Under the pieces are notes generated by a model. It did no database searches and had not been told where the DNA came from. It worked only from the letters and a program-made list of their open reading frames with translations. Made by a program: the position numbers and the translations under genes. DNA of 64,000 bases from Zoogloea sp. 1C4 (GTDB lineage Bacteria; Pseudomonadota; Gammaproteobacteria; Burkholderiales; Rhodocyclaceae): NCBI RefSeq assembly GCF_009469605.1, contig NZ_SSXU01000006.1, forward strand, positions 1-64,000. The letters run 5' to 3'. Numbering within the stretch: position 1 is the first letter of the stretch; the number at the start of each line of letters is the position of its first letter. Shown here piece by piece: positions 1 to 64,000 of the stretch.

Positions 1-550
<550 letters not shown>

Positions 551-584
551 CTATCGAGGTGTCCGAGGAAATTAGACCACTACA

Positions 585-1750
585 ACCCGATGCATTCCAC
601 CGGCGCGCGGGTGAAGGCCTTCAAGGCGGCGCTCAACGGCGAGCTGGGTGACGAACCCTTCGCCCACCCCGACCTCGCCGCGGCGATGGACTTGTGCGTG
701 TCGTGCAAGGGCTGCAAGAAGGAATGCCCCAGCGCGGTGGACATGACCCTCATCAAGACCGAATACCTCGCCCAGCGGAATGCCCGGCTCGGCCCCTCGC
801 GGCGGGTGCGGCTGTTTGCCGGGCTGCCCCGCTGGCTGCACGCGCGGCGCTCGCTGCTCAAGCGCCTGGTGCGCCTGCGCAACGCCTCGCCGTGGCTGGC
901 GGGGGTGGCGGAGCGCTGGCTGGGCATCTCGGCCCGGCGGCCGATCCCCGAGATCGTCGCCGACGGCTTTACCGCGCCGGCCTCTGAGGCCACCGGCACG
1001 CGGGGCAAGGTGATGCTCTTCGTGGATACCTTCACCCACTACTACACGCCCGAGGTGGCCGAGGCGGCGCTGAAGGTGCTGCGCGCCGGGGGCTATGCGG
1101 TGGAGGTGCTGCAGCCGGTCGCCACCGATGCCGAGCCGACACGGCCCCTGTGCTGTGGGCGCACCTATCTGTCACAGGGGCTGGTGGATGAGGCAAAGGT
1201 GGAGGCGCAACGGGGGATGGCCGCGCTGGGCCCGGCGCTGGCCGAAGGCACGCCCATCGTCGGGCTGGAGCCCTCGTGCCTGCTGGCGCTGCGGGATGAG
1301 TTCTACAGCCTGTCCCTGGGCCCGGCGGTGGGGCAACTCTCCAAGCAGGCCTTCCTGTTCGAGGAGTTCCTGATGCGCGAGGGCAACAAGGGGCTGAAGC
1401 TGGATCTCAAGCCCATCCCCGGCGGCCGGGCGGTGGTGCACGGCCATTGCCACCAGAAGGCCTTTGGCGCGATGAAGTCGGTGAAGAAGGTGCTCGGGTG
1501 GATCCCCGGCTTCGAGTTCGACATCGTGGATGCCAGCTGCTGCGGCATGTCCGGCAGCTTCGGGCTGGAGGCCGAGCACTACGAAGCCTCCCAGGCGATG
1601 GGCGAGCTGGCGCTGCTGCCGGCCGTGCGTGCCGCCGCCGACGACGCCCCAATCATCGCCGACGGCTTCTCGTGCCGGCATCAGATCAAGGACGGCGCCG
1701 GCCGCGAGGCGATGCATGTGGCGGTGCTGCTGGCGAAGGCGCTGGGGTAG
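585..1750 (+). pseudogene. FAD/Fe-S oxidoreductase (GlcD-GlcF type), C-terminal remnant cut by the IS element
   Basis: The open frame from the IS end encodes about 388 residues matching the C-terminal half of large FAD-linked oxidase/Fe-S proteins of the lactate and glycolate dehydrogenase type. It starts inside the HSTGARVKAF segment, which in intact proteins follows the first cluster motif. A 4Fe-4S motif, CVSCKGCKKECP, comes next. Two CCG-type cysteine-rich modules follow (RPLCCGRTYL with an upstream partner, and GHCHQKAFG with DASCCGMSGSFG). The FAD-binding N-terminal half and the first cluster are missing, so the intact gene must once have extended left. The frame runs on into IS sequence to an ATG at 542, but that is chance. 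The remnant is unlikely to be functional. Confidence 0.8.
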
Positions 1751-1833
1751 CGGCGGCGTTTGACCCAGATCGAATTGACGTTTCCTCGCCAGCAATACAA
1801 TGAATCTGACATTGTGTCGATGAGGAGATGGTC

Positions 1834-2406
1834 ATGGATGCCGATAGTCTGCAGCTGGTGCTGTACCTGCTCATGGGGTGCGCGGCGCTTGGTTTTACTG
1901 CGTGGCGTAAGCGTCGGGAGAAAGCCAACCTCGCCCTGTATGAGGGCTTGCGCGAAATTTTTTACACCACAGCCCCTGAGGACATGCTCGGCAGCGCGCC
2001 CCTCCAGCCCGGTGCTGTGGTCGGTGTTGCCATGGACTGGCCCATCAAGGACACGCAGGCGACGGTGATCGCCTGCACCGACGGTACTGGGAGCATCTAC
2101 ATGAAGAAGCAGGGCTCCGCCATCTGTGGCGCGTACGGTGCTGCGGATCTGGCTCGGGCGTTTGTTGCCGAGGCGGCCCGATGGGTTGACCGTGCTGAAA
2201 AGGTGGATGCTCATCCCGAGCCAGATCCTGCCACGGTGTATTTCTACATCCGCACCACGGATGCGCTATACCGCGTCAGCGACTCGGCGAGCGCGCTGCT
2301 CGTCGGCAAGGGTGCCGCCGAGCCCTTGTTTGCCGCTGGAAACGACTTGATGACGGCGCTCTTCAAGATGGCGGATACGGCTGAGAAGGTTCCGGAACAG
2401 GCCTGA
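1834..2406 (+). CDS. unknown protein with an N-terminal membrane anchor
   Basis: I do not recognise this 190-residue protein. Residues 6-24 (LQLVLYLLMGCAALGFTAW) form a single hydrophobic segment followed by positive charges (RKRREK), which suggests an N-in anchor or uncleaved signal. The rest is soluble and mixed in character. AGGAG at 1823-1827 gives good spacing to the ATG at 1834; an in-frame ATG at 1828 overlaps that site and is less likely. A weak -35/-10 pair (TTGACG, TACAAT, 15-bp spacer) lies at about 1774-1800. The gene stands alone between the disrupted oxidoreductase and a decayed scar. Confidence 0.6.
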   Translation: MDADSLQLVLYLLMGCAALGFTAWRKRREKANLALYEGLREIFYTTAPEDMLGSAPLQPGAVVGVAMDWPIKDTQATVIACTDGTGSIYMKKQGSAICGAYGAADLARAFVAEAARWVDRAEKVDAHPEPDPATVYFYIRTTDALYRVSDSASALLVGKGAAEPLFAAGNDLMTALFKMADTAEKVPEQA

Positions 2407-2416
2407 GCGCCTGGAC

Positions 2417-2614
2417 TTACTCCGTATCAAAACCCAGCAGCCGGCCGTTGATGATCTTCTCGGCGACGCCCGCCGGCACGTCGTCCATCCACGCGCCGCG
2501 GTCGCGGCGCAGGCCGGTGAGCACTTCGGCCACGTCGATGTGCAGGTGGTGCAGGTTGGCCGGCACTTCTACGTTGTCGAGGGTCACCAGCGTCGTCTCG
2601 CCGGCCCGCTGCAT
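2417..2614 (-). pseudogene. Decayed partial copy of the 4919-6334 gene (C-terminal end)
   Basis: The 65 residues match the last 86 residues of the protein at 4919-6334 closely (shared TTLVTLDNVEVPANL, HIDVAEVLTGLRR, RGAWMDDVP, RLLGFDTE). A block of 21 residues is missing. In the parent the missing 63 bp lies exactly between two copies of GCAGGTGG (5044-5051 and 5107-5114), and only one copy remains here. Deletion between short direct repeats explains this. No N-terminal part is present and no ribosome site is evident. It is a remnant rather than a gene. Confidence 0.85.
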
Positions 2615-2632
2615 GTGGAGCGGCGAGACGCA

Positions 2633-2668
2633 GACGTGGCCGTGCTGCTGGCCAAGGCGCTGGGCTGA
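2633..2668 (+). pseudogene. Short remnant of an Fe-S oxidoreductase C-terminus
   Basis: These 36 bases, read on the plus strand, encode DVAVLLAKALG and a stop. The disrupted oxidoreductase at 585-1750 ends HVAVLLAKALG. The DNA differs mainly at third codon positions, so this is the tail of a diverged second copy rather than a recent duplicate. It abuts the decayed fragment at 2417-2614. The joined fragments look like a recombination scar between two gene ends. Confidence 0.55.
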
Positions 2669-2684
2669 GGGGCCGCGCGCCTGC

Positions 2685-3395
2685 TCAGTGGCGGAGGTGG
2701 GTGATCCACTCCAGTAGCAGGCGGGCCACTTCGTCCGGCTGGTCGAGGGGCGAGAGGTGCCCGCAGTTCTCGACGATGCACAGCCGCGAATCCTGAATTC
2801 CGGCGGCGATCTCCGCGGCGATCGGCAGCGGGGTGATGAGGTCTTCGCGGCCGCAGATCACCAGGGTCGGGCAGCGGATGTCGGCCAGGCTCGGGCGGCT
2901 GTCGGGGCGCGTCATGATCATCCGCTGCTGGCGCAGGAAGATGCCCTTGCCGAGGCTGCTCATCATCGAATGGACGACCCCGCGCACCGCCGGCTGGTTC
3001 ATCCGGTCCGGGTGGGACAGGCGCGGCATCAGCTGCTCGAAGACGGCTTCTAGGTCGGTTTCGGCCAGCGTCATCAGCGCGGTGCGCGCCGCCCGGGCCT
3101 CGGGTGATTCGGGGCGGGCGGAGGTGTCGAGCAGGGCCAGGGCGGCCACCCGCTCCGGCGCCTGGCGCATGATCTCGAAGGCCACGTAGCCGCCCAGCGA
3201 CAGGCCCACCAGCACGAAGGGTTCCTTCGGGGCGTGGTCGAGCACGCTCCGGGCCGCGTCGGCGATGGTCTCGGCCTGGGTGAGGTCGGCCACATCGGTG
3301 CTCGCCACCGCGGAGAGGACGTCGATCTGCTGCTGGAAGAGGCTGGCGTCATTGAGGAGGCCGGGCAGGAACAGGACGTGGGTTTGCGCTTTCAT
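2685..3395 (-). CDS. alpha/beta-hydrolase fold protein
   Basis: This 236-residue cytoplasmic protein has the alpha/beta-hydrolase order: an N-terminal strand and oxyanion region (HVLFLPGLLND), the nucleophile elbow GLSLGGYVA at about residues 83-91, a late acidic region (CGREDLITPLPIA) and the catalytic histidine in ENCGHLSPLDQPDEV near the C-terminus. This family includes esterases and lyases; the substrate cannot be told. The start at 3395 is preferred over the ATG at 3410 because AAGGAG lies six bases upstream of it. The gene is transcribed away from the Dps gene's 3' end and shares its direction. Confidence 0.8.
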   Translation of the reverse strand: MKAQTHVLFLPGLLNDASLFQQQIDVLSAVASTDVADLTQAETIADAARSVLDHAPKEPFVLVGLSLGGYVAFEIMRQAPERVAALALLDTSARPESPEARAARTALMTLAETDLEAVFEQLMPRLSHPDRMNQPAVRGVVHSMMSSLGKGIFLRQQRMIMTRPDSRPSLADIRCPTLVICGREDLITPLPIAAEIAAGIQDSRLCIVENCGHLSPLDQPDEVARLLLEWITHLRH

Positions 3396-3473
3396 GGTGT
3401 TCTCCTTCAACGCGGATGGCCGGCGTGCCGGACGCCCGGCCGCATCCCGGAAGCGGGACGGGGCGGGGGTGTT

Positions 3474-4004
3474 TCAGTGGCCGGACCTGTCCTTGCGGCT
3501 CGCTTCGAACAGGAACCAGGTGCGGCGCTCCGTTTCGTCGATCCACACTTCGATCAGGCTCGCGGTGGCGATGTCCCGGTGCTCGTTGCACAGATCATGG
3601 GCTTCGCGGAAGCGCGCGGCCAGGGTCTTGTTGTCCTCGCACAACTCCGCAAGCATGTCGAGGGGCTCGACGTAGTCCGCGTCGTTGTCGGAAACCCGCT
3701 GCAGACGCGCGATGTGCCCGATCGACCGGAGGGTGCTGCCGCCCAGCTTGCGGATGCGCTCGGCCACCGGATCGGTCATCGCAAAGAGCTGGTCGGCCTG
3801 GTCGTCCAGCAGCAGGTGGTAGTCGCGGAAGTGGGGGCCGCTCATGTGCCAGTGGAAGTTCTTGGTCTTGAGGTAGAGCCCGTAGATGTCGGCGAGGATG
3901 GCGTTCATGGCGCCGGCGATGTCCCGGGTGGCCTTGGCCTTCAGGTCGGTGGGCGTTGCCAGCGGGGCGTTGCGCCGGTCGGTGATGTCGTCGGATTTGC
4001 TCAT
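3474..4004 (-). CDS. dps: Dps-family DNA protection / mini-ferritin protein
   Basis: The 176-residue product is a four-helix-bundle Dps protein. It shows the family ferroxidase signature NFHWHMSGPHFRDYHLLLDD near residues 49-68 (the two histidines and the downstream D/E residues that bind iron between subunits), then the conserved EWI-type segment as EVWIDETERRTWFLFEA near the C-terminus. Such dodecamers store iron, consume peroxide and bind DNA in stress. The lysine-rich N-terminal tail (DLKAKATRD) is typical. A GGAGAT site lies upstream of the chosen ATG. The ATG at 4019 is a possible alternative, adding five residues. Confidence 0.92.
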   Translation of the reverse strand: MSKSDDITDRRNAPLATPTDLKAKATRDIAGAMNAILADIYGLYLKTKNFHWHMSGPHFRDYHLLLDDQADQLFAMTDPVAERIRKLGGSTLRSIGHIARLQRVSDNDADYVEPLDMLAELCEDNKTLAARFREAHDLCNEHRDIATASLIEVWIDETERRTWFLFEASRKDRSGH

Positions 4005-4298
4005 GCTCGTGATCTCCATGATGTGAGTGCGGTGGTCGTGCCGTTCTGACCGGGCGGTGACGCTGGAGGCAGGGTGGCAGCGAGCACCGGCCGCGTCGGT
4101 ACGCCATCGCACGTATCCGGGCCCCTCGGGCGGCCGGCCCCGGCGGAATGTTCGCCGGCGCACGGAAGGGGGGCGGCGCAAGGTCCACCATCGGTTCCGA
4201 CGAGGTTGCCGCCGGTTTGCGTCCGCCCCGCCCCAAATAGGGCTATCCCGCACGGTGTCCGCTCCAGGCGGCCCACCGCTGCTCATCAGGAGGTTTCC

Positions 4299-4871
4299 AT
4301 GAACAACCCAGTTGAATCGATCACGATCGTTGAAGGCACCGAGAGCGCCGCCCTCGGCCTCGTCTCGCGCCCCAAGCATGTGTTCTCCGCGGTCTATCCC
4401 AGCCGGGAAGAGGCCGACGGCGTGCGCCTGCAGCTCGAGGAGCGCGGCATTCGCGCCGGGCAGATCCGCATCTGCCACGAGGCGCCACCCCAGCTGGCCG
4501 ACGACGGCAGCGATGATGTGCTCAAGGACGTGCTGGTGGACGGTGGCATCGGGACGCTGGTGGGCACCGGCGTCGGCGCCCTCGGCACCCTGGCCATCGT
4601 CGCGTCGGGCGTGACCCTCTTCGTGGCCAGCCCGGTGGTCGCGCCCCTCGCCATGCTGGGCTGGTTTGCCAGCATCGGCGGCGTGGTGGGGGCGGCCGTC
4701 GGCGCCAACCACAAGGAAGGGCGCTTCTCCGAGCTGGTGGCGGATGCGATCCAGGCCGGCAACACGGTGCTGGTGGTCCGCACCGATGACGACGCCGATC
4801 AGGATCTCACCCGGACCGTCCTCGAGGCCTCCTTCCGCGGACGGGACGGCACGGCCACGGAATCCCGCTGA
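4299..4871 (+). CDS. glycine-zipper membrane protein, unknown function
   Basis: The 190-residue protein has a soluble N-terminal domain (about 1-80; FSAVYPSREEADGVRLQLEERG resembles the fold of small stress-associated GsiB/YflT-like N-domains). A strongly hydrophobic, glycine-rich centre follows (GGIGTLVGTGVGALGTLAIV, then a second segment to about residue 140) and a short polar tail. A strong CAGGAGG ribosome site precedes the ATG by six bases. The divergent Dps gene suggests a stress setting, but this is inference. Convergence with the next gene is marked by a hairpin at 4876-4912. Confidence 0.7.
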   Translation: MNNPVESITIVEGTESAALGLVSRPKHVFSAVYPSREEADGVRLQLEERGIRAGQIRICHEAPPQLADDGSDDVLKDVLVDGGIGTLVGTGVGALGTLAIVASGVTLFVASPVVAPLAMLGWFASIGGVVGAAVGANHKEGRFSELVADAIQAGNTVLVVRTDDDADQDLTRTVLEASFRGRDGTATESR

Positions 4872-4875
4872 AGCC

Positions 4876-4912
4876 CGTGCCGGCGTGAGGCCGATGGCCC
4901 CGCGCCGGCACG
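4876..4912. terminator. Hairpin between convergent genes
   Basis: A perfect 10-bp stem, CGTGCCGGCG at 4876-4885 paired with 4903-4912, encloses a 17-base loop between two convergent stop codons. There is no T-tract on either side, so it may act as a bidirectional pause or attenuator rather than a classic Rho-independent terminator. Confidence 0.45.
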
Positions 4913-4918
4913 CCGCGC

Positions 4919-6334
4919 CTACTCGGTATCGAAGCCCAGCAGGCGGTTGCTGACGATGCGTTCGGCGACGCCCGGCGGCACGTCGTCCATCCACGCCCCG
5001 CGGCCGCGGCGCAGGCCGGTGAGCACTTCGGCCACGTCGATGTGCAGGTGGCTGTCGTCGTGGGGTTCGACGGCCAGGAGCTTCTGGTTCTCTTTCAGGA
5101 AGGTGAGCAGGTGGCGCAGGTTGGCCGGCACCTCCACGTTGTCGAGGGTCACCAGCGTCGTCTCGCCGCCCCGCTGCATGCGGGTGGGGTAAACATAAAC
5201 GTGGGTGTTGTCGGGGAAGAGCTTGCCGAAGGCTTCCAGGATGCCGCCCTCCAGGCCCTCGTAATACTTCTCGTCGAACAGGTAGTTGAAGTCGCGCACC
5301 GACAGCACGATGCCGATGGGCTTCTGGGTGTAGCGGCGCAGGTAGGCGCGCAGGCGGAAGTAGCGCACGTAGTCCGAGATCATCACCGTGTAGCCCAGGG
5401 AGGCCAGCAGGTCGATGCGGGCGAGGAAATCCGCGCCATCCACGTTGTCGCCGCTGATGAGCGAGTTCATGGTGATCTCGGCGAGGGACAGGATCTCCCC
5501 TTCATCCACCGCCGCCAGCTGGCTGAACTGCTTGAGGCCGGCGCACATCATGTCTTCATTGACCAGCGTCACCGGCTTGAAGCTGCCGCGCATCACCATC
5601 ACCGGCTTGCGGTAGAACAGCTCGCCCGGCACCACCACGTCGCCGGTAGGCGCAAACACCACCGCGCGGGTCAGCCAGCTGCGGATGAGGTGCAGGTTCA
5701 TCAGGCGGTTTTCCACTTCCTCGAAGTAGGGGCCCGAGAAGTGGATCAGGTCCACCTCGATGCGCTCCGAGCCGAGGCCGTCGGCCAGACCCTCGACCAC
5801 CCAGGCCGGGTGGTGGAAGTGGTGGAAGGCCCCGTGGATCAGATTGACCCCAAGGATGCCCAGCGCTTCGGACTGCTGGGCGTTGTCGTTGTCGAGCATG
5901 CGCACGTGGAGGATCACGTCGGAGGGCTCGGCGCCCGGGTGCAGCTGCAGGCGGATGCCCACCCAGCCGTGGCATTCGTTCTTCTGCTTGAAGCTGCGCG
6001 CGGTGACGGTGGCGGCGTAGGCGAAGAAGGTGGTGTTCTTGGGACGCACGTGGGCCAGCCGCTGCACCACCAGCGAGAACTCCTTGTCGAGCATCTGCAG
6101 CAGCCGGGACCGGCTGACGTAGCGGTCCGCGTGGCCGTAGATGTCGTCGCTCACCGCCATGTCGTAGGCCGACATGGTCTTGGCGATGGTGCCCGCCGCC
6201 GCGCCCACCGAGAAGAAACGCCGCGCCACCTCCTGCCCGGCGCCGATCTCGACGATGGAGCCGTACTTGTACTTGTCGAGATTGATCGCCAGCGCTTTCT
6301 GGTCGGTGCTGAGCGTGGTGTCGCGCTTGTGCAT
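4919..6334 (-). CDS. conserved protein of unknown function, 471 residues
   Basis: I cannot assign a function. The protein starts MHKRDTTLSTDQKALAINLD and contains GSIVEIGAGQEVARRFF near residue 27, which resembles a glycine-rich nucleotide-binding turn but lacks a canonical motif. No signal peptide or membrane segment is seen. Histidine-rich LIHGAFHHFHHPAWV near the middle could bind metal. The start at 6334 has a strong GGGAGGA site five bases upstream; the open frame extends to 6520 without one. A decayed copy of the last 86 residues occurs at 2417-2614, so this locus has been duplicated in the genome's history. Confidence 0.75.
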   Translation of the reverse strand: MHKRDTTLSTDQKALAINLDKYKYGSIVEIGAGQEVARRFFSVGAAAGTIAKTMSAYDMAVSDDIYGHADRYVSRSRLLQMLDKEFSLVVQRLAHVRPKNTTFFAYAATVTARSFKQKNECHGWVGIRLQLHPGAEPSDVILHVRMLDNDNAQQSEALGILGVNLIHGAFHHFHHPAWVVEGLADGLGSERIEVDLIHFSGPYFEEVENRLMNLHLIRSWLTRAVVFAPTGDVVVPGELFYRKPVMVMRGSFKPVTLVNEDMMCAGLKQFSQLAAVDEGEILSLAEITMNSLISGDNVDGADFLARIDLLASLGYTVMISDYVRYFRLRAYLRRYTQKPIGIVLSVRDFNYLFDEKYYEGLEGGILEAFGKLFPDNTHVYVYPTRMQRGGETTLVTLDNVEVPANLRHLLTFLKENQKLLAVEPHDDSHLHIDVAEVLTGLRRGRGAWMDDVPPGVAERIVSNRLLGFDTE

Positions 6335-6484
6335 GGTCTTCCTCCCTTTTGTTGTGTGCATGAACGAAGCCCGGCTCCGCTTCCGGGCAACGCAACCGGC
6401 CCGCCGGGCCGTGTTGCCGATGGGCATATCTTCCACTGCTTCCGGCGGCGCGTCGACGCCTTCGCAGGGCGATGCATACGGCAG

Positions 6485-6581
6485 GTAGGTCGGGTTAGCC
6501 CAAAGGGCGTAACCCGACATCCCGGGTCGCCTGAAACGATGGCGCGTGTCGGGTTACGCCCTTTGGGCTAACCCGACCTAC
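6485..6581. repeat. Perfect 35-bp inverted repeat with 27-bp spacer
   Basis: The left arm 6485-6519 begins GTAGGTCGGGTTAGCC and the right arm 6547-6581 is its exact reverse complement. The core GGTCGGGTTA...TAACCCGAC is the widespread extragenic repeat seen dispersed in many beta- and gammaproteobacterial genomes (family identification is from memory). Spacer 6520-6546 contains CCTGAAACGATGG, which resembles the neighbouring palindrome half-sites. The arms could fold into a long stem in RNA or single-stranded DNA. Confidence 0.85.
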
Positions 6582-6700
6582 GGCGTCTGGCTACGGTGTC
6601 TGGCCGAGGGGACGCTGGTGGCGGACGAGGTAATTACCTTTTAGCGGGGTGGGGCGGTGGTGTGGGGGCGTTCGGCCTCCGAAGCCATCCACAGGCAGCG

Positions 6701-6959
6701 TTTCTTCACGAAAATATCGATTCTTGCGGCAGGAAACGTCGTTTCAGCCCGAGAAGGCGCGATTCAGCGCCTGAAACGCGCTTTATTGCGCGCGCAACGC
6801 AGTTTCATGGCGCGTGGATTCAGTTTCAGGCGCTGAAACGATCATTCAGGCGCTGAAACGATGATTCAGGGCCCGAAACCTCGATGCGGGGGCGGGCAAG
6901 CCGGTTTCAGCGCGCGAAACGATGCTCGCCCGCCTGCAGGCGTGTTTCGCTGCCGGATG
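6701..6959. repeat. Phased array of TTTCAG-N3-CTGAAA palindromes, 20-21 bp pitch
   Basis: Clear 15-bp palindromes are centred at 6769, 6831, 6851, 6871 and 6912, for example TTTCAGGCGCTGAAA at 6824-6838. Degenerate or half copies are centred near 6707, 6728, 6749, 6810 and 6952. Spacings between neighbours are 20, 21, 41 or 62, close to multiples of 20.5 bp, or two turns of B-DNA. This places every site on the same helix face. No gene lies inside. It reads like a multi-site binding platform for one dimeric DNA-binding protein; the protein is unknown. Confidence 0.7.
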
Positions 6960-7054
6960 ACCCGGTTTGGTGGGCGCCGATGGCTGGCCTTCACGGTTTC
7001 ACCGCCTTGTCCTGCCCGCAGGTGATGCGGTGCATCGGCCGGGCTGGCCGGGCT

Positions 7055-7446
7055 TTAGTGGCGCGAGAACAGATCCCGCAGCTTGCACAGGGTGGTGGTG
7101 ATGTCGAAGCGCTGGTCGGGCAGGGGCTGGCCGGAGACGATGCGGGTGATGACTTCGGCGGGGTCGGTCTCGCCGGTGAGCATCACGTCGGTGCCGCGGG
7201 TGCGCATGTGGCGCACGAAGCCGTCGCCGGCGCTGGCGGCGACCACCAGATCCACCCCGTCGAGGGGGTGGGGGGCGTTGTCCTTGAACACGTGCAGCAC
7301 CTGCTCGGCGGAGAGGTCGATCTGGCGGGGGCGGGCAGCAGCTGGCCGGGGGCGTAGCGGGCGAGGTCGTAGAGCAGCCAGTGGCGGGCCTGGCCGGCGT
7401 GGCCGCCGACGGTGGCGAAATCCCGGGTGGCGATGGCGATCTTCAT
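7055..7446 (-). pseudogene. NifX/NifB-type FeMo-cofactor-binding domain protein, frameshifted
   Basis: The N-terminal frame begins MKIAIATRDFATVGGHAGQA and matches the dinitrogenase iron-molybdenum cofactor domain. After GQLLPA the frame fails, and the rest of the domain continues one frame over (IDLSAEQVLHVF, HPLDGVDLVVAASAGDGFV, VMLTGETDPAEVI) to the stop at 7055. The break is in a C-run at about 7325-7335; adding one C restores LLPAPRQID and a protein of about 130 residues. It is either a real single-base deletion or a sequencing error. The gene is last in the ferredoxin-nifF operon, and its role would be carrying or sensing cofactor precursors. Confidence 0.8.
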
Positions 7447-7472
7447 GGTCGGGGGCGGGGCAGTGGGTGGGT

Positions 7473-8324
7473 TCAGGGGGCGGGCCGCAGGGTGACGGCC
7501 ACGTCGCGGGGCGGGGCGAAGTAGGGGCTGCTGGTGACGAGCACCCCGGCGCCGGCCCGGGCGAAATCTTCGGCGTTGCCGGCATTCACCCCACCGGCGG
7601 CGGCGATCAGCGGCGGGCGAGGCATGCGCGCGGCGATGGCGGCGATACGGGCCACCGCGGCGACGGGGAGTTTCTCGAGCTGCAGCACATCCGCGCCGGC
7701 GTCGAGCCACAGGGCGGCTTCGGCTTCGTCGCCCACTTCCACCACGATGCGCCGCTCGGGCCACGCATTGCGCAGGCGGGCGAGGCTGGCGGCGGGGGAT
7801 TCATCAAGAAAGGCCCGGTGCTCGGCAAACACCAGCAGGGTTTCGGAGAGGCTCAGGCGGTGGGGCGTGGCGCCGCCGCACAGGATGGCCTTGATGGCGG
7901 CGGCCTTGGTGCCGGGAAAGTTCTTGCGGGTGCACGCCACCGATGCCGCCGGGTTGCCCCGCCGGGCCGCAGCCACGATGGCGGCGGTGGCGCTGGCGAT
8001 GCCCGAGAGGTACTCCATCAGGGTCTGGCTGGTCTTCCACACGGCGTGGAGGTCCGCCGCCCGGCCTTCGAGGCGAAGGATCAGCTGGCCGGCGTCGAGC
8101 ACGCTGCCACTGGCGGCCACCGGGCCGGCGACGGCGAGATCGCGCAGCTGGCCCATGCGGGCGGCTTCTTCGCTGCCGCACAGGGTCATCGGGCCCCGGG
8201 CGCGGTATTCGAGCACGCCGCGTGCATCGCCGATGCCCAGGGCAAAGGTGGTGGCGTCGCCCTCGGGGGTGTCTTCGGCGAGGATGGCTTCGAGGGCCGG
8301 GTCGGGCAGCCGGTAGGGCGACAT
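7473..8324 (-). CDS. modD: ModD, quinolinate-phosphoribosyltransferase-like protein
   Basis: The 283-residue protein has the nicotinate-nucleotide pyrophosphorylase (QPRTase) fold order: an N-terminal sandwich domain (LAEDTPEGDATT at about 15-26), then the barrel with CTRKNFPGTKAAAIKAILCGG at about 134-154, where NadC has CTRKTxPGLR. The ModD branch has FPGTK/S variants and occurs in molybdenum and nitrogenase loci. Its function in molybdenum use is not settled. Position in a NifA-type operon supports ModD rather than NadC. The gene is followed after 26 bp by the frameshifted cofactor-domain gene. Confidence 0.82.
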   Translation of the reverse strand: MSPYRLPDPALEAILAEDTPEGDATTFALGIGDARGVLEYRARGPMTLCGSEEAARMGQLRDLAVAGPVAASGSVLDAGQLILRLEGRAADLHAVWKTSQTLMEYLSGIASATAAIVAAARRGNPAASVACTRKNFPGTKAAAIKAILCGGATPHRLSLSETLLVFAEHRAFLDESPAASLARLRNAWPERRIVVEVGDEAEAALWLDAGADVLQLEKLPVAAVARIAAIAARMPRPPLIAAAGGVNAGNAEDFARAGAGVLVTSSPYFAPPRDVAVTLRPAP

Positions 8325-8333
8325 GAGCGGGCG

Positions 8334-8726
8334 CTACACCGGGCAGGTGGGCGAGAAGCTGTAGAAGCCGCGGCTCACGGTGCCGTCGCTGCCGCACACG
8401 GTGCGCCGCCAGGTGAGCCAGCGGTCATCCCGCAGGCGCCAGGCGCGCAGGGTCTCGCCCCGGGTGACGACGGTGTAGAAATCCTCGTCGTTGTCGGAGC
8501 GGGTTTCGGTGAGCACGTAGCTGTGGTGGTAGAAGCAGCGCAGGTCGTAGGCGTCGTAGCCGAAGGTGCGGCTGGCGGCCAGTTCGTATTCCCGGTGCAC
8601 CGTGAAGCTGATCGGGGCCACCACCATGTCGCGCCAGGCGGGGGGCAGGTCGTCGAGCCAGCGGGCGTCGTCGCGCTTCTCGCTGCGGGCGGCGGCCAGG
8701 TTGAGGCGGGGCGGCGGGAAGAACAT
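8334..8726 (-). CDS. nif-operon protein of unknown function
   Basis: The 130-residue product is rich in aromatic and charged residues (DAYDLRCFYHHSYVLTETRS, VSRGFYSFSP) with no membrane segment or recognisable motif. It lies between modD (9-bp gap) and another unknown gene (15-bp gap) in the ferredoxin-nifF operon, so it is probably co-expressed under nitrogen-fixing conditions. I cannot name it. Confidence 0.65.
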   Translation of the reverse strand: MFFPPPRLNLAAARSEKRDDARWLDDLPPAWRDMVVAPISFTVHREYELAASRTFGYDAYDLRCFYHHSYVLTETRSDNDEDFYTVVTRGETLRAWRLRDDRWLTWRRTVCGSDGTVSRGFYSFSPTCPV

Positions 8727-8741
8727 GGCGAGGCGGCCTCC

Positions 8742-9047
8742 TCAGGCGTCGAAATGCATCCTGAGCCCGTCGAGCACGCGGGCCAGGGGCTGGTTTTCGA
8801 TGCTGCTGGGCATGTCGGGCAGCGGGTTGGGGTATTCGTAATACACGCCGTAGGTGCCGGGGCGCTGCCCGTGCAGGAAGACGTGGGCGCGCAGGCGGTC
8901 GAGCTCGGCGTGGCGCAGGGTGACGATGGCGGGGTCGGTGCCGCTGTCGGGTTCGATGTCGCAGGCTTCGCCCAGGGCCGGGTCGAAGGAAACGAGCAGG
9001 CGGCGCAGGGCGCGGTCCTTGGGCAGGGCCCAGGCGTTGGTGTTCAT
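8742..9047 (-). CDS. nif-operon protein of unknown function, overlaps nifF
   Basis: The 101-residue protein starts MNTNAWALPKDRALRRLLVS at an ATG that overlaps the nifF stop (ATGA), implying translational coupling. The ending IENQPLARVLDGLRMHFDA and the acidic middle (EPDSGTDPAIVTL) show no known motif. A longer reading to 9197 would run through nifF in another frame and is rejected. Similar small genes sit beside nifF in other diazotrophs, but I cannot give a function. Confidence 0.7.
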   Translation of the reverse strand: MNTNAWALPKDRALRRLLVSFDPALGEACDIEPDSGTDPAIVTLRHAELDRLRAHVFLHGQRPGTYGVYYEYPNPLPDMPSSIENQPLARVLDGLRMHFDA

Positions 9048-9574
9048 GGCAGCAGCTCCGGTCGGATCTGGGCGAGCCAGGTGTCGATGCGCGCTTCGGT
9101 GAGCACCGGCTGATTCACCTGGTCGAGGGCGAGGCCGAGGAAGTGCTCGCCCTCCAGCGCCCGGGAGGCGTTGAAATCGTAGCCGGCGGCGGGCCACTGG
9201 CCGATGAGCCGGGCGCCCCGGTCGCTGAGGGCTTCGTGGAGGATGCCGATGGCGTCCACAAACACGGCCGGGTATTTCTTCTGGTCGCCAAGGCCATACA
9301 GGGCGATCACCTTGCCGGAGAGGTCGACCCCGGCCAGCTGGGGCATGAACTCTTCCCAGCTCGGCTTGAGGCCCACCGACTCGCCCGGCAGCTCGCCGTC
9401 GCCGTAGGTGGGGCAGCCGAGGATCAGGGCGTCGTGGGCGAGGAATTCCTCCAGCGTGGCGCGCCCGATGTTGACCGGCGCCGCCGCCACGTCGCCGAGC
9501 TTCTTGGCGATCTGCTTGGCGATGAGGCGGGTGCGGCCGGTGTCGGTGCCGAAGAAGATGCCGATGGACGTCAT
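9044..9574 (-). CDS. nifF: Flavodoxin, electron donor to nitrogenase
   Basis: The 176-residue protein begins MTSIGIFFGTDTGRTRLIAKQ, the FMN phosphate-binding loop (FFGTDTGRTR) of long-chain flavodoxins. LGCPTYGDGELP and LYGLGDQKKYPAVFVDAIG follow, the two isoalloxazine-flanking loops. Flavodoxin hydroquinone reduces nitrogenase Fe protein in free-living diazotrophs. Its place behind a NifA-type promoter with ferredoxin, and the nearby Rnf complex that could reduce it, support the NifF assignment. Length is normal for the family. Confidence 0.93.
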   Translation of the reverse strand: MTSIGIFFGTDTGRTRLIAKQIAKKLGDVAAAPVNIGRATLEEFLAHDALILGCPTYGDGELPGESVGLKPSWEEFMPQLAGVDLSGKVIALYGLGDQKKYPAVFVDAIGILHEALSDRGARLIGQWPAAGYDFNASRALEGEHFLGLALDQVNQPVLTEARIDTWLAQIRPELLP

Positions 9575-9592
9575 GGCGCGGAGGCTCGAAGG

Positions 9593-9862
9593 TCAGTGGC
9601 TGGGGGGCGGGTCTTGGGTGAGCTCGTCGGGCAGGCAGCCCACTGGGTTGCCGAGGCTGCCGTCGGCGCCGGTCTCGAAGCGCACGAGGTAGATCTCGCG
9701 GCTCGGGTCGACTTCCGAATGACCGAAGTGCACCACCACGCCGCGGGCGCCGGCGGGGGCGATCAGGCCTTCTTCCTCGTCGATGCCGGGCATGCCGCCA
9801 TCGTTGAGGATGTCCTCGGCCGCAAAGACCATGTCGCCGATGTCGTACTGGGTTGCGCTCAT
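9593..9862 (-). CDS. nifZ: NifZ-domain protein
   Basis: The 89-residue protein shows the NifZ pattern: YDIGDMVFAAEDILNDGGMPGID, then an acidic/glycine turn (LIAPAGARGVVVHFG), IYLVRFETG and the terminal VGCLPDELT. NifZ domains help mature the MoFe-protein P-clusters. This copy is short and diverged, so it may be a NifZ-like paralogue with another duty. It sits 4 bp after the ferredoxin gene and 18 bp before nifF. Confidence 0.75.
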   Translation of the reverse strand: MSATQYDIGDMVFAAEDILNDGGMPGIDEEEGLIAPAGARGVVVHFGHSEVDPSREIYLVRFETGADGSLGNPVGCLPDELTQDPPPSH

Positions 9863-9866
9863 GGCA

Positions 9867-10196
9867 TCAGCTCCAGATGTCGGCCGGGGCCAGCAGGCGC
9901 TCGACCGGGGCGTCGAGGAGCAGGTGTTCCTCGATGATGGCGGAGACGTCGGTGGGCTTGATGCCGGTGTACATCACGCCTTCGGGATAGACGATGGCGG
10001 TGGGGCCAGCCTGGCAGGGGCCGAGGCAGCCGGTGTTGGTGAGCTGGAAGCCCGAGGCCCACAGGTTGCGGGTGGTGAATTCGTCCGAGAAGGCCTGCCA
10101 GACCTGGCCGCAGCCCTTGTCCTGGCAGGAACCGCGCGGGTGGCCCTGGGGGCGGCCCTGGACGCAGACGAGGATGTGTTTTTTGGGTTTGGGCAT
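9867..10196 (-). CDS. Thioredoxin-like [2Fe-2S] ferredoxin, nif-associated
   Basis: The 109-residue product belongs to the thioredoxin-fold [2Fe-2S] ferredoxins such as the Azotobacter Shethna protein I. Ligand cysteines fit the family spacing: HILVCVQG near residue 10, GSCQDKGC near 24-29, and TGCLGPCQAGP near 56-60. These proteins pass electrons, and one relative forms a protective complex with nitrogenase. AGGAG lies eight bases upstream of the chosen ATG at 10196. The gene leads the minus-strand operon and has its own sigma-54 promoter (10243-10258) and NifA site (10302-10317). Confidence 0.88.
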   Translation of the reverse strand: MPKPKKHILVCVQGRPQGHPRGSCQDKGCGQVWQAFSDEFTTRNLWASGFQLTNTGCLGPCQAGPTAIVYPEGVMYTGIKPTDVSAIIEEHLLLDAPVERLLAPADIWS

Positions 10197-10242
10197 TTTT
10201 GTGGCTCCTGAAAGTGCAAGTGCTGGGGTCAGGAGCCTCTCG

Positions 10243-10258
10243 TGCAAGTTGAGTGCCA
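10243..10258 (-). promoter_or_regulatory. Sigma-54 promoter of the ferredoxin-nifZ-nifF operon
   Basis: On the minus strand TGGCAC-TCAAC-TTGCA matches the -24/-12 consensus exactly, with GG and GC separated correctly. Expected transcription start is near 10231, about 35 bases before the ferredoxin ATG. Confidence 0.9.
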
Positions 10259-10301
10259 GATTTTTTGTCTGGCAAATCAGCGGCTTGCCGGCCGTGCGCG
10301 A

Positions 10302-10317
10302 TGTCGCAAAGCCGACA
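10302..10317 (-). promoter_or_regulatory. NifA upstream activator site
   Basis: TGTCGGCTTTGCGACA on the minus strand is a TGT-N10-ACA NifA site, centred about 65 bp upstream of the -12 element. It lies just after the nifA stop codon at 10324. Confidence 0.85.
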
Positions 10318-10323
10318 AGCGGG

Positions 10324-11928
<1,605 letters not shown>

Positions 11929-11948
11929 TCTGCTCTCGTCGTTGTGTC

Positions 11949-13478
11949 TCAGATCGGGTCGCCGTCCAGGCGGAACTCGACGACCACGTGGCAGCCGCCG
12001 CCGGGGCTCTCGTCCAGGTCGATGATGCCGCCGTGGTCCGAGACGATCTGCTGGGCTCGCGACAGGCCGGTGCCGAGGTGGCGGCTCGCCCCCGTCTTGG
12101 CCGAGAAGAAGGGCTCGAAGGCCCGGTGGCGCAGCTCGGCCGGGATGCCGGGGCCGCTGTCGGTGACGGTGACCACCATGCAGTTGCGCACCACCGAGGT
12201 GGCGAGGGTCAGCTCGCGGCGTTTCCAGCCCTTGGTGTCCATGGCTTCGATGGCGTTATCCACCAGCGCCTTGAAGAGCATCCGCAGCTGCAGCGGGCGG
12301 CCCAGCAGGGGCGGCAGGGTGGCGGCCGGGTGCCAGTCCACCACCACGCCGGCGCGCAGCAGGCGGGGCGTGCACACTTCCAGCACGTCGCGCAGCAGCT
12401 CGTTGAGATTGACGCTGAAGACCATCTCCGGCGCGCTGGGCGGGATCACCAGGCGCAGGGATTCCATGTGCTCGCGGCCGGCGGAGAGGGCGTGCTTGAG
12501 CAGATCCGCGCTGGACGGGTCGCGCCGCTGCAGGATCGAGACCGCCGAGGCCATCACGTTCATGGGTTCTTCGAGCCGGAAGATCGCCGCCGAGAGGCCC
12601 TCGCGCAGGGCCGCGGTGCGCTCTTCCTCGGCCATCGCGGCCTGCAGGGCGGCGGTGCGGGCGCGCTCCTGCTCGGCGCGCAGGCTGGTGACGTCGGAGA
12701 TCACCAGCAGCAGCCCGGGCTGGTCGGACGAGGCGAAGTAGTTGTCGGCGTTGTCGCTGTGGATCTGGATCATCGAGGTGGTCACCGACAGCCAGCGGGG
12801 CCGGCCGTTGCGGTGGTCCACCCGGGCTTCGCGGTTCTCGAAGACGCAGGTGGCGATGTCGTCGGAGAGCTGGGTGCGCCAGGTGCCGAGCACGCTGTCG
12901 AGCAGGGTGTGGGCCGGTTCGGCCACCCGCAGGTCGGTGACGAGCTTCTTGTAGGCCTGGTTGTCGAGCAGCACTCGGCCCTTCTGGTCGAGGAGCGCGA
13001 TGGCGATCGGGGCGGCATCCACCACCGATTCGATCAGCGCCTTCTGGTTGCGCACCATCTGCTCGAGCCGGTGGAACTCGGTGATGTCCCGGTGCATGCC
13101 CAGGTAATGGGTGGTCTTGCCGGCGGCGTCCACCACCGGCGAGATGGTCAGCTCGGCCAGGTACAGCTGGCCACTCTTCTTGCGGTTGAGGAGCTTGCCC
13201 GACCAGGGCCGCTGCTCCATCAGCGCGGTCCACATGGATTGGTAGATCTCCCGCGGGGTGGTGCGGTTGGAGAGCATCGACTCGTTGTTGCCCACCACCT
13301 CGCCCGGGGTGTAGCCGGTGACCCGGGTGAAGCTCTCGTTGGCGAAGAGGATGTTCGCCGCGAGGTCGGTGATCGAGATGGCCAGATCGGCCTGGTTCAC
13401 GGCATGGAGATAAACCTCCGGCGGAAGCTTCGGGCTGGGTTGCGCGTGTTGAGCCGCGAGGCATTTGGCTGACGGCAT
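11949..13478 (-). CDS. nifL: NifL, redox and nitrogen sensor that inhibits NifA
   Basis: The 509-residue protein has an N-terminal PAS domain (about 25-140, FAD-binding in relatives; [21 protein letters not shown]), a second PAS (about 150-260), a coiled linker, and a histidine-kinase-like H region and GHKL ATPase domain (N box [13 protein letters not shown] boxes [10 protein letters not shown] and [10 protein letters not shown]). At the usual H-box position the sequence reads [10 protein letters not shown] with no obvious phospho-acceptor histidine, consistent with NifL acting by protein contact rather than phosphotransfer. AGGAG lies eight bases upstream of the ATG at 13478. Confidence 0.94.
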
Positions 13479-13534
13479 GAATTTGGCTCCTCGGGTGTGC
13501 GTTTCTCGGATCGGACGCTTCTTTGGTTTGCCGG

Positions 13535-13550
13535 AGCATCTTCCGTGCCG
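13535..13550 (-). promoter_or_regulatory. Candidate sigma-54 promoter of nifLA
   Basis: The minus strand reads CGGCAC-GGAAG-ATGC, with GG and GC at the correct spacing and one or two departures from consensus. The shared NifA site at 13628-13643 is about 100 bp upstream, so nifLA may be autoregulated. Expected start is near 13524. Confidence 0.55.
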
Positions 13551-13627
13551 TGGTGCACAAAAATGCCCGCTTCCCGCGGCTGGCGCGGCAGACGGCGGGT
13601 TTTCGGGGCAAATGCGACATAAACGCC

Positions 13628-13643
13628 TGTCGGCTTTGTGACA
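13628..13643 (+). promoter_or_regulatory. NifA upstream activator site between nifL and rnfA
   Basis: TGTCGGCTTTGTGACA is TGT-N10-ACA. It is centred about 106 bp from the rnfA -12 element and about 99 bp from the candidate nifL -12 element, so one site could serve both divergent promoters. Confidence 0.8.
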
Positions 13644-13727
13644 TTCCGCCCCCCGAAATCCGCCCCTCTTTGGTGCGTGCCCCACAATTCCGCACGCCGC
13701 CGGGCATTTGCGGCACTGCAGCGAGGT

Positions 13728-13743
13728 TGGCATGGCTTATGCG
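13728..13743 (+). promoter_or_regulatory. Sigma-54 promoter of the rnf operon
   Basis: TGGCAT-GGCTT-ATGC keeps the invariant GG and GC with correct spacing. The start is expected near 13755, about 24 bases before the rnfA ATG. Confidence 0.75.
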
Positions 13744-13778
13744 TTGGGCTGGCTAAACCCGAACAGAGGCGCCATCCC

Positions 13779-14357
13779 ATGAAGGACTTCCTGCTACTGC
13801 TGTTGTCGACCGCGTTGGTGAACAACGTGGTGCTGATCAAGTTTCTTGGCCTGTGCCCGGTGATGGGCGTCTCTAAGAGCGTGGACAGCGCCCTCGGCAT
13901 GGGCCTGGCGACCACCTTCGTGATCACCCTGGCGGCCGGCGCGTCGTGGATGCTCGACAACTGGCTGCTCCAGCCCCTGGGCCTGGGCTATCTGCGCATC
14001 CTCACCTTCATCCTGGTGATCGCCGCGGTGGTGCAATTCACCGAGATGTTCATCAAGAAATCGAGCCCCGGGCTGTACCAGTCGCTGGGCATCTACCTGC
14101 CGCTCATCACCACCAACTGTGCGGTGCTGGGTGTGGCGCTGCTCAACGTGCAGCAGGGCTTCAGCCTGTTCAAGAGCCTGGTGTATGGCTTCGGGTCGGC
14201 CCTGGGTTTCACCATCGTGCTGCTGATCTTTGCCGGGCTGCGCGAGCGCGTGGCCCTGGCCCGGGTGCCGGCGGCCTTCGCCGGCGCGCCGATCGCCTTC
14301 GTCACCATCAGCCTCTTGGCCCTGGCCTTCATGGGCTTCTCGGGCATGAACGTGTAA
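13779..14357 (+). CDS. rnfA: RnfA, membrane subunit of the ion-pumping ferredoxin:NAD oxidoreductase
   Basis: The 192-residue protein has six hydrophobic segments and the hallmark [20 protein letters not shown] near residues 13-32 and [17 protein letters not shown] in the middle. These two half-repeats hold the cysteines that bind a membrane-embedded [2Fe-2S] cluster with RnfE. It is first in rnfABCDGEH. In diazotrophs Rnf uses ion-motive force to drive electrons from NADH to ferredoxin or flavodoxin for nitrogenase. Confidence 0.95.
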
Positions 14358-14371
14358 GGGAGCGCCGCAAA

Positions 14372-14899
14372 ATGTTGATCGCCATCTTCAGTCTCACCGT
14401 GCTTGGCGCCGTGCTCGGCGTCGTGCTGGGTATCGCCAACAAGGCCCTGCGGGTCGAGGGCAACCCGGTGGTGGATGAACTCATCGCCATGATGCCGGGC
14501 TCGAACTGCGGCCAGTGCGGGTTTCCGGGCTGCTCCGGCGCCGCCACCGCCATCGTCGATGGCACGGCGCCGCCCACCTGCTGCCCGCCCGGTGGCAAGA
14601 GCCTCGCTGCGGCGATCGCCGCCAAGCTGGGTCTCACCGTCGATCTGTCGGGGCTGTCGGACGACGGCCCGAAGATCGCGATGGTGGCCGAGGAGTTGTG
14701 CATCGGCTGCTGCCGCTGCAGCAAGGTGTGTCCGACCGACGCCATCGTCGGCGCGGCCAAGCAGATCCACAACGTGCTGCGGGAGGCCTGTACCGGTTGC
14801 AGCAGTTGCGTCGAGAAGTGCCCCACCGAGGCGCTGGCGATGAAGCCGGTGCCGGTCACCGTCCAGCACTGGGTGATGCCCAAGCCGCTGGCAGCATGA
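14372..14899 (+). CDS. rnfB: RnfB, Fe-S electron-input subunit
   Basis: The 175-residue subunit has an N-terminal membrane helix (residues 1-23). A 4Fe-4S motif follows at C46, C49, C54 and C71 or C70 (SNCGQCGFPGC...CCPPGG). Two ferredoxin-type 4Fe-4S motifs follow (CIGCCRCSKVCP, CTGCSSCVEKCP). RnfB passes electrons between the soluble ferredoxin and the RnfA/E core. It lies 14 bp after rnfA. Its stop overlaps an ATG that opens a short frame towards rnfC. Confidence 0.95.
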   Translation: MLIAIFSLTVLGAVLGVVLGIANKALRVEGNPVVDELIAMMPGSNCGQCGFPGCSGAATAIVDGTAPPTCCPPGGKSLAAAIAAKLGLTVDLSGLSDDGPKIAMVAEELCIGCCRCSKVCPTDAIVGAAKQIHNVLREACTGCSSCVEKCPTEALAMKPVPVTVQHWVMPKPLAA

Positions 14900-14907
14900 G
14901 GAAAGCG

Positions 14908-14973
14908 ATGACGACCCGCGAACGCAATCTGCCGGCTGCCGTGGTCACGGCGCAACGGGTAACGGGAGCCTAA
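14908..14973 (+). CDS. Possible 21-residue peptide between rnfB and rnfC
   Basis: A short frame, MTTRERNLPAAVVTAQRVTGA, starts 5 bases after AGGAAAG and ends just before the rnfC ribosome site (TAAGGAG). An upstream in-frame ATG at 14896 overlaps the rnfB stop. It fills most of the 83-bp gap. It could couple translation into rnfC or be a chance frame; there is no known homologue I can name. Confidence 0.25.
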   Translation: MTTRERNLPAAVVTAQRVTGA

Positions 14974-14982
14974 GGAGCCACC

Positions 14983-16509
14983 ATGGACTTCAGCAGTCTG
15001 ATCAAGAAACTCACGGGCAAGCACTGGGGCGTGCATCCGGCCGACCACAAGCGGCCGGCCGCCGACCAGCCCGTCCATGCGGTGCCGCTGCCGCAGCGCC
15101 TGCATCTGATGCTGTCCCAGCACGTGGGCGCTGCCGCGCGCCCGGTGGTGCTGGTGGGCCAGAAGGTCAGGAAGGGCGAGCTGATCGCGGCGGCCCAGGG
15201 CAACATCTCGGCCCCGCTGCATGCGCCCACCTCGGGTGTCATCAGCGCCATCGGCGAGATCACCGCGCCCCACGCCTCGGGCCTGCCGGCGATGGCGATC
15301 ACCCTCACGGTTGACGGCGACGACCGCTGGATCGAACCCGAAAACCTGCCCGCCGACCCCTACGCCCTGGCCGCGGCCGACGTGGCCGCGCGGGTGGCCG
15401 CCGCCGGCGTGGTGGGAATGGGCGGGGCGACCTTCCCGTCTTCGGTCAAGCTCAACCTGGGGCGCCGCTCCGACATCGACACCCTCATCATCAACGGCAG
15501 CGAGTGCGAGCCCTATCTCTCGTGCGACGACCGGCTGATGCGCGACAAGGCCGCCGAGATCGTCTCGGGCATCCGTCTGATGCTGGTGGCCACCGGCGCC
15601 GGCTGCGCCAAGGTGGGGATCGAGGACAACAAGCCCGAGGCCATCGCCGCCATGGGCGAGGCGGCCAGGGGTTTCGACAACATCACCATCGTGCCGGTGC
15701 CGGCGCGCTACCCGATGGGGTCCGACCGCCAGCTGATCGTCGAGCTGACCGGCCGCGAGGTGCCGTCGGACGCCCGCGCCGCCGACGTGGGGGTGATCGT
15801 TCATAACGTGGGCACTGCCCGGGCCGTGCATGACGCGGTGGTGCTGGGTCGGCCGTTGGTGAGTCGCCTCGTGACGGTCAACGGCGCCGCCGCGGCCATG
15901 CCCGGAAACTACGAGGTGCCGCTGGGCATGCTGGTGAGCGACCTGATCGCCTTCACCGGCGGGGCCAGGGGCGAGGTGGCCCGGCTGGTGATGGGTGGCC
16001 CGATGATGGGCACCCTGCTGCCCCATGCCCGGGTGCCGGTGGTCAAGGGCACCAGCGGCATCCTGCTGCTCGACGCGAAGGAGGCCGAGGCGCTGGAGCC
16101 CGAGGCCTGCATCCGCTGCAGTAGCTGCGTGAAGGCGTGTCCGATGGGGCTGCTGCCCCTCGAGATGAGCGCCCGCATCCGCAACGACGACCTGGATGGT
16201 GCGATGGACCTGGGCCTCGCCGACTGCATCGCCTGCGGCTGCTGCGCCTACGTGTGCCCGTCGCACATCCCGCTGGTGCAGTACTTCTACCACGCCAAGG
16301 GCGATCTCTCGGCCCGGGAGCGCGCCAAGCTGCGCACCGAATCCACCAAGAAGCTCGGCGTTGCCCGGCAGGAGCGGCTGGAGCGTGAAGCGCGCGAGAA
16401 GGCCGAAGCCGCCGCCAGACGCAAGGCCGAGCGAGCCGCCCAGCAGGCTGCAGCCGCTGCCGCCGCGGCGCCAGCCAGCACCGAACCGAAGAAGGGAGAA
16501 ATCGCGTGA
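14983..16509 (+). CDS. rnfC: RnfC, peripheral NADH- and FMN-binding Fe-S subunit
   Basis: The 508-residue protein has an N-terminal biotinyl-like barrel (APLHAPTSGVISAIG), a Nqo1-like nucleotide and FMN-binding centre (GVVGMGGATFPSSVKL; INGSECEPYLSCDDRLM) and two 4Fe-4S motifs (CIRCSSCVKACP, CIACGCCAYVCP). A C-terminal tail of about 80 residues is rich in lysine, glutamate and alanine. It takes electrons from NADH. The strong AAGGAG site precedes the start. Its stop overlaps the rnfD GTG start. Confidence 0.95.
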   Translation: MDFSSLIKKLTGKHWGVHPADHKRPAADQPVHAVPLPQRLHLMLSQHVGAAARPVVLVGQKVRKGELIAAAQGNISAPLHAPTSGVISAIGEITAPHASGLPAMAITLTVDGDDRWIEPENLPADPYALAAADVAARVAAAGVVGMGGATFPSSVKLNLGRRSDIDTLIINGSECEPYLSCDDRLMRDKAAEIVSGIRLMLVATGAGCAKVGIEDNKPEAIAAMGEAARGFDNITIVPVPARYPMGSDRQLIVELTGREVPSDARAADVGVIVHNVGTARAVHDAVVLGRPLVSRLVTVNGAAAAMPGNYEVPLGMLVSDLIAFTGGARGEVARLVMGGPMMGTLLPHARVPVVKGTSGILLLDAKEAEALEPEACIRCSSCVKACPMGLLPLEMSARIRNDDLDGAMDLGLADCIACGCCAYVCPSHIPLVQYFYHAKGDLSARERAKLRTESTKKLGVARQERLEREAREKAEAAARRKAERAAQQAAAAAAAAPASTEPKKGEIA

Positions 16510-17594
16510 ATCTCGCCACCCTCCAGGGCGAAGCGATCGCCTCGCCCCACGCCCACGGCGGCAACACCGTCGGGCGCACCATGGTCCGGGTCCAGCTCGC
16601 GCTGGTGCCGGCCACCCTCTACGGCTTCTGGCTGTTCGGCTGGCCGTCGTTCTTCCTGTGGCTGCTGACGGTGGTGTCGTGCCTCGTCTTCGAGGCCATG
16701 GCCCTGCGCATGACCGGCTCCACCCGTGTGCGCAAGACGCTGTTCGACGGCTCGGCGCTGCTCACCGGCTGGCTGCTGGCGATGACCCTGCCGCCGTGGG
16801 CGCCCTGGTGGGTGGCGGTGGTGGGCGGCTTCATCGCCATCGTGATCGGCAAGCAGGTGTTCGGCGGGGTGGGGCAGAACGTCTTCAACCCGGCGATGGT
16901 CGCCCGGGTGGCGCTGCTGGTGTCGTTTCCGGTGCCGCTCACCCAGTGGGTGCTGCCCATGAGCCTGGCCAGCGTGCCGGCGCCGGATTTCCTGCAGGGG
17001 CTGCACATCTTCGTGACCAGCGCGCCGCCGCTCGACGGCATCGCCAGTGCCTCGCTGCTGGGCCACACCAAGACCGAGATGTCCCGGGGCATCGACCTGC
17101 TGCAATCCCTCGCCGCCGCCAACGCGCCGGCCCTGTCGTGGTTCGGCACCCGGGCGGGCAGCCTGGGCGAATCAGCCTCGCTGCTGATTCTTGCGGGTGG
17201 GCTCTACCTGCTGGCCACCGGCGTCATCACCTGGCACACGCCGGTGGCGGTGCTGGCGGGGCTGGCGATTCCGGCGGCCATCGGCCACGCGGTGGACCCG
17301 GCCCATTACCTCGGTGTTGCCGAGCACCTGCTCTCCGGTGCGGCGATGCTCGGCGCCTTCTTCATCGCCACCGACTACGTGACATCCCCCAACACCGGCC
17401 CGGGGCAGATCGTCTTCGGGCTGTGCATCGGTCTCATCACCTGGATCATCCGCACCTGGGGTGGCTACCCCGAGGGCATGGCCTTTGCCGTGCTGATGAT
17501 GAACGCCCTCACGCCGGTCATCGACCGCCTGGTCAAGCCGCGCATCCTCGGCCGCGACCGCAAGGGCAAGCCGCTGGAAATTCCGGCCAAGTAA
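16506..17594 (+). CDS. rnfD: RnfD, membrane subunit with covalent FMN site variant
   Basis: This 362-residue NqrB/RnfD-family membrane protein has about ten helices. The GTG start overlaps the rnfC TGA. At the position where the family has a T-x-A-T flavinylation motif, this sequence reads DGIASASLLGHTK, with Ser183 in place of the acceptor threonine. Either serine is flavinylated, or this subunit carries no covalent FMN. GGVGQNVFNPAMVARVALL and AMLGAFFIATDYVTSPNT are conserved in the family. Confidence 0.93.
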   Translation: MNLATLQGEAIASPHAHGGNTVGRTMVRVQLALVPATLYGFWLFGWPSFFLWLLTVVSCLVFEAMALRMTGSTRVRKTLFDGSALLTGWLLAMTLPPWAPWWVAVVGGFIAIVIGKQVFGGVGQNVFNPAMVARVALLVSFPVPLTQWVLPMSLASVPAPDFLQGLHIFVTSAPPLDGIASASLLGHTKTEMSRGIDLLQSLAAANAPALSWFGTRAGSLGESASLLILAGGLYLLATGVITWHTPVAVLAGLAIPAAIGHAVDPAHYLGVAEHLLSGAAMLGAFFIATDYVTSPNTGPGQIVFGLCIGLITWIIRTWGGYPEGMAFAVLMMNALTPVIDRLVKPRILGRDRKGKPLEIPAK

Positions 17595-17609
17595 GGGAGC
17601 GCCTGACCC

Positions 17610-18218
17610 ATGAAACTGGACGAAATCCGCGAGCACATCGGCTACCAGCCGGTACTGCTCGGCATCGTGGCCCTGGTGGCGAGCGCCGCGCTGGCGATGG
17701 CTGCTGGCTCTACCGGCGAGGCCATCGCCGCCGCCGAAGCCAAGGACCTGCGGGATTCCCTCGCCGAGGTGCTGCCGGCCGGGCTGGCCGACAACGATTT
17801 CCTGAAGGACACGCTGGCCATCGACAAGGCCGGCAAACCGGTGACGATCTACCGCGCCCGCCACGCCGGGGCCGTGAAGGCTGCGGTCTTTCAGGTGGCC
17901 GAGCGGGGCTACGCCGGCGAGATCAACATCCTGATGGCCGTCGATGCCGAAGGCCACACCCTGGGCGTACGGGTGCTCAAGCACACCGAGACCCCGGGCC
18001 TGGGCGACAAGATCGAGGTGAAGAAAGACCCCTGGGTGAAGGCCTTCGACGGCAAGTCCCTGGGCGATCCGGCCCCCGAACGGTGGGGGGTGAAGAAAGA
18101 CGGCGGCGTGTTCGACCAGTTTGCCGGCGCCACCATCACCCCCCGCGCGGTGGTCAAGGCGGTGAAGGGCGGGCTGGATTTTTTTGCCGAGCACCGCACG
18201 GAAATCACGGGAGGCTGA
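17610..18218 (+). CDS. rnfG: RnfG, periplasmic FMN-bearing subunit
   Basis: The 202-residue protein has one N-terminal membrane segment (LLGIVALVASAALAMAAG) and a periplasmic FMN-binding domain. The flavinylation motif FAGATITPRAVV places the acceptor threonine at about Thr175. HTETPGLGDKIE is the second conserved family segment. It forms the flavin relay with RnfD. The gene starts 15 bp after rnfD and its stop is 1 base before the rnfE start. Confidence 0.95.
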   Translation: MKLDEIREHIGYQPVLLGIVALVASAALAMAAGSTGEAIAAAEAKDLRDSLAEVLPAGLADNDFLKDTLAIDKAGKPVTIYRARHAGAVKAAVFQVAERGYAGEINILMAVDAEGHTLGVRVLKHTETPGLGDKIEVKKDPWVKAFDGKSLGDPAPERWGVKKDGGVFDQFAGATITPRAVVKAVKGGLDFFAEHRTEITGG

Positions 18219-18219
18219 C

Positions 18220-18903
18220 ATGAGCAACGACTACCGCAGCATCATCAAGGAAGGCCTGTGGGACCAGAACGTGGTGTTCTCCCAGCTGCTGGCCATGTGT
18301 CCGGCCATGGCGGTCACCACCAGCGGCACCAACGGCCTGGGCATGGGGCTGGCGACCACCGCGGTACTGGTGGTCTCCAACGTGCTGGTGTCGATGATCC
18401 GTCACACCGTCAGCTCCCAGGTGCGCATTCCGGTGTTCGTTGTGCTCATCGCCACCCTGGTGACGGTGGTGGACATGGCCATGAACGCCTGGCTGCACGA
18501 TCTGTACAAGGTGCTCGGGTTGTTCATCGCGCTGATCGTGGTGAACTGCGCCATCCTCGGCCGTGCCGAAGCCTTCGCCGTCAAGAACGGGGTGGCCGCC
18601 TCGGCAGTGGATGGGCTGGCGATGGGGCTGGGCTTTACCGGCGCGCTGACGGTGATGGGGTTGCTGCGGGAGTTCCTCGGCGCCGGCACGCTGTTCGCCC
18701 AGGCATCCAACCTGCTCGGGCCGTCGTTTGCCTTTCTTGAAATGAAACTGCCCGGCTATGGCGGTGCACTGCTGATGATCCTGCCGCCCGGCGGGTTTGC
18801 CCTGCTGGGCTTCCTGCTCGCCGGCAAGCGGGCGATGGAGCGGCGCGCCGAAGCCCGGGCGGCGGTGCGGGGCCGCGGGCTGGCCACGCCGTCGGCGGCT
18901 TGA
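18220..18903 (+). CDS. rnfE: RnfE, membrane subunit paired with RnfA
   Basis: The 227-residue protein has six membrane segments and the RnfA-like half-repeats (QNVVFSQLLAMCPAMAVTTS and LIVVNCAILGRAEAFA) with the cysteines proposed to share the [2Fe-2S] cluster with RnfA. It ends in an arginine-rich cytoplasmic tail. GGGAGG lies six bases before the ATG. Confidence 0.95.
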   Translation: MSNDYRSIIKEGLWDQNVVFSQLLAMCPAMAVTTSGTNGLGMGLATTAVLVVSNVLVSMIRHTVSSQVRIPVFVVLIATLVTVVDMAMNAWLHDLYKVLGLFIALIVVNCAILGRAEAFAVKNGVAASAVDGLAMGLGFTGALTVMGLLREFLGAGTLFAQASNLLGPSFAFLEMKLPGYGGALLMILPPGGFALLGFLLAGKRAMERRAEARAAVRGRGLATPSAA

Positions 18904-18915
18904 GGAGATCACAAA

Positions 18916-19185
18916 ATGCAGATTGGCGTTGCCTACTCCGAGCCCGGAAACCAGATCTGGGTGACCATCGAGGTGCCCGAGACGGCCACGGTGACGGATG
19001 CCATCAAGCGCTCGGGCATCCTTGACCAGTTCCCCCACATCGACCTCACGAAGCAGAAGGTCGGTGTCTTCGGGCGGCTGGTGAAGCCCGATGCGGCCCT
19101 GCGCCCGGGTGACCGGGTGGAGATCTACCGCGCCATCATCGCCGACCCGGAAACCGTGCCCCGGCGCGATCTCGCCGACGACTGA
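18916..19185 (+). CDS. rnfH: RnfH-family ubiquitin-like protein
   Basis: The 89-residue protein matches RnfH: IGVAYSEPGNQIWVTIEVPE at the N-terminus, a central KVGVFGRLVKPDAALRPGDRVEIYR and an acidic tail. It has a ubiquitin-like beta-grasp fold and no cofactor motif. RnfH is found at the end of nif-linked rnf operons; its role is unknown. AGGAG is seven bases upstream of the ATG. Confidence 0.9.
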   Translation: MQIGVAYSEPGNQIWVTIEVPETATVTDAIKRSGILDQFPHIDLTKQKVGVFGRLVKPDAALRPGDRVEIYRAIIADPETVPRRDLADD

Positions 19186-19261
19186 CCTGCCTCGACCGGC
19201 CGGCCCGCCCGGCCGGTTTCATGTCGGCTCCCCGATTTTTCATTTGCCTTCGAGAACGCCC

Positions 19262-20620
19262 ATGTCCGCTCATCCTTCGCACCCACCCTCAACGGGCCGG
19301 GCGCTGCTGGCCCTCGGCCTGCTGCTCCCCGTGTCGGCCTTCGCGGCCGGCAGCCTGCCCTCCGTCGGTGGCATCCCGCTGGATTTCATCCTTTTCGCGC
19401 TCACCCTGCTGGGGGTGGCGCTGTTCCACAATACCACCCTCTACGTGGCCCTTGTCGGCCTCGTCACCATCAGCGCCTACAAGGTGCTCATCACCGGCTT
19501 CAAGACCGGCGCCGGCGTGGCGGGCCTGGTCGGCCACCTGGGGCACGAGTGGGTGACCATCGCCAACCTGTTCTGCCTGCTCACCGGCTTTGCGCTGCTC
19601 GCCCGGCATTTCGAGAAGAGCCACGTGCCGGTGATCCTGCCGCGCTTTCTGCCGGGTGACTGGAAGGGCGGCTTCCTGCTGCTGGTGATGGTCTTCGTGC
19701 TCTCCGGCTTTCTCGACAACATCGCCGCGGCGCTGATTGGTGGCGCGATGGCCCATCAGCTCTTCAAGGCCAAGGTGCACGTGGGCTACCTGGCGGCCAT
19801 CGTCGCGGCGTCCAACGCGGGTGGCTCGGGCAGTGTGGTGGGCGACACCACCACCACCATGATGTGGATCGACGGGGTGAGCCCGCTGATCGTGGTGGAT
19901 GCCTACGTGGCGGCGGCGGTGGCGCTGGTCATCATCGGCTACTTCGGTGCCCGTCAGCAGCACGCCTACTCGCCCATCCTGCGCCACGCCCACCAGCACA
20001 CCCACGTGGACTGGGGGCGGATCTTCATCGTGCTGACCATGCTGGTGTTCGCGGTGGGGACCAACATCACCATTAACATCAAGTTTCCCGAGATGGCCGA
20101 CGCCTTCCCCTTCATCGGTGTGGCCGTGTGGGCGGCGATCCTGCTGACCGTCCCGGTGCGTCGCCACGACTGGGAGGTGCTGCCGGACACCATCAAGGGC
20201 TCGGTCTTCCTGCTGTCGCTGGTGCTGTGCGCCTCGATGATGCCGGTGGAGGAGCTGCCCGCCGCCTCGTGGCAGTCGGCCCTTGCCCTGGGCTTCGTGT
20301 CGGCGGTGTTCGACAACATCCCGCTCACCGCGCTGGCCCTGCGCCAGGGCGGCTACGACTGGGGCTTCCTGGCCTACGCGGTGGGTTTTGGCGGTTCGAT
20401 GCTGTGGTTCGGCTCGTCGGCCGGGGTGGCCCTGTCGAGCATGTTCCCCGAGGCTCGCTCGGCGGCCCAGTGGCTGCGCCACGGCTGGCACGTGCCGGTG
20501 GCCTACGTGACCGGCTTCTTCATCATGCTCACGGTGCTCGGCTGGCACCCGGATACCGACCACAACGCCCCGGCGCCGGTGGCGCTGGAGGCGCCCGTAG
20601 CGTCCCCCGCCAGCCACTGA
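19262..20620 (+). CDS. NhaD-type (ion transporter superfamily) membrane transporter
   Basis: The 452-residue protein has a cleavable or first hydrophobic segment (ALLALGLLLPVSAFAAG) and about 11-12 helices. Family motifs include GFLDNIAAALIGGAMAHQLF, ASNAGGSGSVVGDTTTTMMW and FDNIPLTALAL, which carry the re-entrant-loop ND/DN pairs of the NhaD and citrate-carrier superfamily. Sodium/proton exchange is the likeliest activity. It is 76 bp after rnfH, in the same direction, before the hairpin at 20643-20670, so it is probably co-transcribed with rnf. Confidence 0.85.
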   Translation: MSAHPSHPPSTGRALLALGLLLPVSAFAAGSLPSVGGIPLDFILFALTLLGVALFHNTTLYVALVGLVTISAYKVLITGFKTGAGVAGLVGHLGHEWVTIANLFCLLTGFALLARHFEKSHVPVILPRFLPGDWKGGFLLLVMVFVLSGFLDNIAAALIGGAMAHQLFKAKVHVGYLAAIVAASNAGGSGSVVGDTTTTMMWIDGVSPLIVVDAYVAAAVALVIIGYFGARQQHAYSPILRHAHQHTHVDWGRIFIVLTMLVFAVGTNITINIKFPEMADAFPFIGVAVWAAILLTVPVRRHDWEVLPDTIKGSVFLLSLVLCASMMPVEELPAASWQSALALGFVSAVFDNIPLTALALRQGGYDWGFLAYAVGFGGSMLWFGSSAGVALSSMFPEARSAAQWLRHGWHVPVAYVTGFFIMLTVLGWHPDTDHNAPAPVALEAPVASPASH

Positions 20621-20642
20621 TTACCTCCGCGCTTCTGCCCGA

Positions 20643-20670
20643 AGGCCGCCGTTCTGGCGGCCTTTGTCTT
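20643..20670 (+). terminator. Rho-independent terminator after the transporter gene
   Basis: The stem AGGCCGCC / GGCGGCCT with a short loop is followed by TTGTCTT. It ends the rnf-nhaD unit before the nifE promoter. Confidence 0.8.
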
Positions 20671-20709
20671 TGGTGGGGCGCTGTTGGGTTTGTACCGGCA
20701 GCGGGGTTT

Positions 20710-20725
20710 TGTCGGCTTTGCTACA
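20710..20725 (+). promoter_or_regulatory. NifA upstream activator site of nifE
   Basis: TGTCGGCTTTGCTACA is a TGT-N10-ACA site centred about 66 bp upstream of the nifE -12 element, almost the same spacing as at the ferredoxin promoter. Confidence 0.85.
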
Positions 20726-20769
20726 TGCGTGGAATGACCGTCAGGCCTTTAAAAACAGGGGTTTGGAGC

Positions 20770-20785
20770 TGGCACTCAAATTGCA
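20770..20785 (+). promoter_or_regulatory. Sigma-54 promoter of nifENX
   Basis: TGGCAC-TCAAA-TTGCA is a perfect -24/-12 element. The start is expected near 20797, 20 bases before the nifE ATG, which has GGAGAGG upstream. Confidence 0.92.
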
Positions 20786-20816
20786 GGTAGGTGCCTGAAC
20801 CCTTGGAGAGGCCAGC

Positions 20817-22217
20817 ATGAAAGCCAGCGAAATCCAGGCCCTGCTCGACGAGCCGGCCTGCAGCCACAACAAGAAGGAAAAGTCCGGGTGCGCCAAGCCC
20901 AAGCCCGGCGCCACCGCCGGCGGGTGTTCCTTCGATGGCGCACAGATCGCGCTGCTGCCGATCGCCGACGTGGCCCACATCGTCCACGGCCCGATCGCCT
21001 GTGCGGGCTCGTCGTGGGACAACCGGGGCACCCGCTCCTCCGGCCCCACGCTGTACCGCATCGGGATGACCACCGATCTCTCCGAGACCGACGTGGTGAT
21101 GGGCCGCGGCGAGAAGCGCCTGTTCCACGCCATCAAGCAGGCCATCGACAGCTACTCGCCGGCCGCGGTGTTCATCTACAACACCTGCGTCACCGCCCTG
21201 ATCGGTGACGACGTGGAGGCCGTCTGCAAGGCCGCCACCGAGCGCTGGGGCACCCCGGTGGTGCCGGTGGACGCCGCTGGCTTCTACGGCACCAAGAACC
21301 TGGGTAACCGCCTCGCCGGCGAGGCGATGTTCAAGCATGTGATCGGCACCCGCGAGCCCGAACCCGCCGCCCCCCGCGCCGACGGCCTGCCCACCTACGA
21401 CGTGAATCTGATCGGCGAATACAACATCGCCGGTGAGTTCTGGCACGTGCTGCCGCTCTTCGACGAACTGGGCCTGCGCATCCTGTGCACCCTGTCCGGC
21501 GACGCGCGCTTCCACGAGGTGCAGACCATGCACCGGGCGAAGGTGAACATGGTGGTGTGCGCCAAGGCGCTGCTCAACGTGGCCCGCAAGATGGAAGACA
21601 ACTTCGGCATCCCGTTCTTCGAGGGCAGCTTCTACGGCGTGCAGGACATGAACAACGCCCTGCGCGACTTCGCCCGGATCATTGGCGACGCCGACCTGAT
21701 CGCCCGCACCGAGGCCGTCATCGCCCGGGAGGAGGCCAAGTCCCGCGCGGCGCTCGACCCCTGGCGCGAGCGCCTCAACGGCAAGCGCGTGCTGCTCTAC
21801 ACCGGCGGCGTGAAGTCCTGGTCCATCGTCTCGGCCCTGCAGGACCTGGGCATGAAGGTGGTCGCCACCGGCACCAAGAAGTCCACCGAAGAGGACAAGG
21901 CGCGCATCCGCGAGCTGATGGGCGACGACACCAAGATGATCGACGACGGCAGCCCCAAGGCGCTGCTGTCCACCTACCACGAGTACAAGGCCGACATCCT
22001 CATCGCCGGCGGCCGCAACCTCTACACGGCCCTCAAGGCGCGCATCCCCTTCCTCGACATCAACCAGGAGCGGGAATTCGGCTACGCCGGTTACGCCGGC
22101 ATGGAAGAGCTGGCCCGTCAGCTGGCCCTGTCGATGGGCAGCCCGGTGTGGGCGTCGGTGCGCAAGCCCGCCCCGTGGGCGGCCAAGCAAGGGCCTGGCA
22201 CCGTGCTCGCTGCTTGA
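20817..22217 (+). CDS. nifE: NifE, FeMo-cofactor scaffold alpha subunit
   Basis: The 466-residue protein is NifE. Cysteines 37, 62 and 124 ([31 protein letters not shown]) sit at the same positions as the cluster ligands of Azotobacter Nif[15 protein letters not shown] and [11 protein letters not shown]-like motifs ([13 protein letters not shown]) are family hallmarks. With NifN it forms the scaffold on which the NifB-cofactor is converted to FeMo-cofactor. It leads this operon; nifHDK, usually nearby, are not in the window. Confidence 0.97.
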
Positions 22218-22227
22218 GGAGATCAAG

Positions 22228-23625
22228 ATGGCTGAAATCGTCCAATCCAAGAAGGCGCTGGCGGTCAATCCGCTCAAGGTGAGCCAGCCGGTGGGGGCCT
22301 CGCTGGCTTTCCTCGGCCTGGGCCGGAGCCTGCCGCTGATGCACGGCTCCCAGGGCTGCACGGCCTTTGGCAAGGTGTTCTTCGTGCGCCACTTCCGCGA
22401 GCCGATTCCGCTGCAGACCACGGCGATGGATCAGGTGGCCTCGATCATGGGCGCCGACGACAACGTGGTCGAGGGCCTGCGGGTGCTTTCCGAGAAGAGC
22501 AAGCCCGACGTGATTGGCCTCGTTACCACGGGGCTTTCGGAAACCCAGGGCACCGACATCCGCCGCACGGTGCGGATCTTCCGCGAGAAGCACCCGGAGT
22601 ACGCCGGGGTGGCGGTGGTGCCGGTGAACACGCCCGACTACGTGGGCTGCCTGGAGAGCGGCTACGCCCTGGCGGTGGAATCGATGATCGATGTGCTGGT
22701 GCCCGAAGGCTGCAGCGCCGGGCGCCGGCCCAAGCAGGTGAACGTGCTGGCGTCGGGCATGCTCACCCCCGGCGACATCGAGGCGATTCGCGAGTGGATC
22801 GAAGCCTTCGGCCTGCGGGCGGTGGTGCTGCCGGACATCGGCGATTCCCTCGACGGGCACCTCACCGACGCCGAGTTCTCGTCCCTCACCATCGGTGGCA
22901 CGCCCCGGGCCGAGATCGAGATCATGGGCGAATCGGCGGCCACGCTAGTGGTCGGCCCGTCGCTCTTCAAGGCGGCGGACCTGCTCCGCGCCCGCACCGG
23001 CGTGCCCGACTACCGCTTTGCCGGCCTGATGGGGCTGGAAGACTGCGACGCCTTCACCCAGGCGCTGGCCGACATCTCCGGCCAGCCGGTGCCGGCACGC
23101 ATCGACCGCTGGCGCGCCCAGCTGCAGGACGCGATGGTCGACTGCCACTTCATGCTCGGCTTCGCCCGCGTGGCCCTGGCGGCCGATCCCGACCTGCTGG
23201 GCATGCAGGCCACCTTCCTCACCGGCATGGGCGCCGAGATCGTTGCCGCGGTGAGCCCGGCCAAGCACGAGAGCCTGGCGCTGTTGCCGGTGCCGAAGAT
23301 CGTCATCGGCGATCTGGAAGACCTGGAGAAGGACGCCCGCGCCGGCGGCGCCCAGGTGATCGTCGCCAACTCCCACGCCGCGGGCACCGCCGAGCGGCTG
23401 GGCCTGCCCCTGATGCGGGCCGGCTTTCCCCAATACGACCAGGTGGGCGGCTATGCGCGCACCTGGGTGGGCTACCGCGGCACGCGGCAGGCCTTGTTCG
23501 ATTTCGCCAACCTGATGCTGAGGCAACACCATGAACTCGAACCCTATCAATCAATCTACCGGGCCGAGCCCCGCCTCGGCGACAACCATGGCTCCCCGTC
23601 GTCTGCAGCTGGTCTGGTCCATTAA
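22228..23625 (+). CDS. nifN: NifN, FeMo-cofactor scaffold beta subunit
   Basis: The 465-residue protein is NifN. Cys44 in [18 protein letters not shown] matches the Azotobacter NifN cluster ligand. The family segments [18 protein letters not shown] and [17 protein letters not shown]-like ([20 protein letters not shown]) follow. The C-terminal tail overlaps the nifX start by about 95 bp. AGGAGAT is seven bases upstream of the ATG. Confidence 0.97.
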
Positions 23626-24061
23626 AGAGGAGCCCGCCGCCGTGCTCAGGGTCGCCTTCGCCTCCACCGACCGCAGTCGGGTCAATCAGCACTTCGGCGC
23701 CGCCGAAGGTTTCGCCATCTACGAAGTGGTGCCCGACAAGGCCACCCTCGTGGGCGTCGCCGACTTCCCCGAAGAGGCGATGGACGGCAACGAGAACAAG
23801 CTCGCCGCCAAGGTGGAGTTTCTCGCCGGCTGCCACGCGGTGTACGTGATGGCCATCGGCGCCTCGGCGATCAAGCAGCTCATGGCCAAGGGCATCCAGC
23901 CGATCCGCACCGACGAGGTGGACGCCATCCCTGAACTGCTGGCCGAGATCAGCCGGGCGATGAAGGAGGGCGGCGTGCAGTGGATCGACCGCGCCATCGC
24001 CGCCCAGACCAAATCCGACGACCGCTTCTCGGAGATGGAAGACGAGGGTTGGCAGGGATGA
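23531..24061 (+). CDS. nifX: NifX, cofactor-precursor carrier
   Basis: The protein contains the NifX domain with [20 protein letters not shown] and WIDRAIAAQ near the end. It carries NifB-cofactor and related precursors to NifEN. Two starts are possible. The ATG at 23531 has TGAGG at fair spacing and gives 176 residues, with about 20 extra N-terminal residues overlapping nifN. The ATG at 23588 has no ribosome site but gives the more usual family length of about 157 residues. I chose the former. Its stop overlaps the next start (ATGA). Confidence 0.9.
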
Positions 24062-24528
24062 GCGCGCCCTTCATCGAACACCGCGGCGTGGTGCGCCGCA
24101 TCGAGGGCGGCAAGGCCATCGTCGCCATGGAGACCGGCGGCTGCTCGTCCTGCGGCCACGTGAGCGCCTGCGGCGTGGGCAAGATGGCCGGCGACCGCCC
24201 GGCCACGATGCTCACGGTGCCCCTCGAAGCGGGCGTGGCGGTGGGTGATGTGGTCTCCGTCGGCCTGCCGGCGGCGGGCCTGTCGGCCAGCGCCGTGCTC
24301 GGCTATCTCTTTCCGGCCATCGCCATGCTGCTGGGGGCGGCGCTCGCTGCCGCCTTCGACGGCCGCGATGGCGTTACTGCACTGGGGGCGATGGGGGGCT
24401 TTCTCGCCGCCCTGATCCTCGCCCGATTTGCGATCGCACTGGCACCCCGCCTGATGCCCGCCCCCCGGCTCGTGCCGATCCGCACGCCTTCCTCACCCAT
24501 TTCCATCCAGGAGTTTCATCATGACTGA
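24058..24528 (+). CDS. RseC/MucC-family membrane protein in the nif operon
   Basis: The 156-residue protein has the RseC/MucC plan: an N-terminal cysteine-rich segment (GGCSSCGHVSACGVG, about residues 28-42), a beta-rich stretch and two membrane helices (AVLGYLFPAIAMLLGAALAA and ALGAMGGFLAALILARFAIAL). In enteric bacteria RseC is tied to the Rsx/Rnf-like SoxR-reducing system. Its presence here, coupled by ATGA to nifX, suggests a partner for the Rnf complex. This functional link is inference. Confidence 0.85.
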   Translation: MSAPFIEHRGVVRRIEGGKAIVAMETGGCSSCGHVSACGVGKMAGDRPATMLTVPLEAGVAVGDVVSVGLPAAGLSASAVLGYLFPAIAMLLGAALAAAFDGRDGVTALGAMGGFLAALILARFAIALAPRLMPAPRLVPIRTPSSPISIQEFHHD

Positions 24529-24985
24529 CCCCGTCGTCGAACGCGATCCCATCCTCGATACCGATTTCATCAAGGAGATGGCCCGCCAGATGCGCGCCCT
24601 CGACACCTACGGCACCTACCAGGGCTGGACAGTGGAGAAGATCCTCGATCCCTACGTCCTCACCAAGGAACGCAAGGCCGAAATCCCCCTCATCGGCGAC
24701 CCGGACGACGTGACCATCGCCCGCGTGAAGGCTTTCTACAACGCCATCGCCGTGCTCATCGAGAAGGAATGCAAGCAGCTCGCCGTGCCGCTGGTGCATC
24801 TGACCCACGAAGGCTTTGGCCGCGCGCTGATCACCGTCGGCAAGCTGGTCGCCGTGGATCGCACCCTGCGCGACGTGCATCGCTTCGGCTTTGCCAGCCT
24901 CTCCAAGATGAAGGACGAGGCCGACAAGATCCTCTCCGTGGCCCTTGAGCGCATCGGCGAATACCCCGCCGTCGCCGGGATGTGA
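24521..24985 (+). CDS. NifX-associated protein (DUF269 family)
   Basis: The 154-residue protein matches the DUF269/NifX-associated family, called orf5 beside nifENX in Azotobacter. Hallmarks are FIKEMARQMRALDTYGTYQ near residue 17 and VHRFGFASLSKMKDEADKIL near the C-terminus. Function is unproven but it is conserved in molybdenum-nitrogenase clusters. It overlaps the RseC-like gene by 8 bp. Confidence 0.92.
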   Translation: MTDPVVERDPILDTDFIKEMARQMRALDTYGTYQGWTVEKILDPYVLTKERKAEIPLIGDPDDVTIARVKAFYNAIAVLIEKECKQLAVPLVHLTHEGFGRALITVGKLVAVDRTLRDVHRFGFASLSKMKDEADKILSVALERIGEYPAVAGM

Positions 24986-24999
24986 GCAGGGAGGCCGTC

Positions 25000-25212
25000 A
25001 TGAGCACCGCCGAAGAGATCGCGGCCCTCGACAAGGAAGTGAAGAAGCTCAAGCGCATCGCTTCCGAATGGGCCTCCCAGCTGCACGACCTCGTGGAAGA
25101 CCGCCTGCCGGCGGGCTACCACGAGATCCCGGGCATTTCCCAATCCACGTACGACGCCTGCCAGGCATGGGCGGAGGCCAACGCCCGCCTGTCTGCGGCA
25201 CAGAAAGGTTGA
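25000..25212 (+). CDS. CCE_0567-type small metalloprotein (DUF683 family)
   Basis: The 70-residue helical protein (EEIAALDKEVKKLKRIASEW) matches the small CCE_0567/DUF683 proteins called orf6 next to nifX genes. Related proteins bind metal, including at a histidine (QLHDLVEDRLPAGYHEIP). GGGAGG just upstream of the ATG at 25000 favours this start over the GTG at 24982. Confidence 0.9.
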   Translation: MSTAEEIAALDKEVKKLKRIASEWASQLHDLVEDRLPAGYHEIPGISQSTYDACQAWAEANARLSAAQKG

Positions 25213-25218
25213 TTCATC

Positions 25219-25500
25219 ATGGCGCAGATCACTGGCCTGACCCGCGGGGGCGTGGAATGGACGCCCGAATTCGTCACCAACCTGGATCAGGCCAAGTGCA
25301 TCGGCTGTGGCCGCTGCTACAAGGTCTGTCCGCGCAACGTGCTCGATCTGGTCGAGCGCGAGCTGGAGGATGACGACGACTCCGACGACGACAACATGAT
25401 GGTGATGTCCATCGCCAACGGCGCCGACTGCATCGGCTGCGGCTCCTGCGGCCGGGTGTGCCCGAAGGACTGCTACACCTACTCGCCGGCGAGCGTGTGA
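25219..25500 (+). CDS. fdxB: FdxB, nif-specific 2[4Fe-4S] ferredoxin III
   Basis: The 93-residue protein has C27-I-G-C30-x2-C33-x3-C37-P and C71-I-G-C74-x2-C77-x3-C81-P motifs, joined by a long acidic insert (EDDDDSDDD) that is typical of nif-specific ferredoxin III. It probably donates electrons in cofactor synthesis or to nitrogenase. The stop and the next ATG overlap as TGATG. Confidence 0.93.
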   Translation: MAQITGLTRGGVEWTPEFVTNLDQAKCIGCGRCYKVCPRNVLDLVERELEDDDDSDDDNMMVMSIANGADCIGCGSCGRVCPKDCYTYSPASV

Positions 25501-25871
25501 TGGCCGGGGCCGAGCCTGTCGCGGCGGTCGCGCCGCAGCCCGACGCCGCCACCGGGGCCGCCGTGTGCGCGGCCCTGCGGCGGGAGGTGGAGCGCCTTGG
25601 CCTGTCCATCGGCAACGAGCCGGACTGGTCGCTGCTCTCCTTCGAGGAGAAGACCGACCCCTTCTCCCAGGAGGTAAGCCTGATCGGCACCTGGCGCGGC
25701 TCGGCCCGCTATGGCACCGTCACGCTGTTCCCCGATGGGCGCGTGTTTGCCGAATACCAGGTGCTGCTGCCCCATCCCGACAAGCCCGAGAGCTACGTGG
25801 AATCCGTGCAGGTGTGGGGCAAGCCCGACAAGCTTCGCGGCGAGGCCGTGATCGCCGCCTACATGACCTGA
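25500..25871 (+). CDS. nif-operon protein of unknown function
   Basis: The 123-residue protein begins at an ATG fused to the fdxB stop, so translation is coupled. Visible features are an alanine-rich N-terminus, EKTDPFSQEVSLIGTWRG and YGTVTLFPDGRVFAEYQVLL, which look like a beta-rich soluble domain. No motif lets me assign a role. Similar genes accompany fdxB in other diazotrophs, from memory. Confidence 0.75.
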   Translation: MAGAEPVAAVAPQPDAATGAAVCAALRREVERLGLSIGNEPDWSLLSFEEKTDPFSQEVSLIGTWRGSARYGTVTLFPDGRVFAEYQVLLPHPDKPESYVESVQVWGKPDKLRGEAVIAAYMT

Positions 25872-25873
25872 CG

Positions 25874-26290
25874 ATGGACACGCAGCCGCGGCTGATCCTG
25901 CTGCACAAACACAAGACCAGCGGGCGGGTGCGTTTTCTGTGCCTGCCCTATGGCGTCGTCGCCTTCAAGGCCCTGCCGGCGCTGGCCGCGCTGCGGGACG
26001 AGGACTGGTCGCCGAAGGTCCAGATTCACCCCGCCGCCATCGTGCGCGAGGCGGAGGTGCGGCTCGGCCTGCCCGAGGATGCCATCGACCCGGAAGGCGA
26101 TTTCCAGGCCTGGGTGGATACCCCGGGCGGCGACGTGCCGGTGCTGCTGGGCGCCTTTGCCGGCATCGACCCGCCCTTTGGCGCGGCCGACCGGATCGGC
26201 GCGCGATTCATCGCCATCACCGAATCCCGCGCCCTGACCGACGTGGAGCGCCAGCTCCTGCGCCGGGCCTACGAGCACGTGCTGGGCTGA
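25874..26290 (+). CDS. nif-operon protein of unknown function
   Basis: The 138-residue protein (LILLHKHKTSGRVRFLCLPYG near the start, LPEDAIDPEGDFQAWVDTPG in the middle, LTDVERQLLRRAYEHVLG at the end) follows the previous gene after 2 bp and closes the nifENX operon. It is soluble, with no membrane segment. I cannot name it. The operon end is convergent with the glutathione transferase gene and I see no terminator hairpin in the 10-bp gap. Confidence 0.75.
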   Translation: MDTQPRLILLHKHKTSGRVRFLCLPYGVVAFKALPALAALRDEDWSPKVQIHPAAIVREAEVRLGLPEDAIDPEGDFQAWVDTPGGDVPVLLGAFAGIDPPFGAADRIGARFIAITESRALTDVERQLLRRAYEHVLG

Positions 26291-26300
26291 TCCGCCGCGC

Positions 26301-26894
26301 TCACACGCCCGGCATCGGTGCAAAGCCCGGCAGGGCCTTGACCCGCGCGATCCACGCGCGGATGTGGGGGAAGTCGCTCAGGGACACGCCGCCTTCCGGG
26401 GCCAGCGCCACGTAGGGGAGCACCGCGCAGTCGGCAATGGTCGGCCGGTCCAGCGCCAGCCAGTCGTGATCGGCCAGCCGTGCGTTGATCAGCGGCAGGA
26501 TGCGCGCCGCCCGGCGCAGGGTGTCGGCCTTGTCGAGGGCGTAGCCGAACTTGTCCACCAGCCGCGCCGCGCCAGGGCCGTTCTGCACTTCGTTGGCGGC
26601 GGTAGAGAGCCACTGCACCACCTCGGCCATCGCCGCCGGATCGCTGGGCAGCCAGGCTTCGCCGGCGTAGCGGCGGGCGAGATAGACGAGGATCGCCTGG
26701 GAATCGCGCAGCACCACCTCGCCATCCACCAGGACGGGCAGCTCGCCCCACGGGTTGAGCTCGATCAGGGGCGGGCGCTTGTGCTCGCCGGCGAGGAAAT
26801 CCACTGGGACGATGTCCACGGGGATGCCGGCCAGCCCGGCAAACAGGCGCACCTTGTAGCAGTTGCCGGAAAGGGTGAGGTCGTACAGTTTCAT
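26301..26894 (-). CDS. Glutathione S-transferase
   Basis: The 197-residue protein has the N-terminal thioredoxin-like glutathione-binding domain (MKLYDLTLSGNCYKVRLFAG; NPWGELPVLVDGEVVLRDSQ with the cis-proline and Ser/Gln of the G-site) and a helical C-terminal domain (NARLADHDWLALDRPTIADC, with the conserved Asp). AAAGGAGACACCC precedes the ATG. It interrupts the nif genes and faces the nifENX operon, so it was probably inserted there. Its substrate is unknown. Confidence 0.9.
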   Translation of the reverse strand: MKLYDLTLSGNCYKVRLFAGLAGIPVDIVPVDFLAGEHKRPPLIELNPWGELPVLVDGEVVLRDSQAILVYLARRYAGEAWLPSDPAAMAEVVQWLSTAANEVQNGPGAARLVDKFGYALDKADTLRRAARILPLINARLADHDWLALDRPTIADCAVLPYVALAPEGGVSLSDFPHIRAWIARVKALPGFAPMPGV

Positions 26895-26920
26895 GGGTGT
26901 CTCCTTTTCTCGTTGGGGCG

Positions 26921-27487
26921 TCAGGGGTGGGAAGGGGTGGAAGGGATGTCCAGCGCCGCCAGCTCGCGGGCCGAATAGCGCGGAGTGATGTGCTGCGAGC
27001 AGTTCCAGTCGAAGGCCGCGATGTGCAGCACCATCACCCGCTCGGTGGGTGGCGCGCCGGGCAGGCCGACGGCGGCGACGAGCGTCGGGTCGGCCTCGTC
27101 GGCGGGCAGCACGGTGATCTCGGCGAGCAGCTTGAGGCGCCGGCGGTTGGGGTAGTCCATCAGGATCAGCGCCGCCTTGGGCTGGCCTGCCAGGTTGCCG
27201 ATGCTGACGAACTGGCGGTTGCCGCCGTAGTCGGCAAAGGCCAGCGTGCGTTCATCGATCACCCGCAGGAAGCCCGGCGGGCCGCCCCGGTGCTGCACGT
27301 GGGGCCAGCCGCCTTCGCCCACGGTGGCGAGGTAGGCGCTGTCGCGGGCGGCGATGAAGGCGCGCTCCCGATCGCCCAGGATCGCTTCGGGGTTGCCCGC
27401 CGGTGTGGGCAGCGGGGCGCCCAGGTAGCGCTGCTGGGTGGCGCGTACGCCGGGCGTGCAGGTGATGTCGGCAAAGTGGCGGGACAT
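26921..27487 (-). CDS. PPOX/FMN-binding split-barrel family protein
   Basis: The 188-residue protein resembles the pyridoxamine-5'-phosphate-oxidase-like fold: FIAARDSAYLATVGEGGWPHVQHRGG (first strand and loop, residues 46-71), LAFADYGGNRQFVSIGNLAG and LILMDYPNRRRLKLLAEITV. This is a common annotation for putative oxidoreductases acting on FMN or F420-like substrates. It lies 26 bp after the GST gene's start in the same direction. GGAGAA is present upstream of the ATG. Confidence 0.8.
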   Translation of the reverse strand: MSRHFADITCTPGVRATQQRYLGAPLPTPAGNPEAILGDRERAFIAARDSAYLATVGEGGWPHVQHRGGPPGFLRVIDERTLAFADYGGNRQFVSIGNLAGQPKAALILMDYPNRRRLKLLAEITVLPADEADPTLVAAVGLPGAPPTERVMVLHIAAFDWNCSQHITPRYSARELAALDIPSTPSHP

Positions 27488-27592
27488 GGCAGGTTCTCCA
27501 GACCGTTTTGGCTATCGTGATCCTTTCGATTGCGGCAATAAATACGCGTTTGAGAATTTCATTGGTGCGGCGATCGGTTTAATCTTGGCCCT

Positions 27593-28489
27593 ATGGACAA
27601 GTTCAAGGCGATGAACACCTTTGTCGGCATCGTCGAGGCCGGCAGCCTGACGGCCGCCGCGGATCGGCTCGGGGTGTCGCTGGCGGCGGTGGTGCGCAGC
27701 CTCGCGGCGCTGGAGGAATCCCTCGGCGTGCGCCTGCTCAACCGCAGCACGCGGCGCATCGCGCTCACCGAAGAGGGGCGCGACTACCTGGAGCGCAGCC
27801 GGCGTCTGCTGGCCGATCTGGCCGACATGGAGAACGCCGTCACCGCCCGGCGCACGCGGCCGTCGGGGCGGCTGGTGATCACCGCGCCGGTGATGTTCGG
27901 CCGGCTGCACGTGGCGCCGGTGGTCACCGATTTCCTCGCCGAACATCCCGAGATGAGCGTCGAGCTGCTGCTGGTGGATCGGGTGCTTGATCTCCTCGAC
28001 GAGAGCATCGACCTGGCGCTGCGCATCGGCGCGCTGCCGGATTCGGGGCTGGTGGCGGTGCCGGTGGGCAGCACCCGCCGGGTGACCTGCGCGAGTCCGG
28101 GCTACATCGCCCGCCACGGCCGGCCGATGCACCCGACGGAGCTCGCCGGCCACGCGGTGATCCGCCTCACCGGGCTGGGCGACGGGCACGAATGGCATTT
28201 CGAGCGGGGCAGCGAGCACGTGCGGGTGCCGGTGCGCAGCAGCTTCGCCACCAATCAGGTGGACGTGGGGCTGGATGCCTGCCGCAAGGGCGTGGGCTGC
28301 GGGCGCTTCCTGGCCTATCAGGTGCGCGCGTCGGAGGCCGCCGGCGAGCTGGAGCGGCTGCTGGACGACTGGGCGCCGCCGGCGGTGCCGGTGAGCCTGC
28401 TGTATCCCCACGGGCGGCTGCTGCCGTCCCGGGTGCGGGCCTTCCTCGACTGGGCCGCGCCGCGCCTGCGCGAACGCCTGGCCGGCTGA
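27593..28489 (+). CDS. LysR-family transcriptional regulator
   Basis: The 298-residue protein has the LysR helix-turn-helix at residues 15-60 (AGSLTAAADRLGVSLAAVVR, then LEESLGVRLLNRSTRRIALT) and a periplasmic-binding-like effector domain. It is divergent from the PPOX gene (105-bp gap), which with gst may be its target. The effector is unknown. It resembles the CrgA-type group by sequence flavour only. Confidence 0.9.
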   Translation: MDKFKAMNTFVGIVEAGSLTAAADRLGVSLAAVVRSLAALEESLGVRLLNRSTRRIALTEEGRDYLERSRRLLADLADMENAVTARRTRPSGRLVITAPVMFGRLHVAPVVTDFLAEHPEMSVELLLVDRVLDLLDESIDLALRIGALPDSGLVAVPVGSTRRVTCASPGYIARHGRPMHPTELAGHAVIRLTGLGDGHEWHFERGSEHVRVPVRSSFATNQVDVGLDACRKGVGCGRFLAYQVRASEAAGELERLLDDWAPPAVPVSLLYPHGRLLPSRVRAFLDWAAPRLRERLAG

Positions 28490-28524
28490 TCGAGCGCGTC
28501 GCGGCGGCGGCGCGAATCCCCCAT

Positions 28525-28540
28525 TGTCGTAAACGCGACA
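28525..28540 (+). promoter_or_regulatory. NifA upstream activator site of iscA-nifUS
   Basis: TGTCGTAAACGCGACA is a TGT-N10-ACA site, centred about 90 bp upstream of the -12 element. Its core differs from the other three sites, which share TGTCGGCTTTG. Confidence 0.75.
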
Positions 28541-28608
28541 CGCCTCCGACAGTCGTCCGAAGGCTGACATCCCTATCAAAAACAACGGTTTGCCGGTTTG
28601 GCGGGACG

Positions 28609-28624
28609 TGGCACGTCCCTTGCA
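28609..28624 (+). promoter_or_regulatory. Sigma-54 promoter of iscA-nifU-nifS
   Basis: TGGCAC-GTCCC-TTGCA is a perfect -24/-12 element. The start is expected near 28636, about 25 bases before the first ATG. Confidence 0.92.
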
Positions 28625-28660
28625 AAGAGGAGGCATAGCCCCCCAAATCGGAGAACCGAA

Positions 28661-28984
28661 ATGATCAATCTCACCCCCGCTGCCGTCAAAGCCGTCCAAC
28701 GTTTCATCCGCGGCTCCGAAACCCCCGTTGCCGGTCTGCGCCTGGTTGTTTCGGGCGGCGGCTGCTCCGGCCTTCAGTACGGCATGAAGCTCGAAGCCGA
28801 GAAGGCCGAGGACGACTGGGAACTGGAAATCGACGGCGTGAAGCTGCTGGTGGACCCGATGACCATGCCGATGATCGACAACGTCACCGTGGATTTCGTG
28901 GATACGCTCACCCACACCGGTTTCAAGTTCGACAACCCCAACGCCAGCGCCAAGTGCGCCTGCGGTTCTTCGTTCTCGGTTTAA
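28661..28984 (+). CDS. Nif-specific IscA/HesB A-type Fe-S carrier
   Basis: The 107-residue protein has the HesB/IscA pattern: LRLVVSGGGCSGLQYGMKL, with the first Cys at about residue 37, and the C-terminal CACGSSF pair. It is a carrier for clusters made on NifU. It begins the operon and is 12 bp from nifU. GGAGAACC precedes the ATG. Confidence 0.93.
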   Translation: MINLTPAAVKAVQRFIRGSETPVAGLRLVVSGGGCSGLQYGMKLEAEKAEDDWELEIDGVKLLVDPMTMPMIDNVTVDFVDTLTHTGFKFDNPNASAKCACGSSFSV

Positions 28985-28996
28985 GGAGCTGCCGCC

Positions 28997-29893
28997 ATGT
29001 GGGAATACTCAGACAAGGTCCGCGAGCACTTCTTCAACCCGCGCAACTCCGGCCCGCTGGAAGAAGCCAACGGCATCGGCGACGTGGGCTCCATCCAGTG
29101 CGGCGATGCGCTGCGCCTGATGCTCAAGGTCGAACCCGAGACCGAGGTCATCCAGGACGCGCACTTCCAGACCTTCGGCTGCGGCTCGGCGATCGCCTCG
29201 TCGTCGGCGCTCACCGAGATGATCAAGGGCATGACCCTGGATGAAGCCCTCAAGGTTTCCAATCAGGACATCGCCGACTTCCTCGATGGCCTGCCGCCCG
29301 AGAAGATGCACTGCTCGGTGATGGGCCGCGAAGCCCTGCAGGCCGCCATCGCCAACTACCGCGGCGAGGAGTGGAGCGACGACCACGAGGAAGGTGCGCT
29401 GATCTGCAAGTGCTTTGCCGTGGACGCGGTGATGATCGAAGACGTGGTGAAGGCCAACAACCTCAACACCGTCGAGGAAGTCACCTTCTACACCAAGGCC
29501 GGTGGTGGCTGCGCCGCCTGCCACGAAGGCATCGAGGAGATCCTCGCCAAGGTGATGGCCGAGCGCGCCGGCCCCGGCGAAGTGTCGCCCCCGCCCGCCT
29601 GCCCGGCCACCCCGGAAGCGCCGAAGCCGCCTTCCACCAAGCTCACCCTGGTGCAGAAGATCAAGAAGATCGAGGAAGTCCTCGAATCCGTCCGCCCGAT
29701 GCTCCAGCGCGACCACGGCGACGTGGAGCTGGCCGACGTGCAGGGCAAGAAGATCTACGTGCATCTGAAGGGCGCCTGCTCCGGCTGCATGATGGAAGCG
29801 GCCACCCTGGGCGGCATCCAGCAGAAGATGATCGAGGCGCTGGGCGAGCTGGTGCAGGTTCTGCCCTCGTCCCACATGCCGGTTGAGGCGTAA
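28997..29893 (+). CDS. nifU: NifU, modular Fe-S scaffold
   Basis: The 298-residue protein has three modules: an IscU-like N-terminal domain (C35 in SIQCGDAL, then FGCGSAIAS and MHCSVMGRE), a central BFD-type [2Fe-2S] domain ([11 protein letters not shown]...[10 protein letters not shown]) and a C-terminal Nfu domain ([10 protein letters not shown]). A proline-rich linker ([17 protein letters not shown]) joins the last two. It assembles clusters with NifS for nitrogenase. Length is normal. Confidence 0.97.
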
Positions 29894-29975
29894 TCCCCCG
29901 ATACGCCAGCACCCGCGATCCGGTCGGTGGCCGGATCGCCGCGACACCCCAACAGAACATAGAGAGGCCCGTGCC

Positions 29976-31184
29976 ATGAAACCCGTCTATCTCGACAACA
30001 ACGCCACGACGCGGGTCGATCCTGCGGTGGTGGAGGCCATGCTCCCGTTCTTCACCGAGCATTTCGGCAACGCCTCGTCCATCCACGCCTTCGGCAGCGA
30101 AGTGGGCAAGGCCCTCAAGAAGGCGCGCAGTCAGGTGCAGGCGCTGCTGGGCGCCGAGCATGATTCGGAGATCATCTTCACCTCCTGCGGCACCGAATCC
30201 GATTCCACCGCCATCCTATCGGCCCTCAAGGCCCAGCCGGAGCGCAACACGGTCATCACCACCGTCGTCGAGCACCCGGCCATCCTGACCCTGTGCGAAT
30301 GGCTCGAGAAGGAGGGCTACATCGTCCACAAGCTCAAGGTGGATAAAAAAGGCCGCCTCGACATCGACGAGTACAAGTCGCTGCTGAATGACCGCGTGGC
30401 CGTGGTGTCGGTGATGTGGGCCAACAACGAGACGGGCACCATCTTTCCGGTGGAAGAGATGGCCGAGCTGGCGGCGGCCAAGGGCATCATGTTCCACACC
30501 GACGCCGTGCAGGCCGTGGGCAAGATCCCCATCGACCTGAAGAACACCAAGATCGACATGCTGTCGCTCTCCGGCCACAAGCTCCACGCCCCCAAGGGCA
30601 TCGGCGTGCTCTACCTGCGCCGTGGCTGCCGCTTCCGTCCGCTGCTGCGCGGCGGCCACCAGGAGCGCGGCCGTCGCGCCGGCACCGAGAACTCGGCCTC
30701 CATCGTCGGCCTCGGCATGGCCTGCGAGCTGGCGATGAAGCACATGGAAACCGAGAACACCACCGTGCGCGCCCTGCGGGACAAGCTGGAAAAAGGCATC
30801 CTCAGCCAGATCACCCATTGCTTCCCCACCGGCGACGTGGCCAACCGGCTGCCCAACACCAGCAACATCGCCTTCGAATACATCGAGGGCGAGGCCATCC
30901 TGCTGCTGCTGAACAAGCTGGGCATCGCCGCCAGCTCGGGCTCGGCCTGCACCTCGGGCTCGCTCGAACCTTCCCACGTGATGCGGGCCATGGGCATCCC
31001 CTACACAGCCGCCCACGGCACCATCCGCTTCTCCCTGTCGGTGTACAACACCGAAGAGGAAGTGGACCGCGTCATCGCCGCCGTCCCGCCGATCATCGAA
31101 CAACTGCGCAAGCTCTCGCCCTACTGGGGCGACAAGGGCCCCTCCGCCAACCCGGAAGCCAGCTTCGCACCGACCTACGCGTAG
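29976..31184 (+). CDS. nifS: NifS, cysteine desulfurase
   Basis: The 402-residue PLP enzyme begins MKPVYLDNNATTRVDPAVVE. It has the PLP-lysine in SLSGHKLHAPKGIG, PLP contacts (NNETGTIFPVEEMAELA; GHQERGRRAGTE, with a histidine) and the catalytic-cysteine loop SSGSACTSGSLEPSHVM. It provides sulfur to NifU. The 82-bp gap from nifU contains no promoter I can see. A strong terminator follows. Confidence 0.97.
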   Translation: MKPVYLDNNATTRVDPAVVEAMLPFFTEHFGNASSIHAFGSEVGKALKKARSQVQALLGAEHDSEIIFTSCGTESDSTAILSALKAQPERNTVITTVVEHPAILTLCEWLEKEGYIVHKLKVDKKGRLDIDEYKSLLNDRVAVVSVMWANNETGTIFPVEEMAELAAAKGIMFHTDAVQAVGKIPIDLKNTKIDMLSLSGHKLHAPKGIGVLYLRRGCRFRPLLRGGHQERGRRAGTENSASIVGLGMACELAMKHMETENTTVRALRDKLEKGILSQITHCFPTGDVANRLPNTSNIAFEYIEGEAILLLLNKLGIAASSGSACTSGSLEPSHVMRAMGIPYTAAHGTIRFSLSVYNTEEEVDRVIAAVPPIIEQLRKLSPYWGDKGPSANPEASFAPTYA

Positions 31185-31226
31185 GCCGGCATCGAACGTA
31201 ACTCCTCAAGCAGTAACCAAGGCTTG

Positions 31227-31256
31227 GCCCCGGAAGCAATTCCGGGGCTTTTTTTT
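31227..31256 (+). terminator. Rho-independent terminator after nifS
   Basis: A 9-bp stem GCCCCGGAA/TTCCGGGGC with a GCAA loop (31236-31239) is followed by eight T. It ends the iscA-nifUS unit. Confidence 0.93.
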
Positions 31257-31290
31257 GGGGGGCGCGACGGGCGGACGGCCAATCGCAGGC

Positions 31291-31350
31291 GGAAGGGCAG
31301 GGGGAAGGGTGGGGGAAGGGTGGGGGAAGGGGGGGGGAAGGGGGGGCGGA
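31291..31350. repeat. G-rich direct repeats (GGGGGAAGGGT-type)
   Basis: Several tandem copies of a GGGGGAAGGG unit, with the G-run lengthening at the right, fill this stretch. It lies between the nifS terminator and the sulfurtransferase stop. It would be able to form G-quadruplexes on the plus strand and is probably prone to length change; no gene is here. Confidence 0.7.
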
Positions 31351-31399
31351 ACGCGCAGTCGATACGCGTCTGCGTAACAGCGCGCCGACCGCGGTCAGC

Positions 31400-32269
31400 T
31401 TATCGCTGTACGGGCGTCTCGGGGCCGCTGGCTACCGGCCGGGCCGGGTCTGCGCACCACTCGCTCCATGAGCCCGCGTAGAGCCTTGCGCCGGAGAGGC
31501 CCGCGGTCTCCATCGCCAGCAGGTTGTGACAGGCCGTGACGCCGGAACCGCACTGCAGCACCACGTTGTGCGCGTCGCCGCCGTTGATGAGCTTGCCGAA
31601 CTCTTCCTGGAGCTGGGCGCCCGACTTGAAGCAGCCGCTGGCGTCCAGGTTGTCCTTGAAGAAGCGGTTGATCGCACCGGGAATGTGGCCGCCCACGGGG
31701 TCGAGGGTTTCGTTCTCGCCGCGGAAGCGGTCGGGCGCCCGGGCGTCGATCAGCAGCATGGCCGGATCGTGCAGGTGGCTCAGCACGAAGTCGGCATCAA
31801 CCCGCAGCTGCTTCTGTACCCTCGGCGTGAAGGCCGTGGCGGTGGCCTGCGGCACGTCGGTGACGACCGGGTGGCCGGCAGCTGTCCAGGCCTGGATGCC
31901 GCCGTTGAGCACCGCAACGCGATCATGTCCCAGCCAGCGTAGCAGCCACCACAGTCGGGACGCGAACATGCCGCCCGCGTCGTCATAGGCGACGACCTGG
32001 GTGTTCGGGCCCACGCCGAGGCTGCCGAGCTTGTCGGCCAGAAGCTGCGGATCGGGCAGCGGATGGCGGCCGTTGAGGCCGGAGCAGGGGCCGGAGAGGT
32101 CTTCTTCGAGATCGAGGAAGAACGCGCCGGGCAGGTGCCCCGCCCCGTAGGCGTCCCGGCCGGCGGCCGGATTGGCGAGGTTGAAGCGGCAGTCGAAGAA
32201 GCGCCATGCGGGCGTGGCCAGGGTGGCTGCTTCCTGGACGCTGACGAGCTGGGTGAAGGGCTGCGGCAC
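31400..32269 (-). CDS. 3-mercaptopyruvate/thiosulfate sulfurtransferase, two rhodanese domains
   Basis: The 289-residue protein has two rhodanese domains. The first is catalytically silent (DCRFNLANPAAGRDAYGAGHLPGAFFLD) and the second holds the catalytic cysteine in VLQCGSGVTACHNLL. The CGSGVTA loop is typical of mercaptopyruvate sulfurtransferases. It starts with GTG at 32269, eight bases after a TGAGGA site and 12 bp after the preceding gene's stop. It may supply sulfur for metal clusters, but that is inference. Confidence 0.88.
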   Translation of the reverse strand: MPQPFTQLVSVQEAATLATPAWRFFDCRFNLANPAAGRDAYGAGHLPGAFFLDLEEDLSGPCSGLNGRHPLPDPQLLADKLGSLGVGPNTQVVAYDDAGGMFASRLWWLLRWLGHDRVAVLNGGIQAWTAAGHPVVTDVPQATATAFTPRVQKQLRVDADFVLSHLHDPAMLLIDARAPDRFRGENETLDPVGGHIPGAINRFFKDNLDASGCFKSGAQLQEEFGKLINGGDAHNVVLQCGSGVTACHNLLAMETAGLSGARLYAGSWSEWCADPARPVASGPETPVQR

Positions 32270-32280
32270 GACCGGCGTCC

Positions 32281-32643
32281 TCAGGCGACCGGCGATTCGA
32301 TGCCGGTGAGCCAGGCTTCGGCGTCGTCGGCGTCTTCGAAGACGCGCACGTCGGCATCCACGAAGATCTTCGACAGCCAGGCGCTCCAGGTGACCCACTG
32401 GTCGTCGGTGAGGATGGCGATGCGCGCGAAGTCGTGGGCGTGGGCCCGGGCGAAGCGGATTTCCTCGAGGGCCATGTCGATGGTGAAGCCGCTCATTTCC
32501 CGCAGGTCGAAGAACAGGCTGACCGGCCCTTCGAACTTGACCTTGTAATTGACGACCTCTTCGAATTCCTTGTAGTCGGCGAGGGTGAATTCGCCGAAGA
32601 CGGTGAGATTGACCCGGCTTTCCTTCTGGTCGGTGGTGATCAT
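32281..32643 (-). CDS. SpoIIAA/STAS-like protein
   Basis: The 120-residue protein resembles the SpoIIAA-like (STAS-like) family: VNLTVFGEFTLADYKEFEEV, then GPVSLFFDLREMSGFTIDMALEE and an alternating strand-helix pattern to VFEDADDAEAWL. No membrane segment. The family often sits in small stress and transport loci. It is transcribed with the sulfurtransferase. Confidence 0.8.
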   Translation of the reverse strand: MITTDQKESRVNLTVFGEFTLADYKEFEEVVNYKVKFEGPVSLFFDLREMSGFTIDMALEEIRFARAHAHDFARIAILTDDQWVTWSAWLSKIFVDADVRVFEDADDAEAWLTGIESPVA

Positions 32644-32703
32644 TTCCTGGGTCCTCTTGGGGGTGAAGGGATGCCAGCAGTGTAGCCCCGCGCGCCCCGC
32701 GCT

Positions 32704-33567
32704 TCAATCGGACTCAAGCGCTGGCGCGGGTCGGCGCGAGACGGCGGAGATCAGCACGCCGCTGGCAATGATGGTGGCGATACCCAGCAGCGAGGCCCAG
32801 GGCAGGCGCTCGTCCCACAGGGCGACGCCGAACAGGCTCGAGAAGATCACCGTGCTGTACGACAGGTTGGCCGACACGACCGTCTTGCCGTAACGGTAGG
32901 CGCGGGTCATGGCGAGCTGGGCGAAGCCGCCGAAGCCGCCCACGCCCAGGACGATCGCCAGGGTGCGGGCGTCCATCGGATGCAGGCCGCCGGACAGCAT
33001 CGCCCAGCCCAGACCGAACAGGCTGGTGACGAAGGAGAACCACAGCACGGTGCGGGCTTCCGGCTCGCCGACGCGGCCGAGTTCGCGCACGTTGATGTAG
33101 GCGATGCTCGCCAGCATGCCGCCCGCCATGCCCACCAGCGCGCCAAACCATTGATCTGGCTGCAGGGTTGGCTTGAGGAGCATGACCACGCCGGCAAAGC
33201 CCAGGGCGATGGCGGCGAGGGCGCCGCGTCCGGGGCGCTCGCCGAACCACAAAATCAGCAGCAGGGCGACGAACAGCGGTGAGGTGTAGCTGAGGGTGAC
33301 GGCGGTCGCCAGCGGCAGTACGCCGAGGGCAAAGAAGTAGCACATCAGCGAGATGGTGCCGGAGAACCCGCGGGAGAGCTGCATGCGCCAGTGGGGCGTG
33401 CGCCACGGGATACCCTGCCAGCGGATCAGCGCCAGCATCATCACGAAGCCGACAGCGCCCCGGTAGAACACCAGTTCGCCGGTGGAAAGATGCGCCGAGC
33501 CGAGCTTGACGCAGACGCCCATGCAGGCGAACAGCAGGCTGGCGGCGATCATCCAGAGGGATTGCAT
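32704..33567 (-). CDS. DMT-superfamily (EamA) transporter
   Basis: The 287-residue protein has about ten membrane helices in two EamA repeats: LLFACMGVCVKLGSAHLSTGE near the N-terminus, and a second half starting near residue 146. The substrate is unknown. It is 60 bp upstream of the STAS-like gene and faces away from it only by spacing; I see no link. Confidence 0.85.
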   Translation of the reverse strand: MQSLWMIAASLLFACMGVCVKLGSAHLSTGELVFYRGAVGFVMMLALIRWQGIPWRTPHWRMQLSRGFSGTISLMCYFFALGVLPLATAVTLSYTSPLFVALLLILWFGERPGRGALAAIALGFAGVVMLLKPTLQPDQWFGALVGMAGGMLASIAYINVRELGRVGEPEARTVLWFSFVTSLFGLGWAMLSGGLHPMDARTLAIVLGVGGFGGFAQLAMTRAYRYGKTVVSANLSYSTVIFSSLFGVALWDERLPWASLLGIATIIASGVLISAVSRRPAPALESD

Positions 33568-33634
33568 GGCGGGGGCGGAGGACGAAAGCGCCCGATTCTA
33601 CCGGAGGCCCGCACCGTGCCCGGAAACCCACGTG

Positions 33635-33666
33635 AAAAACCCCCGGGGGCTTGCGCCCGCGGGGGT
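33635..33666 (-). terminator. Rho-independent terminator of aceA
   Basis: On the minus strand the stem ACCCCCGCGGGC, a GCAA loop and GCCCCCGGGGGT are followed by TTTT. It is 44 bases beyond the aceA stop. Confidence 0.85.
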
Positions 33667-33709
33667 CGATCGACCAAGCGTGCCGGTGAGGGTTACCGGC
33701 GATCGAAGC

Positions 33710-35023
33710 TTAGTGGAACTGCTCTTCTTCGGTGGAGCCGGTGAGGGCCTTGACGGAGGAGGAGCCGCCCTGGATGACGGTGGTCACGTCGTCGAAGTAG
33801 CCGGTGCCGACTTCTTGCTGGTGCGAGACGAAGGTGTAGCCTTGTTCGCGAGCGGCGAATTCCGGTTCCTGAACCATTTCAACGTAGTGCTTCATGCCTT
33901 CGCCGCCGGCGTAGGCCTTGGCGAACTTGAAGGTGTTGTACCAGTTGACGTGGATACCAGCCAGGGTGATGAACTGGTACTTGTAGCCCAGCGCCGACAG
34001 TTCTTCCTGGAAGGAAGCGATCTGCGAGTCGTTGAGGTTCTTCTTCCAGTTGAAGGAAGGCGAGCAGTTGTAGGACAGCAGCTTGCCCGGGCAGGCGGCC
34101 AGCACGGCTTGGGCGAATTCACGGGCGAAGCCGATATCGGGCACGCCGGTTTCGCACCAGACGAGGTCAGCGTACGGAGCGTAAGCAACGCCGCGGGAGA
34201 TGGACTGCTCCAGACCGTTCTTGACGCGGAAGAAGCCTTCCTGGGTGCGCTCACCGGTGAGGAACGGCTTGTCGTTCTCGTCGTAGTCGGAGGTGATCAG
34301 GTTGGCTGCTTCGGCATCGGTACGGGCCAGGATCAGGGTCGGAACGCCCATGACGTCGGCAGCGAAACGAGCGGAGATCAGCTTTTCACAGGCTTCACGG
34401 GTCGGGACGAGCACCTTGCCGCCCATGTGGCCACACTTCTTGGCGGCAGCCAGCTGGTCTTCGAAGTGAACGCCAGCGGCACCGGCGGCGATCATGTTCT
34501 TCATCAGTTCGAAGGCGTTCAGCACGCCACCGAAACCGGCTTCAGCGTCGGCAACGATCGGCAGGAAGTAGTCGATGAAGCCTTCGTCGCCCGGGTTGAT
34601 GCCACGGGACCACTGGATCTCGTCGGCACGCTTGAAGGTGTTGTTGATGCGGCGAACCATGGTCGGAACGGAGTCGTAGGCGTACAGCGACTGGTCCGGG
34701 TACATGGTTTCGGAGGTGTTGCCGTCGGCGGCAACCTGCCAGCCGGACAGATACACGGCTTCCAGGCCAGCCTTGGCCTGTTGCATGGCTTGACCAGCGG
34801 TGATCGCGCCGAAGGCATTCACGTAGCCCTTCTTGGCGCCGCCGTTGACCTTGTCCCACAGAACCTTGGCGCCGCGCTGGGCCAGGGTGTATTCGGGCTG
34901 CAGGGAGCCACGCAGACGGACGACGTCAGCAGCGGTGTAGCCGCGCTTGACGCCCTTCCAGCGGGGGTTTTCAGCCCAGTCTTTTTCGAGGGCGGCGATT
35001 TGCTGTTCGCGGGTCAGAGACAT
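33710..35023 (-). CDS. aceA: Isocitrate lyase
   Basis: The 437-residue enzyme starts MSLTREQQIAALEKDWAENP and has the signature KKCGHMGGKVLVP with the catalytic cysteine near the middle, NCSPSFNWKKNLND for phosphate/glyoxylate binding, and TAGQAMQQAKAGLEAVYLSG. It commits isocitrate to the glyoxylate shunt. Its codon usage looks biased toward a few codons, as in a highly expressed gene. It has a strong sigma-70-like promoter and an operator-like palindrome upstream. Confidence 0.97.
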   Translation of the reverse strand: MSLTREQQIAALEKDWAENPRWKGVKRGYTAADVVRLRGSLQPEYTLAQRGAKVLWDKVNGGAKKGYVNAFGAITAGQAMQQAKAGLEAVYLSGWQVAADGNTSETMYPDQSLYAYDSVPTMVRRINNTFKRADEIQWSRGINPGDEGFIDYFLPIVADAEAGFGGVLNAFELMKNMIAAGAAGVHFEDQLAAAKKCGHMGGKVLVPTREACEKLISARFAADVMGVPTLILARTDAEAANLITSDYDENDKPFLTGERTQEGFFRVKNGLEQSISRGVAYAPYADLVWCETGVPDIGFAREFAQAVLAACPGKLLSYNCSPSFNWKKNLNDSQIASFQEELSALGYKYQFITLAGIHVNWYNTFKFAKAYAGGEGMKHYVEMVQEPEFAAREQGYTFVSHQQEVGTGYFDDVTTVIQGGSSSVKALTGSTEEEQFH

Positions 35024-35175
35024 ACGACATCCTTTACAAACATAGGGTGAAGGGAGGGAAAGCCGAGGCGCACGCTCAACCTGCTTGGGGTGGGGGCGTT
35101 GCGTAACTCTTGCTCTGCTTGAGCGGGGCCGGTCTGGCTGAAACAGCGTTTCCGGAACCTCGATCAACAGGAGAC

Positions 35176-35204
35176 AGTATAGGCAGGATTTTGCATGGCA
35201 GCAA
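35176..35204 (-). promoter_or_regulatory. Sigma-70-type promoter of aceA
   Basis: Minus strand: TTGCTG (35199-35204), 17-bp spacer, TATACT (35176-35181). The start is expected near 35169, giving a 5' leader of about 145 bases before the aceA ATG at 35023. Confidence 0.7.
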
Positions 35205-35207
35205 CAA

Positions 35208-35221
35208 GTCTTATATAAGAC
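35208..35221 (-). promoter_or_regulatory. Palindrome GTCTTATATAAGAC, operator candidate
   Basis: A perfect 14-bp palindrome immediately upstream of the -35 element of aceA. Its shape is that of a binding site for a dimeric GntR- or TetR-like regulator; the regulator is unknown. Confidence 0.5.
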
Positions 35222-35345
35222 ATAAGAAATAAATTTACGTTGCTAATCAATGTGTTGTTGTTTATTTTTTATATCGTGAAACGACGTCGGCGCCAGTGAA
35301 ATGAAAATTCGCTGCGCCGCGTCGTTTTTTATTGTGCGGGCAGGT

Positions 35346-35825
35346 TTACAGCAGTGCTGTCGCCGACACGATCACGCCATCTTCGTCCGCGTAGATGTAC
35401 TCGCCCGGCGTGAAGGTGACCCCGCCAAAGGTGACCGGGATGTCCACATCGCCGGCGCCTTTCTTGACGCTCTTCATGGGGTGGGTGCCGAGGGCGAAGA
35501 CACCGATGTCCATGCCGGCGATCGGGCCGGAATCGCGAATGCATCCATAGACGACGATGCCGGCCCAGTTGTTCTTGACGCCCAGGAGCGCAAGCTGGTC
35601 GCCGACCATCGCGCAGCGCATCGAGCCACCGCCGTCGACCACCAGCACCGCGCCGTTGCCGGCGGTTTCGAGGGTGCTGCGGACCAGCGAGTTGTCCTCG
35701 AAGACCTTGAGGGTGCGGATCGGGCCGGCAAAGCGGGTCTTGCCGCCAAAGCTGCGGAACATCGGCGCGACGGCGCGCACCTTGCCTTCGTTGGCATCGC
35801 AAAGATCGGTGGTCTGGAAATCCAT
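35346..35825 (-). CDS. RraA-family protein (HMG aldolase/RNase E regulator type)
   Basis: The 159-residue protein has the RraA family body: [23 protein letters not shown], then [37 protein letters not shown] and [13 protein letters not shown]. The proteobacterial RraA regulates RNase E; close relatives are 4-hydroxy-4-methyl-2-oxoglutarate aldolases. Sequence alone does not decide. It is 102 bp from clpA. Confidence 0.85.
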
Positions 35826-35927
35826 GGCAACTCCGTGAGAATCAGGATGGGAAGGGAGATCGCGGCCCACAAAAGCACACGGGCGGCATGGGCCGCCCGT
35901 GGGTTGTGTGCGACGCGCGCGGCGAGA

Positions 35928-38210
35928 CTATACCGTAGCTTCCGCCATTTCCTCGAACAGCAGGAGCGCCTTGCCGTTGTCGTCGATGTCGATGGTGACG
36001 CTGCCGCCGCCCGCCAGCCGGCCGAACAGGAGCTCGTCGGCCAGCGCCGAGCGGATCGTGTCCTGGATCAGCCGCGCCATGGGGCGGGCGCCCATCAGCG
36101 GATCGAAACCCTTCTGGCCGAGCCAGGTCTTGAGCTTGTCGGTGAAGTGGGCTTCGACCTTCTTCTCGTGGAGTTGGGCTTCGAGCTGCATCAGGAACTT
36201 GTCCACCACCCGGACGATGATCTCGGAGTCGAGGGACTTGAACGAGATCGTGCCGTCGAGCCGGTTGCGGAACTCCGGCGAGAACAGGCGCTTGATCTCC
36301 GCCATCTCATCGCCCATCTCGCGTTTGGCCGAGAAGCCGATCACCGATTTCTGCATGCTTTCGGCGCCCGCGTTGGTGGTCATGATGAGGATGGTGTTGC
36401 GGAAGTCGGCCTGGCGACCGTTGTTGTCGGTCAGCGTGCCGTGGTCCATCACCTGCAGCAGGATGTTGTAGATGTCCGGATGGGCCTTCTCGATCTCGTC
36501 GAGGAGCAGCACGCAGTGGGGCTTCTTGTTGACCTGTTCGGTCAGCAGGCCGCCCTGGTCGAAACCGACGTAGCCCGGAGGCGCACCGATCAGCCGCGAC
36601 ACCGCGTGACGTTCCATGTATTCGGACATGTCGAAGCGCACGAGCTCGATGCCCAGCGTGTAGGCGAGCTGGCGGGCGACTTCGGTCTTGCCGACACCGG
36701 TCGGGCCGCTGAACAGGAAGGCACCGATCGGCTTCTGGGGATTGCCGAGGCCGGAGCGCGACATCTTGATGGCCTTGGCCAGCGCGTCGATGGCGGCGTC
36801 CTGGCCGAAGACCACGTTCTTCAGATCGCGATCGAGCGTCTTGAGGGCGGCGCGGTCGTCGTTGGAGACGTTGCGCGGCGGGATGCGGGCGATCTTGGCG
36901 ACGATTTCCTCGATCTCGGTCTTGCCGATGAGCTTCTTCTGGCGCGACTTGGGCAGGATGCGCTGGGCGGCGCCGGCTTCGTCGATCACGTCGATGGCCT
37001 TGTCGGGCAGGTGACGGTCGTTGATGTAGCGGGCCGACAACTCGGCGGCACTCGACAGGGCCGACGACGAATACTTGATGCCGTGGTGCTGCTCGAAGCG
37101 CGACTTGAGGCCCTTGAGGATCTCGACGGTTTCATCCACCGACGGCTCGACCACGTCGACCTTCTGGAAGCGCCGCGACAGGGCGTGATCCTTCTCGAAG
37201 ATCTGGCGGAACTCGGTGTAGGTGGTGGCGCCGATGCACTTGAGCTGGCCGGACGACAGGGCCGGCTTGAGCAGGTTGGAGGCGTCGAGCGTGCCGCCCG
37301 ACGCGGCGCCAGCGCCGATCAGGGTGTGGATCTCGTCGATGAAGAGGATCGCGTTGTTGTGCTCGACCAGTTGCTTGAGCACGGCCTTCAGGCGCTGTTC
37401 GAAGTCGCCGCGATACTTGGTGCCGGCGAGCAGGGCGCCCATGTCGAGGGCGTAGACCTGCGCATCGGTCAGGATGTCGGGCACGCGGCCTTCGACGATC
37501 CGGCGGGCCAGACCTTCGGCGATCGCGGTCTTGCCCACGCCGGCTTCACCCACCAGCAGCGGGTTGTTCTTGCGGCGACGGCAGAGGGTCTGGATGACGC
37601 GCTCGACTTCCTTGTCGCGGCCGATGAGCGGGTCGATCTTGCCCAGCAGGGCCTGCTGGTTGAGGTTCTGGGTGTAGTTGTCGAGGGCGCCGCCGGGCGT
37701 CGTGGCTTCCGGCTCCTGCTCGCCCTGCTCGGAATCACCCGAGGCCGGACGCGGCTGCGGGCCGGCGCCCGGCTGCGGGCTCTTGGTGATGCCGTGAGAG
37801 ATGAAGTTCACCACGTCGAGGCGGGAGATGTTCTGCCGCTGCAGGAAGTAGACCGCGTGGGAATCCTTCTCGCCGAAGATGGCGACCAGCACGTTGGCGC
37901 CGGTGACTTCCTTCTTGCCGGAGGATTGGACGTGGAGGATCGCCCGCTGGATCACCCGCTGGAAACCGAGCGTCGGCTGGGTGTCGATGTCTTCGGTGCC
38001 TTCGACCTTGGGCGTGTGCTCGTTGACGAAATTGGTCAGCTCTTTGCGCAGTTCGTCAGTCTTGGCCGCGCAGGCGCGCAGCACTTCGGCCGCGGAGGGA
38101 TTGTCGAGGAGCGCGAGCAGAAGATGCTCGACGGTGATGAACTCATGGCGCTTCTGCCGTGCTTCGACAAAGGCCATGTGCAGACTGACTTCCAGCTCTT
38201 GCGCGATCAT
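35928..38210 (-). CDS. clpA: ClpA, ATPase of the ClpAP protease
   Basis: The 760-residue protein has an N-terminal Clp repeat domain (about 1-140), two AAA+ modules (Walker [11 protein letters not shown] and [10 protein letters not shown]) and the ClpP-docking IGF loop in [12 protein letters not shown]. It unfolds substrates for ClpP. It follows clpS by one base, as in most proteobacteria. GGAAAGCT is upstream of the ATG. Confidence 0.97.
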
Positions 38211-38211
38211 T

Positions 38212-38529
38212 TCAGCTTTCCTCCATGACGCATGCCAGCGGATGCTGATGCCGACGTGCGTACGCGATGACCTGCTCGACCTTGGTGGCTGCGATGTCCC
38301 GTGGGAAAACACCGCATACCCCAACGCCCTCTCTGTGGACTTTGAGCATGACCCGCGTCGCTTGTTCGCGGTCCATGGCAAAGAATTTCTGAATCACGGT
38401 CACCACGAAATCCATCGGGGTGAAATCGTCGTTGAGGAGCATGACCTTGTAGAGGGGCGGCGGTTTGACCCGCGTGACCTCTGACTCAAGTACCGATTCT
38501 TCCTGCTTTTTGATGACCATGCGACTCAT
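38212..38529 (-). CDS. clpS: ClpS, N-end-rule adaptor of ClpA
   Basis: The 105-residue adaptor has the conserved core [20 protein letters not shown] and [22 protein letters not shown]. It delivers N-degron substrates to ClpA. Two starts (38529 and 38520) are plausible; neither has a strong ribosome site. I chose 38529. Confidence 0.93.
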
Positions 38530-38921
38530 TCTAAACAACCTCGATGATTGTGCAAGAGAGAATTGGCACACTTTTCCGGTCCGCTTCTCGGTGGTGCATC
38601 GGGTCGTTTTTGGTGCGCTGCAAGAAAACAATAAGTAATGAAAAAATAAGACTTTTGTCTTTTTTGTCAGAAAAAACGCCAAAAAATGCGCTGTTTTTTG
38701 CTGTGTTGCAGCAAATTTAATGCCCGACAAATGCGTTGACGACGCGAATCAAGTCACGTAAAAGTTGAGGTGTGTTCGCGCCAAGGTTGAGGCGGCGTTC
38801 GTGCGGCGTGCTTTCAAAGGGATGTCTTTGAAGGCCTGGCGCAGGAGACCTCCCCGTCCTGACCGATCGCAAGCCGGAAGTCCGGATCGTGTATTACTGA
38901 AATCAAGAAGGAACTTGCAAT
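38530..38921. other. Intergenic region clpS to cold-shock gene
   Basis: About 390 bp with an A/T-rich centre (38630-38720, phased A- and T-tracts) that probably contains the clpS promoter, and a long cold-shock leader on the right. A candidate sigma-70 element for the cold-shock gene is TTGACG (38736-38741), 17 bp, TAAAAG (38759-38764). No ORF with a ribosome site is seen. Confidence 0.5.
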
Positions 38922-39125
38922 ATGGCAACTGGTACTGTTAAGTGGTTCAACGACGCCAAGGGCTTCGGCTTCATCACGCCGGACGACGGTAGCGAAGACC
39001 TGTTTGCGCACTTCTCCGCCATCACCATGGCTGGGTTCAAGTCGCTCAAGGAGGGGGAGAAGGTTCAGTTTGAGGTCACGCAAGGTCCGAAGGGCAAGCA
39101 AGCGTCGAACATTCAACGCGCCTGA
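38922..39125 (+). CDS. CspA-family cold-shock protein
   Basis: The 67-residue protein begins [20 protein letters not shown] and has the RNP1 (KGFGFI) and RNP2 (LFAHFSAI) motifs. It melts RNA structure, and such genes usually have long, cold-responsive 5' leaders; a leader of about 155 bases is possible here. AAGGAA lies eight bases before the ATG. Confidence 0.95.
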
Positions 39126-39169
39126 TCTTCGCGACTTTCGGGGCCTGGCCCTGGAGTTGTGATCCACGA

Positions 39170-39206
39170 CCGCCGGCACATGCAGATGTGCCGGCGGTTT
39201 TGTTTT
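39170..39206 (+). terminator. Rho-independent terminator of the cold-shock gene
   Basis: A 12-bp stem CCGCCGGCACAT/ATGTGCCGGCGG with a GCAG loop is followed by TTTTGTTTT. Confidence 0.93.
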
Positions 39207-39352
39207 GTGGTGCCGGATTAGCTGGGGCGCCGGCGCGAGACGCGTTGCCTGTGGTGTGGTGAGTCTGCGCTTTGGACAGGCAACAAAAAACCCGCTCGAG
39301 GCGGGTTGTTTGTTTTGCAGTGCAACAAGCGGTAATCGCGTGCCGGAAGCAA

Positions 39353-39520
39353 TTACTTGAGTTTCACTTCCTTGTACGGCACGTGCTTGCGGGCAACGGG
39401 GTCGTACTTGCTGAATTCCAGCTTGTTGGGGGTGGTGCGCTTGTTCTTGGACGTGGTGTAGAAATGCCCGGTCCCAGCGGTGGACTCGAGCTTGATCTTT
39501 TCGCGGCCGCCTTTTGCCAT
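39353..39520 (-). CDS. rpmG: 50S ribosomal protein L33
   Basis: The 55-residue protein starts [20 protein letters not shown] and ends [11 protein letters not shown]. It is the cysteine-free form, in which the zinc-binding cysteines are absent. It follows rpmB by 28 bp, the usual pair. It was too short for a typical ORF cutoff and is read directly from the sequence. Confidence 0.95.
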
Positions 39521-39548
39521 TTCGATCTATCTCCTGGTGTTAAAAGGA

Positions 39549-39785
39549 TCAGACCTTTTCGCCGCGAGCGCGAAGCTCAGCGACGACTTCGTCGATGCCT
39601 TTTTTGTCAATGGTGCGCAGGGCTGCGTTGGATACGCGCAGGCGCACCCAGCGGTTCTCGGCTTCGCTCCAGAACTTGCGGTTTTGCAGGTTCGGCAGGA
39701 AGCGGCGCTTGGTTTTGTTATTCGCGTGGGAAACGTTGTTGCCCACCATCGGTGCTTTTCCGGTCACTTGGCAAACGCGAGCCAT
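39549..39785 (-). CDS. rpmB: 50S ribosomal protein L28
   Basis: The 78-residue protein [20 protein letters not shown] with [20 protein letters not shown] is bacterial L28. Start at 39785 is the family start; the ATG at 39797 would add four residues. Confidence 0.96.
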
Positions 39786-39901
39786 TTGTTGCTCCAAACT
39801 GGTTTGATTCGGTAAGACCGTCGATTATAGAGGACGAACTTCGCTTGAATCAAGAGCTTGCCGCGTTTTTCGTGCGGAAAGCCCGTCAAGGCCCTTGAAA
39901 C

Positions 39902-40579
39902 CTAGAGCAGGCCGCGCTCTGCGAAGGATACCGGACTGGCATTGCCGGCGACGATGAAGTGGTCCAAGACCCGCACGTCCACAAGCGCGAGCGCCTGTTT
40001 TAGGGTGTCGGTGAGGAGCCGATCGGCTTGGCTGGGCTCGCCGACACCCGATGGATGGTTGTGGGCCAGGATCACGGCCGCAGCGTTGTGGGCGAGCACC
40101 AGTTTGACCACTTCGCGGGGGTGAACGGAGGTCTGGGCGAGGGTGCCCTGGAAGAGCTCCTCGCTGCCGATGACCCGATTCTGGCTGTCGAGCAGGATCA
40201 CCAGGAAGACTTCGCGGGGCAGCCGGCCGAGCTTGAGACGCAGCCAGTCGCGCACCGCGGCGGGGGAGTCGAACACATCGCGTTGGGCCATCTCCTCGCC
40301 CAGGGCGCGGCGGGCGAGCTCGAGCACGGCCTGCAGCTGGGCATACTTGGCGAGACCCATGCCGGGGATCGCCGAGAAGGCGCCGGGCGATGCGCTGCAC
40401 AGGGCGGTCAGGCTGCCGAATTCGGTGAGCAGGTCGCGGGCGAGATCCACGGCGCTCTTGCCCTTGATGCCCACGCGCAGGAACAGCGCCAGGAGTTCGG
40501 CGTCGGAGAGCGCAGCGGCGCCTCGGGATAGCAGGCGTTCTCGCGGACGTTCGTCGGCAGGCCAGTCGGTGATTGCCAT
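39902..40579 (-). CDS. radC: RadC-family JAMM-domain protein
   Basis: The 225-residue protein has an N-terminal helix-hairpin-helix region ([20 protein letters not shown]) and a C-terminal JAMM motif ([20 protein letters not shown]). The name RadC reflects an old repair link that is now doubted; the enzyme role is unknown. It is divergent from coaBC with a 47-bp gap. Confidence 0.93.
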
Positions 40580-40626
40580 GGCGTGTACAATTCCAGCTTC
40601 CGAAAGATCCGGATTATAACATTGGC

Positions 40627-41817
40627 ATGAGTGAGCTGAAGGGCAGGAAACTGGTGCTGGGCGTGACCGGCGGGGTGGCGGCCTACAAGGCGGCCGAACT
40701 GGTGCGCTTGCTGGGCAGGGCCGGCGCAGATGTGCATGTGGTGCTCACCGAAGGCGGGGCGCGCTTCGTCACGGCGGTCACCTTTCAGGCGCTGTCGGGC
40801 AACCCGGTGTGGACGGATCTGTGGGATCCGCGCATGGGCAACAACATGGCCCACATCGATCTTACCCGAGATGCCGACGCGATCCTCATTGCGCCGGCCA
40901 CCGCCGACGTGATGGCCAAGCTGGTGCACGGCCTTGCCGACGATCTGCTCACCACCCTGTGCCTCGCCCGGGATTGCCCGCTGCTGGTGGCGCCGGCGAT
41001 GAACCGCCAGATGTGGGAGCACCCGGCGACCCAGCGCAACGTGCACCAGCTGGCCGACGACGGTGTGACGCTGTTCGGCCCCGCTGCCGGCGAGCAGGCC
41101 TGCGGCGAAGTGGGTTTGGGCCGGATGCTGGAGCCGGAGGAACTCTGCGAGGCCGTGATCGGCTTCTTCCAGCCCAAGCTGCTGGCGGGACGGCGCATCG
41201 TGATGACCGCCGGGCCGACCTTCGAGCCCATCGATCCGGTGCGTGGCATCACCAACTCCAGCTCCGGCAAGATGGCTTACGGCCTCGCCCGGGCCTGCGC
41301 TCAGGCCGGCGCCGACGTGACGATCGTGAGCGGACCGGTGGCGCTGTCAGTGCCGGCGGGGTGTTCGCGGGTGAGCGTGAAGAGTGCGCTGGAAATGCGT
41401 GAGGCGGTGTTCGCCGCGCTGCCCGGCGCCGACGTGTTCATCGGCGTGGCGGCGGTGGCGGATTACCGGCCGGCCACCTCGGCCGAGCACAAGATCAAGA
41501 AATCCGGCGCCGAGATGGCGATCACCCTCACGCCGAACCCGGACATCCTGGCCGATGTCGCCGGGCTGCCGAATCCGCCGTTCTGCGTCGGTTTTGCCGC
41601 CGAGAGCCAGAACCTCGACCAGTACGCCGAAGGCAAGCGCAAGGCCAAGAAGCTGCCGCTGATCGTCGGTAACCTGGTGCAGGACGGCCTTGGCGGCGAC
41701 GACAATCAGGTGGTGCTCTTCGACGACGCCGGCCGCCATCCGCTGCCCCGGGCGCCCAAACCTGAAGTTGCCCGCGCCATCGTGGCCCATCTGGCGGCCC
41801 TGCTGCCCAAGCCCTGA
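40627..41817 (+). CDS. coaBC: CoaBC, bifunctional phosphopantothenoylcysteine synthetase/decarboxylase
   Basis: The 396-residue protein has an N-terminal flavoprotein decarboxylase (Coa[16 protein letters not shown] and PAMNRQMW substrate motif) and a C-terminal synthetase (Coa[22 protein letters not shown]). It makes 4'-phosphopantetheine for CoA. It is followed 21 bp later by dut, the classical coaBC-dut pair. Confidence 0.96.
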
Positions 41818-41838
41818 ATCCAACCGAACGAGACGACC

Positions 41839-42288
41839 ATGCACCGCATCGACATCCGCATCCTCGACGACCGCCTCAAGCAGCAGCCGCCGGCCTACGC
41901 CACCCCTGGCGCGGCCGGGCTGGACCTGCGCGCCTGCCTGGAGGCGCCGATCAATCTGGCGCCGGGCCACACCACGCTGGTGCCCACCGGCATTGCCATC
42001 CACCTGGCCGATCCGGGTCTGGCGGCGATGATCCTGCCCCGCTCGGGTCTGGGCCACAAGCACGGCATCGTGCTGGGCAACCTGGTTGGCCTGATCGATT
42101 CGGATTATCAGGGCCAGATCTTCGTGTCGGTCTGGAACCGTGGCCACGACCACTTCACCATCCAGCCGATGGAGCGCGTCGCCCAGCTGGTGGTGGTGCC
42201 GGTGCTGCAGGTGGCCTTCAACGTGGTCGAATCCTTCGACGAGAGCGAGCGCGGCGAAGGCGGTTTCGGCAGCACGGGCAAGCACTGA
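41839..42288 (+). CDS. dut: dUTP diphosphatase
   Basis: The 149-residue trimeric enzyme has the five dUTPase motifs: [12 protein letters not shown] (1), [24 protein letters not shown] (2-3) and [12 protein letters not shown] (4), ending in [12 protein letters not shown] (5, the C-terminal arm). It hydrolyses dUTP to dUMP. The stop overlaps the NUDIX start as TGATG. Confidence 0.97.
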
Positions 42289-42716
42289 TGCGTCACCCCG
42301 GCATCCCCACTGGCGTGCATGTCCTGCTGGAGCGGGACGGCCTGGTGCTGCTGATGCGCCGCGCCGGAACGGGTTTCTTCGATGGCCTCTACAGCCTGCC
42401 CGGCGGGCATGTGGAGGAGGGCGAATCCCTGCGTACAACCGCTGTGCGCGAGATGCGCGAGGAGCTGGGTATCGAGCTCGCCGAGTCGGCGCTGTCGGTG
42501 GTGGGCGTCGTGCATCGGCGCTCCGACACCAATCGGATCGACTTCTTCCTGCGGGCGTCCGTCTGGCAGGGCGAGCCGGTGATCGCCGAGCCCGACCGCT
42601 GTGATGACCTGCGCTGGTGCGCGCCGGATGCGCTGCCGGAGGCGACCGTGCCCTACATCCGCGACGCCCTGGCAGCCGGGGCCGGCCCGTGGGTGCAGGA
42701 GTCGGGCTGGGGCTGA
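42288..42716 (+). CDS. NUDIX hydrolase
   Basis: The 142-residue protein has the Nudix box GGHVEEGESLRTTAVREMREELGI (GX5EX7REUXEEXGU) at about residues 39-62. Substrate is unknown; the coupling to dut suggests nucleotide sanitation. Confidence 0.92.
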   Translation: MRHPGIPTGVHVLLERDGLVLLMRRAGTGFFDGLYSLPGGHVEEGESLRTTAVREMREELGIELAESALSVVGVVHRRSDTNRIDFFLRASVWQGEPVIAEPDRCDDLRWCAPDALPEATVPYIRDALAAGAGPWVQESGWG

Positions 42717-42742
42717 CGTCCGCTGTTCCGGACCTGCCAGAC

Positions 42743-42775
42743 GAAAAAGCCCCCTCGATGCGGAGGGGGCTTTTG
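42743..42775. terminator. Bidirectional Rho-independent terminator
   Basis: Stem GCCCCCTC/GAGGGGGC with a GATGCG loop, preceded by AAAAA and followed by TTTT. It ends the coaBC-dut-NUDIX unit and, on the other strand, icd. Confidence 0.92.
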
Positions 42776-42808
42776 CTTTGTGCTGGCGCTGCCGCCGTCG
42801 GACAGGAT

Positions 42809-44053
<1,245 letters not shown>

Positions 44054-44411
44054 TCCAATTCCCTCGCAATGTTTCGGATGTGTGGGCGAATCGGCCGGGT
44101 CGTGGAGCGTGCCACGCGCGACTTCTGTTCTGGGTGGAAACGTCGCTGCCGGGGAGGCCCTGCGACAGCCGATTCACTATCTGCCTCCGTCTGGACCAAA
44201 CCCCGTTGCCGGGTCCGGTGGAGGCAAACCGAGCCGATTATGGCCGAAATATCTGACCACCAAAAGCACCCAATAATTCCCGGAAATCCTTGTGCAGTGC
44301 GGCATTCCGGCAGACGGGCGCGGGCAGAACGGCGGTGCTAGACTCGCTGGTTACATGCGGCGGGTCATCGCCGGAAACGAGCGCATCGCGCATTGTTCGA
44401 GGGGAACGAAG
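44054..44411. other. icd-aceK divergent intergenic region
   Basis: About 358 bp. It holds both promoters, but no -35/-10 pair is convincing by eye. No ORF has a ribosome site. A small frame reading TAGACT-like elements near 44338 is not strong enough to call. Confidence 0.5.
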
Positions 44412-46178
44412 ATGGATAGCAGCGCCACCGAGAACCCGGTTGCCCAGGCCATCGCGCACGCCATGGTCGAGGGCTTCAACAAGCACTACCGGATCTTTCG
44501 CGAGACATCCCGCCGCGCCAAGGAGGGCTACGAGGCGGCCGACTGGCAGGGGCAGCTTTCGGCGGTGCGCGACCGGGTGCAGTTCTACGACGACCGGGTG
44601 AATGAGACGGTGCAGCGCCTGCACGAGGAGTTCAATGCCGAATCCATCGACGACGCCACCTGGCAGGCGGCGAAGCTGCAGTTCATCGGCCTGCTCATCA
44701 ACCACAAGCAGCCGGAGCTCGCCGAGACCTTCTTCAACTCGGTGACCACCAAGATCCTGCACCGGGATTACTTCAACAACGCCTACATCTTCACCCGCCC
44801 GGCGATCTCGACGGACTACATCGAGTCCTTTCCGCCCACCTATTCGAGCTACTACCCCCAGGATGAAGGCCTCCGGGTGACGATCCGCCGGGTCATCGAG
44901 GACTTCGACTGGCAGCGCGCCTTCGAGGATCTCGACCGGGACGTGGACTACGTGATGCGCACCGTCGAGCGCCACCTGGGCGAGTGGCCGAAGATGGAGG
45001 TGAACTGCCAGATCCAGGTGCTGTACTCGGCCTTCTACCGCAACAAGACGGCCTACATCATCGGCAAGGCCATCAACGGCTACCAGGAATATCCCTTCGT
45101 GATCGCCGTGCGCCACGGCGCGTCGGGGATGCTCTACCTCGACACCATCCTCCTCGACACCTGGCGGATCTCGCTGCTGTTCTCGCTCTCCCGCGCGTAC
45201 TTCCTCGTCGACATGGAGGTGCCCTCGGGCTACGTGCAGTTCCTGCGCAGCATCATGCCCCACAAGCCGCGCTCCGAGCTTTACACCATGCTGGGCCTGG
45301 GCAAGCAGGGCAAGACGATCTTCTTCCGGGATCTCATCGCCCACCTGCGCCATTCCAACGACCAGTTCATCGAGGCGCCGGGCATCCGCGGGCTGGTGAT
45401 GCTGGTGTTCACGCTGCCGTCGTATCCCTACGTGTTCAAGATCATCAAGGACACCTTCGGCAGCTCGAAGAACATGGACCGGGCCACCGTGAAGCGCAAA
45501 TACCTGCTGGTGCGCCAGGTGGACCGGGTCGGGCGGATGGCTGACACGCTGGAGTTCTCCAACGTGGCGCTGCCCCGTAGCCGCTTCCACCCGGATCTCA
45601 TCGCCCAGCTGCGCGAACTCGCGCCATCGGTAATCGAGGAGGTCGGCGATACGCTGGTGGTCAAGCACCTCTACATCGAGCGGCGCATGACGCCCCTCAA
45701 CATCTACCTCGACAAGGCCAGCGAGGAACAGGTGGAGGAGGCCGTCAAGGAGTACGGCCAGGCCATCGGCGAGCTCGCCATCGCCAACATCTTCCCGGGC
45801 GACATGCTGTGGAAGAACTTCGGCGTCACCCGCTACGGCCGCGTCGTGTTCTACGACTACGACGAGATCGAGTACATGACCGACTGCAACTTCCGCAAGA
45901 TTCCGCCGGCGCCCAACGAGGACATGGAGATGTCCGGCGAGCCCTGGTATTCGGCCGGGCCGATGGACATCTTCCCGGAAGAGTTCGCCACCTTCCTGCT
46001 CGGCCAGGCGCGCATCCGCAAGGCTTTTCTCAAGCATCACCGCAACCTGCTCGACCCGCGCTTCTGGCAGGACGCCCAACAGAAAATCCGCAACGGTTAC
46101 GTGGAAGACTTCTACCCCTATCCCCAGGAGCTGCGCTTCTCGCACCTTTACGCCGACGACAGCGCGCCTGCGGGATGA
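44412..46178 (+). CDS. aceK: AceK, isocitrate dehydrogenase kinase/phosphatase
   Basis: The 588-residue bifunctional protein has the AceK regulatory and kinase-like domains. Landmarks are MLGLGKQGKTIFFRDL (ATP region), FTLPSYPYVFKIIKD with the catalytic-lysine-like segment, and EELAIANIFPGDMLWKNFGV-type catalytic loop (GELAIANIFPGDMLWKNFG). It inactivates Icd by phosphorylation to favour the glyoxylate shunt. The start at 44412 is used because GGGAACGAAG precedes it; frames upstream to 44292 have no site. Confidence 0.95.
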   Translation: MDSSATENPVAQAIAHAMVEGFNKHYRIFRETSRRAKEGYEAADWQGQLSAVRDRVQFYDDRVNETVQRLHEEFNAESIDDATWQAAKLQFIGLLINHKQPELAETFFNSVTTKILHRDYFNNAYIFTRPAISTDYIESFPPTYSSYYPQDEGLRVTIRRVIEDFDWQRAFEDLDRDVDYVMRTVERHLGEWPKMEVNCQIQVLYSAFYRNKTAYIIGKAINGYQEYPFVIAVRHGASGMLYLDTILLDTWRISLLFSLSRAYFLVDMEVPSGYVQFLRSIMPHKPRSELYTMLGLGKQGKTIFFRDLIAHLRHSNDQFIEAPGIRGLVMLVFTLPSYPYVFKIIKDTFGSSKNMDRATVKRKYLLVRQVDRVGRMADTLEFSNVALPRSRFHPDLIAQLRELAPSVIEEVGDTLVVKHLYIERRMTPLNIYLDKASEEQVEEAVKEYGQAIGELAIANIFPGDMLWKNFGVTRYGRVVFYDYDEIEYMTDCNFRKIPPAPNEDMEMSGEPWYSAGPMDIFPEEFATFLLGQARIRKAFLKHHRNLLDPRFWQDAQQKIRNGYVEDFYPYPQELRFSHLYADDSAPAG

Positions 46179-46212
46179 TCTTAGCCGAGCAGTTCAGTCG
46201 GCCCCAATGCTT

Positions 46213-46238
46213 CCGCCGGTCATGCCGGCGGCTTTTTT
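46213..46238 (+). terminator. Rho-independent terminator of aceK
   Basis: Stem CCGCCGG/CCGGCGG with a short loop, followed by TTTTTT. Confidence 0.85.
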
Positions 46239-46346
46239 GGGCTGATTCAGGTAAACCCCAGTGTCATCCTCCTTCCGATGGTCCCAACATGAAAGGCGGA
46301 CGTCGCCCAAGCGACGCCAACCCGAAACCATAATCGGAGGAGACCC

Positions 46347-48977
46347 ATGGAACACCGGATTCGCATGCGGGCAATTGCCCTGGCTGTCGGCAGCACCCTG
46401 ATCCTCGCCGCCTGCGGCGGTGGTGGCAGCAGCAACCACAGCGTGAGCGGCATCGCCGCCGAAGGCCTGGCCATCGCCAACGCCGTCGTCACCATCAAGG
46501 ACGCCACCGGCGCGACGCGCAGCGTCACTACCGACGCCAGCGGCAACTACGTCTTCGACACGTCCGGCCTCAGCTTTCCGCTGATGCTCCAGGTCACCGG
46601 CACCAAGGGCGTCTGGCATGCGCTCGTCACCGAGGACGACCGTGGCAAGCCGGCCAACATCAACAACGCCACCAACAGCGTTGCGCTGCTGGCGCTTGGC
46701 GCCACGACCACGGCCGACCTGCAGGCCGCCTTCGCCGCCAGCAGCTTCAAGTCGGTGAGCAACACCGCCGTCGCCAATGCGGACTCCCGCCTCCTCGACG
46801 CCCTCGAAGCCGAACTCGGCAAGCGCCCCGAAAGCCTGCGCAGCGCGCGCTTCACGCCTGGCACCGCCGAGGCCGAAGGCGACGAGATGGACCGCCTGCT
46901 CACCCTGGTCGATGCCCGCCCGAGCGGCGGCGGCTTCGGCACCTACAACGTGATGCCGGAACACGTCTGGGCCGACACCTACACCACCAAGACCTACGAC
47001 GGCGTCTCCGACGACCTGCTCACCGCCGGCTACGGCAAGAGCGGTCTCTCCGCCGCCACCACCGCGATCTTCGGCAGCGCCGCCGAACTGCGCCGCTACG
47101 CCATCCACACCAACTACCGGGCGCTGGTGGACGCCAACAAGGCGGCCGGTGGCTTTGGCACGCTCTACGGCCCCAACATCGACGTGAATGGCAACGACAC
47201 CCTGGGCGAAGGCAAGGTTCCGGGGCTCGAGGCCATCGCCTATTCGGGCGATTCCAGCGGCAAGCGCAAGGTCACGCTGATGGTCCAGGTGCCCGACAGC
47301 TTCGACCGGACCAAACCCTGCATCGTCACCGCCACCTCGTCCGGCTCCCGCGGCATCTACGGCGCCATCGGCACCTCGGGCGAATGGGGCCTCAAGCACG
47401 GCTGCGCGGTGGCCTACACCGACAAGGGCAGCGGCAACGGCATGCACGACCTGGCCCGCGACACGGTGAACATGATCGACGGCACGGTCTCGACGGCGTC
47501 GGCTGCCGGCAAGAAGGCCCACTTCGCGGCCGACATCACCAAGAGCCAACTCGACGCCTTCAACGCCGCCTACCCCAACCGCATCGCCTACAAGCACGCC
47601 CACTCCCAGCAGAACCCCGAGAAGGACTGGGGCCGCAACACGCTGGATGCGGTCGCCTTCGCCTTCTACGTGCTCAACGAGAAGTACTCGACCGCCGATG
47701 CCAGCGGCAAGAAGCCGCGGGTGATCCGCCCGGCCAACACCATCGTGATCGCCTCGTCGGCCTCAAACGGCGCCGGCGCCGCGCTGATGGCCGCCGAGCA
47801 GGACCGCCTCGGCCTGATCGACGGCGTGGCGGTGAGCGAGCCGCAGATCCAGCCGAAGGACGTCTCGGGCATCACGATCAAGCAGGGCTCGGCCACCGTG
47901 CCCACCATCGGCAAACCGCTGCTGGATTACTTCACCTACGCCAACCTCTACCAACCCTGCGCCGCGCTGTCGTCGGCCGCCGCTGGCGGGCCTGCCGGCG
48001 CTGCGCTGGCCTTCTATGCCACCGATCGCTGCACCTCGCTGAAGGAAAAGGGCCTGCTCACCGCTGCCACCCTCGCCGGTCAGGCCGACGAGGCGCTGCA
48101 GAAGCTCCACGCCTACGGCTGGGCCGCCGAGCACGACGTGCTCCACGCCACCCACCACGCCTTCGCCACCCCGTCCATCGTCGTCACCTACCTCAACACC
48201 CTCGGGCGCTTCAGCGTGCTCGATAACGTCTGCGGCTTCAGCTTCGCCACCACCAGCGGTACGGGCGCGGTGACGGCCACTACAGCGGTCATCCAGTCGA
48301 TGATCTTCTCGGTGGGTAACGGCGTGCCGCCCACCAGCGGCATCAACCTGGTCTACAACGACGCAGTGGGCGGCCCAACCCGCGACATCCTGGCCAAGTC
48401 GCCCTCCACCAACCGGGCCGACGGTGCGCTCGACGGCGCCCTGTGCGCCCGGGCGATGGTCACCGGTCTCGATCCGGTGACGGGTGCCAAGCTCACCGGC
48501 ACCCAGCTGGCTCTGTCCGAGAAGGTCCAGAAGGGCATCCGCGAGGTGCAGGTCGAGGCGAAGCTCGGTACCAAGCCGACGATCATCGTGGCCGGTCGCT
48601 CCGACACGCTGATCCCGGTCAATCACGCTGCCCGGGCCTACTACGGCGCCGGCCAGAAGGCCGGCAGCAGCGCGCTTCGCTACTACGAGGTGACCAACGC
48701 CCAGCACTTCGACACCTTCATCGATCTGCTGCCCGGCTACGACAGCCGGATCGTGCCGCTGCACGTGTACTTCAATCAGGCCCTCGACTTGATGTACGCC
48801 CACCTCAAGACCGGCGCGCCGCTGCCCGCATCCCAGGTGGTGCACACCACGCCGCGGGGCGGCACGGCCGGCAGCGCGCCGGCGATCAGCGCCAGCAACG
48901 TACCGCGGATCGCCACCAGCCCGGCGGCCGCCGACGTGATCGGCTACGCGGCAGGTACCGTGAGCGTGCCCGACTGA
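46347..48977 (+). CDS. 3-hydroxybutyrate oligomer hydrolase, lipoprotein form
   Basis: The 876-residue protein has a lipobox (STLILAACGGGG, Cys about 22), a carboxypeptidase-regulatory-like or Ig-like N-domain (VTIKDATGATRSVTTDASGN, about 40-110), and a large alpha/beta-hydrolase body of the 3HB-oligomer hydrolase type (VTATSSGSRGIYGAIGTSGE; nucleophile region IASSASNGAGAALM). It would release hydroxybutyrate from PHB oligomers. The export signal and lipid anchor are notable; intracellular enzymes of this kind also exist. RBS GGAGGAG precedes the ATG. Confidence 0.85.
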   Translation: MEHRIRMRAIALAVGSTLILAACGGGGSSNHSVSGIAAEGLAIANAVVTIKDATGATRSVTTDASGNYVFDTSGLSFPLMLQVTGTKGVWHALVTEDDRGKPANINNATNSVALLALGATTTADLQAAFAASSFKSVSNTAVANADSRLLDALEAELGKRPESLRSARFTPGTAEAEGDEMDRLLTLVDARPSGGGFGTYNVMPEHVWADTYTTKTYDGVSDDLLTAGYGKSGLSAATTAIFGSAAELRRYAIHTNYRALVDANKAAGGFGTLYGPNIDVNGNDTLGEGKVPGLEAIAYSGDSSGKRKVTLMVQVPDSFDRTKPCIVTATSSGSRGIYGAIGTSGEWGLKHGCAVAYTDKGSGNGMHDLARDTVNMIDGTVSTASAAGKKAHFAADITKSQLDAFNAAYPNRIAYKHAHSQQNPEKDWGRNTLDAVAFAFYVLNEKYSTADASGKKPRVIRPANTIVIASSASNGAGAALMAAEQDRLGLIDGVAVSEPQIQPKDVSGITIKQGSATVPTIGKPLLDYFTYANLYQPCAALSSAAAGGPAGAALAFYATDRCTSLKEKGLLTAATLAGQADEALQKLHAYGWAAEHDVLHATHHAFATPSIVVTYLNTLGRFSVLDNVCGFSFATTSGTGAVTATTAVIQSMIFSVGNGVPPTSGINLVYNDAVGGPTRDILAKSPSTNRADGALDGALCARAMVTGLDPVTGAKLTGTQLALSEKVQKGIREVQVEAKLGTKPTIIVAGRSDTLIPVNHAARAYYGAGQKAGSSALRYYEVTNAQHFDTFIDLLPGYDSRIVPLHVYFNQALDLMYAHLKTGAPLPASQVVHTTPRGGTAGSAPAISASNVPRIATSPAAADVIGYAAGTVSVPD

Positions 48978-49028
48978 TCGGCCGCATGCACAAAGCCCGG
49001 CGAATGCCGGGCTTTGGGTCGATGCAAC

Positions 49029-49070
49029 AAAAAACGGGGGTGGGCCGTTGCCGGCACACCCCCGTTTTTA
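49029..49070 (-). terminator. Rho-independent terminator of idh (minus strand)
   Basis: A stem of AAAACGGGGGTG and its complement flank a GGCCGTTGCCGGCAC loop and carry T- and A-runs at both ends, so the hairpin can work in both directions. A second hairpin (CAAAGCCCGG/CCGGGCTTTG, 48991-49016) precedes it for the plus-strand gene. Confidence 0.85.
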
Positions 49071-49101
49071 CTGGCCCCCGTGCAGGCGGGCCAGGCTTTC
49101 C

Positions 49102-51339
49102 TTACACCCGGGCAGCCTTCAGGGCGGCGTTCAGGGTCGGGCTCGGACGCATCACGGCCTTGCACTTGTCGGAATCGGCCTTGTAGTAGCCACCGATATC
49201 CACGGCCTTGCCCTGGACGGTCTTCAGCTCGGCAACGATCTGCTGTTCGCTGTCGGTGAGGGCCTTGGCCAGCTTGGCGAAGTGAGCGGCCAGCTCGGCG
49301 TCCTCGGTCTGGTTCGCCAGTTCCTGGGCCCAGAACATGGCCAGGTAGAACTGGGAGCCGCGGTTGTCGAGCTCACCGGTCTTCGGCGACGGCGACTTGC
49401 GGTTGTCGAGCAGCTTGCCGGTGGCGGCGTCGAGGGTCTTGGCGAGCAGCACGGCGCGCTTGTTGCCTTCCTTGAGGCCCAGGTCTTCCAGCGACACGGC
49501 CAGAGCCAGGAACTCGCCCAGGGAATCCCAGCGCAGGTGGTTTTCTTCGGTGAGCTGCTGGACGTGCTTCGGCGCGGAGCCGCCGGCACCGGTTTCGTAC
49601 ATGCCGCCGCCAGCCATCAGCGGGACGATGGACAGCATCTTGGCGGAGGTGCCCAGTTCCATGATCGGGAACAGGTCGGTGAGGTAGTCGCGCAGGATGT
49701 TGCCGGTGACGGAGATGGTGTCGAGGCCGCGGATCACGCGCTCCAGGGTGAAGCGCATGGCGCGGACCTGGGACATGATGTAGATCTCGAGGCCGCTGGT
49801 GTCGTGATCCTTCAGGTAGGTCTGGACCTTCTTGATCAGCTCGGCTTCGTGCGGGCGGTAGGAATCCAGCCAGAACACGGCCGGGGTGTTGGAGTTGCGG
49901 GCACGGGTGACGGCCAGCTTGACCCAGTCGCGGATCGGGGCGTCCTTCACCTGGCACATGCGCCAGATGTCGCCGGCTTCGACGTTCTGGGTGAGCAGCA
50001 CTTCACCGGTGTCGATGTCGACGATGTTGGCGATGCCGTCTTCGGCGATCTCGAAGGTCTTGTCGTGGGAACCGTATTCTTCGGCCTTCTGGGCCATCAG
50101 GCCGACGTTCGGCACGGTGCCCATGGTCTTCGGGTCGAAGTTGCCGTTGGTCTTGCAGAAGTTGATCATCTCCTGGTAGATCCGGGCGAAGGTCGATTCC
50201 GGCATCACGGCCTTGCAGTCAGCCGGCTTGCCATCGGCACCCCACATCTTGCCGCCCTGGCGGATCATCGCCGGCATGGAGGCATCGACGATCACGTCGT
50301 TGGGGGAGTGGAAGTTGGTGATGCCCTTGGCGGAGTCGACCATCGCCAGCTTCGGACGGTGTTCCTGGCAGGCGTGCAGGTCGCGGATGATCTCGTCGCG
50401 CTTGGATTCCGGCAGGGTCTTGATCTTTTCGTACAGGTCAACCATGCCGTTGTTGACGTTGATGCCCAGCTCGTTGAACAGCGCTTCGTGCTTCTCGAAG
50501 GCTTCCTTGTAGAAGATGCGCACGCAGTGGCCGAACACGATCGGGTGCGAGATCTTCATCATCGTCGCCTTCACGTGCAGCGAGAACAGGATGCCGGACT
50601 CACGGCAGTCTTCCAGCTGGTCCTCGTAGAACTTGCACAGGGCCTTCTTGCTCATGAACATCGAGTCGATGATCTCGCCTTCGAGCAGCGCGACCTTCGG
50701 CTTGAGCACTGTGATCTTGCCGCCCTTGGCGATGAGCTCCATGCGCACGTTGCGGGCCTTGTCCAGGGTCATGGACTTTTCGCCGTGGTAGAAGTCGCCG
50801 TGGTGCATGTGGGAGACGTGGGTCTGCGACCACTGCTTCCATTCGCCCATCGAGTGCGGGTTCTTGCGGGCGTAGTTCTTGACGGCGAGGGGAGCGCGGC
50901 GGTCAGAGTTGCCTTCACGCAGCACCGGGTTCACTGCCGAGCCCAGGCACTTGCCATAGCGGGTGGCGATCGCCTTCTCCTCTTCGGTGGTCGGGGCCTC
51001 CGGGTAGTCGGGGATCGGGTAGCCCTTGGCCTGCAGCTCCTTCACACAGGCCTTGAGCTGGGCGACGGAGGCGCTGATGTTCGGCAGCTTGATGATGTTG
51101 GCGTCTGGCTCGAGGGTCTTCTTGCCCAGCGCGCCGAGGGTGTCGGGAACCTTCTGCTCGTCGCTCAGGCATTCGGAGAACTCGGCGAGCACGCGGGCAG
51201 AGACGGAGATGTCAGCCTTCTCGATCTCGATGCCCGCCGGGCCGGTGAAGGTCCGGATGATGGGAAGAAATGCGCACGTTGCGAGCAGCGGGGCTTCGTC
51301 CGTGAGCGTGTAGATGATCTTCGATTTCCCAGTAGCCAT
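49102..51339 (-). CDS. Monomeric NADP-dependent isocitrate dehydrogenase
   Basis: The 745-residue protein belongs to the monomeric Idh-II family, unrelated in sequence to icd. It starts [21 protein letters not shown] and has the substrate- and metal-binding segments [19 protein letters not shown] and [19 protein letters not shown], and [18 protein letters not shown]. It catalyses the same oxidative decarboxylation but lacks the AceK-phosphorylated serine. Length is normal. Confidence 0.95.
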
Positions 51340-51531
51340 TTGTCTTCCCTCAGTATTGGATTATTTTGACGACAGCCCTGCGCAAGCCTCGATGGTCCGG
51401 CGCGCTTGCAAAATGCGCTTTCTGAAATGCGATTTCACAACCTGAGAAAAATATCACGTATCCCGCCGCTCTGCATCCATGCCGTGATGCCTTCCCGCGA
51501 AATTGACACGCCGGGCGATGACGGTGGACGC

Positions 51532-51576
51532 AAAAAAGCCCGCGCTGCCGAAGCAGGGCGGGCTTTTCTGTGCCTG
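51532..51576 (-). terminator. Rho-independent terminator of the phasin gene
   Basis: Minus-strand stem GCCCGCCCTGC/GCAGCGCGGGC with a short loop and a run of six T. It lies 45 bases past the phasin stop. Confidence 0.85.
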
Positions 51577-51620
51577 TCAGGCGGACGCGCGGGGCGTCCG
51601 CTTCCAGTCAGCTGGCCAGA

Positions 51621-52181
51621 TTAGGCAGCCTTCTTGGAGGACTTGGCGGGAGCGGTGGTGCTGACGGCCTTGACGGTGGCGTTGGTCGCGGCAGCCACGT
51701 TGGCTTCGGCGATCTCGGCGACTTGCTTGGCAGCCTTGGTCACGCTGTCGTAGGCGGAGTTGGCGGCGGCGATGGCGGACTTGACAGCAGCCACGGCGAC
51801 GTCGGAACCGGCGGGAGCGGACTTGGCAGCCTTGTCGAGGGCGGCAGCGAAGGTCTTGTTGGCTTCAGCGACTTGAGCTTCGAACAGCTTGGAAACTTCT
51901 TCCTGGGTCTGGGAAGCGATTTCGTAGATGCTGCGGGAGTAGGCAACGGCCTTCTCGACAACCGGCTGGGCCAGGGAGGTCTGCAGGGCCAGCAGCTCTT
52001 GAGCATCCTTGGCGCCCATCAGGGTCTTGGCGGCGGCGACGGAGTCTTCCAGAACAGCGCGGGCGGTGTTCAGGTTGAGGGCAGCGATGCGCTCGGCGCT
52101 GGCGAAGGCGGTGTTGGCCAGGGTCAGCAGGGTTTCGACGTTAGCCTTGTTGGCAGCAACGATTTGTTCGGGGGTGGTCAT
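51621..52181 (-). CDS. phaP: Phasin, PHB-granule surface protein
   Basis: The 186-residue protein begins MTTPEQIVAANKANVETLLT and is almost wholly helical with an alanine/lysine-rich tail, the phasin_2 pattern (FASAERIAALNLNTARAVLE, YSRSIYEIASQTQEEVSKLF). Phasins coat PHB granules and control their size. The promoter (52260-52287) and flanking operator-like repeats suggest control by a PhaR-type repressor. Confidence 0.95.
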   Translation of the reverse strand: MTTPEQIVAANKANVETLLTLANTAFASAERIAALNLNTARAVLEDSVAAAKTLMGAKDAQELLALQTSLAQPVVEKAVAYSRSIYEIASQTQEEVSKLFEAQVAEANKTFAAALDKAAKSAPAGSDVAVAAVKSAIAAANSAYDSVTKAAKQVAEIAEANVAAATNATVKAVSTTAPAKSSKKAA

Positions 52182-52235
52182 GTCAATCTCCTTAAGTGAA
52201 TGTGGATCTATTACCTGAAATCATCCGACGCCTCT

Positions 52236-52310
52236 TTGTGCGTCGCAGCAATGGAGTCCATTATATTCAGAGCGGGAGAGCTGTCAACAACTATTTGTTG
52301 CGACGCACAA
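52236..52310 (-). promoter_or_regulatory. Two inverted TTGTGCGTCGCA-NCAA operator candidates flanking the phasin promoter
   Basis: TTGTGCGTCGCAGCAA at 52236-52251 and its inverted near-copy TTGTTGCGACGCACAA at 52295-52310 lie just after the start site and just before the -35 element. TGC-rich boxes like these bind the PHB-responsive repressor PhaR in other bacteria. The assignment to PhaR is inference. Confidence 0.6.
52260..52287 (-). promoter_or_regulatory. Sigma-70 promoter of the phasin gene
   Basis: Minus strand: TTGACA (52282-52287), 16-bp spacer, TATAAT (52260-52265). Both hexamers match consensus exactly. Expected start is near 52253, about 72 bases before the phasin ATG. Confidence 0.9.
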
Positions 52311-52416
52311 TAATCTTTGTGGCGCTGCAATTCTTTTGCAATCAAACAGTTGTACGGATTTTCCGAAACCACCCGAAGACCGTTGAGGGCTGCGGCTTTG
52401 CGTCGCATCATGCCCA

Positions 52417-52977
52417 TTACGGGTTGGTTGCGCCGTCCTTCTTCTTGGGCTGGATGGTGACCTGCACGCGACCCTGCTGGCTGGGCAGGGTGGTGGCGTT
52501 GGGGCCGTTGGTGACCAGGTAGGTTTCGGTGACGCCGTTGAACTGGATGTACTGGCCGCGCACTTCGTCCTCGCCGCTCTTCACGCGGGCGCGGAGGAAG
52601 AACTGGGAGAGCTCGCTGCGGGCGTCGTGTTCGATGCGCTCGCCTTCGCCGTCGACCCACTCATTCTTGCCTTCGCGCTTCTGGCGGAAGCGGGCGAGGC
52701 CGCCGTCGCCGCCGGTGGCGATGCCGCGCTGGTAGCCTTCCTGATCCTGGCTCACCACCAGCTTGTCGCTGCGGATGGTGAGGGTGCCCTGGGTGAGCAC
52801 GACGTGGCCTTCGAAGATGTGGATCTTGTTCTTGTCGTCCACCGTCACCTTGTCGGCCTCGATGTTGACCGGCTTGCCACGGTCGGCCTTTTCGGCGTGG
52901 GCGGGAGCGGCCAGCGCGAGGGTGGCGATGGCGATGAGGGGGGCGAGATGGGCGTGCAGCCGGAAGAATGGTTTCAT
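52417..52977 (-). CDS. lptA: LptA, periplasmic LPS-transport bridge protein
   Basis: The 186-residue protein has a signal peptide (LAPLIAIATLALAAPAHA, cleaved near residue 28) and an OstA/LptA beta-jellyroll (VNIEADKVTVDDKNKIHIFE, GEGERIEHDARSELSQF). It carries lipopolysaccharide across the periplasm. Its start overlaps the lptC stop (ATGA). Confidence 0.93.
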   Translation of the reverse strand: MKPFFRLHAHLAPLIAIATLALAAPAHAEKADRGKPVNIEADKVTVDDKNKIHIFEGHVVLTQGTLTIRSDKLVVSQDQEGYQRGIATGGDGGLARFRQKREGKNEWVDGEGERIEHDARSELSQFFLRARVKSGEDEVRGQYIQFNGVTETYLVTNGPNATTLPSQQGRVQVTIQPKKKDGATNP

Positions 52978-53555
52978 GGTTTCGGCGTCGGGGTGTTTCG
53001 GTAGATGGTGCCGCGGACCTGGCCCTGCAGACGGACCTCGCCGACGATGTTGTCGCTTTCCATGCGCTGGGCGTTGATCACCGTCTTGCCCTGGGTGAGC
53101 ACCACGGGTTTGTCGGAGCGCATCTTCTCGTCGTCGGGCCAGACGGTCATTTCCTCGGTGCGGAGGGTGGATTCGGGCTTGCCGGCGGTGGCGTCGCGGC
53201 GGACGAAGACGTTGTCGGTGAGGACGACGGCGTCGCCGTCCTTGTTGACACGGGCGAAGTTGGATTCGACCCACACCGGCTCGGGCCGGTTGAGGTAGTT
53301 GAGGCGCGGGCGGACGAGTTCGGTGGTTTCGTCGTCGGCGTAGTGGACCATCCGGTCGGCTACCAGCACGTACTGGATCTTGCCGGTGAGGTCGAATCGG
53401 CGGACGGTGAGCTTGTCGGCGGAGAAGTCGGCCTCGTGCGCTTTTTCGGCCCGTGCGACGGCCGGCTGCTGGGTGACCCGGTCGAGCCACACCGAGACGC
53501 CGGCGAGGAGGGTCAGCACCACGAGGGGGAAGAGGCTGTGGCCCCGGCCGTTCAT
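52974..53555 (-). CDS. lptC: LptC, membrane-anchored LPS-export protein
   Basis: The 193-residue protein has one N-terminal anchor (HSLFPLVVLTLLAGVSVWLD) and the LptC jellyroll (KLTVRRFDLTGKIQYVLVAD, FVRRDATAGKPESTLRTEEM). It receives LPS from LptB2FG. It follows kdsD after 34 bp, with no kdsC between them. Confidence 0.92.
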   Translation of the reverse strand: MNGRGHSLFPLVVLTLLAGVSVWLDRVTQQPAVARAEKAHEADFSADKLTVRRFDLTGKIQYVLVADRMVHYADDETTELVRPRLNYLNRPEPVWVESNFARVNKDGDAVVLTDNVFVRRDATAGKPESTLRTEEMTVWPDDEKMRSDKPVVLTQGKTVINAQRMESDNIVGEVRLQGQVRGTIYRNTPTPKP

Positions 53556-53589
53556 CGGGCGCTCCGCGAAGTGTGGGTTGCGGCTGCCA

Positions 53590-54582
53590 TCAGATGACCT
53601 TGGCGAGCATCAGATCGTGATGGTTGAGAGCGCCGATCAGGCGGCCGGTGGCATCCGCCACCAGCAACTGGCTGATGCGCCGGGTCTCCATCATCTCGGC
53701 GGCCTCGACGGCGAGGGCTTCCGGGTGGATGGTGCGCGGGCCGCGGCTCATCACGTCGGCCACGCGGGCGGTGGTGAAGTTGCAGCCGCTGGCGAGCGAG
53801 CGACGCAGGTCGCCGTCGGTGTAGATGCCGACGATGAGCTGGTCGGTGTCGACGATGGCGGTCATGCCCATGCCGGCGCGGGTCATCTCCATCAGCGCGT
53901 CGGCCAGCAGCGCGTCTTCGGTGACCTGCGGAACGGCGGCGCCGCTGCGCATCACGTCGGAGACGTGGGTGAGCAGGCGTCGGCCGAGGGCGCCGCCCGG
54001 GTGCGAGCGGGCGAAGTCGTCGGCGCCAAAGCCGCGGGCGTCGAGGAGCGCCACCGCGAGGGCGTCGGACAGGGCCAGGCTGGCGGTGGTGCTGGCAGTC
54101 GGGGCCAGGTTGAGGGGGCAGGCTTCTTCCTTCACCGCGCCGTTGAGATGCACGTCGGCCTCGCGGGCGAGGGGCGAATCCGGGTTGCCGGTGATGGCGA
54201 TCAGCCGGGCGCCCTGGCGCTTGACGAGGGGGACGATCTTGAGGAGTTCTTCGCCGGAGCCGGAGTAGGACAGGGCGATCAGCACGTCGTTGGCGGTGAT
54301 CATGCCCAGGTCGCCGTGGGCTGCCTCGGCAGCGTGCACGAAATACGCAGGCGTGCCCGTGCTGGCGAGGGTGGCGGCGAACTTGCGCCCGATGTGGCCC
54401 GACTTGCCGACGCCCGACACGATGACCCGGCCGCTGGAGGCGAGGATCAGGTCGACGGCCTTGACGAATTCCGGGCCAAGCTGGTCGGCGAGCGCGTGAA
54501 CGGCTTCGGCCTCGATCTCGAGGACGCGGCGGGCAAGGGCGAGGACGCGGTCGTGCGCAGCGGGATTCGGGGCGGAGCTCAT
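53590..54582 (-). CDS. kdsD: KdsD, arabinose-5-phosphate isomerase
   Basis: The 330-residue protein has an N-terminal SIS isomerase domain (VIVSGVGKSGHIGRKFAATL) and two CBS domains (PQVTEDALLADALMEMTRAG; MSRGPRTIHPEALAVEAAEM). It makes the arabinose-5-phosphate precursor of KDO for LPS. The adjacent lptC-lptA fits LPS synthesis. Confidence 0.95.
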   Translation of the reverse strand: MSSAPNPAAHDRVLALARRVLEIEAEAVHALADQLGPEFVKAVDLILASSGRVIVSGVGKSGHIGRKFAATLASTGTPAYFVHAAEAAHGDLGMITANDVLIALSYSGSGEELLKIVPLVKRQGARLIAITGNPDSPLAREADVHLNGAVKEEACPLNLAPTASTTASLALSDALAVALLDARGFGADDFARSHPGGALGRRLLTHVSDVMRSGAAVPQVTEDALLADALMEMTRAGMGMTAIVDTDQLIVGIYTDGDLRRSLASGCNFTTARVADVMSRGPRTIHPEALAVEAAEMMETRRISQLLVADATGRLIGALNHHDLMLAKVI

Positions 54583-54662
54583 GGGCGGCGTGGGTATAAT
54601 CGGGCTCAGGAGTATATCAGATCGACTATTCCGCCCGTCCCGGGCGCCCCTTGCTGCCTTCC

Positions 54663-56639
54663 ATGGTCAATACCCTCGAGCTTGTGCTCGCCCTTCTTGC
54701 CGGCGCAGTGCTGGTGGTCGGAATCTTCCGGTCGCTCAACCTGCCGCCGGTGCTCGGTTACCTGATGGTCGGTGCGGCCGTCGGGCCCCACGCGATGAAC
54801 CTGATGCCGGATACCGGCGGCGCGCGCTACCTCGCCGAGTTCGGCGTGGTGTTCCTGATGTTCACCATCGGGCTGGAGTTCTCGCTGCCGCGGCTGTACA
54901 GCATGAAGCGCATCGTGTTCGGGCTGGGGGCGATGCAGGTGCTGGCGTCGATCGTGCTGGCGATGATCGCCGGGCGCATCGGCGGGCTGGGCTGGGGCGC
55001 CGGTTTTGCGCTGGGCGGCACGCTGGCGATGTCGTCCACGGCGATCCTCTCCAAGCTGCTTTCGGATCGCCTTGAGCTGGATTCCAAGCACGGCCGCGAG
55101 ACCATCGGCGTGCTGCTGTTCCAGGATTTGGCGGTGGTGCCGCTCTTGATCCTGATCCCTGCGTTGTCGGGGCCGGCCGATGCGCTGTTCGAAACCCTGG
55201 CGCTGGCGACGGCCAAGGCGGTGGCGCTGCTTTCGCTGGTGCTGTTCTTCGGCCAGCGGGTGATGCGGACGTGGTTCTTCTACGTGGCGCGCCAGAAGTC
55301 GGCCGAGCTGTTCATGCTCAACGTGCTGCTGATCACCCTCGGGCTGGCGTGGCTGACCGAGATCGTCGGGCTGTCGCTGGCGCTGGGGGCTTTCCTGGCG
55401 GGGATGCTGATCTCCGAGACCGAATACCGCTACCACGTGGAAGAAGACATCAAGCCTTTCCGCGACGTGCTGCTGGGGCTGTTCTTCGTCACGGTGGGGA
55501 TGTTCCTCGACGTGGGGCAGATCATCCTCAGCCTGCCAGCGGTGCTGGCCATGCTGGCGGCGCTGCTGGTGGGCAAGTTCCTGATCGCCGGGGCGGCGTC
55601 GCGCCTGCTGGGCAGCCCCCAGGGCACCGCGGCGCGTACCGGCCTGTGGCTCTGCGCGGGGGGCGAGTTCGGTTTTGTGCTGTTGTCGCAGATTGACGAG
55701 GCCAGGCTGCTGCCTGCGGCGTTGTCGCAGGTGGTGGTGGCGGCGCTGGTGCTGTCGATGCTGCTGGCGCCGCTGATCGTGCAGGCCAGCGAGAAGATCG
55801 TGCTGCGTCTGGTGCCGTCGGAGTGGATGAGCCGCTCGCTGCAGCTCACCAGCATCGCCACCCAGTCGATGTTCGTGGACAAGCACGCGATCCTGTGCGG
55901 CTTCGGCCGGAACGGCCAGTACCTCGGGCGCCTGCTGGAGCAGGAGGGCATCACCTACATCGCGCTGGATCTCGACCCGGAGCGGGTGCGCGAAGCCGCC
56001 GCGGCGGGCGAGACGGTGGTGTTCGGCGATGCGGCCAAGCGCGAGACGCTGATGGCGGCGGGCATCGCCCGGGCGTCGGTGGTGGTCATCACCTATGCCG
56101 ATACCGACGCGGCGCTGCGGGCGATGAGCATGGTCCGGGCCTGCCGGCCGGACGTGCCGGTGGTGGTGCGCACCGCCGACGAGCGGGACCTGGAAAGGCT
56201 GCAGGAGGCCGGTGCCGCCGAGGTGGTGCCGGAGTCGGTGGAGTCGTCGCTGATGCTGGCCTCCCACGCGCTGGCGCTGGTGGGGATTCCGCTGCCGCGC
56301 ATCCTCAAGCGCATCCGCGAGATCCGCGCCGAGCGCTACCACCTGCTGCGCGGCATCTACCGGGGCGGCGAGCACCTGCATGAGGAATCCCTCGAGGAGC
56401 GCCAGCAGGTGCGTCTGCACTCGGTGCCGCTGGACGCTGGCGCCTACGCGATCGGCAAGAGTCTCGCCGAGCTGCGCCTGAAGGAGCTGGGCGTGGAGAT
56501 CACCGCGGTGCGGCGTCAGCGCATCCGGGTGGTCGACCCGGTGCCCGAGACGCGGCTTGAGCTGGAAGACGTGCTGGTGTTGCTGGGCACGCCGTCGCAG
56601 ATATCCAGCGCCGAGACCCGGCTGCTGAAGGGCGTCTGA
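54663..56639 (+). CDS. Kef-type (CPA2) potassium/proton antiporter
   Basis: The 658-residue protein has about 12 membrane helices (residues 1-385; VVFLMFTIGLEFSLPRLYS, GTLAMSSTAILSKLLSDRLE), a TrkA-N Rossmann domain (HAILCGFGRNGQYLGRLLEQ) and a TrkA-C domain near the C-terminus. It is a YbaL/KefB-type exchanger regulated by nucleotides. It is divergent from kdsD. The ATG at 54663 is used; a TTG at 54651 would add four residues. Confidence 0.93.
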   Translation: MVNTLELVLALLAGAVLVVGIFRSLNLPPVLGYLMVGAAVGPHAMNLMPDTGGARYLAEFGVVFLMFTIGLEFSLPRLYSMKRIVFGLGAMQVLASIVLAMIAGRIGGLGWGAGFALGGTLAMSSTAILSKLLSDRLELDSKHGRETIGVLLFQDLAVVPLLILIPALSGPADALFETLALATAKAVALLSLVLFFGQRVMRTWFFYVARQKSAELFMLNVLLITLGLAWLTEIVGLSLALGAFLAGMLISETEYRYHVEEDIKPFRDVLLGLFFVTVGMFLDVGQIILSLPAVLAMLAALLVGKFLIAGAASRLLGSPQGTAARTGLWLCAGGEFGFVLLSQIDEARLLPAALSQVVVAALVLSMLLAPLIVQASEKIVLRLVPSEWMSRSLQLTSIATQSMFVDKHAILCGFGRNGQYLGRLLEQEGITYIALDLDPERVREAAAAGETVVFGDAAKRETLMAAGIARASVVVITYADTDAALRAMSMVRACRPDVPVVVRTADERDLERLQEAGAAEVVPESVESSLMLASHALALVGIPLPRILKRIREIRAERYHLLRGIYRGGEHLHEESLEERQQVRLHSVPLDAGAYAIGKSLAELRLKELGVEITAVRRQRIRVVDPVPETRLELEDVLVLLGTPSQISSAETRLLKGV

Positions 56640-56642
56640 GCC

Positions 56643-57287
56643 TCAGTAGGCGGCGCACACGGTATAGACCGTCGCGTCGTTTAGATCGGCCTGGGCAACA
56701 GCCGCGCCGCCCGACAGCAGGCGGACGGTGCCGGTGGCTGGCAGGCCGTCGTCCATCGCGATATCCACCTGCCGGGCAAAGGTGCCGGCGAGGTTTTCCT
56801 GGCAGATGAAGAAGCTCCCGCCCCAGCCGGCGAGCGGGCTGGCGCTGGTGACGCCGATGCGCCCGCTGAAGGCATTGCGGGGCAGCCAGTCGGCGATCAC
56901 CACGCCTTCGGCGCCCGGATTGCGGCTGTCACCGCTGGCCAGGTTGGCGAGGCGCACGTGCTGCCAGAAGAGCACGGTTTCGTCGGTGGCGGTGGTGGAG
57001 TTCCAGGCGCCGTCGATCCGCCCGTTGCCGGAGGTGCCGCCGGTGGTGGCGCGCACCGCGCCGGTCAGCCGGTTGGCAACGCCGGCGTCGTCGCCGGGCA
57101 GGGCGCGGAAGCGGTCCTGGTAGGCGTAGATGTAGGTGGCGGTGTTGCGGAAATCGCCGATGACGTTCTTCACCTTGGCGCTGTTGATGAGCTCCTGCCC
57201 TTTCAGGATGCCGCCGAGCAGCAACCCGATGATGACCAGCACGACCGCGATTTCAACCAGGGTGAAGCCCTGTTGCCGAACCTTCAT
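56643..57287 (-). CDS. Type IV pilin-like prepilin
   Basis: The 214-residue protein starts MKVRQQGFTLVEIAVVLVII: a short positively charged leader, G|FTLVE cleavage site with Glu5, and a hydrophobic helix. The rest is a glycine/alanine-rich beta domain with two cysteines near the end. It is convergent with the antiporter and 104 bp from the cyclase gene. Its role, pilus, pseudopilus or secretion, cannot be told. Confidence 0.88.
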   Translation of the reverse strand: MKVRQQGFTLVEIAVVLVIIGLLLGGILKGQELINSAKVKNVIGDFRNTATYIYAYQDRFRALPGDDAGVANRLTGAVRATTGGTSGNGRIDGAWNSTTATDETVLFWQHVRLANLASGDSRNPGAEGVVIADWLPRNAFSGRIGVTSASPLAGWGGSFFICQENLAGTFARQVDIAMDDGLPATGTVRLLSGGAAVAQADLNDATVYTVCAAY

Positions 57288-57391
57288 TTAGCCTCCCGTG
57301 AGCAGCCCTGCACGGCGCGTGCAAGGCAATGTCTATTGATACAGTACGGGTATTCTAATGCAGATTGGCTTGCCGGTGAATGCCAATGGCC

Positions 57392-58699
57392 TCAGGTGGC
57401 CCGCGTCGGCTGGATGACCGTCGCCGCCGGGGCGGCGAAGATCCGCGGGCCTTGCAGGCGATACACCGGCACGTAGCCCTTGCCCTTGAGCATCAGGAGG
57501 ATCGGCTTGGCGAAGGCGAAGGCGCCGTGCAGGCGTTCGAACGCGCGGCTGTCGCACTGGATGGTGCTGGGCTCGCCCTCGGTGCACAGGCGGAAGGCGA
57601 GATTGACGGTGTCGCCCCACAGGTCGTAGATGAACTTGGCGCGGCCCACCACACCTCCCACCACCGGGCCGGAGGCGATGCCGATGCGCACCTCGAGTTC
57701 GAGCCCGTCGGTGAAGTCGTGGTTGCGCAGGGTGGCCTGCATGTCGAGGGCCAGGGTGGCCATCGCCGCGTGGGGTTCGATCGGGTGGGCGTGCAGCCCG
57801 CCGGCCACCATGTAGCCGTCGCCGATGGTCTTGATGCGTTCGAGGCCGTGCTGTTCGCACAGCTCGTCGAAGCGGCAGAAGATCCGGTTGAGCATCTCGA
57901 AGACCGCCTTGGGCGTCATGCCGCTGGCGATGCGGGTGTAATCCACGATGTCGGCGAACATCACCACCACCTCCGGGTGGCCGTCGGCGATGGTGCTGGT
58001 GTTGTCCTTGAGGCGGGCGGCGATGGGAGCCGGCAGGATGTTCAGCAGCAGGCGCTCGGAGCGCTCCTGGGCGAGGCGTAGCTGGCGGTGGGCGTCGGCG
58101 AGGCGTTCGCGGGTCTTGTTGCGCTGGCCCATCGCAAAGCGCAGCTGGACGTAGATCACCAGGGCCACGAGCGTCACGTGGCAGGCCAGGGCGAGGGCGG
58201 AGGGCTGGGCGGTCGTCGGCAGCAGGGCGCCGGCGGCGAGCGTGATCGCGACAAAGCCAGCAAACCACGGCGCGGACCCTTTTCCCCCGAGACACAGCAG
58301 GCCGGCGGTGGGCGCGAGGATGGCCCACACGGGCAGCCCGGCGGTGGCCGGCGTCGGCCCGAGGAGCGCCTGGGCCGCAAAGGGGAAGGTCAGCATCAGG
58401 CCCAGCTGCAGCGGGCCGTACAGGCCGCCGCGCCGGTGCCGCCTGAAAAGCAGCAGGTTGATCCCGGCGAGCACGGGCACCGCCGCGACGGCGAGCGCCA
58501 TCGGGTTGCCGTCCACGAGCAGATTCCCCGCCAGCCAGACCAGGGCTGCGGTGGCAAAAAGCACGCTGGCCAGATTCAGGCGGATTTTCCTGATGCTGGC
58601 TTCGTCGTCGTCGTCGGGGTGCGCGCCGATGTCCAGGATCGCCCTGAGAAAGCGGCGGACTGGATGGCCGGGCGGGGGATAGAGCCAGGGCTCCGGCAT
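57392..58699 (-). CDS. Membrane adenylate/guanylate cyclase (class III)
   Basis: The 435-residue protein has about six N-terminal membrane helices (residues 35-185) and a class III catalytic domain: VVVMFADIVDYTRIASGMTP (metal-binding aspartates), GDGYMVAGG and DLWGDTVNLAFRLCTEG. It would make cAMP or cGMP. AGGAAA six bases upstream supports the ATG at 58699 over 58729. It lies among pilin-like genes. Confidence 0.92.
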   Translation of the reverse strand: MPEPWLYPPPGHPVRRFLRAILDIGAHPDDDDEASIRKIRLNLASVLFATAALVWLAGNLLVDGNPMALAVAAVPVLAGINLLLFRRHRRGGLYGPLQLGLMLTFPFAAQALLGPTPATAGLPVWAILAPTAGLLCLGGKGSAPWFAGFVAITLAAGALLPTTAQPSALALACHVTLVALVIYVQLRFAMGQRNKTRERLADAHRQLRLAQERSERLLLNILPAPIAARLKDNTSTIADGHPEVVVMFADIVDYTRIASGMTPKAVFEMLNRIFCRFDELCEQHGLERIKTIGDGYMVAGGLHAHPIEPHAAMATLALDMQATLRNHDFTDGLELEVRIGIASGPVVGGVVGRAKFIYDLWGDTVNLAFRLCTEGEPSTIQCDSRAFERLHGAFAFAKPILLMLKGKGYVPVYRLQGPRIFAAPAATVIQPTRAT

Positions 58700-58828
58700 C
58701 GGATTTCCTGCGGAAGTGAACCGTGACAAGTTTCACGTCTGCGGGAAACGGGGGTCAAGCCGCTGCACCGGGCTGATTGTCGGGATGTGTGTCGTAGTGC
58801 GCAGCACGGTGCATCCGCAGGGCGGGGC

Positions 58829-59569
58829 TCAGGGCAGCGTGCCGGCGCTGATGAGGCGGTGGGCGAGCAGGTTGGGCGACAGCCAGGTGACGCGGTCGTC
58901 GAAGCTGCCGCCGGGCGCTGCGGGATTGTCGGAGGCGGGCCGGCTGAAGAACAGCTTGCCATCGGCGCTGGCGTTGCGGGCTTCGTCGCTGCCTTCGGGG
59001 GGCGCGGCGAGTGCGTTGCCCTGCTGGTCGGTGGCGCCGAGGCCGTTGGCGCCGTGGGAGAGGATCACCGCGGGGCTGCGTCCGCCGTCGGTGGTGAGGA
59101 AGAGCTCGGCGCCGTCGAGATTGCGGGTCTTGATGTCGAGATCGCCATCGGCGAGGTTGGCCTTTTCGCCCGTCACGACGTTGCGGATCGGCTGCACGTA
59201 TGGCGCGGCGACGGCGTAGCGGAGGCGGCGGGACCAGCCGTCCAGCCCGGCGATGCCTAGGGTGGCCCAGGGCAGCAGGCCATTCTGCTTGCGGCAGGCG
59301 GTGGGGCTCACGCGGTCTTCGGCGCCGTCGGTGGCGCTTTTGGCGGGGCAGGGGAGGTAGCCCTTGCGCACCACGAAGCCGAGCAGCGCGTCGCGGGCTT
59401 CGCCGAGGGCGTCGTCGGTGACGGCTTCGGCCCGGCGGGCGAGGTGGGCCGACAACCCGACGGTGAGCCCGCCAGCGAGGAGGGTGAGGACGAGCAGCAC
59501 GACGGCCATCTCGACGAGGGTGAAGCCGCGGTGGCGCCGGGGCGTTGCGGGGTGGTTCACGGAATGCAT
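58829..59569 (-). CDS. Prepilin-type N-terminal cleavage protein
   Basis: The 246-residue protein has a leader (HRG|FTLVEMAVVLLVLTLLAG) with the prepilin cleavage pattern, then a body with two Cys (CPAKSATDG, SPTACRKQN). LSHGANGLGATD and the final region look like a minor pilin body. Its start overlaps the next gene upstream by 13 bp, implying one operon. Function unknown. Confidence 0.85.
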   Translation of the reverse strand: MHSVNHPATPRRHRGFTLVEMAVVLLVLTLLAGGLTVGLSAHLARRAEAVTDDALGEARDALLGFVVRKGYLPCPAKSATDGAEDRVSPTACRKQNGLLPWATLGIAGLDGWSRRLRYAVAAPYVQPIRNVVTGEKANLADGDLDIKTRNLDGAELFLTTDGGRSPAVILSHGANGLGATDQQGNALAAPPEGSDEARNASADGKLFFSRPASDNPAAPGGSFDDRVTWLSPNLLAHRLISAGTLP

Positions 59570-60735
59570 AGGGCGATGTCGGCGCTGGCCGGGCGGTCGG
59601 GCGCAGGGATGGCGAAAGTGGTGGGCAGGCTGCCGAGCTGGCCGCTGGCGAGGGCGGCGAGGGTGTCGGCTTCGAGATAGTTGCGGGTGACGAGGCGGTC
59701 GGCGGGATCAACCCTGCGCTGGCTGGCGTCTGCACGTTCGCCGCCGAAGATCAGCGCGCCGCGGCAGCGCCGTCCGATGCCGGCGAGGCAGTCGGTGCCG
59801 TCTGCGCAGCGGGCGTAGCGCATGGCCTCGGCCCAGTTGGCGACGGCGTCGCGCAGGGTTTCGTTGCGGCAGGTGCCGGTGAGCTTGTCGAGCGCGGGCA
59901 GGCGGCCGAGTTCGACCGGGCCGACGCGCTCCGGCGCCACCGCCGCGGGCAGGCTGGCGAGGCAGTCGGCGCTGGCCTGGATTACCTGCTGCAGCCAGCC
60001 GGCGTAGCTGGGCCGGCGTTTGAGCTGGCGGTAGATGTCGTCGGTGGTGATCGCCGCCAGGCGGTCGTTGCCGGCGCTGGTGCGGACGGGGGTGATGCCG
60101 TGGGCGTCGGCGGCTTCGAGGGCTTCGACGTATTCGCGCACCTGGCGGGCTTCGGAGTCGCCGCCGCAGCGGGCCGGGCCGGCGCTGCGGGATTGGCCTG
60201 CCTGTGGGGCGCCAGCGGCAATGACGAGGGCCGCGGCGCGGCCGCTCTGGTCGCCGGCAAGGGGGCGGGTGGCGCCTGCGTCGTCGATGAGCTGGAAGCT
60301 GCCGGTGCTGTCGCTGTTGAGGGCGTCGGGCTTGGGGTTGTTCTTGAAGCTGCCGGAGACGGCGTACCACAGGCATTCGCCGTTGCCGTCGCGCAGGTCG
60401 GGCAGGTTGAGGGTGAGGTAGGGCAGCCGGCCGATGCTGGTCTGGCCCTTGGTGCCGCAGGTTTCGGACGAGCCGTCGCCGTCGAGGTCGGGGCAGGGCA
60501 GGTAGCCGAAGTCGGCGTTGGCATGCTCCCGGTTGCGGTAGGTGGCGGCGTAGCCGAGGAGGGCTTCGCGGGCGGTGGCGAGGGCGTCGGCGGTGCGGGC
60601 CTCGCGGATGAGATCCCGGTGGGCGGCGCTGTCCTGGCGCGACAGCAGCCAGCCAAGGCCGCCCACGGCGAGGAGCACGATCAGGGCGGGCAGGAGCATC
60701 CCCCGTTGCCGGCGCCGGGCGGGCCCGGTGCGCAT
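59557..60735 (-). CDS. Pilin-associated protein with N-terminal membrane helix
   Basis: The 392-residue protein has a short charged leader and hydrophobic helix (LLPALIVLLAVGGLGWLLS, residues 13-31) and then an exported body with about eleven cysteines, including CPDLDGDGSSETCG and CADGTDCLAGIGRRC. It lacks a clear G|F-E prepilin site, so it may be a pseudopilin-like or accessory component. Its ATG overlaps the stop of the small gene upstream (TGATG). Confidence 0.75.
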   Translation of the reverse strand: MRTGPARRRQRGMLLPALIVLLAVGGLGWLLSRQDSAAHRDLIREARTADALATAREALLGYAATYRNREHANADFGYLPCPDLDGDGSSETCGTKGQTSIGRLPYLTLNLPDLRDGNGECLWYAVSGSFKNNPKPDALNSDSTGSFQLIDDAGATRPLAGDQSGRAAALVIAAGAPQAGQSRSAGPARCGGDSEARQVREYVEALEAADAHGITPVRTSAGNDRLAAITTDDIYRQLKRRPSYAGWLQQVIQASADCLASLPAAVAPERVGPVELGRLPALDKLTGTCRNETLRDAVANWAEAMRYARCADGTDCLAGIGRRCRGALIFGGERADASQRRVDPADRLVTRNYLEADTLAALASGQLGSLPTTFAIPAPDRPASADIALCIP

Positions 60736-61091
60736 CAGGGGGCGCCGGTGTTGAGGGGGGAGTCGCCGACGCGCAGCAGGTGGTGCCGGCCGTCCGGGGT
60801 GGTCACGCGGGCGCTGGCGTCGTCGATGCGGACCTGGCGGGTGTCGGCGGGGGTGGCCTGGCCGTCGACGAAGATCACGGGCCTGCCGGCGCTGCGGGTG
60901 ATGATGCCGTCAAGGCGCGGCGGCGGGGCTGGCGTGGCGTCGGGCTGCGGGGGGCGGTCGATGCGGGCGCGTTCGGCTGGGGTGTGGAACAGCCGGCCGA
61001 GGGATTCAGCCCGGGCTGCGGGGCCGGAAAGGAGCGGCAGGGTGACGGCCAGGGCGGCAAGCGCCGCGGCGTGGGTGGAGAACATGCGCAT
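60735..61091 (-). CDS. Small secreted protein in the pilin-like operon
   Basis: The 118-residue protein has a signal peptide (AALAALAVTLPLLSGPAARA, cleaved near residue 28) and a proline-rich segment (DRPPQPDATPAPPPRLDGII). A short beta domain follows (RPVIFVDGQATPADTRQVRI). It resembles the small PilP- or GspB-like partners of pilus systems in size and layout only. The ATG at 61091 is used; 61085 is an alternative. Confidence 0.65.
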   Translation of the reverse strand: MRMFSTHAAALAALAVTLPLLSGPAARAESLGRLFHTPAERARIDRPPQPDATPAPPPRLDGIITRSAGRPVIFVDGQATPADTRQVRIDDASARVTTPDGRHHLLRVGDSPLNTGAP

Positions 61092-61141
61092 AAGCCCATA
61101 AATCTAGCATAGTCTGCGCCGCGCAGCCTACCCGGCGGCTG

Positions 61142-62884
61142 TCAGTGGACGGCGAGGACGCGGTTCTTGCCGGAGCGTTTGGCGATGTACATGGCCTTGT
61201 CGGCGCGGTCGAGGGCCTGCTCGGGGTCTTCCCCTTCGAGCAACTGGGCGACACCGGCGCTGAAGGTGATCAGCAGCTTTTGCTGACGGGCCAGGAAGAA
61301 GCGCTTGGTGAGGGCGCGTTGCAGGCGGACGAGGGCGGCTACGGCGGCCTCGAGGCCGGTGTCGGGGAGCAGGATGACGAACTCTTCGCCGCCGTAGCGG
61401 GCGACGGAATCCTGCGGGCGGATGTTCTCGCGGACGACCTCGGTGAGGTGCTGGAGCGCCTCGTCGCCGGTCTGGTGGCCGTGGATGTCGTTGATCTGCT
61501 TGAAGTTGTCGATGTCGAGCAGCCCGAGGCACAGAGGCGTGCCGCGGCGCTGGGCGAAGGCGGTCTCGCGGGCGAGGGCTTCGTCGAGGCCCTTGCGGTT
61601 GAGGACGCCGGTGAGCGGGTCGTGGCGGATGAGCTCGCTGGTCTGCTCGAGTTCGTGCTGGAGGCGGGTGATCTCGGTGTTGGCTTCGTCCACGCGGCTG
61701 CGCAGGGCGACGAGCTCGTCCCGGGAGCGGGCGGTGGAGGCCTGCACGCTGCGGGTCTCGCGCATCACGTCGGCGATCACGTCGGTGAGCTCGGCGATGT
61801 CCTGGGCGGCGGCGATGCGTTCGGCGGAGCGTTCGATCTTGGCGTGGTAGTCGCCGGTGGAATCGGTGAATTCGCCGAGGCGATCGACGAAGCGCGAGAG
61901 CATCTCCTTGAGGCGCAGCTGGGCGTCGGAGAGCTCCAGCTTGATGGCGCTCTGGCGGTCGATCACGTCGCGCAGGCGGCTTTCGAGTTCGCCCAGCACG
62001 CGCACGTCGAGGGGGTGGGCGAACATCTCGCCCATCAGGGTGATCTGGCCGTGGAGCCAGCGGTCGTCCACCACCAGCTCGCCGATGTTCTCGAGGATGA
62101 GTTGGAGCACGCGCTGGAGGGCGTCGCGCAGGGCGTGCTGGTCTTCGGTGGCCCATTCGAGGCCGGCGCGCAGCTTGTCGAGACGCTGCTGCAGCGCGTC
62201 GGCGGGAAGGCGGAGCGGCTGCTGGCGCAGGGCGACGGCCAGCTCGCGGGCTTCGGTGGCGAAATCGGCGTCGGCGGGGCGGGCCTGGCTGGCGATGCTG
62301 TCGAGCAGGGCGGCCAGCATCTCGGCAACGGCCGGTGTGGCGGGATTGGTGCGATCGACGGGGGCCGGCGGGGCAAGATCGCCGATCGGGGCCGGCGGCT
62401 CGTCGTCGTCGGCGTTGCGGCTCCATGCCCGCAGCAGGCCCTGGAGCCTTTCGGCGAGGCGTTCCGGGTTGGTGCCGGAGGCGCTCAGCACGCGGTCGAG
62501 CATCTCGCGCTTGCGGGCCTGGGTGAGGCCGGCCTGGCGTCGGTCCCATTCGGCGATCAGGTCGCGCAGCAGGCTGCCCCAGTTGATGCCCTGGCTGTCG
62601 GTGGCGGCGATGGCGTTGGTGATGGCCGCGCCGAGCCCGGCCCAGTCGGCCTGGGCAACGGCGGTGTCGAAATCCCGAGCGATGCGCAGGGCTTCGTGGT
62701 TGTGCCGGGGCAGGGAGGCGGCGATCTGCTTGAGGGCGCGCTCGGGGAAGGCTTCGTCGGCGGGGGTGCCGGCGATCTCGTGGTAGAGGGTCTGGTAGTT
62801 GTCGGGAGTGGGGGCGATCCGGCGCAGGGCCAGTTGACGGAAGGCTTCGCGGGCGATGTCCGAGGGATGGCTGGGTTCGTTCAT
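61142..62884 (-). CDS. Diguanylate cyclase (GGDEF) with long helical N-terminus
   Basis: The 580-residue protein has a helical, partly coiled-coil N-terminal region (about 1-415; ELVALRSRVDEANTEITRLQ) and a C-terminal GGDEF domain with ARYGGEEFVILLPDTG. The inhibitory I-site RPQD lies five residues before the active loop (RPQDSVARYGGEEF), so product feedback is expected. No membrane segment is visible. It would make cyclic di-GMP. Confidence 0.93.
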   Translation of the reverse strand: MNEPSHPSDIAREAFRQLALRRIAPTPDNYQTLYHEIAGTPADEAFPERALKQIAASLPRHNHEALRIARDFDTAVAQADWAGLGAAITNAIAATDSQGINWGSLLRDLIAEWDRRQAGLTQARKREMLDRVLSASGTNPERLAERLQGLLRAWSRNADDDEPPAPIGDLAPPAPVDRTNPATPAVAEMLAALLDSIASQARPADADFATEARELAVALRQQPLRLPADALQQRLDKLRAGLEWATEDQHALRDALQRVLQLILENIGELVVDDRWLHGQITLMGEMFAHPLDVRVLGELESRLRDVIDRQSAIKLELSDAQLRLKEMLSRFVDRLGEFTDSTGDYHAKIERSAERIAAAQDIAELTDVIADVMRETRSVQASTARSRDELVALRSRVDEANTEITRLQHELEQTSELIRHDPLTGVLNRKGLDEALARETAFAQRRGTPLCLGLLDIDNFKQINDIHGHQTGDEALQHLTEVVRENIRPQDSVARYGGEEFVILLPDTGLEAAVAALVRLQRALTKRFFLARQQKLLITFSAGVAQLLEGEDPEQALDRADKAMYIAKRSGKNRVLAVH

Positions 62885-63061
62885 GGCGTGTCTGCGCTGG
62901 GCGGTTTGCGAGCTGCCATCTTCATCTCAGGCCCCGGTGCCGGGTGAGGGTGGGTGACGGCGCTTCTGGTAAGCCCGTTGAATAACGGCCGTGCCCCACA
63001 TGCCTTGAGGCTGTCGGGCGCGGCCGTCGCAGAAAAAAAACGAAAAAATGAAACCCGGCGG

Positions 63062-63703
63062 CTATTCGGCCAGGCCGTGCTTGAGCCCGTAGTGGGTGAG
63101 TTCGGCGTTGTTGCGCAGGTTCATCTTCTCGAGGAGACGTGCGCGATAGACGCTGACGGTCTTGACGCTGAGGTTGAGGGCCTCGGCGATCTCGGTGGGC
63201 GTCTTGCCGGAGGCGATCATGCACAGGGTTTGATACTCGCGATCCGAGAGCTTTTCGTGGGGCGGCCGTTCGCTGTCTTCGCCGATGGCGTTGGCGAGCT
63301 CTTCGGCGAGGGACGGGCTGACGTACTTCTTGCCGCTGGCCACCTGGCGGATTGCGGTGACGAGGAGTTCCGGCGCGCTCTGCTTGGTGAGGTAGCCCGC
63401 CGCGCCGGCCTTGAGGGCGCGGATCGCGTATTGCTCTTCGGGATACATGCTGAGGATGAGCACCGGCAGGCGCGGGAATTCCTTCTTGATGATCTTGAGG
63501 GCGTCGATGCCGTTGCGGTCGGGCATCGAGACGTCCATCAGCACCACATCCCATTCGCCCGAGCGCACCAGCTGCACGGCCTGCACGCCGTTTTCGGCTT
63601 CGCCGGCCACGGTGAGATCGGCGGTGTCGGAGAGGATCTGGCGCAGGCCCTGGCGGACGATGGCGTGATCGTCGGCGATCAGTACGCGGATGGGCTTGCT
63701 CAT
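63062..63703 (-). CDS. NarL/FixJ-family response regulator
   Basis: The 213-residue protein has a receiver domain (IADDHAIVRQGL; phospho-acceptor Asp in VVLMDVSMPDRNGIDA near residue 55) and a LuxR-type HTH (KTPTEIAEALNLSVKTVSVY). It is the partner of the histidine kinase upstream; its ATG overlaps the kinase stop (ATGA). Length is normal for GacA/NarL proteins. Confidence 0.94.
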   Translation of the reverse strand: MSKPIRVLIADDHAIVRQGLRQILSDTADLTVAGEAENGVQAVQLVRSGEWDVVLMDVSMPDRNGIDALKIIKKEFPRLPVLILSMYPEEQYAIRALKAGAAGYLTKQSAPELLVTAIRQVASGKKYVSPSLAEELANAIGEDSERPPHEKLSDREYQTLCMIASGKTPTEIAEALNLSVKTVSVYRARLLEKMNLRNNAELTHYGLKHGLAE

Positions 63704-64000
63704 GCAAGGCTCCTGGTGGGGTTGGGCTCGTCCGGTGAGGCCGGCAGAAGGGGCGCGCGCAGGGCGAGGCGGGTCCCGTGGGGCTGGATGTCGGTGAGAT
63801 CCAGGCGCCCGCCGAGACTGGCCAGCCGTTCGCGGATGCCCCGCAGGCCGAAGGAGCGGGGCTTCTGCAGATCGGTCGCGTCGAGGCCGCAGCCGTTGTC
63901 GGCGATCTCGAGCACCACTTCGTCACCTTCCTGCATGAGTCTCACGTTCACCTCGGTCGCGCCTGCGTGCTTGCTGACGTTGGTCAGCGCTTCCTGGAAC
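63700..64000 (-). CDS. Sensor histidine kinase, C-terminal part (runs off right edge)
   Basis: About 100 C-terminal residues are visible, beginning FQEALTNVSKHAGATEVNV (the HisKA_3-type N box) and running through IADNGCGLD and SFGLRGIRERLASLGGRLDL (G boxes). This is the NarX/DegS-type kinase paired with the response regulator. The sensor part lies beyond the edge. Confidence 0.93.
   Translation of the reverse strand, partial: FQEALTNVSKHAGATEVNVRLMQEGDEVVLEIADNGCGLDATDLQKPRSFGLRGIRERLASLGGRLDLTDIQPHGTRLALRAPLLPASPDEPNPTRSLA

Follow-up and report, generated by a model that had tools for sequence, protein, structure and literature searches.

Array D is a row of 15-bp palindromes at positions 6698 to 6962 of the window (the whole 64-kb stretch of DNA that we analysed, from contig C107 in an assembly of 5.02 Mb). 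It belongs to a class of arrays that is not explained by any family we tested. The same palindrome forms four arrays in this genome, and palindromes of quite different sequence form arrays with nearly the same period, about two turns of the helix, here and in two other Zoogloea genomes. Arrays are gained and lost between close relatives. Our tentative explanation, which we prefer to the alternatives that we consider below, is that the arrays are helix-phased platforms for a homodimeric protein, with an architectural or insulating use.

A phased array of palindromes beside the nif genes

Array D has 13 units on a regular grid, six of them strong. For the strong units, every position was scored for the arms TTTCA...TGAAA alone, and at least 8 of the 10 arm bases had to match. 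The weak units were then placed by stepping along the grid by either 20 or 21 bp, whichever was better each time. None of these features has a strand:

6698..6962: array D as a whole, with 13 grid units at a period of 20.39 bp
6701..6736: weak grid units centred at 6708 and 6729, placed by grid stepping
6742..6756: strong unit centred at 6749, 8 of 10 arm bases
6762..6776: strong unit centred at 6769, 9 of 10 arm bases, consensus with 1 mismatch
6783..6817: weak grid units centred at 6790 and 6810, placed by grid stepping
6824..6838: strong unit centred at 6831, 10 of 10 arm bases, exact TTTCAGGCGCTGAAA
6844..6858: strong unit centred at 6851, 9 of 10 arm bases
6864..6878: strong unit centred at 6871, 8 of 10 arm bases
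6884..6898: weak grid unit centred at 6891, placed by grid stepping
6905..6919: strong unit centred at 6912, 9 of 10 arm bases
6925..6959: weak grid units centred at 6932 and 6952, placed by grid stepping

The fitted period of 20.39 bp leaves a residual standard deviation of 0.28 bp, and none of 3,000 sets of uniformly placed centres was as regular. Array D is also the top reverse-complement window across the 64 kb. Its dyad z is 12.8, versus less than 3 for the other of the window's two periodic candidates. There are stops in all six frames, so no open frame runs through the array, and the stretch has no match in Rfam.

A sequence-only reading had already described about ten copies of a 15-bp palindrome in gene-free DNA, at distances near multiples of 20.5 bp. 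The row is real, the phasing is beyond chance, and the stops bear out that the DNA is noncoding. The five centres that it called clear (6769, 6831, 6851, 6871, and 6912) are exact, and the weaker ones are correct to within 1 bp, with 6749 scoring the same as 6871. That reading also put all of the copies on one face of the helix. A strictly helical grid is likely but unproven: steps of 20 and 21 bp in random order would leave residuals just slightly larger than those seen (P from 0.08 to 0.42 per array).

The same palindrome elsewhere in the genome and in relatives

The earlier reading had left room both for a palindrome that is unique to this array and for one that is randomly scattered. Neither is the case. 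All eight matches to TTTCAGGCGCTGAAA with at most one mismatch lie inside three arrays, and 15 of the 23 matches with up to two mismatches lie inside four (a reversed control had 2 matches at this level). With up to three mismatches, there is a small excess: 59 forward and 59 reverse matches, where the reversed control has 36 and 41. We will refer to these as TTTCAG arrays, and the four in this genome are:

Array A: contig C47, at 107.3 kb
Array B: contig C48, at 25.1 kb
Array C: contig C53, at 505.1 kb
Array D: the window

Among 23 Zoogloea genomes, the other TTTCAG arrays are in G158, which has one, and G164, which has two. The period is between 20.34 and 20.42 bp in all seven, and for each of them, 0 of 3,000 uniform simulations was as regular. 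None of the seven contains an open frame, with stops in all six frames, which excludes coding heptad repeats for this family; several arrays of other motifs with a period of exactly 21 do contain open frames.

Across the family, 14 of 150 genomes, including this one, contain a match to two successive units, and at the same level of stringency the reversed control has matches in 11 genomes. This genome has five such matches per strand, and the other 13 have at most one per strand each. When we read the contexts of the listed family-level matches by eye, we saw no further arrays. A wider scan of contigs, from which records close to the source genome may be absent, returned 14 stretches: three true arrays, all from Zoogloea, and 11 single matches, meaning that there was no second strong unit inside 300 bp.

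We dropped the idea of a phage or plasmid origin because array D has no match in plasmids or phages, the three other arrays that were searched against plasmids have no match there, and the two-unit pattern has no match in viral contigs. Among nine array loci that we searched against Rfam, the only families found were the tRNAs that adjoin two of the arrays.

Arrays of other motifs with the same period

To sample arrays without regard to motif, we used a detector that combines a tandem period (score of at least 0.06) with an excess of reverse-complement matches (dyad z of at least 3). These cutoffs were set by hand once the known arrays had been seen. A lower cutoff was abandoned, as it gave hundreds of matches at codon-multiple periods. 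The detector found 14 arrays in 1.16 Mb from three Zoogloea genomes: four in 464 kb of this genome (D, L126, L138, and L145), three in 261 kb of G164, and seven in 434 kb of G036. It found none in 557 kb from seven other Zoogloea, namely G154 (200 kb), G158 (200 kb), G168 (77 kb), and four more (80 kb together); the one array of G158 lies outside its 200-kb sample. In a stretch of G154, we noticed long runs of G and of C at L155 2300-2900, which are probably a sequencing or assembly artefact. There were no matches in shuffled sequence. In 538.5 kb from 21 genomes of other genera, there was one match (L209 11076-11425), which we rejected as a false positive because it is a coding repeat that reads by eye as a coiled coil.

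The sample is biased in that it includes array D and the thiG array of G164, which were known beforehand (without them there are 12 arrays), and in that, for G164 and G036, certain contigs were chosen for earlier matches on them. All 14 sampled arrays have a period of 20.3-21.4 bp, with some detected at double the period, and yet their motifs are quite different. Only two other repeats in the three genomes reach a dyad z of 3; both are in G036, with periods of 13.9 (a simple repeat) and 17.9. If we remove the REP-like neighbor of L138 from consideration, its 21-bp lags remain and its dyad z is 8.5.

With arrays A, B, and C, three from G164, one from G158, and L201, we inspected 22 arrays in total. 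L201 was called an array by eye and fails the dyad test (z of 0.8). There are at least eight motifs among the arrays. One of these motifs, as a strict pattern, does not occur in any of the 274 genomes searched from the class, this one included. Searches of the open-licence papers of PubMed Central, including with Zoogloea or with iterons, listed no description of such arrays.

Gain, loss, and different motifs at the same junction

At the junction between mgtE and hemL, where G164 is 99% identical to this genome, this genome has array B and G164 has one made of a different palindrome, TTCGGCG...CCGAA, with lags of 20, 41, 61, 82, and 102. (The hemL gene belongs to Pfam's class III aminotransferases; the gene name is ours.) We considered whether the motif had been converted in place. 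The hemL array of G164 has local scores of 30 against B, 29 against A, and 28 against C, and shuffled sequences score about 18. Since it is no closer to B than to A or C, we dropped this idea, and it looks like a different array rather than an edited one. Similarly, at the nif junction where array D lies, G164 instead bears an array of GCTCCCGGTCGGGAGC in 21-bp steps, with no similarity to any TTTCAG array.

Most relatives have no array at these places. There is an array 3' of hemL in 2 of 21 loci, with none on that side in the other 19. An array lies 3' of pckG in this genome only, or 1 of the 16 loci (of 20) that are readable past the gene. At thiG, an array is within reach in 1 of 23 loci, that of G164. 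And G168 has the gene at 4919-6334 (92% identity) without an array. Because the arrays are often absent from the same place in relatives, they are not essential at those junctions.

One orthologous pair, array A and the array on C17 of G164, can be compared base by base. The aligned arrays match at 142 of 189 positions (shuffled 104, standard deviation 10), and the left flank, which matches at 139 of 187 (shuffled 119, standard deviation 13), is closer to chance than the array is. Array C aligns best, among the 15 pairs, with the thiG array of G164, in reversed orientation and with a score of 115 (L011 7534-7757 and L085 2645-2830). In both G164 and G158, pckG is on the same contig as the array and about 32-33 kb from it. 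This suggests a rearrangement that may have had the array at its breakpoint.

Flanking genes and placement

The features around array D are:

4919..6334, minus strand: flanking gene with no Pfam family, its start towards array D and about 360 bp away; present in 3 of 23 Zoogloea genomes
6483..6582, no strand: two inverted repeats next to array D, which we call REP-like by eye
7055..7348, minus strand: flanking ORF with no Pfam family, its 3' end facing array D
7473..8324: QRPTase-like gene (Pfam), upstream of the flanking ORF
9044..9574: flavodoxin (Pfam), upstream of the flanking ORF
9593..9862: NifZ (Pfam), upstream of the flanking ORF

So the nif neighborhood that had been proposed from the sequence is real. 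The ORF beside the array seems to be split over two frames of the minus strand (7055-7585 and 7183-7764), as would be the case if a frameshift had disrupted the gene or if the assembly were wrong at this point. On the other side, a short sequence at 2420-2656 on the minus strand duplicates portions of the final part of the 4919-6334 gene, in pieces with 86% and 71% identity, and an ORF at 224-550, also on the minus strand, may be the first frame of an IS3-type transposase, which it resembles by eye.

A REP-like cluster lies within 130 bp of four of the seven arrays in this genome, and there are 11 such clusters in 464 kb, by a pattern that we wrote after we had seen the sequences beside the arrays.

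Of the 21 arrays whose flanks we checked (L227 is outside this count), 16 immediately follow the 3' end of a tRNA or of a gene that matches a Pfam family. For the others (D, A, the nif array of G164, L145, and L245b), no such gene or tRNA supports a 3' placement. This is weak evidence, because most gaps in a gene-dense genome have at least one 3' end beside them. Only the convergent cases, in which the array has a 3' end on both sides, carry some weight. There are five arrays between convergent genes:

mgtE/hemL: two arrays, in two species and of two motifs
pckG/FAA hydrolase: array C
tRNA/thiG: in G164
UDG/HerA: in G164, on C2

By eye, pckG has a terminator-like hairpin about 100 bp before array C, and relatives without the array have this hairpin too.

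How the units vary

We compared 61 units from six TTTCAG arrays, excluding the orthologous copy in G158. If the two arms of a unit had been kept complementary, then dealing the arms among units at random should reduce the complementarity, and it does not (299 as observed, versus 297.5 with a standard deviation of 10.1). In other words, there are no compensatory base-pair changes of the kind expected from a structured RNA in the TTTCAG family. Single arrays give a mixed result: within-unit complementarity is above shuffled at P below 0.05 in 4 of 16, array B among them (P from 0.002 to 0.019), with the position of the dyad chosen favorably. Complementarity between neighboring arms is 263, versus 277.8 shuffled (standard deviation 9.0). 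Units within an array agree at 7.6-8.6 of 15 positions, at separations from one to six, and units from different arrays agree at 8.25 of 15.

The seven arrays had appeared to align unit by unit before we tested this by shuffling the order of the units in six arrays. In that test, the order was shared in just 2 of 15 pairs, each with P of about 0.05, so we dropped the general claim that one element was copied whole. In places, adjacent units of array B and of L097 are exact reverse complements. CTTTATTGC is a weak unit in arrays of two motifs (L010 7526-7729, window 6697-6962, and L097 1290-1490). When folded, three arrays are more stable than their shuffles, with z of -5.06, -6.44, and -7.00.

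If arms vary independently while the motif is kept across loci, then the pattern is that of the half-sites of a dimer, rather than of selected hairpins or of local copying. The variation within the TTTCAG family thus appears to fit sites for a dimeric protein better than it fits selected hairpins or local expansion. The sequence-only reading had proposed sites of this kind, and the independence of the arms suits its proposal. The binding itself, the dimeric state, any cooperativity, and the function of the arrays we infer from sequence.

Comparison with known systems

In architecture, the arrays are closest to the iterons of plasmids and phages, such as the sites of Rep and of lambda O, in which one site follows another about every two helical turns and the motif is specific to the system. 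Most iterons are direct repeats that accompany a rep gene at a single origin, whereas the arrays are palindromes, with a dyad in the consensus, at many chromosomal junctions. Pfam searches of the flanking ORFs found no gene for a replication initiator (Rep).

The parS sites are also palindromes that are bound by dimers, and the arms of the array units, GTTTCA and TGAAAC, are the same as those of the parS consensus. But the arms of parS are 2 bp apart, and those of the arrays are 5 bp apart, and the arrays occupy several loci with several motifs per genome. The idea that array D is a partition-type site is unlikely to be correct, given four arrays of the motif and others of different motifs in this genome, the lack of a ParA or ParB match in the ORFs that we tested around array D, and gain and loss between close species.

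Within BIMEs, REPs alternate in orientation. REPs are extragenic palindromes, often in rows, and usually a single sequence is present more than 100 times per genome; BIME-2 elements bind DNA gyrase (PMC2817692). The seven TTTCAG arrays are similar in that they lack an open frame and their flanking genes end outside of them. They differ in that their units are near-symmetric and 15 bp long, on a grid of 20.3-21.4 bp, with a motif that varies. Nor did we find a single high-copy palindrome: as given above, matches with up to two mismatches number 23 in the genome, and most of them are in the four arrays. PARCELs are coding repeats of 75 nt with tandem palindromes of varying motif (PMC2996958). 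The arrays are like this in having tandem palindromes of variable motif and unlike it in that none of the seven TTTCAG arrays has an open frame.

What the arrays may be

In the explanation that we favor, each array would offer about 8-13 sites to a homodimeric protein that binds DNA in a sequence-specific manner. Because successive sites are two helical turns apart, the dimers would line up along the same side of the DNA and could build a nucleoprotein complex that spans about 180-260 bp. For the array families, with at least eight motifs, there would be either distinct proteins or proteins whose specificity shifts. The use is likely to be in local chromosome architecture or insulation and not in the control of promoters, as the arrays are mostly at 3' ends and several are between convergent genes. 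A difficulty is that many motifs in one genome would require many proteins. Other points against this explanation are that relatives often lack an array at the corresponding place, that the three folded arrays are unusually stable, that within-unit complementarity exceeds shuffled in 4 of 16 arrays, and that the regularity does not significantly exceed that of a 20/21 mix.

Alternatively, the arrays may be repeats of the REP/BIME type, selfish or neutral, that are copied and reshuffled among intergenic niches, with gyrase, Pol I, or IHF binding them incidentally. We consider this possible but doubtful. It would account for the gain and loss between close species, for different motifs at the same junction, for the REP-like clusters near four of the seven arrays in this genome, and for the alignment of array C with the thiG array, which is at a different locus, as if a block had moved. 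Yet there are at least eight motifs here, and the main one makes just four arrays in this genome, while REPs usually have one sequence; also, a two-turn period that is common to unrelated motifs is left unexplained. Somewhat less probable to us is that the arrays have no function and arise from replication errors in which templates are switched or hairpins are extended, giving units of about 21 nt. Neighboring units that are exact reverse complements, in array B and L097, are what this would produce, and it fits with motifs that differ from array to array, including the strict motif that none of the 274 genomes searched from the class contains. It does not fit with TTTCAG units that are no more alike within arrays than between them, with adjacent arms that are no more complementary than shuffled ones, or with the preservation of the array above chance in the orthologous pair.

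The arrays could also act in RNA, as chains of hairpins that terminate the two convergent transcripts or shield their 3' ends. The five convergent sites and the stable folds are consistent with this, but the TTTCAG family shows no compensatory change, pckG already has a terminator-like hairpin of its own before the array, the arrays that we searched match no Rfam family, and a helical grid would have no purpose at the level of RNA. We think that this is improbable. We give hardly any credence to the idea that array D is an operator array for the gene at 4919-6334. The array is upstream of that gene, but five of the six other TTTCAG arrays are 3' of unrelated genes or a tRNA, and G168 has the gene and no array.

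A broader version of the protein-binding explanation is more speculative, and we doubt it about as much as we doubt the selfish repeats. It holds that the arrays are a previously undescribed class of chromosomal nucleoprotein platforms, with dozens of arrays per genome (an extrapolation from our samples) and about ten palindromic sites in each, spaced by two helical turns, whose motif is replaced between sister species at a given gene junction and whose dimeric readers diversify. By analogy, and as part of this same doubtful reading, the class might be a bacterial counterpart of fast-evolving satellite DNA and the proteins that bind it.

If no protein binds the arrays, then they clearly exemplify a process that generates repeats with a constant unit of about 21 bp, and this too would need an explanation. 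If a protein does bind them, then Zoogloea, which are floc-forming bacteria of sludge, would hold a distributed and fast-turning feature of the chromosome in which the spacing is kept and the sequence is not. The arrays would then be a natural set for testing how helical spacing contributes to the organization of intergenic DNA.
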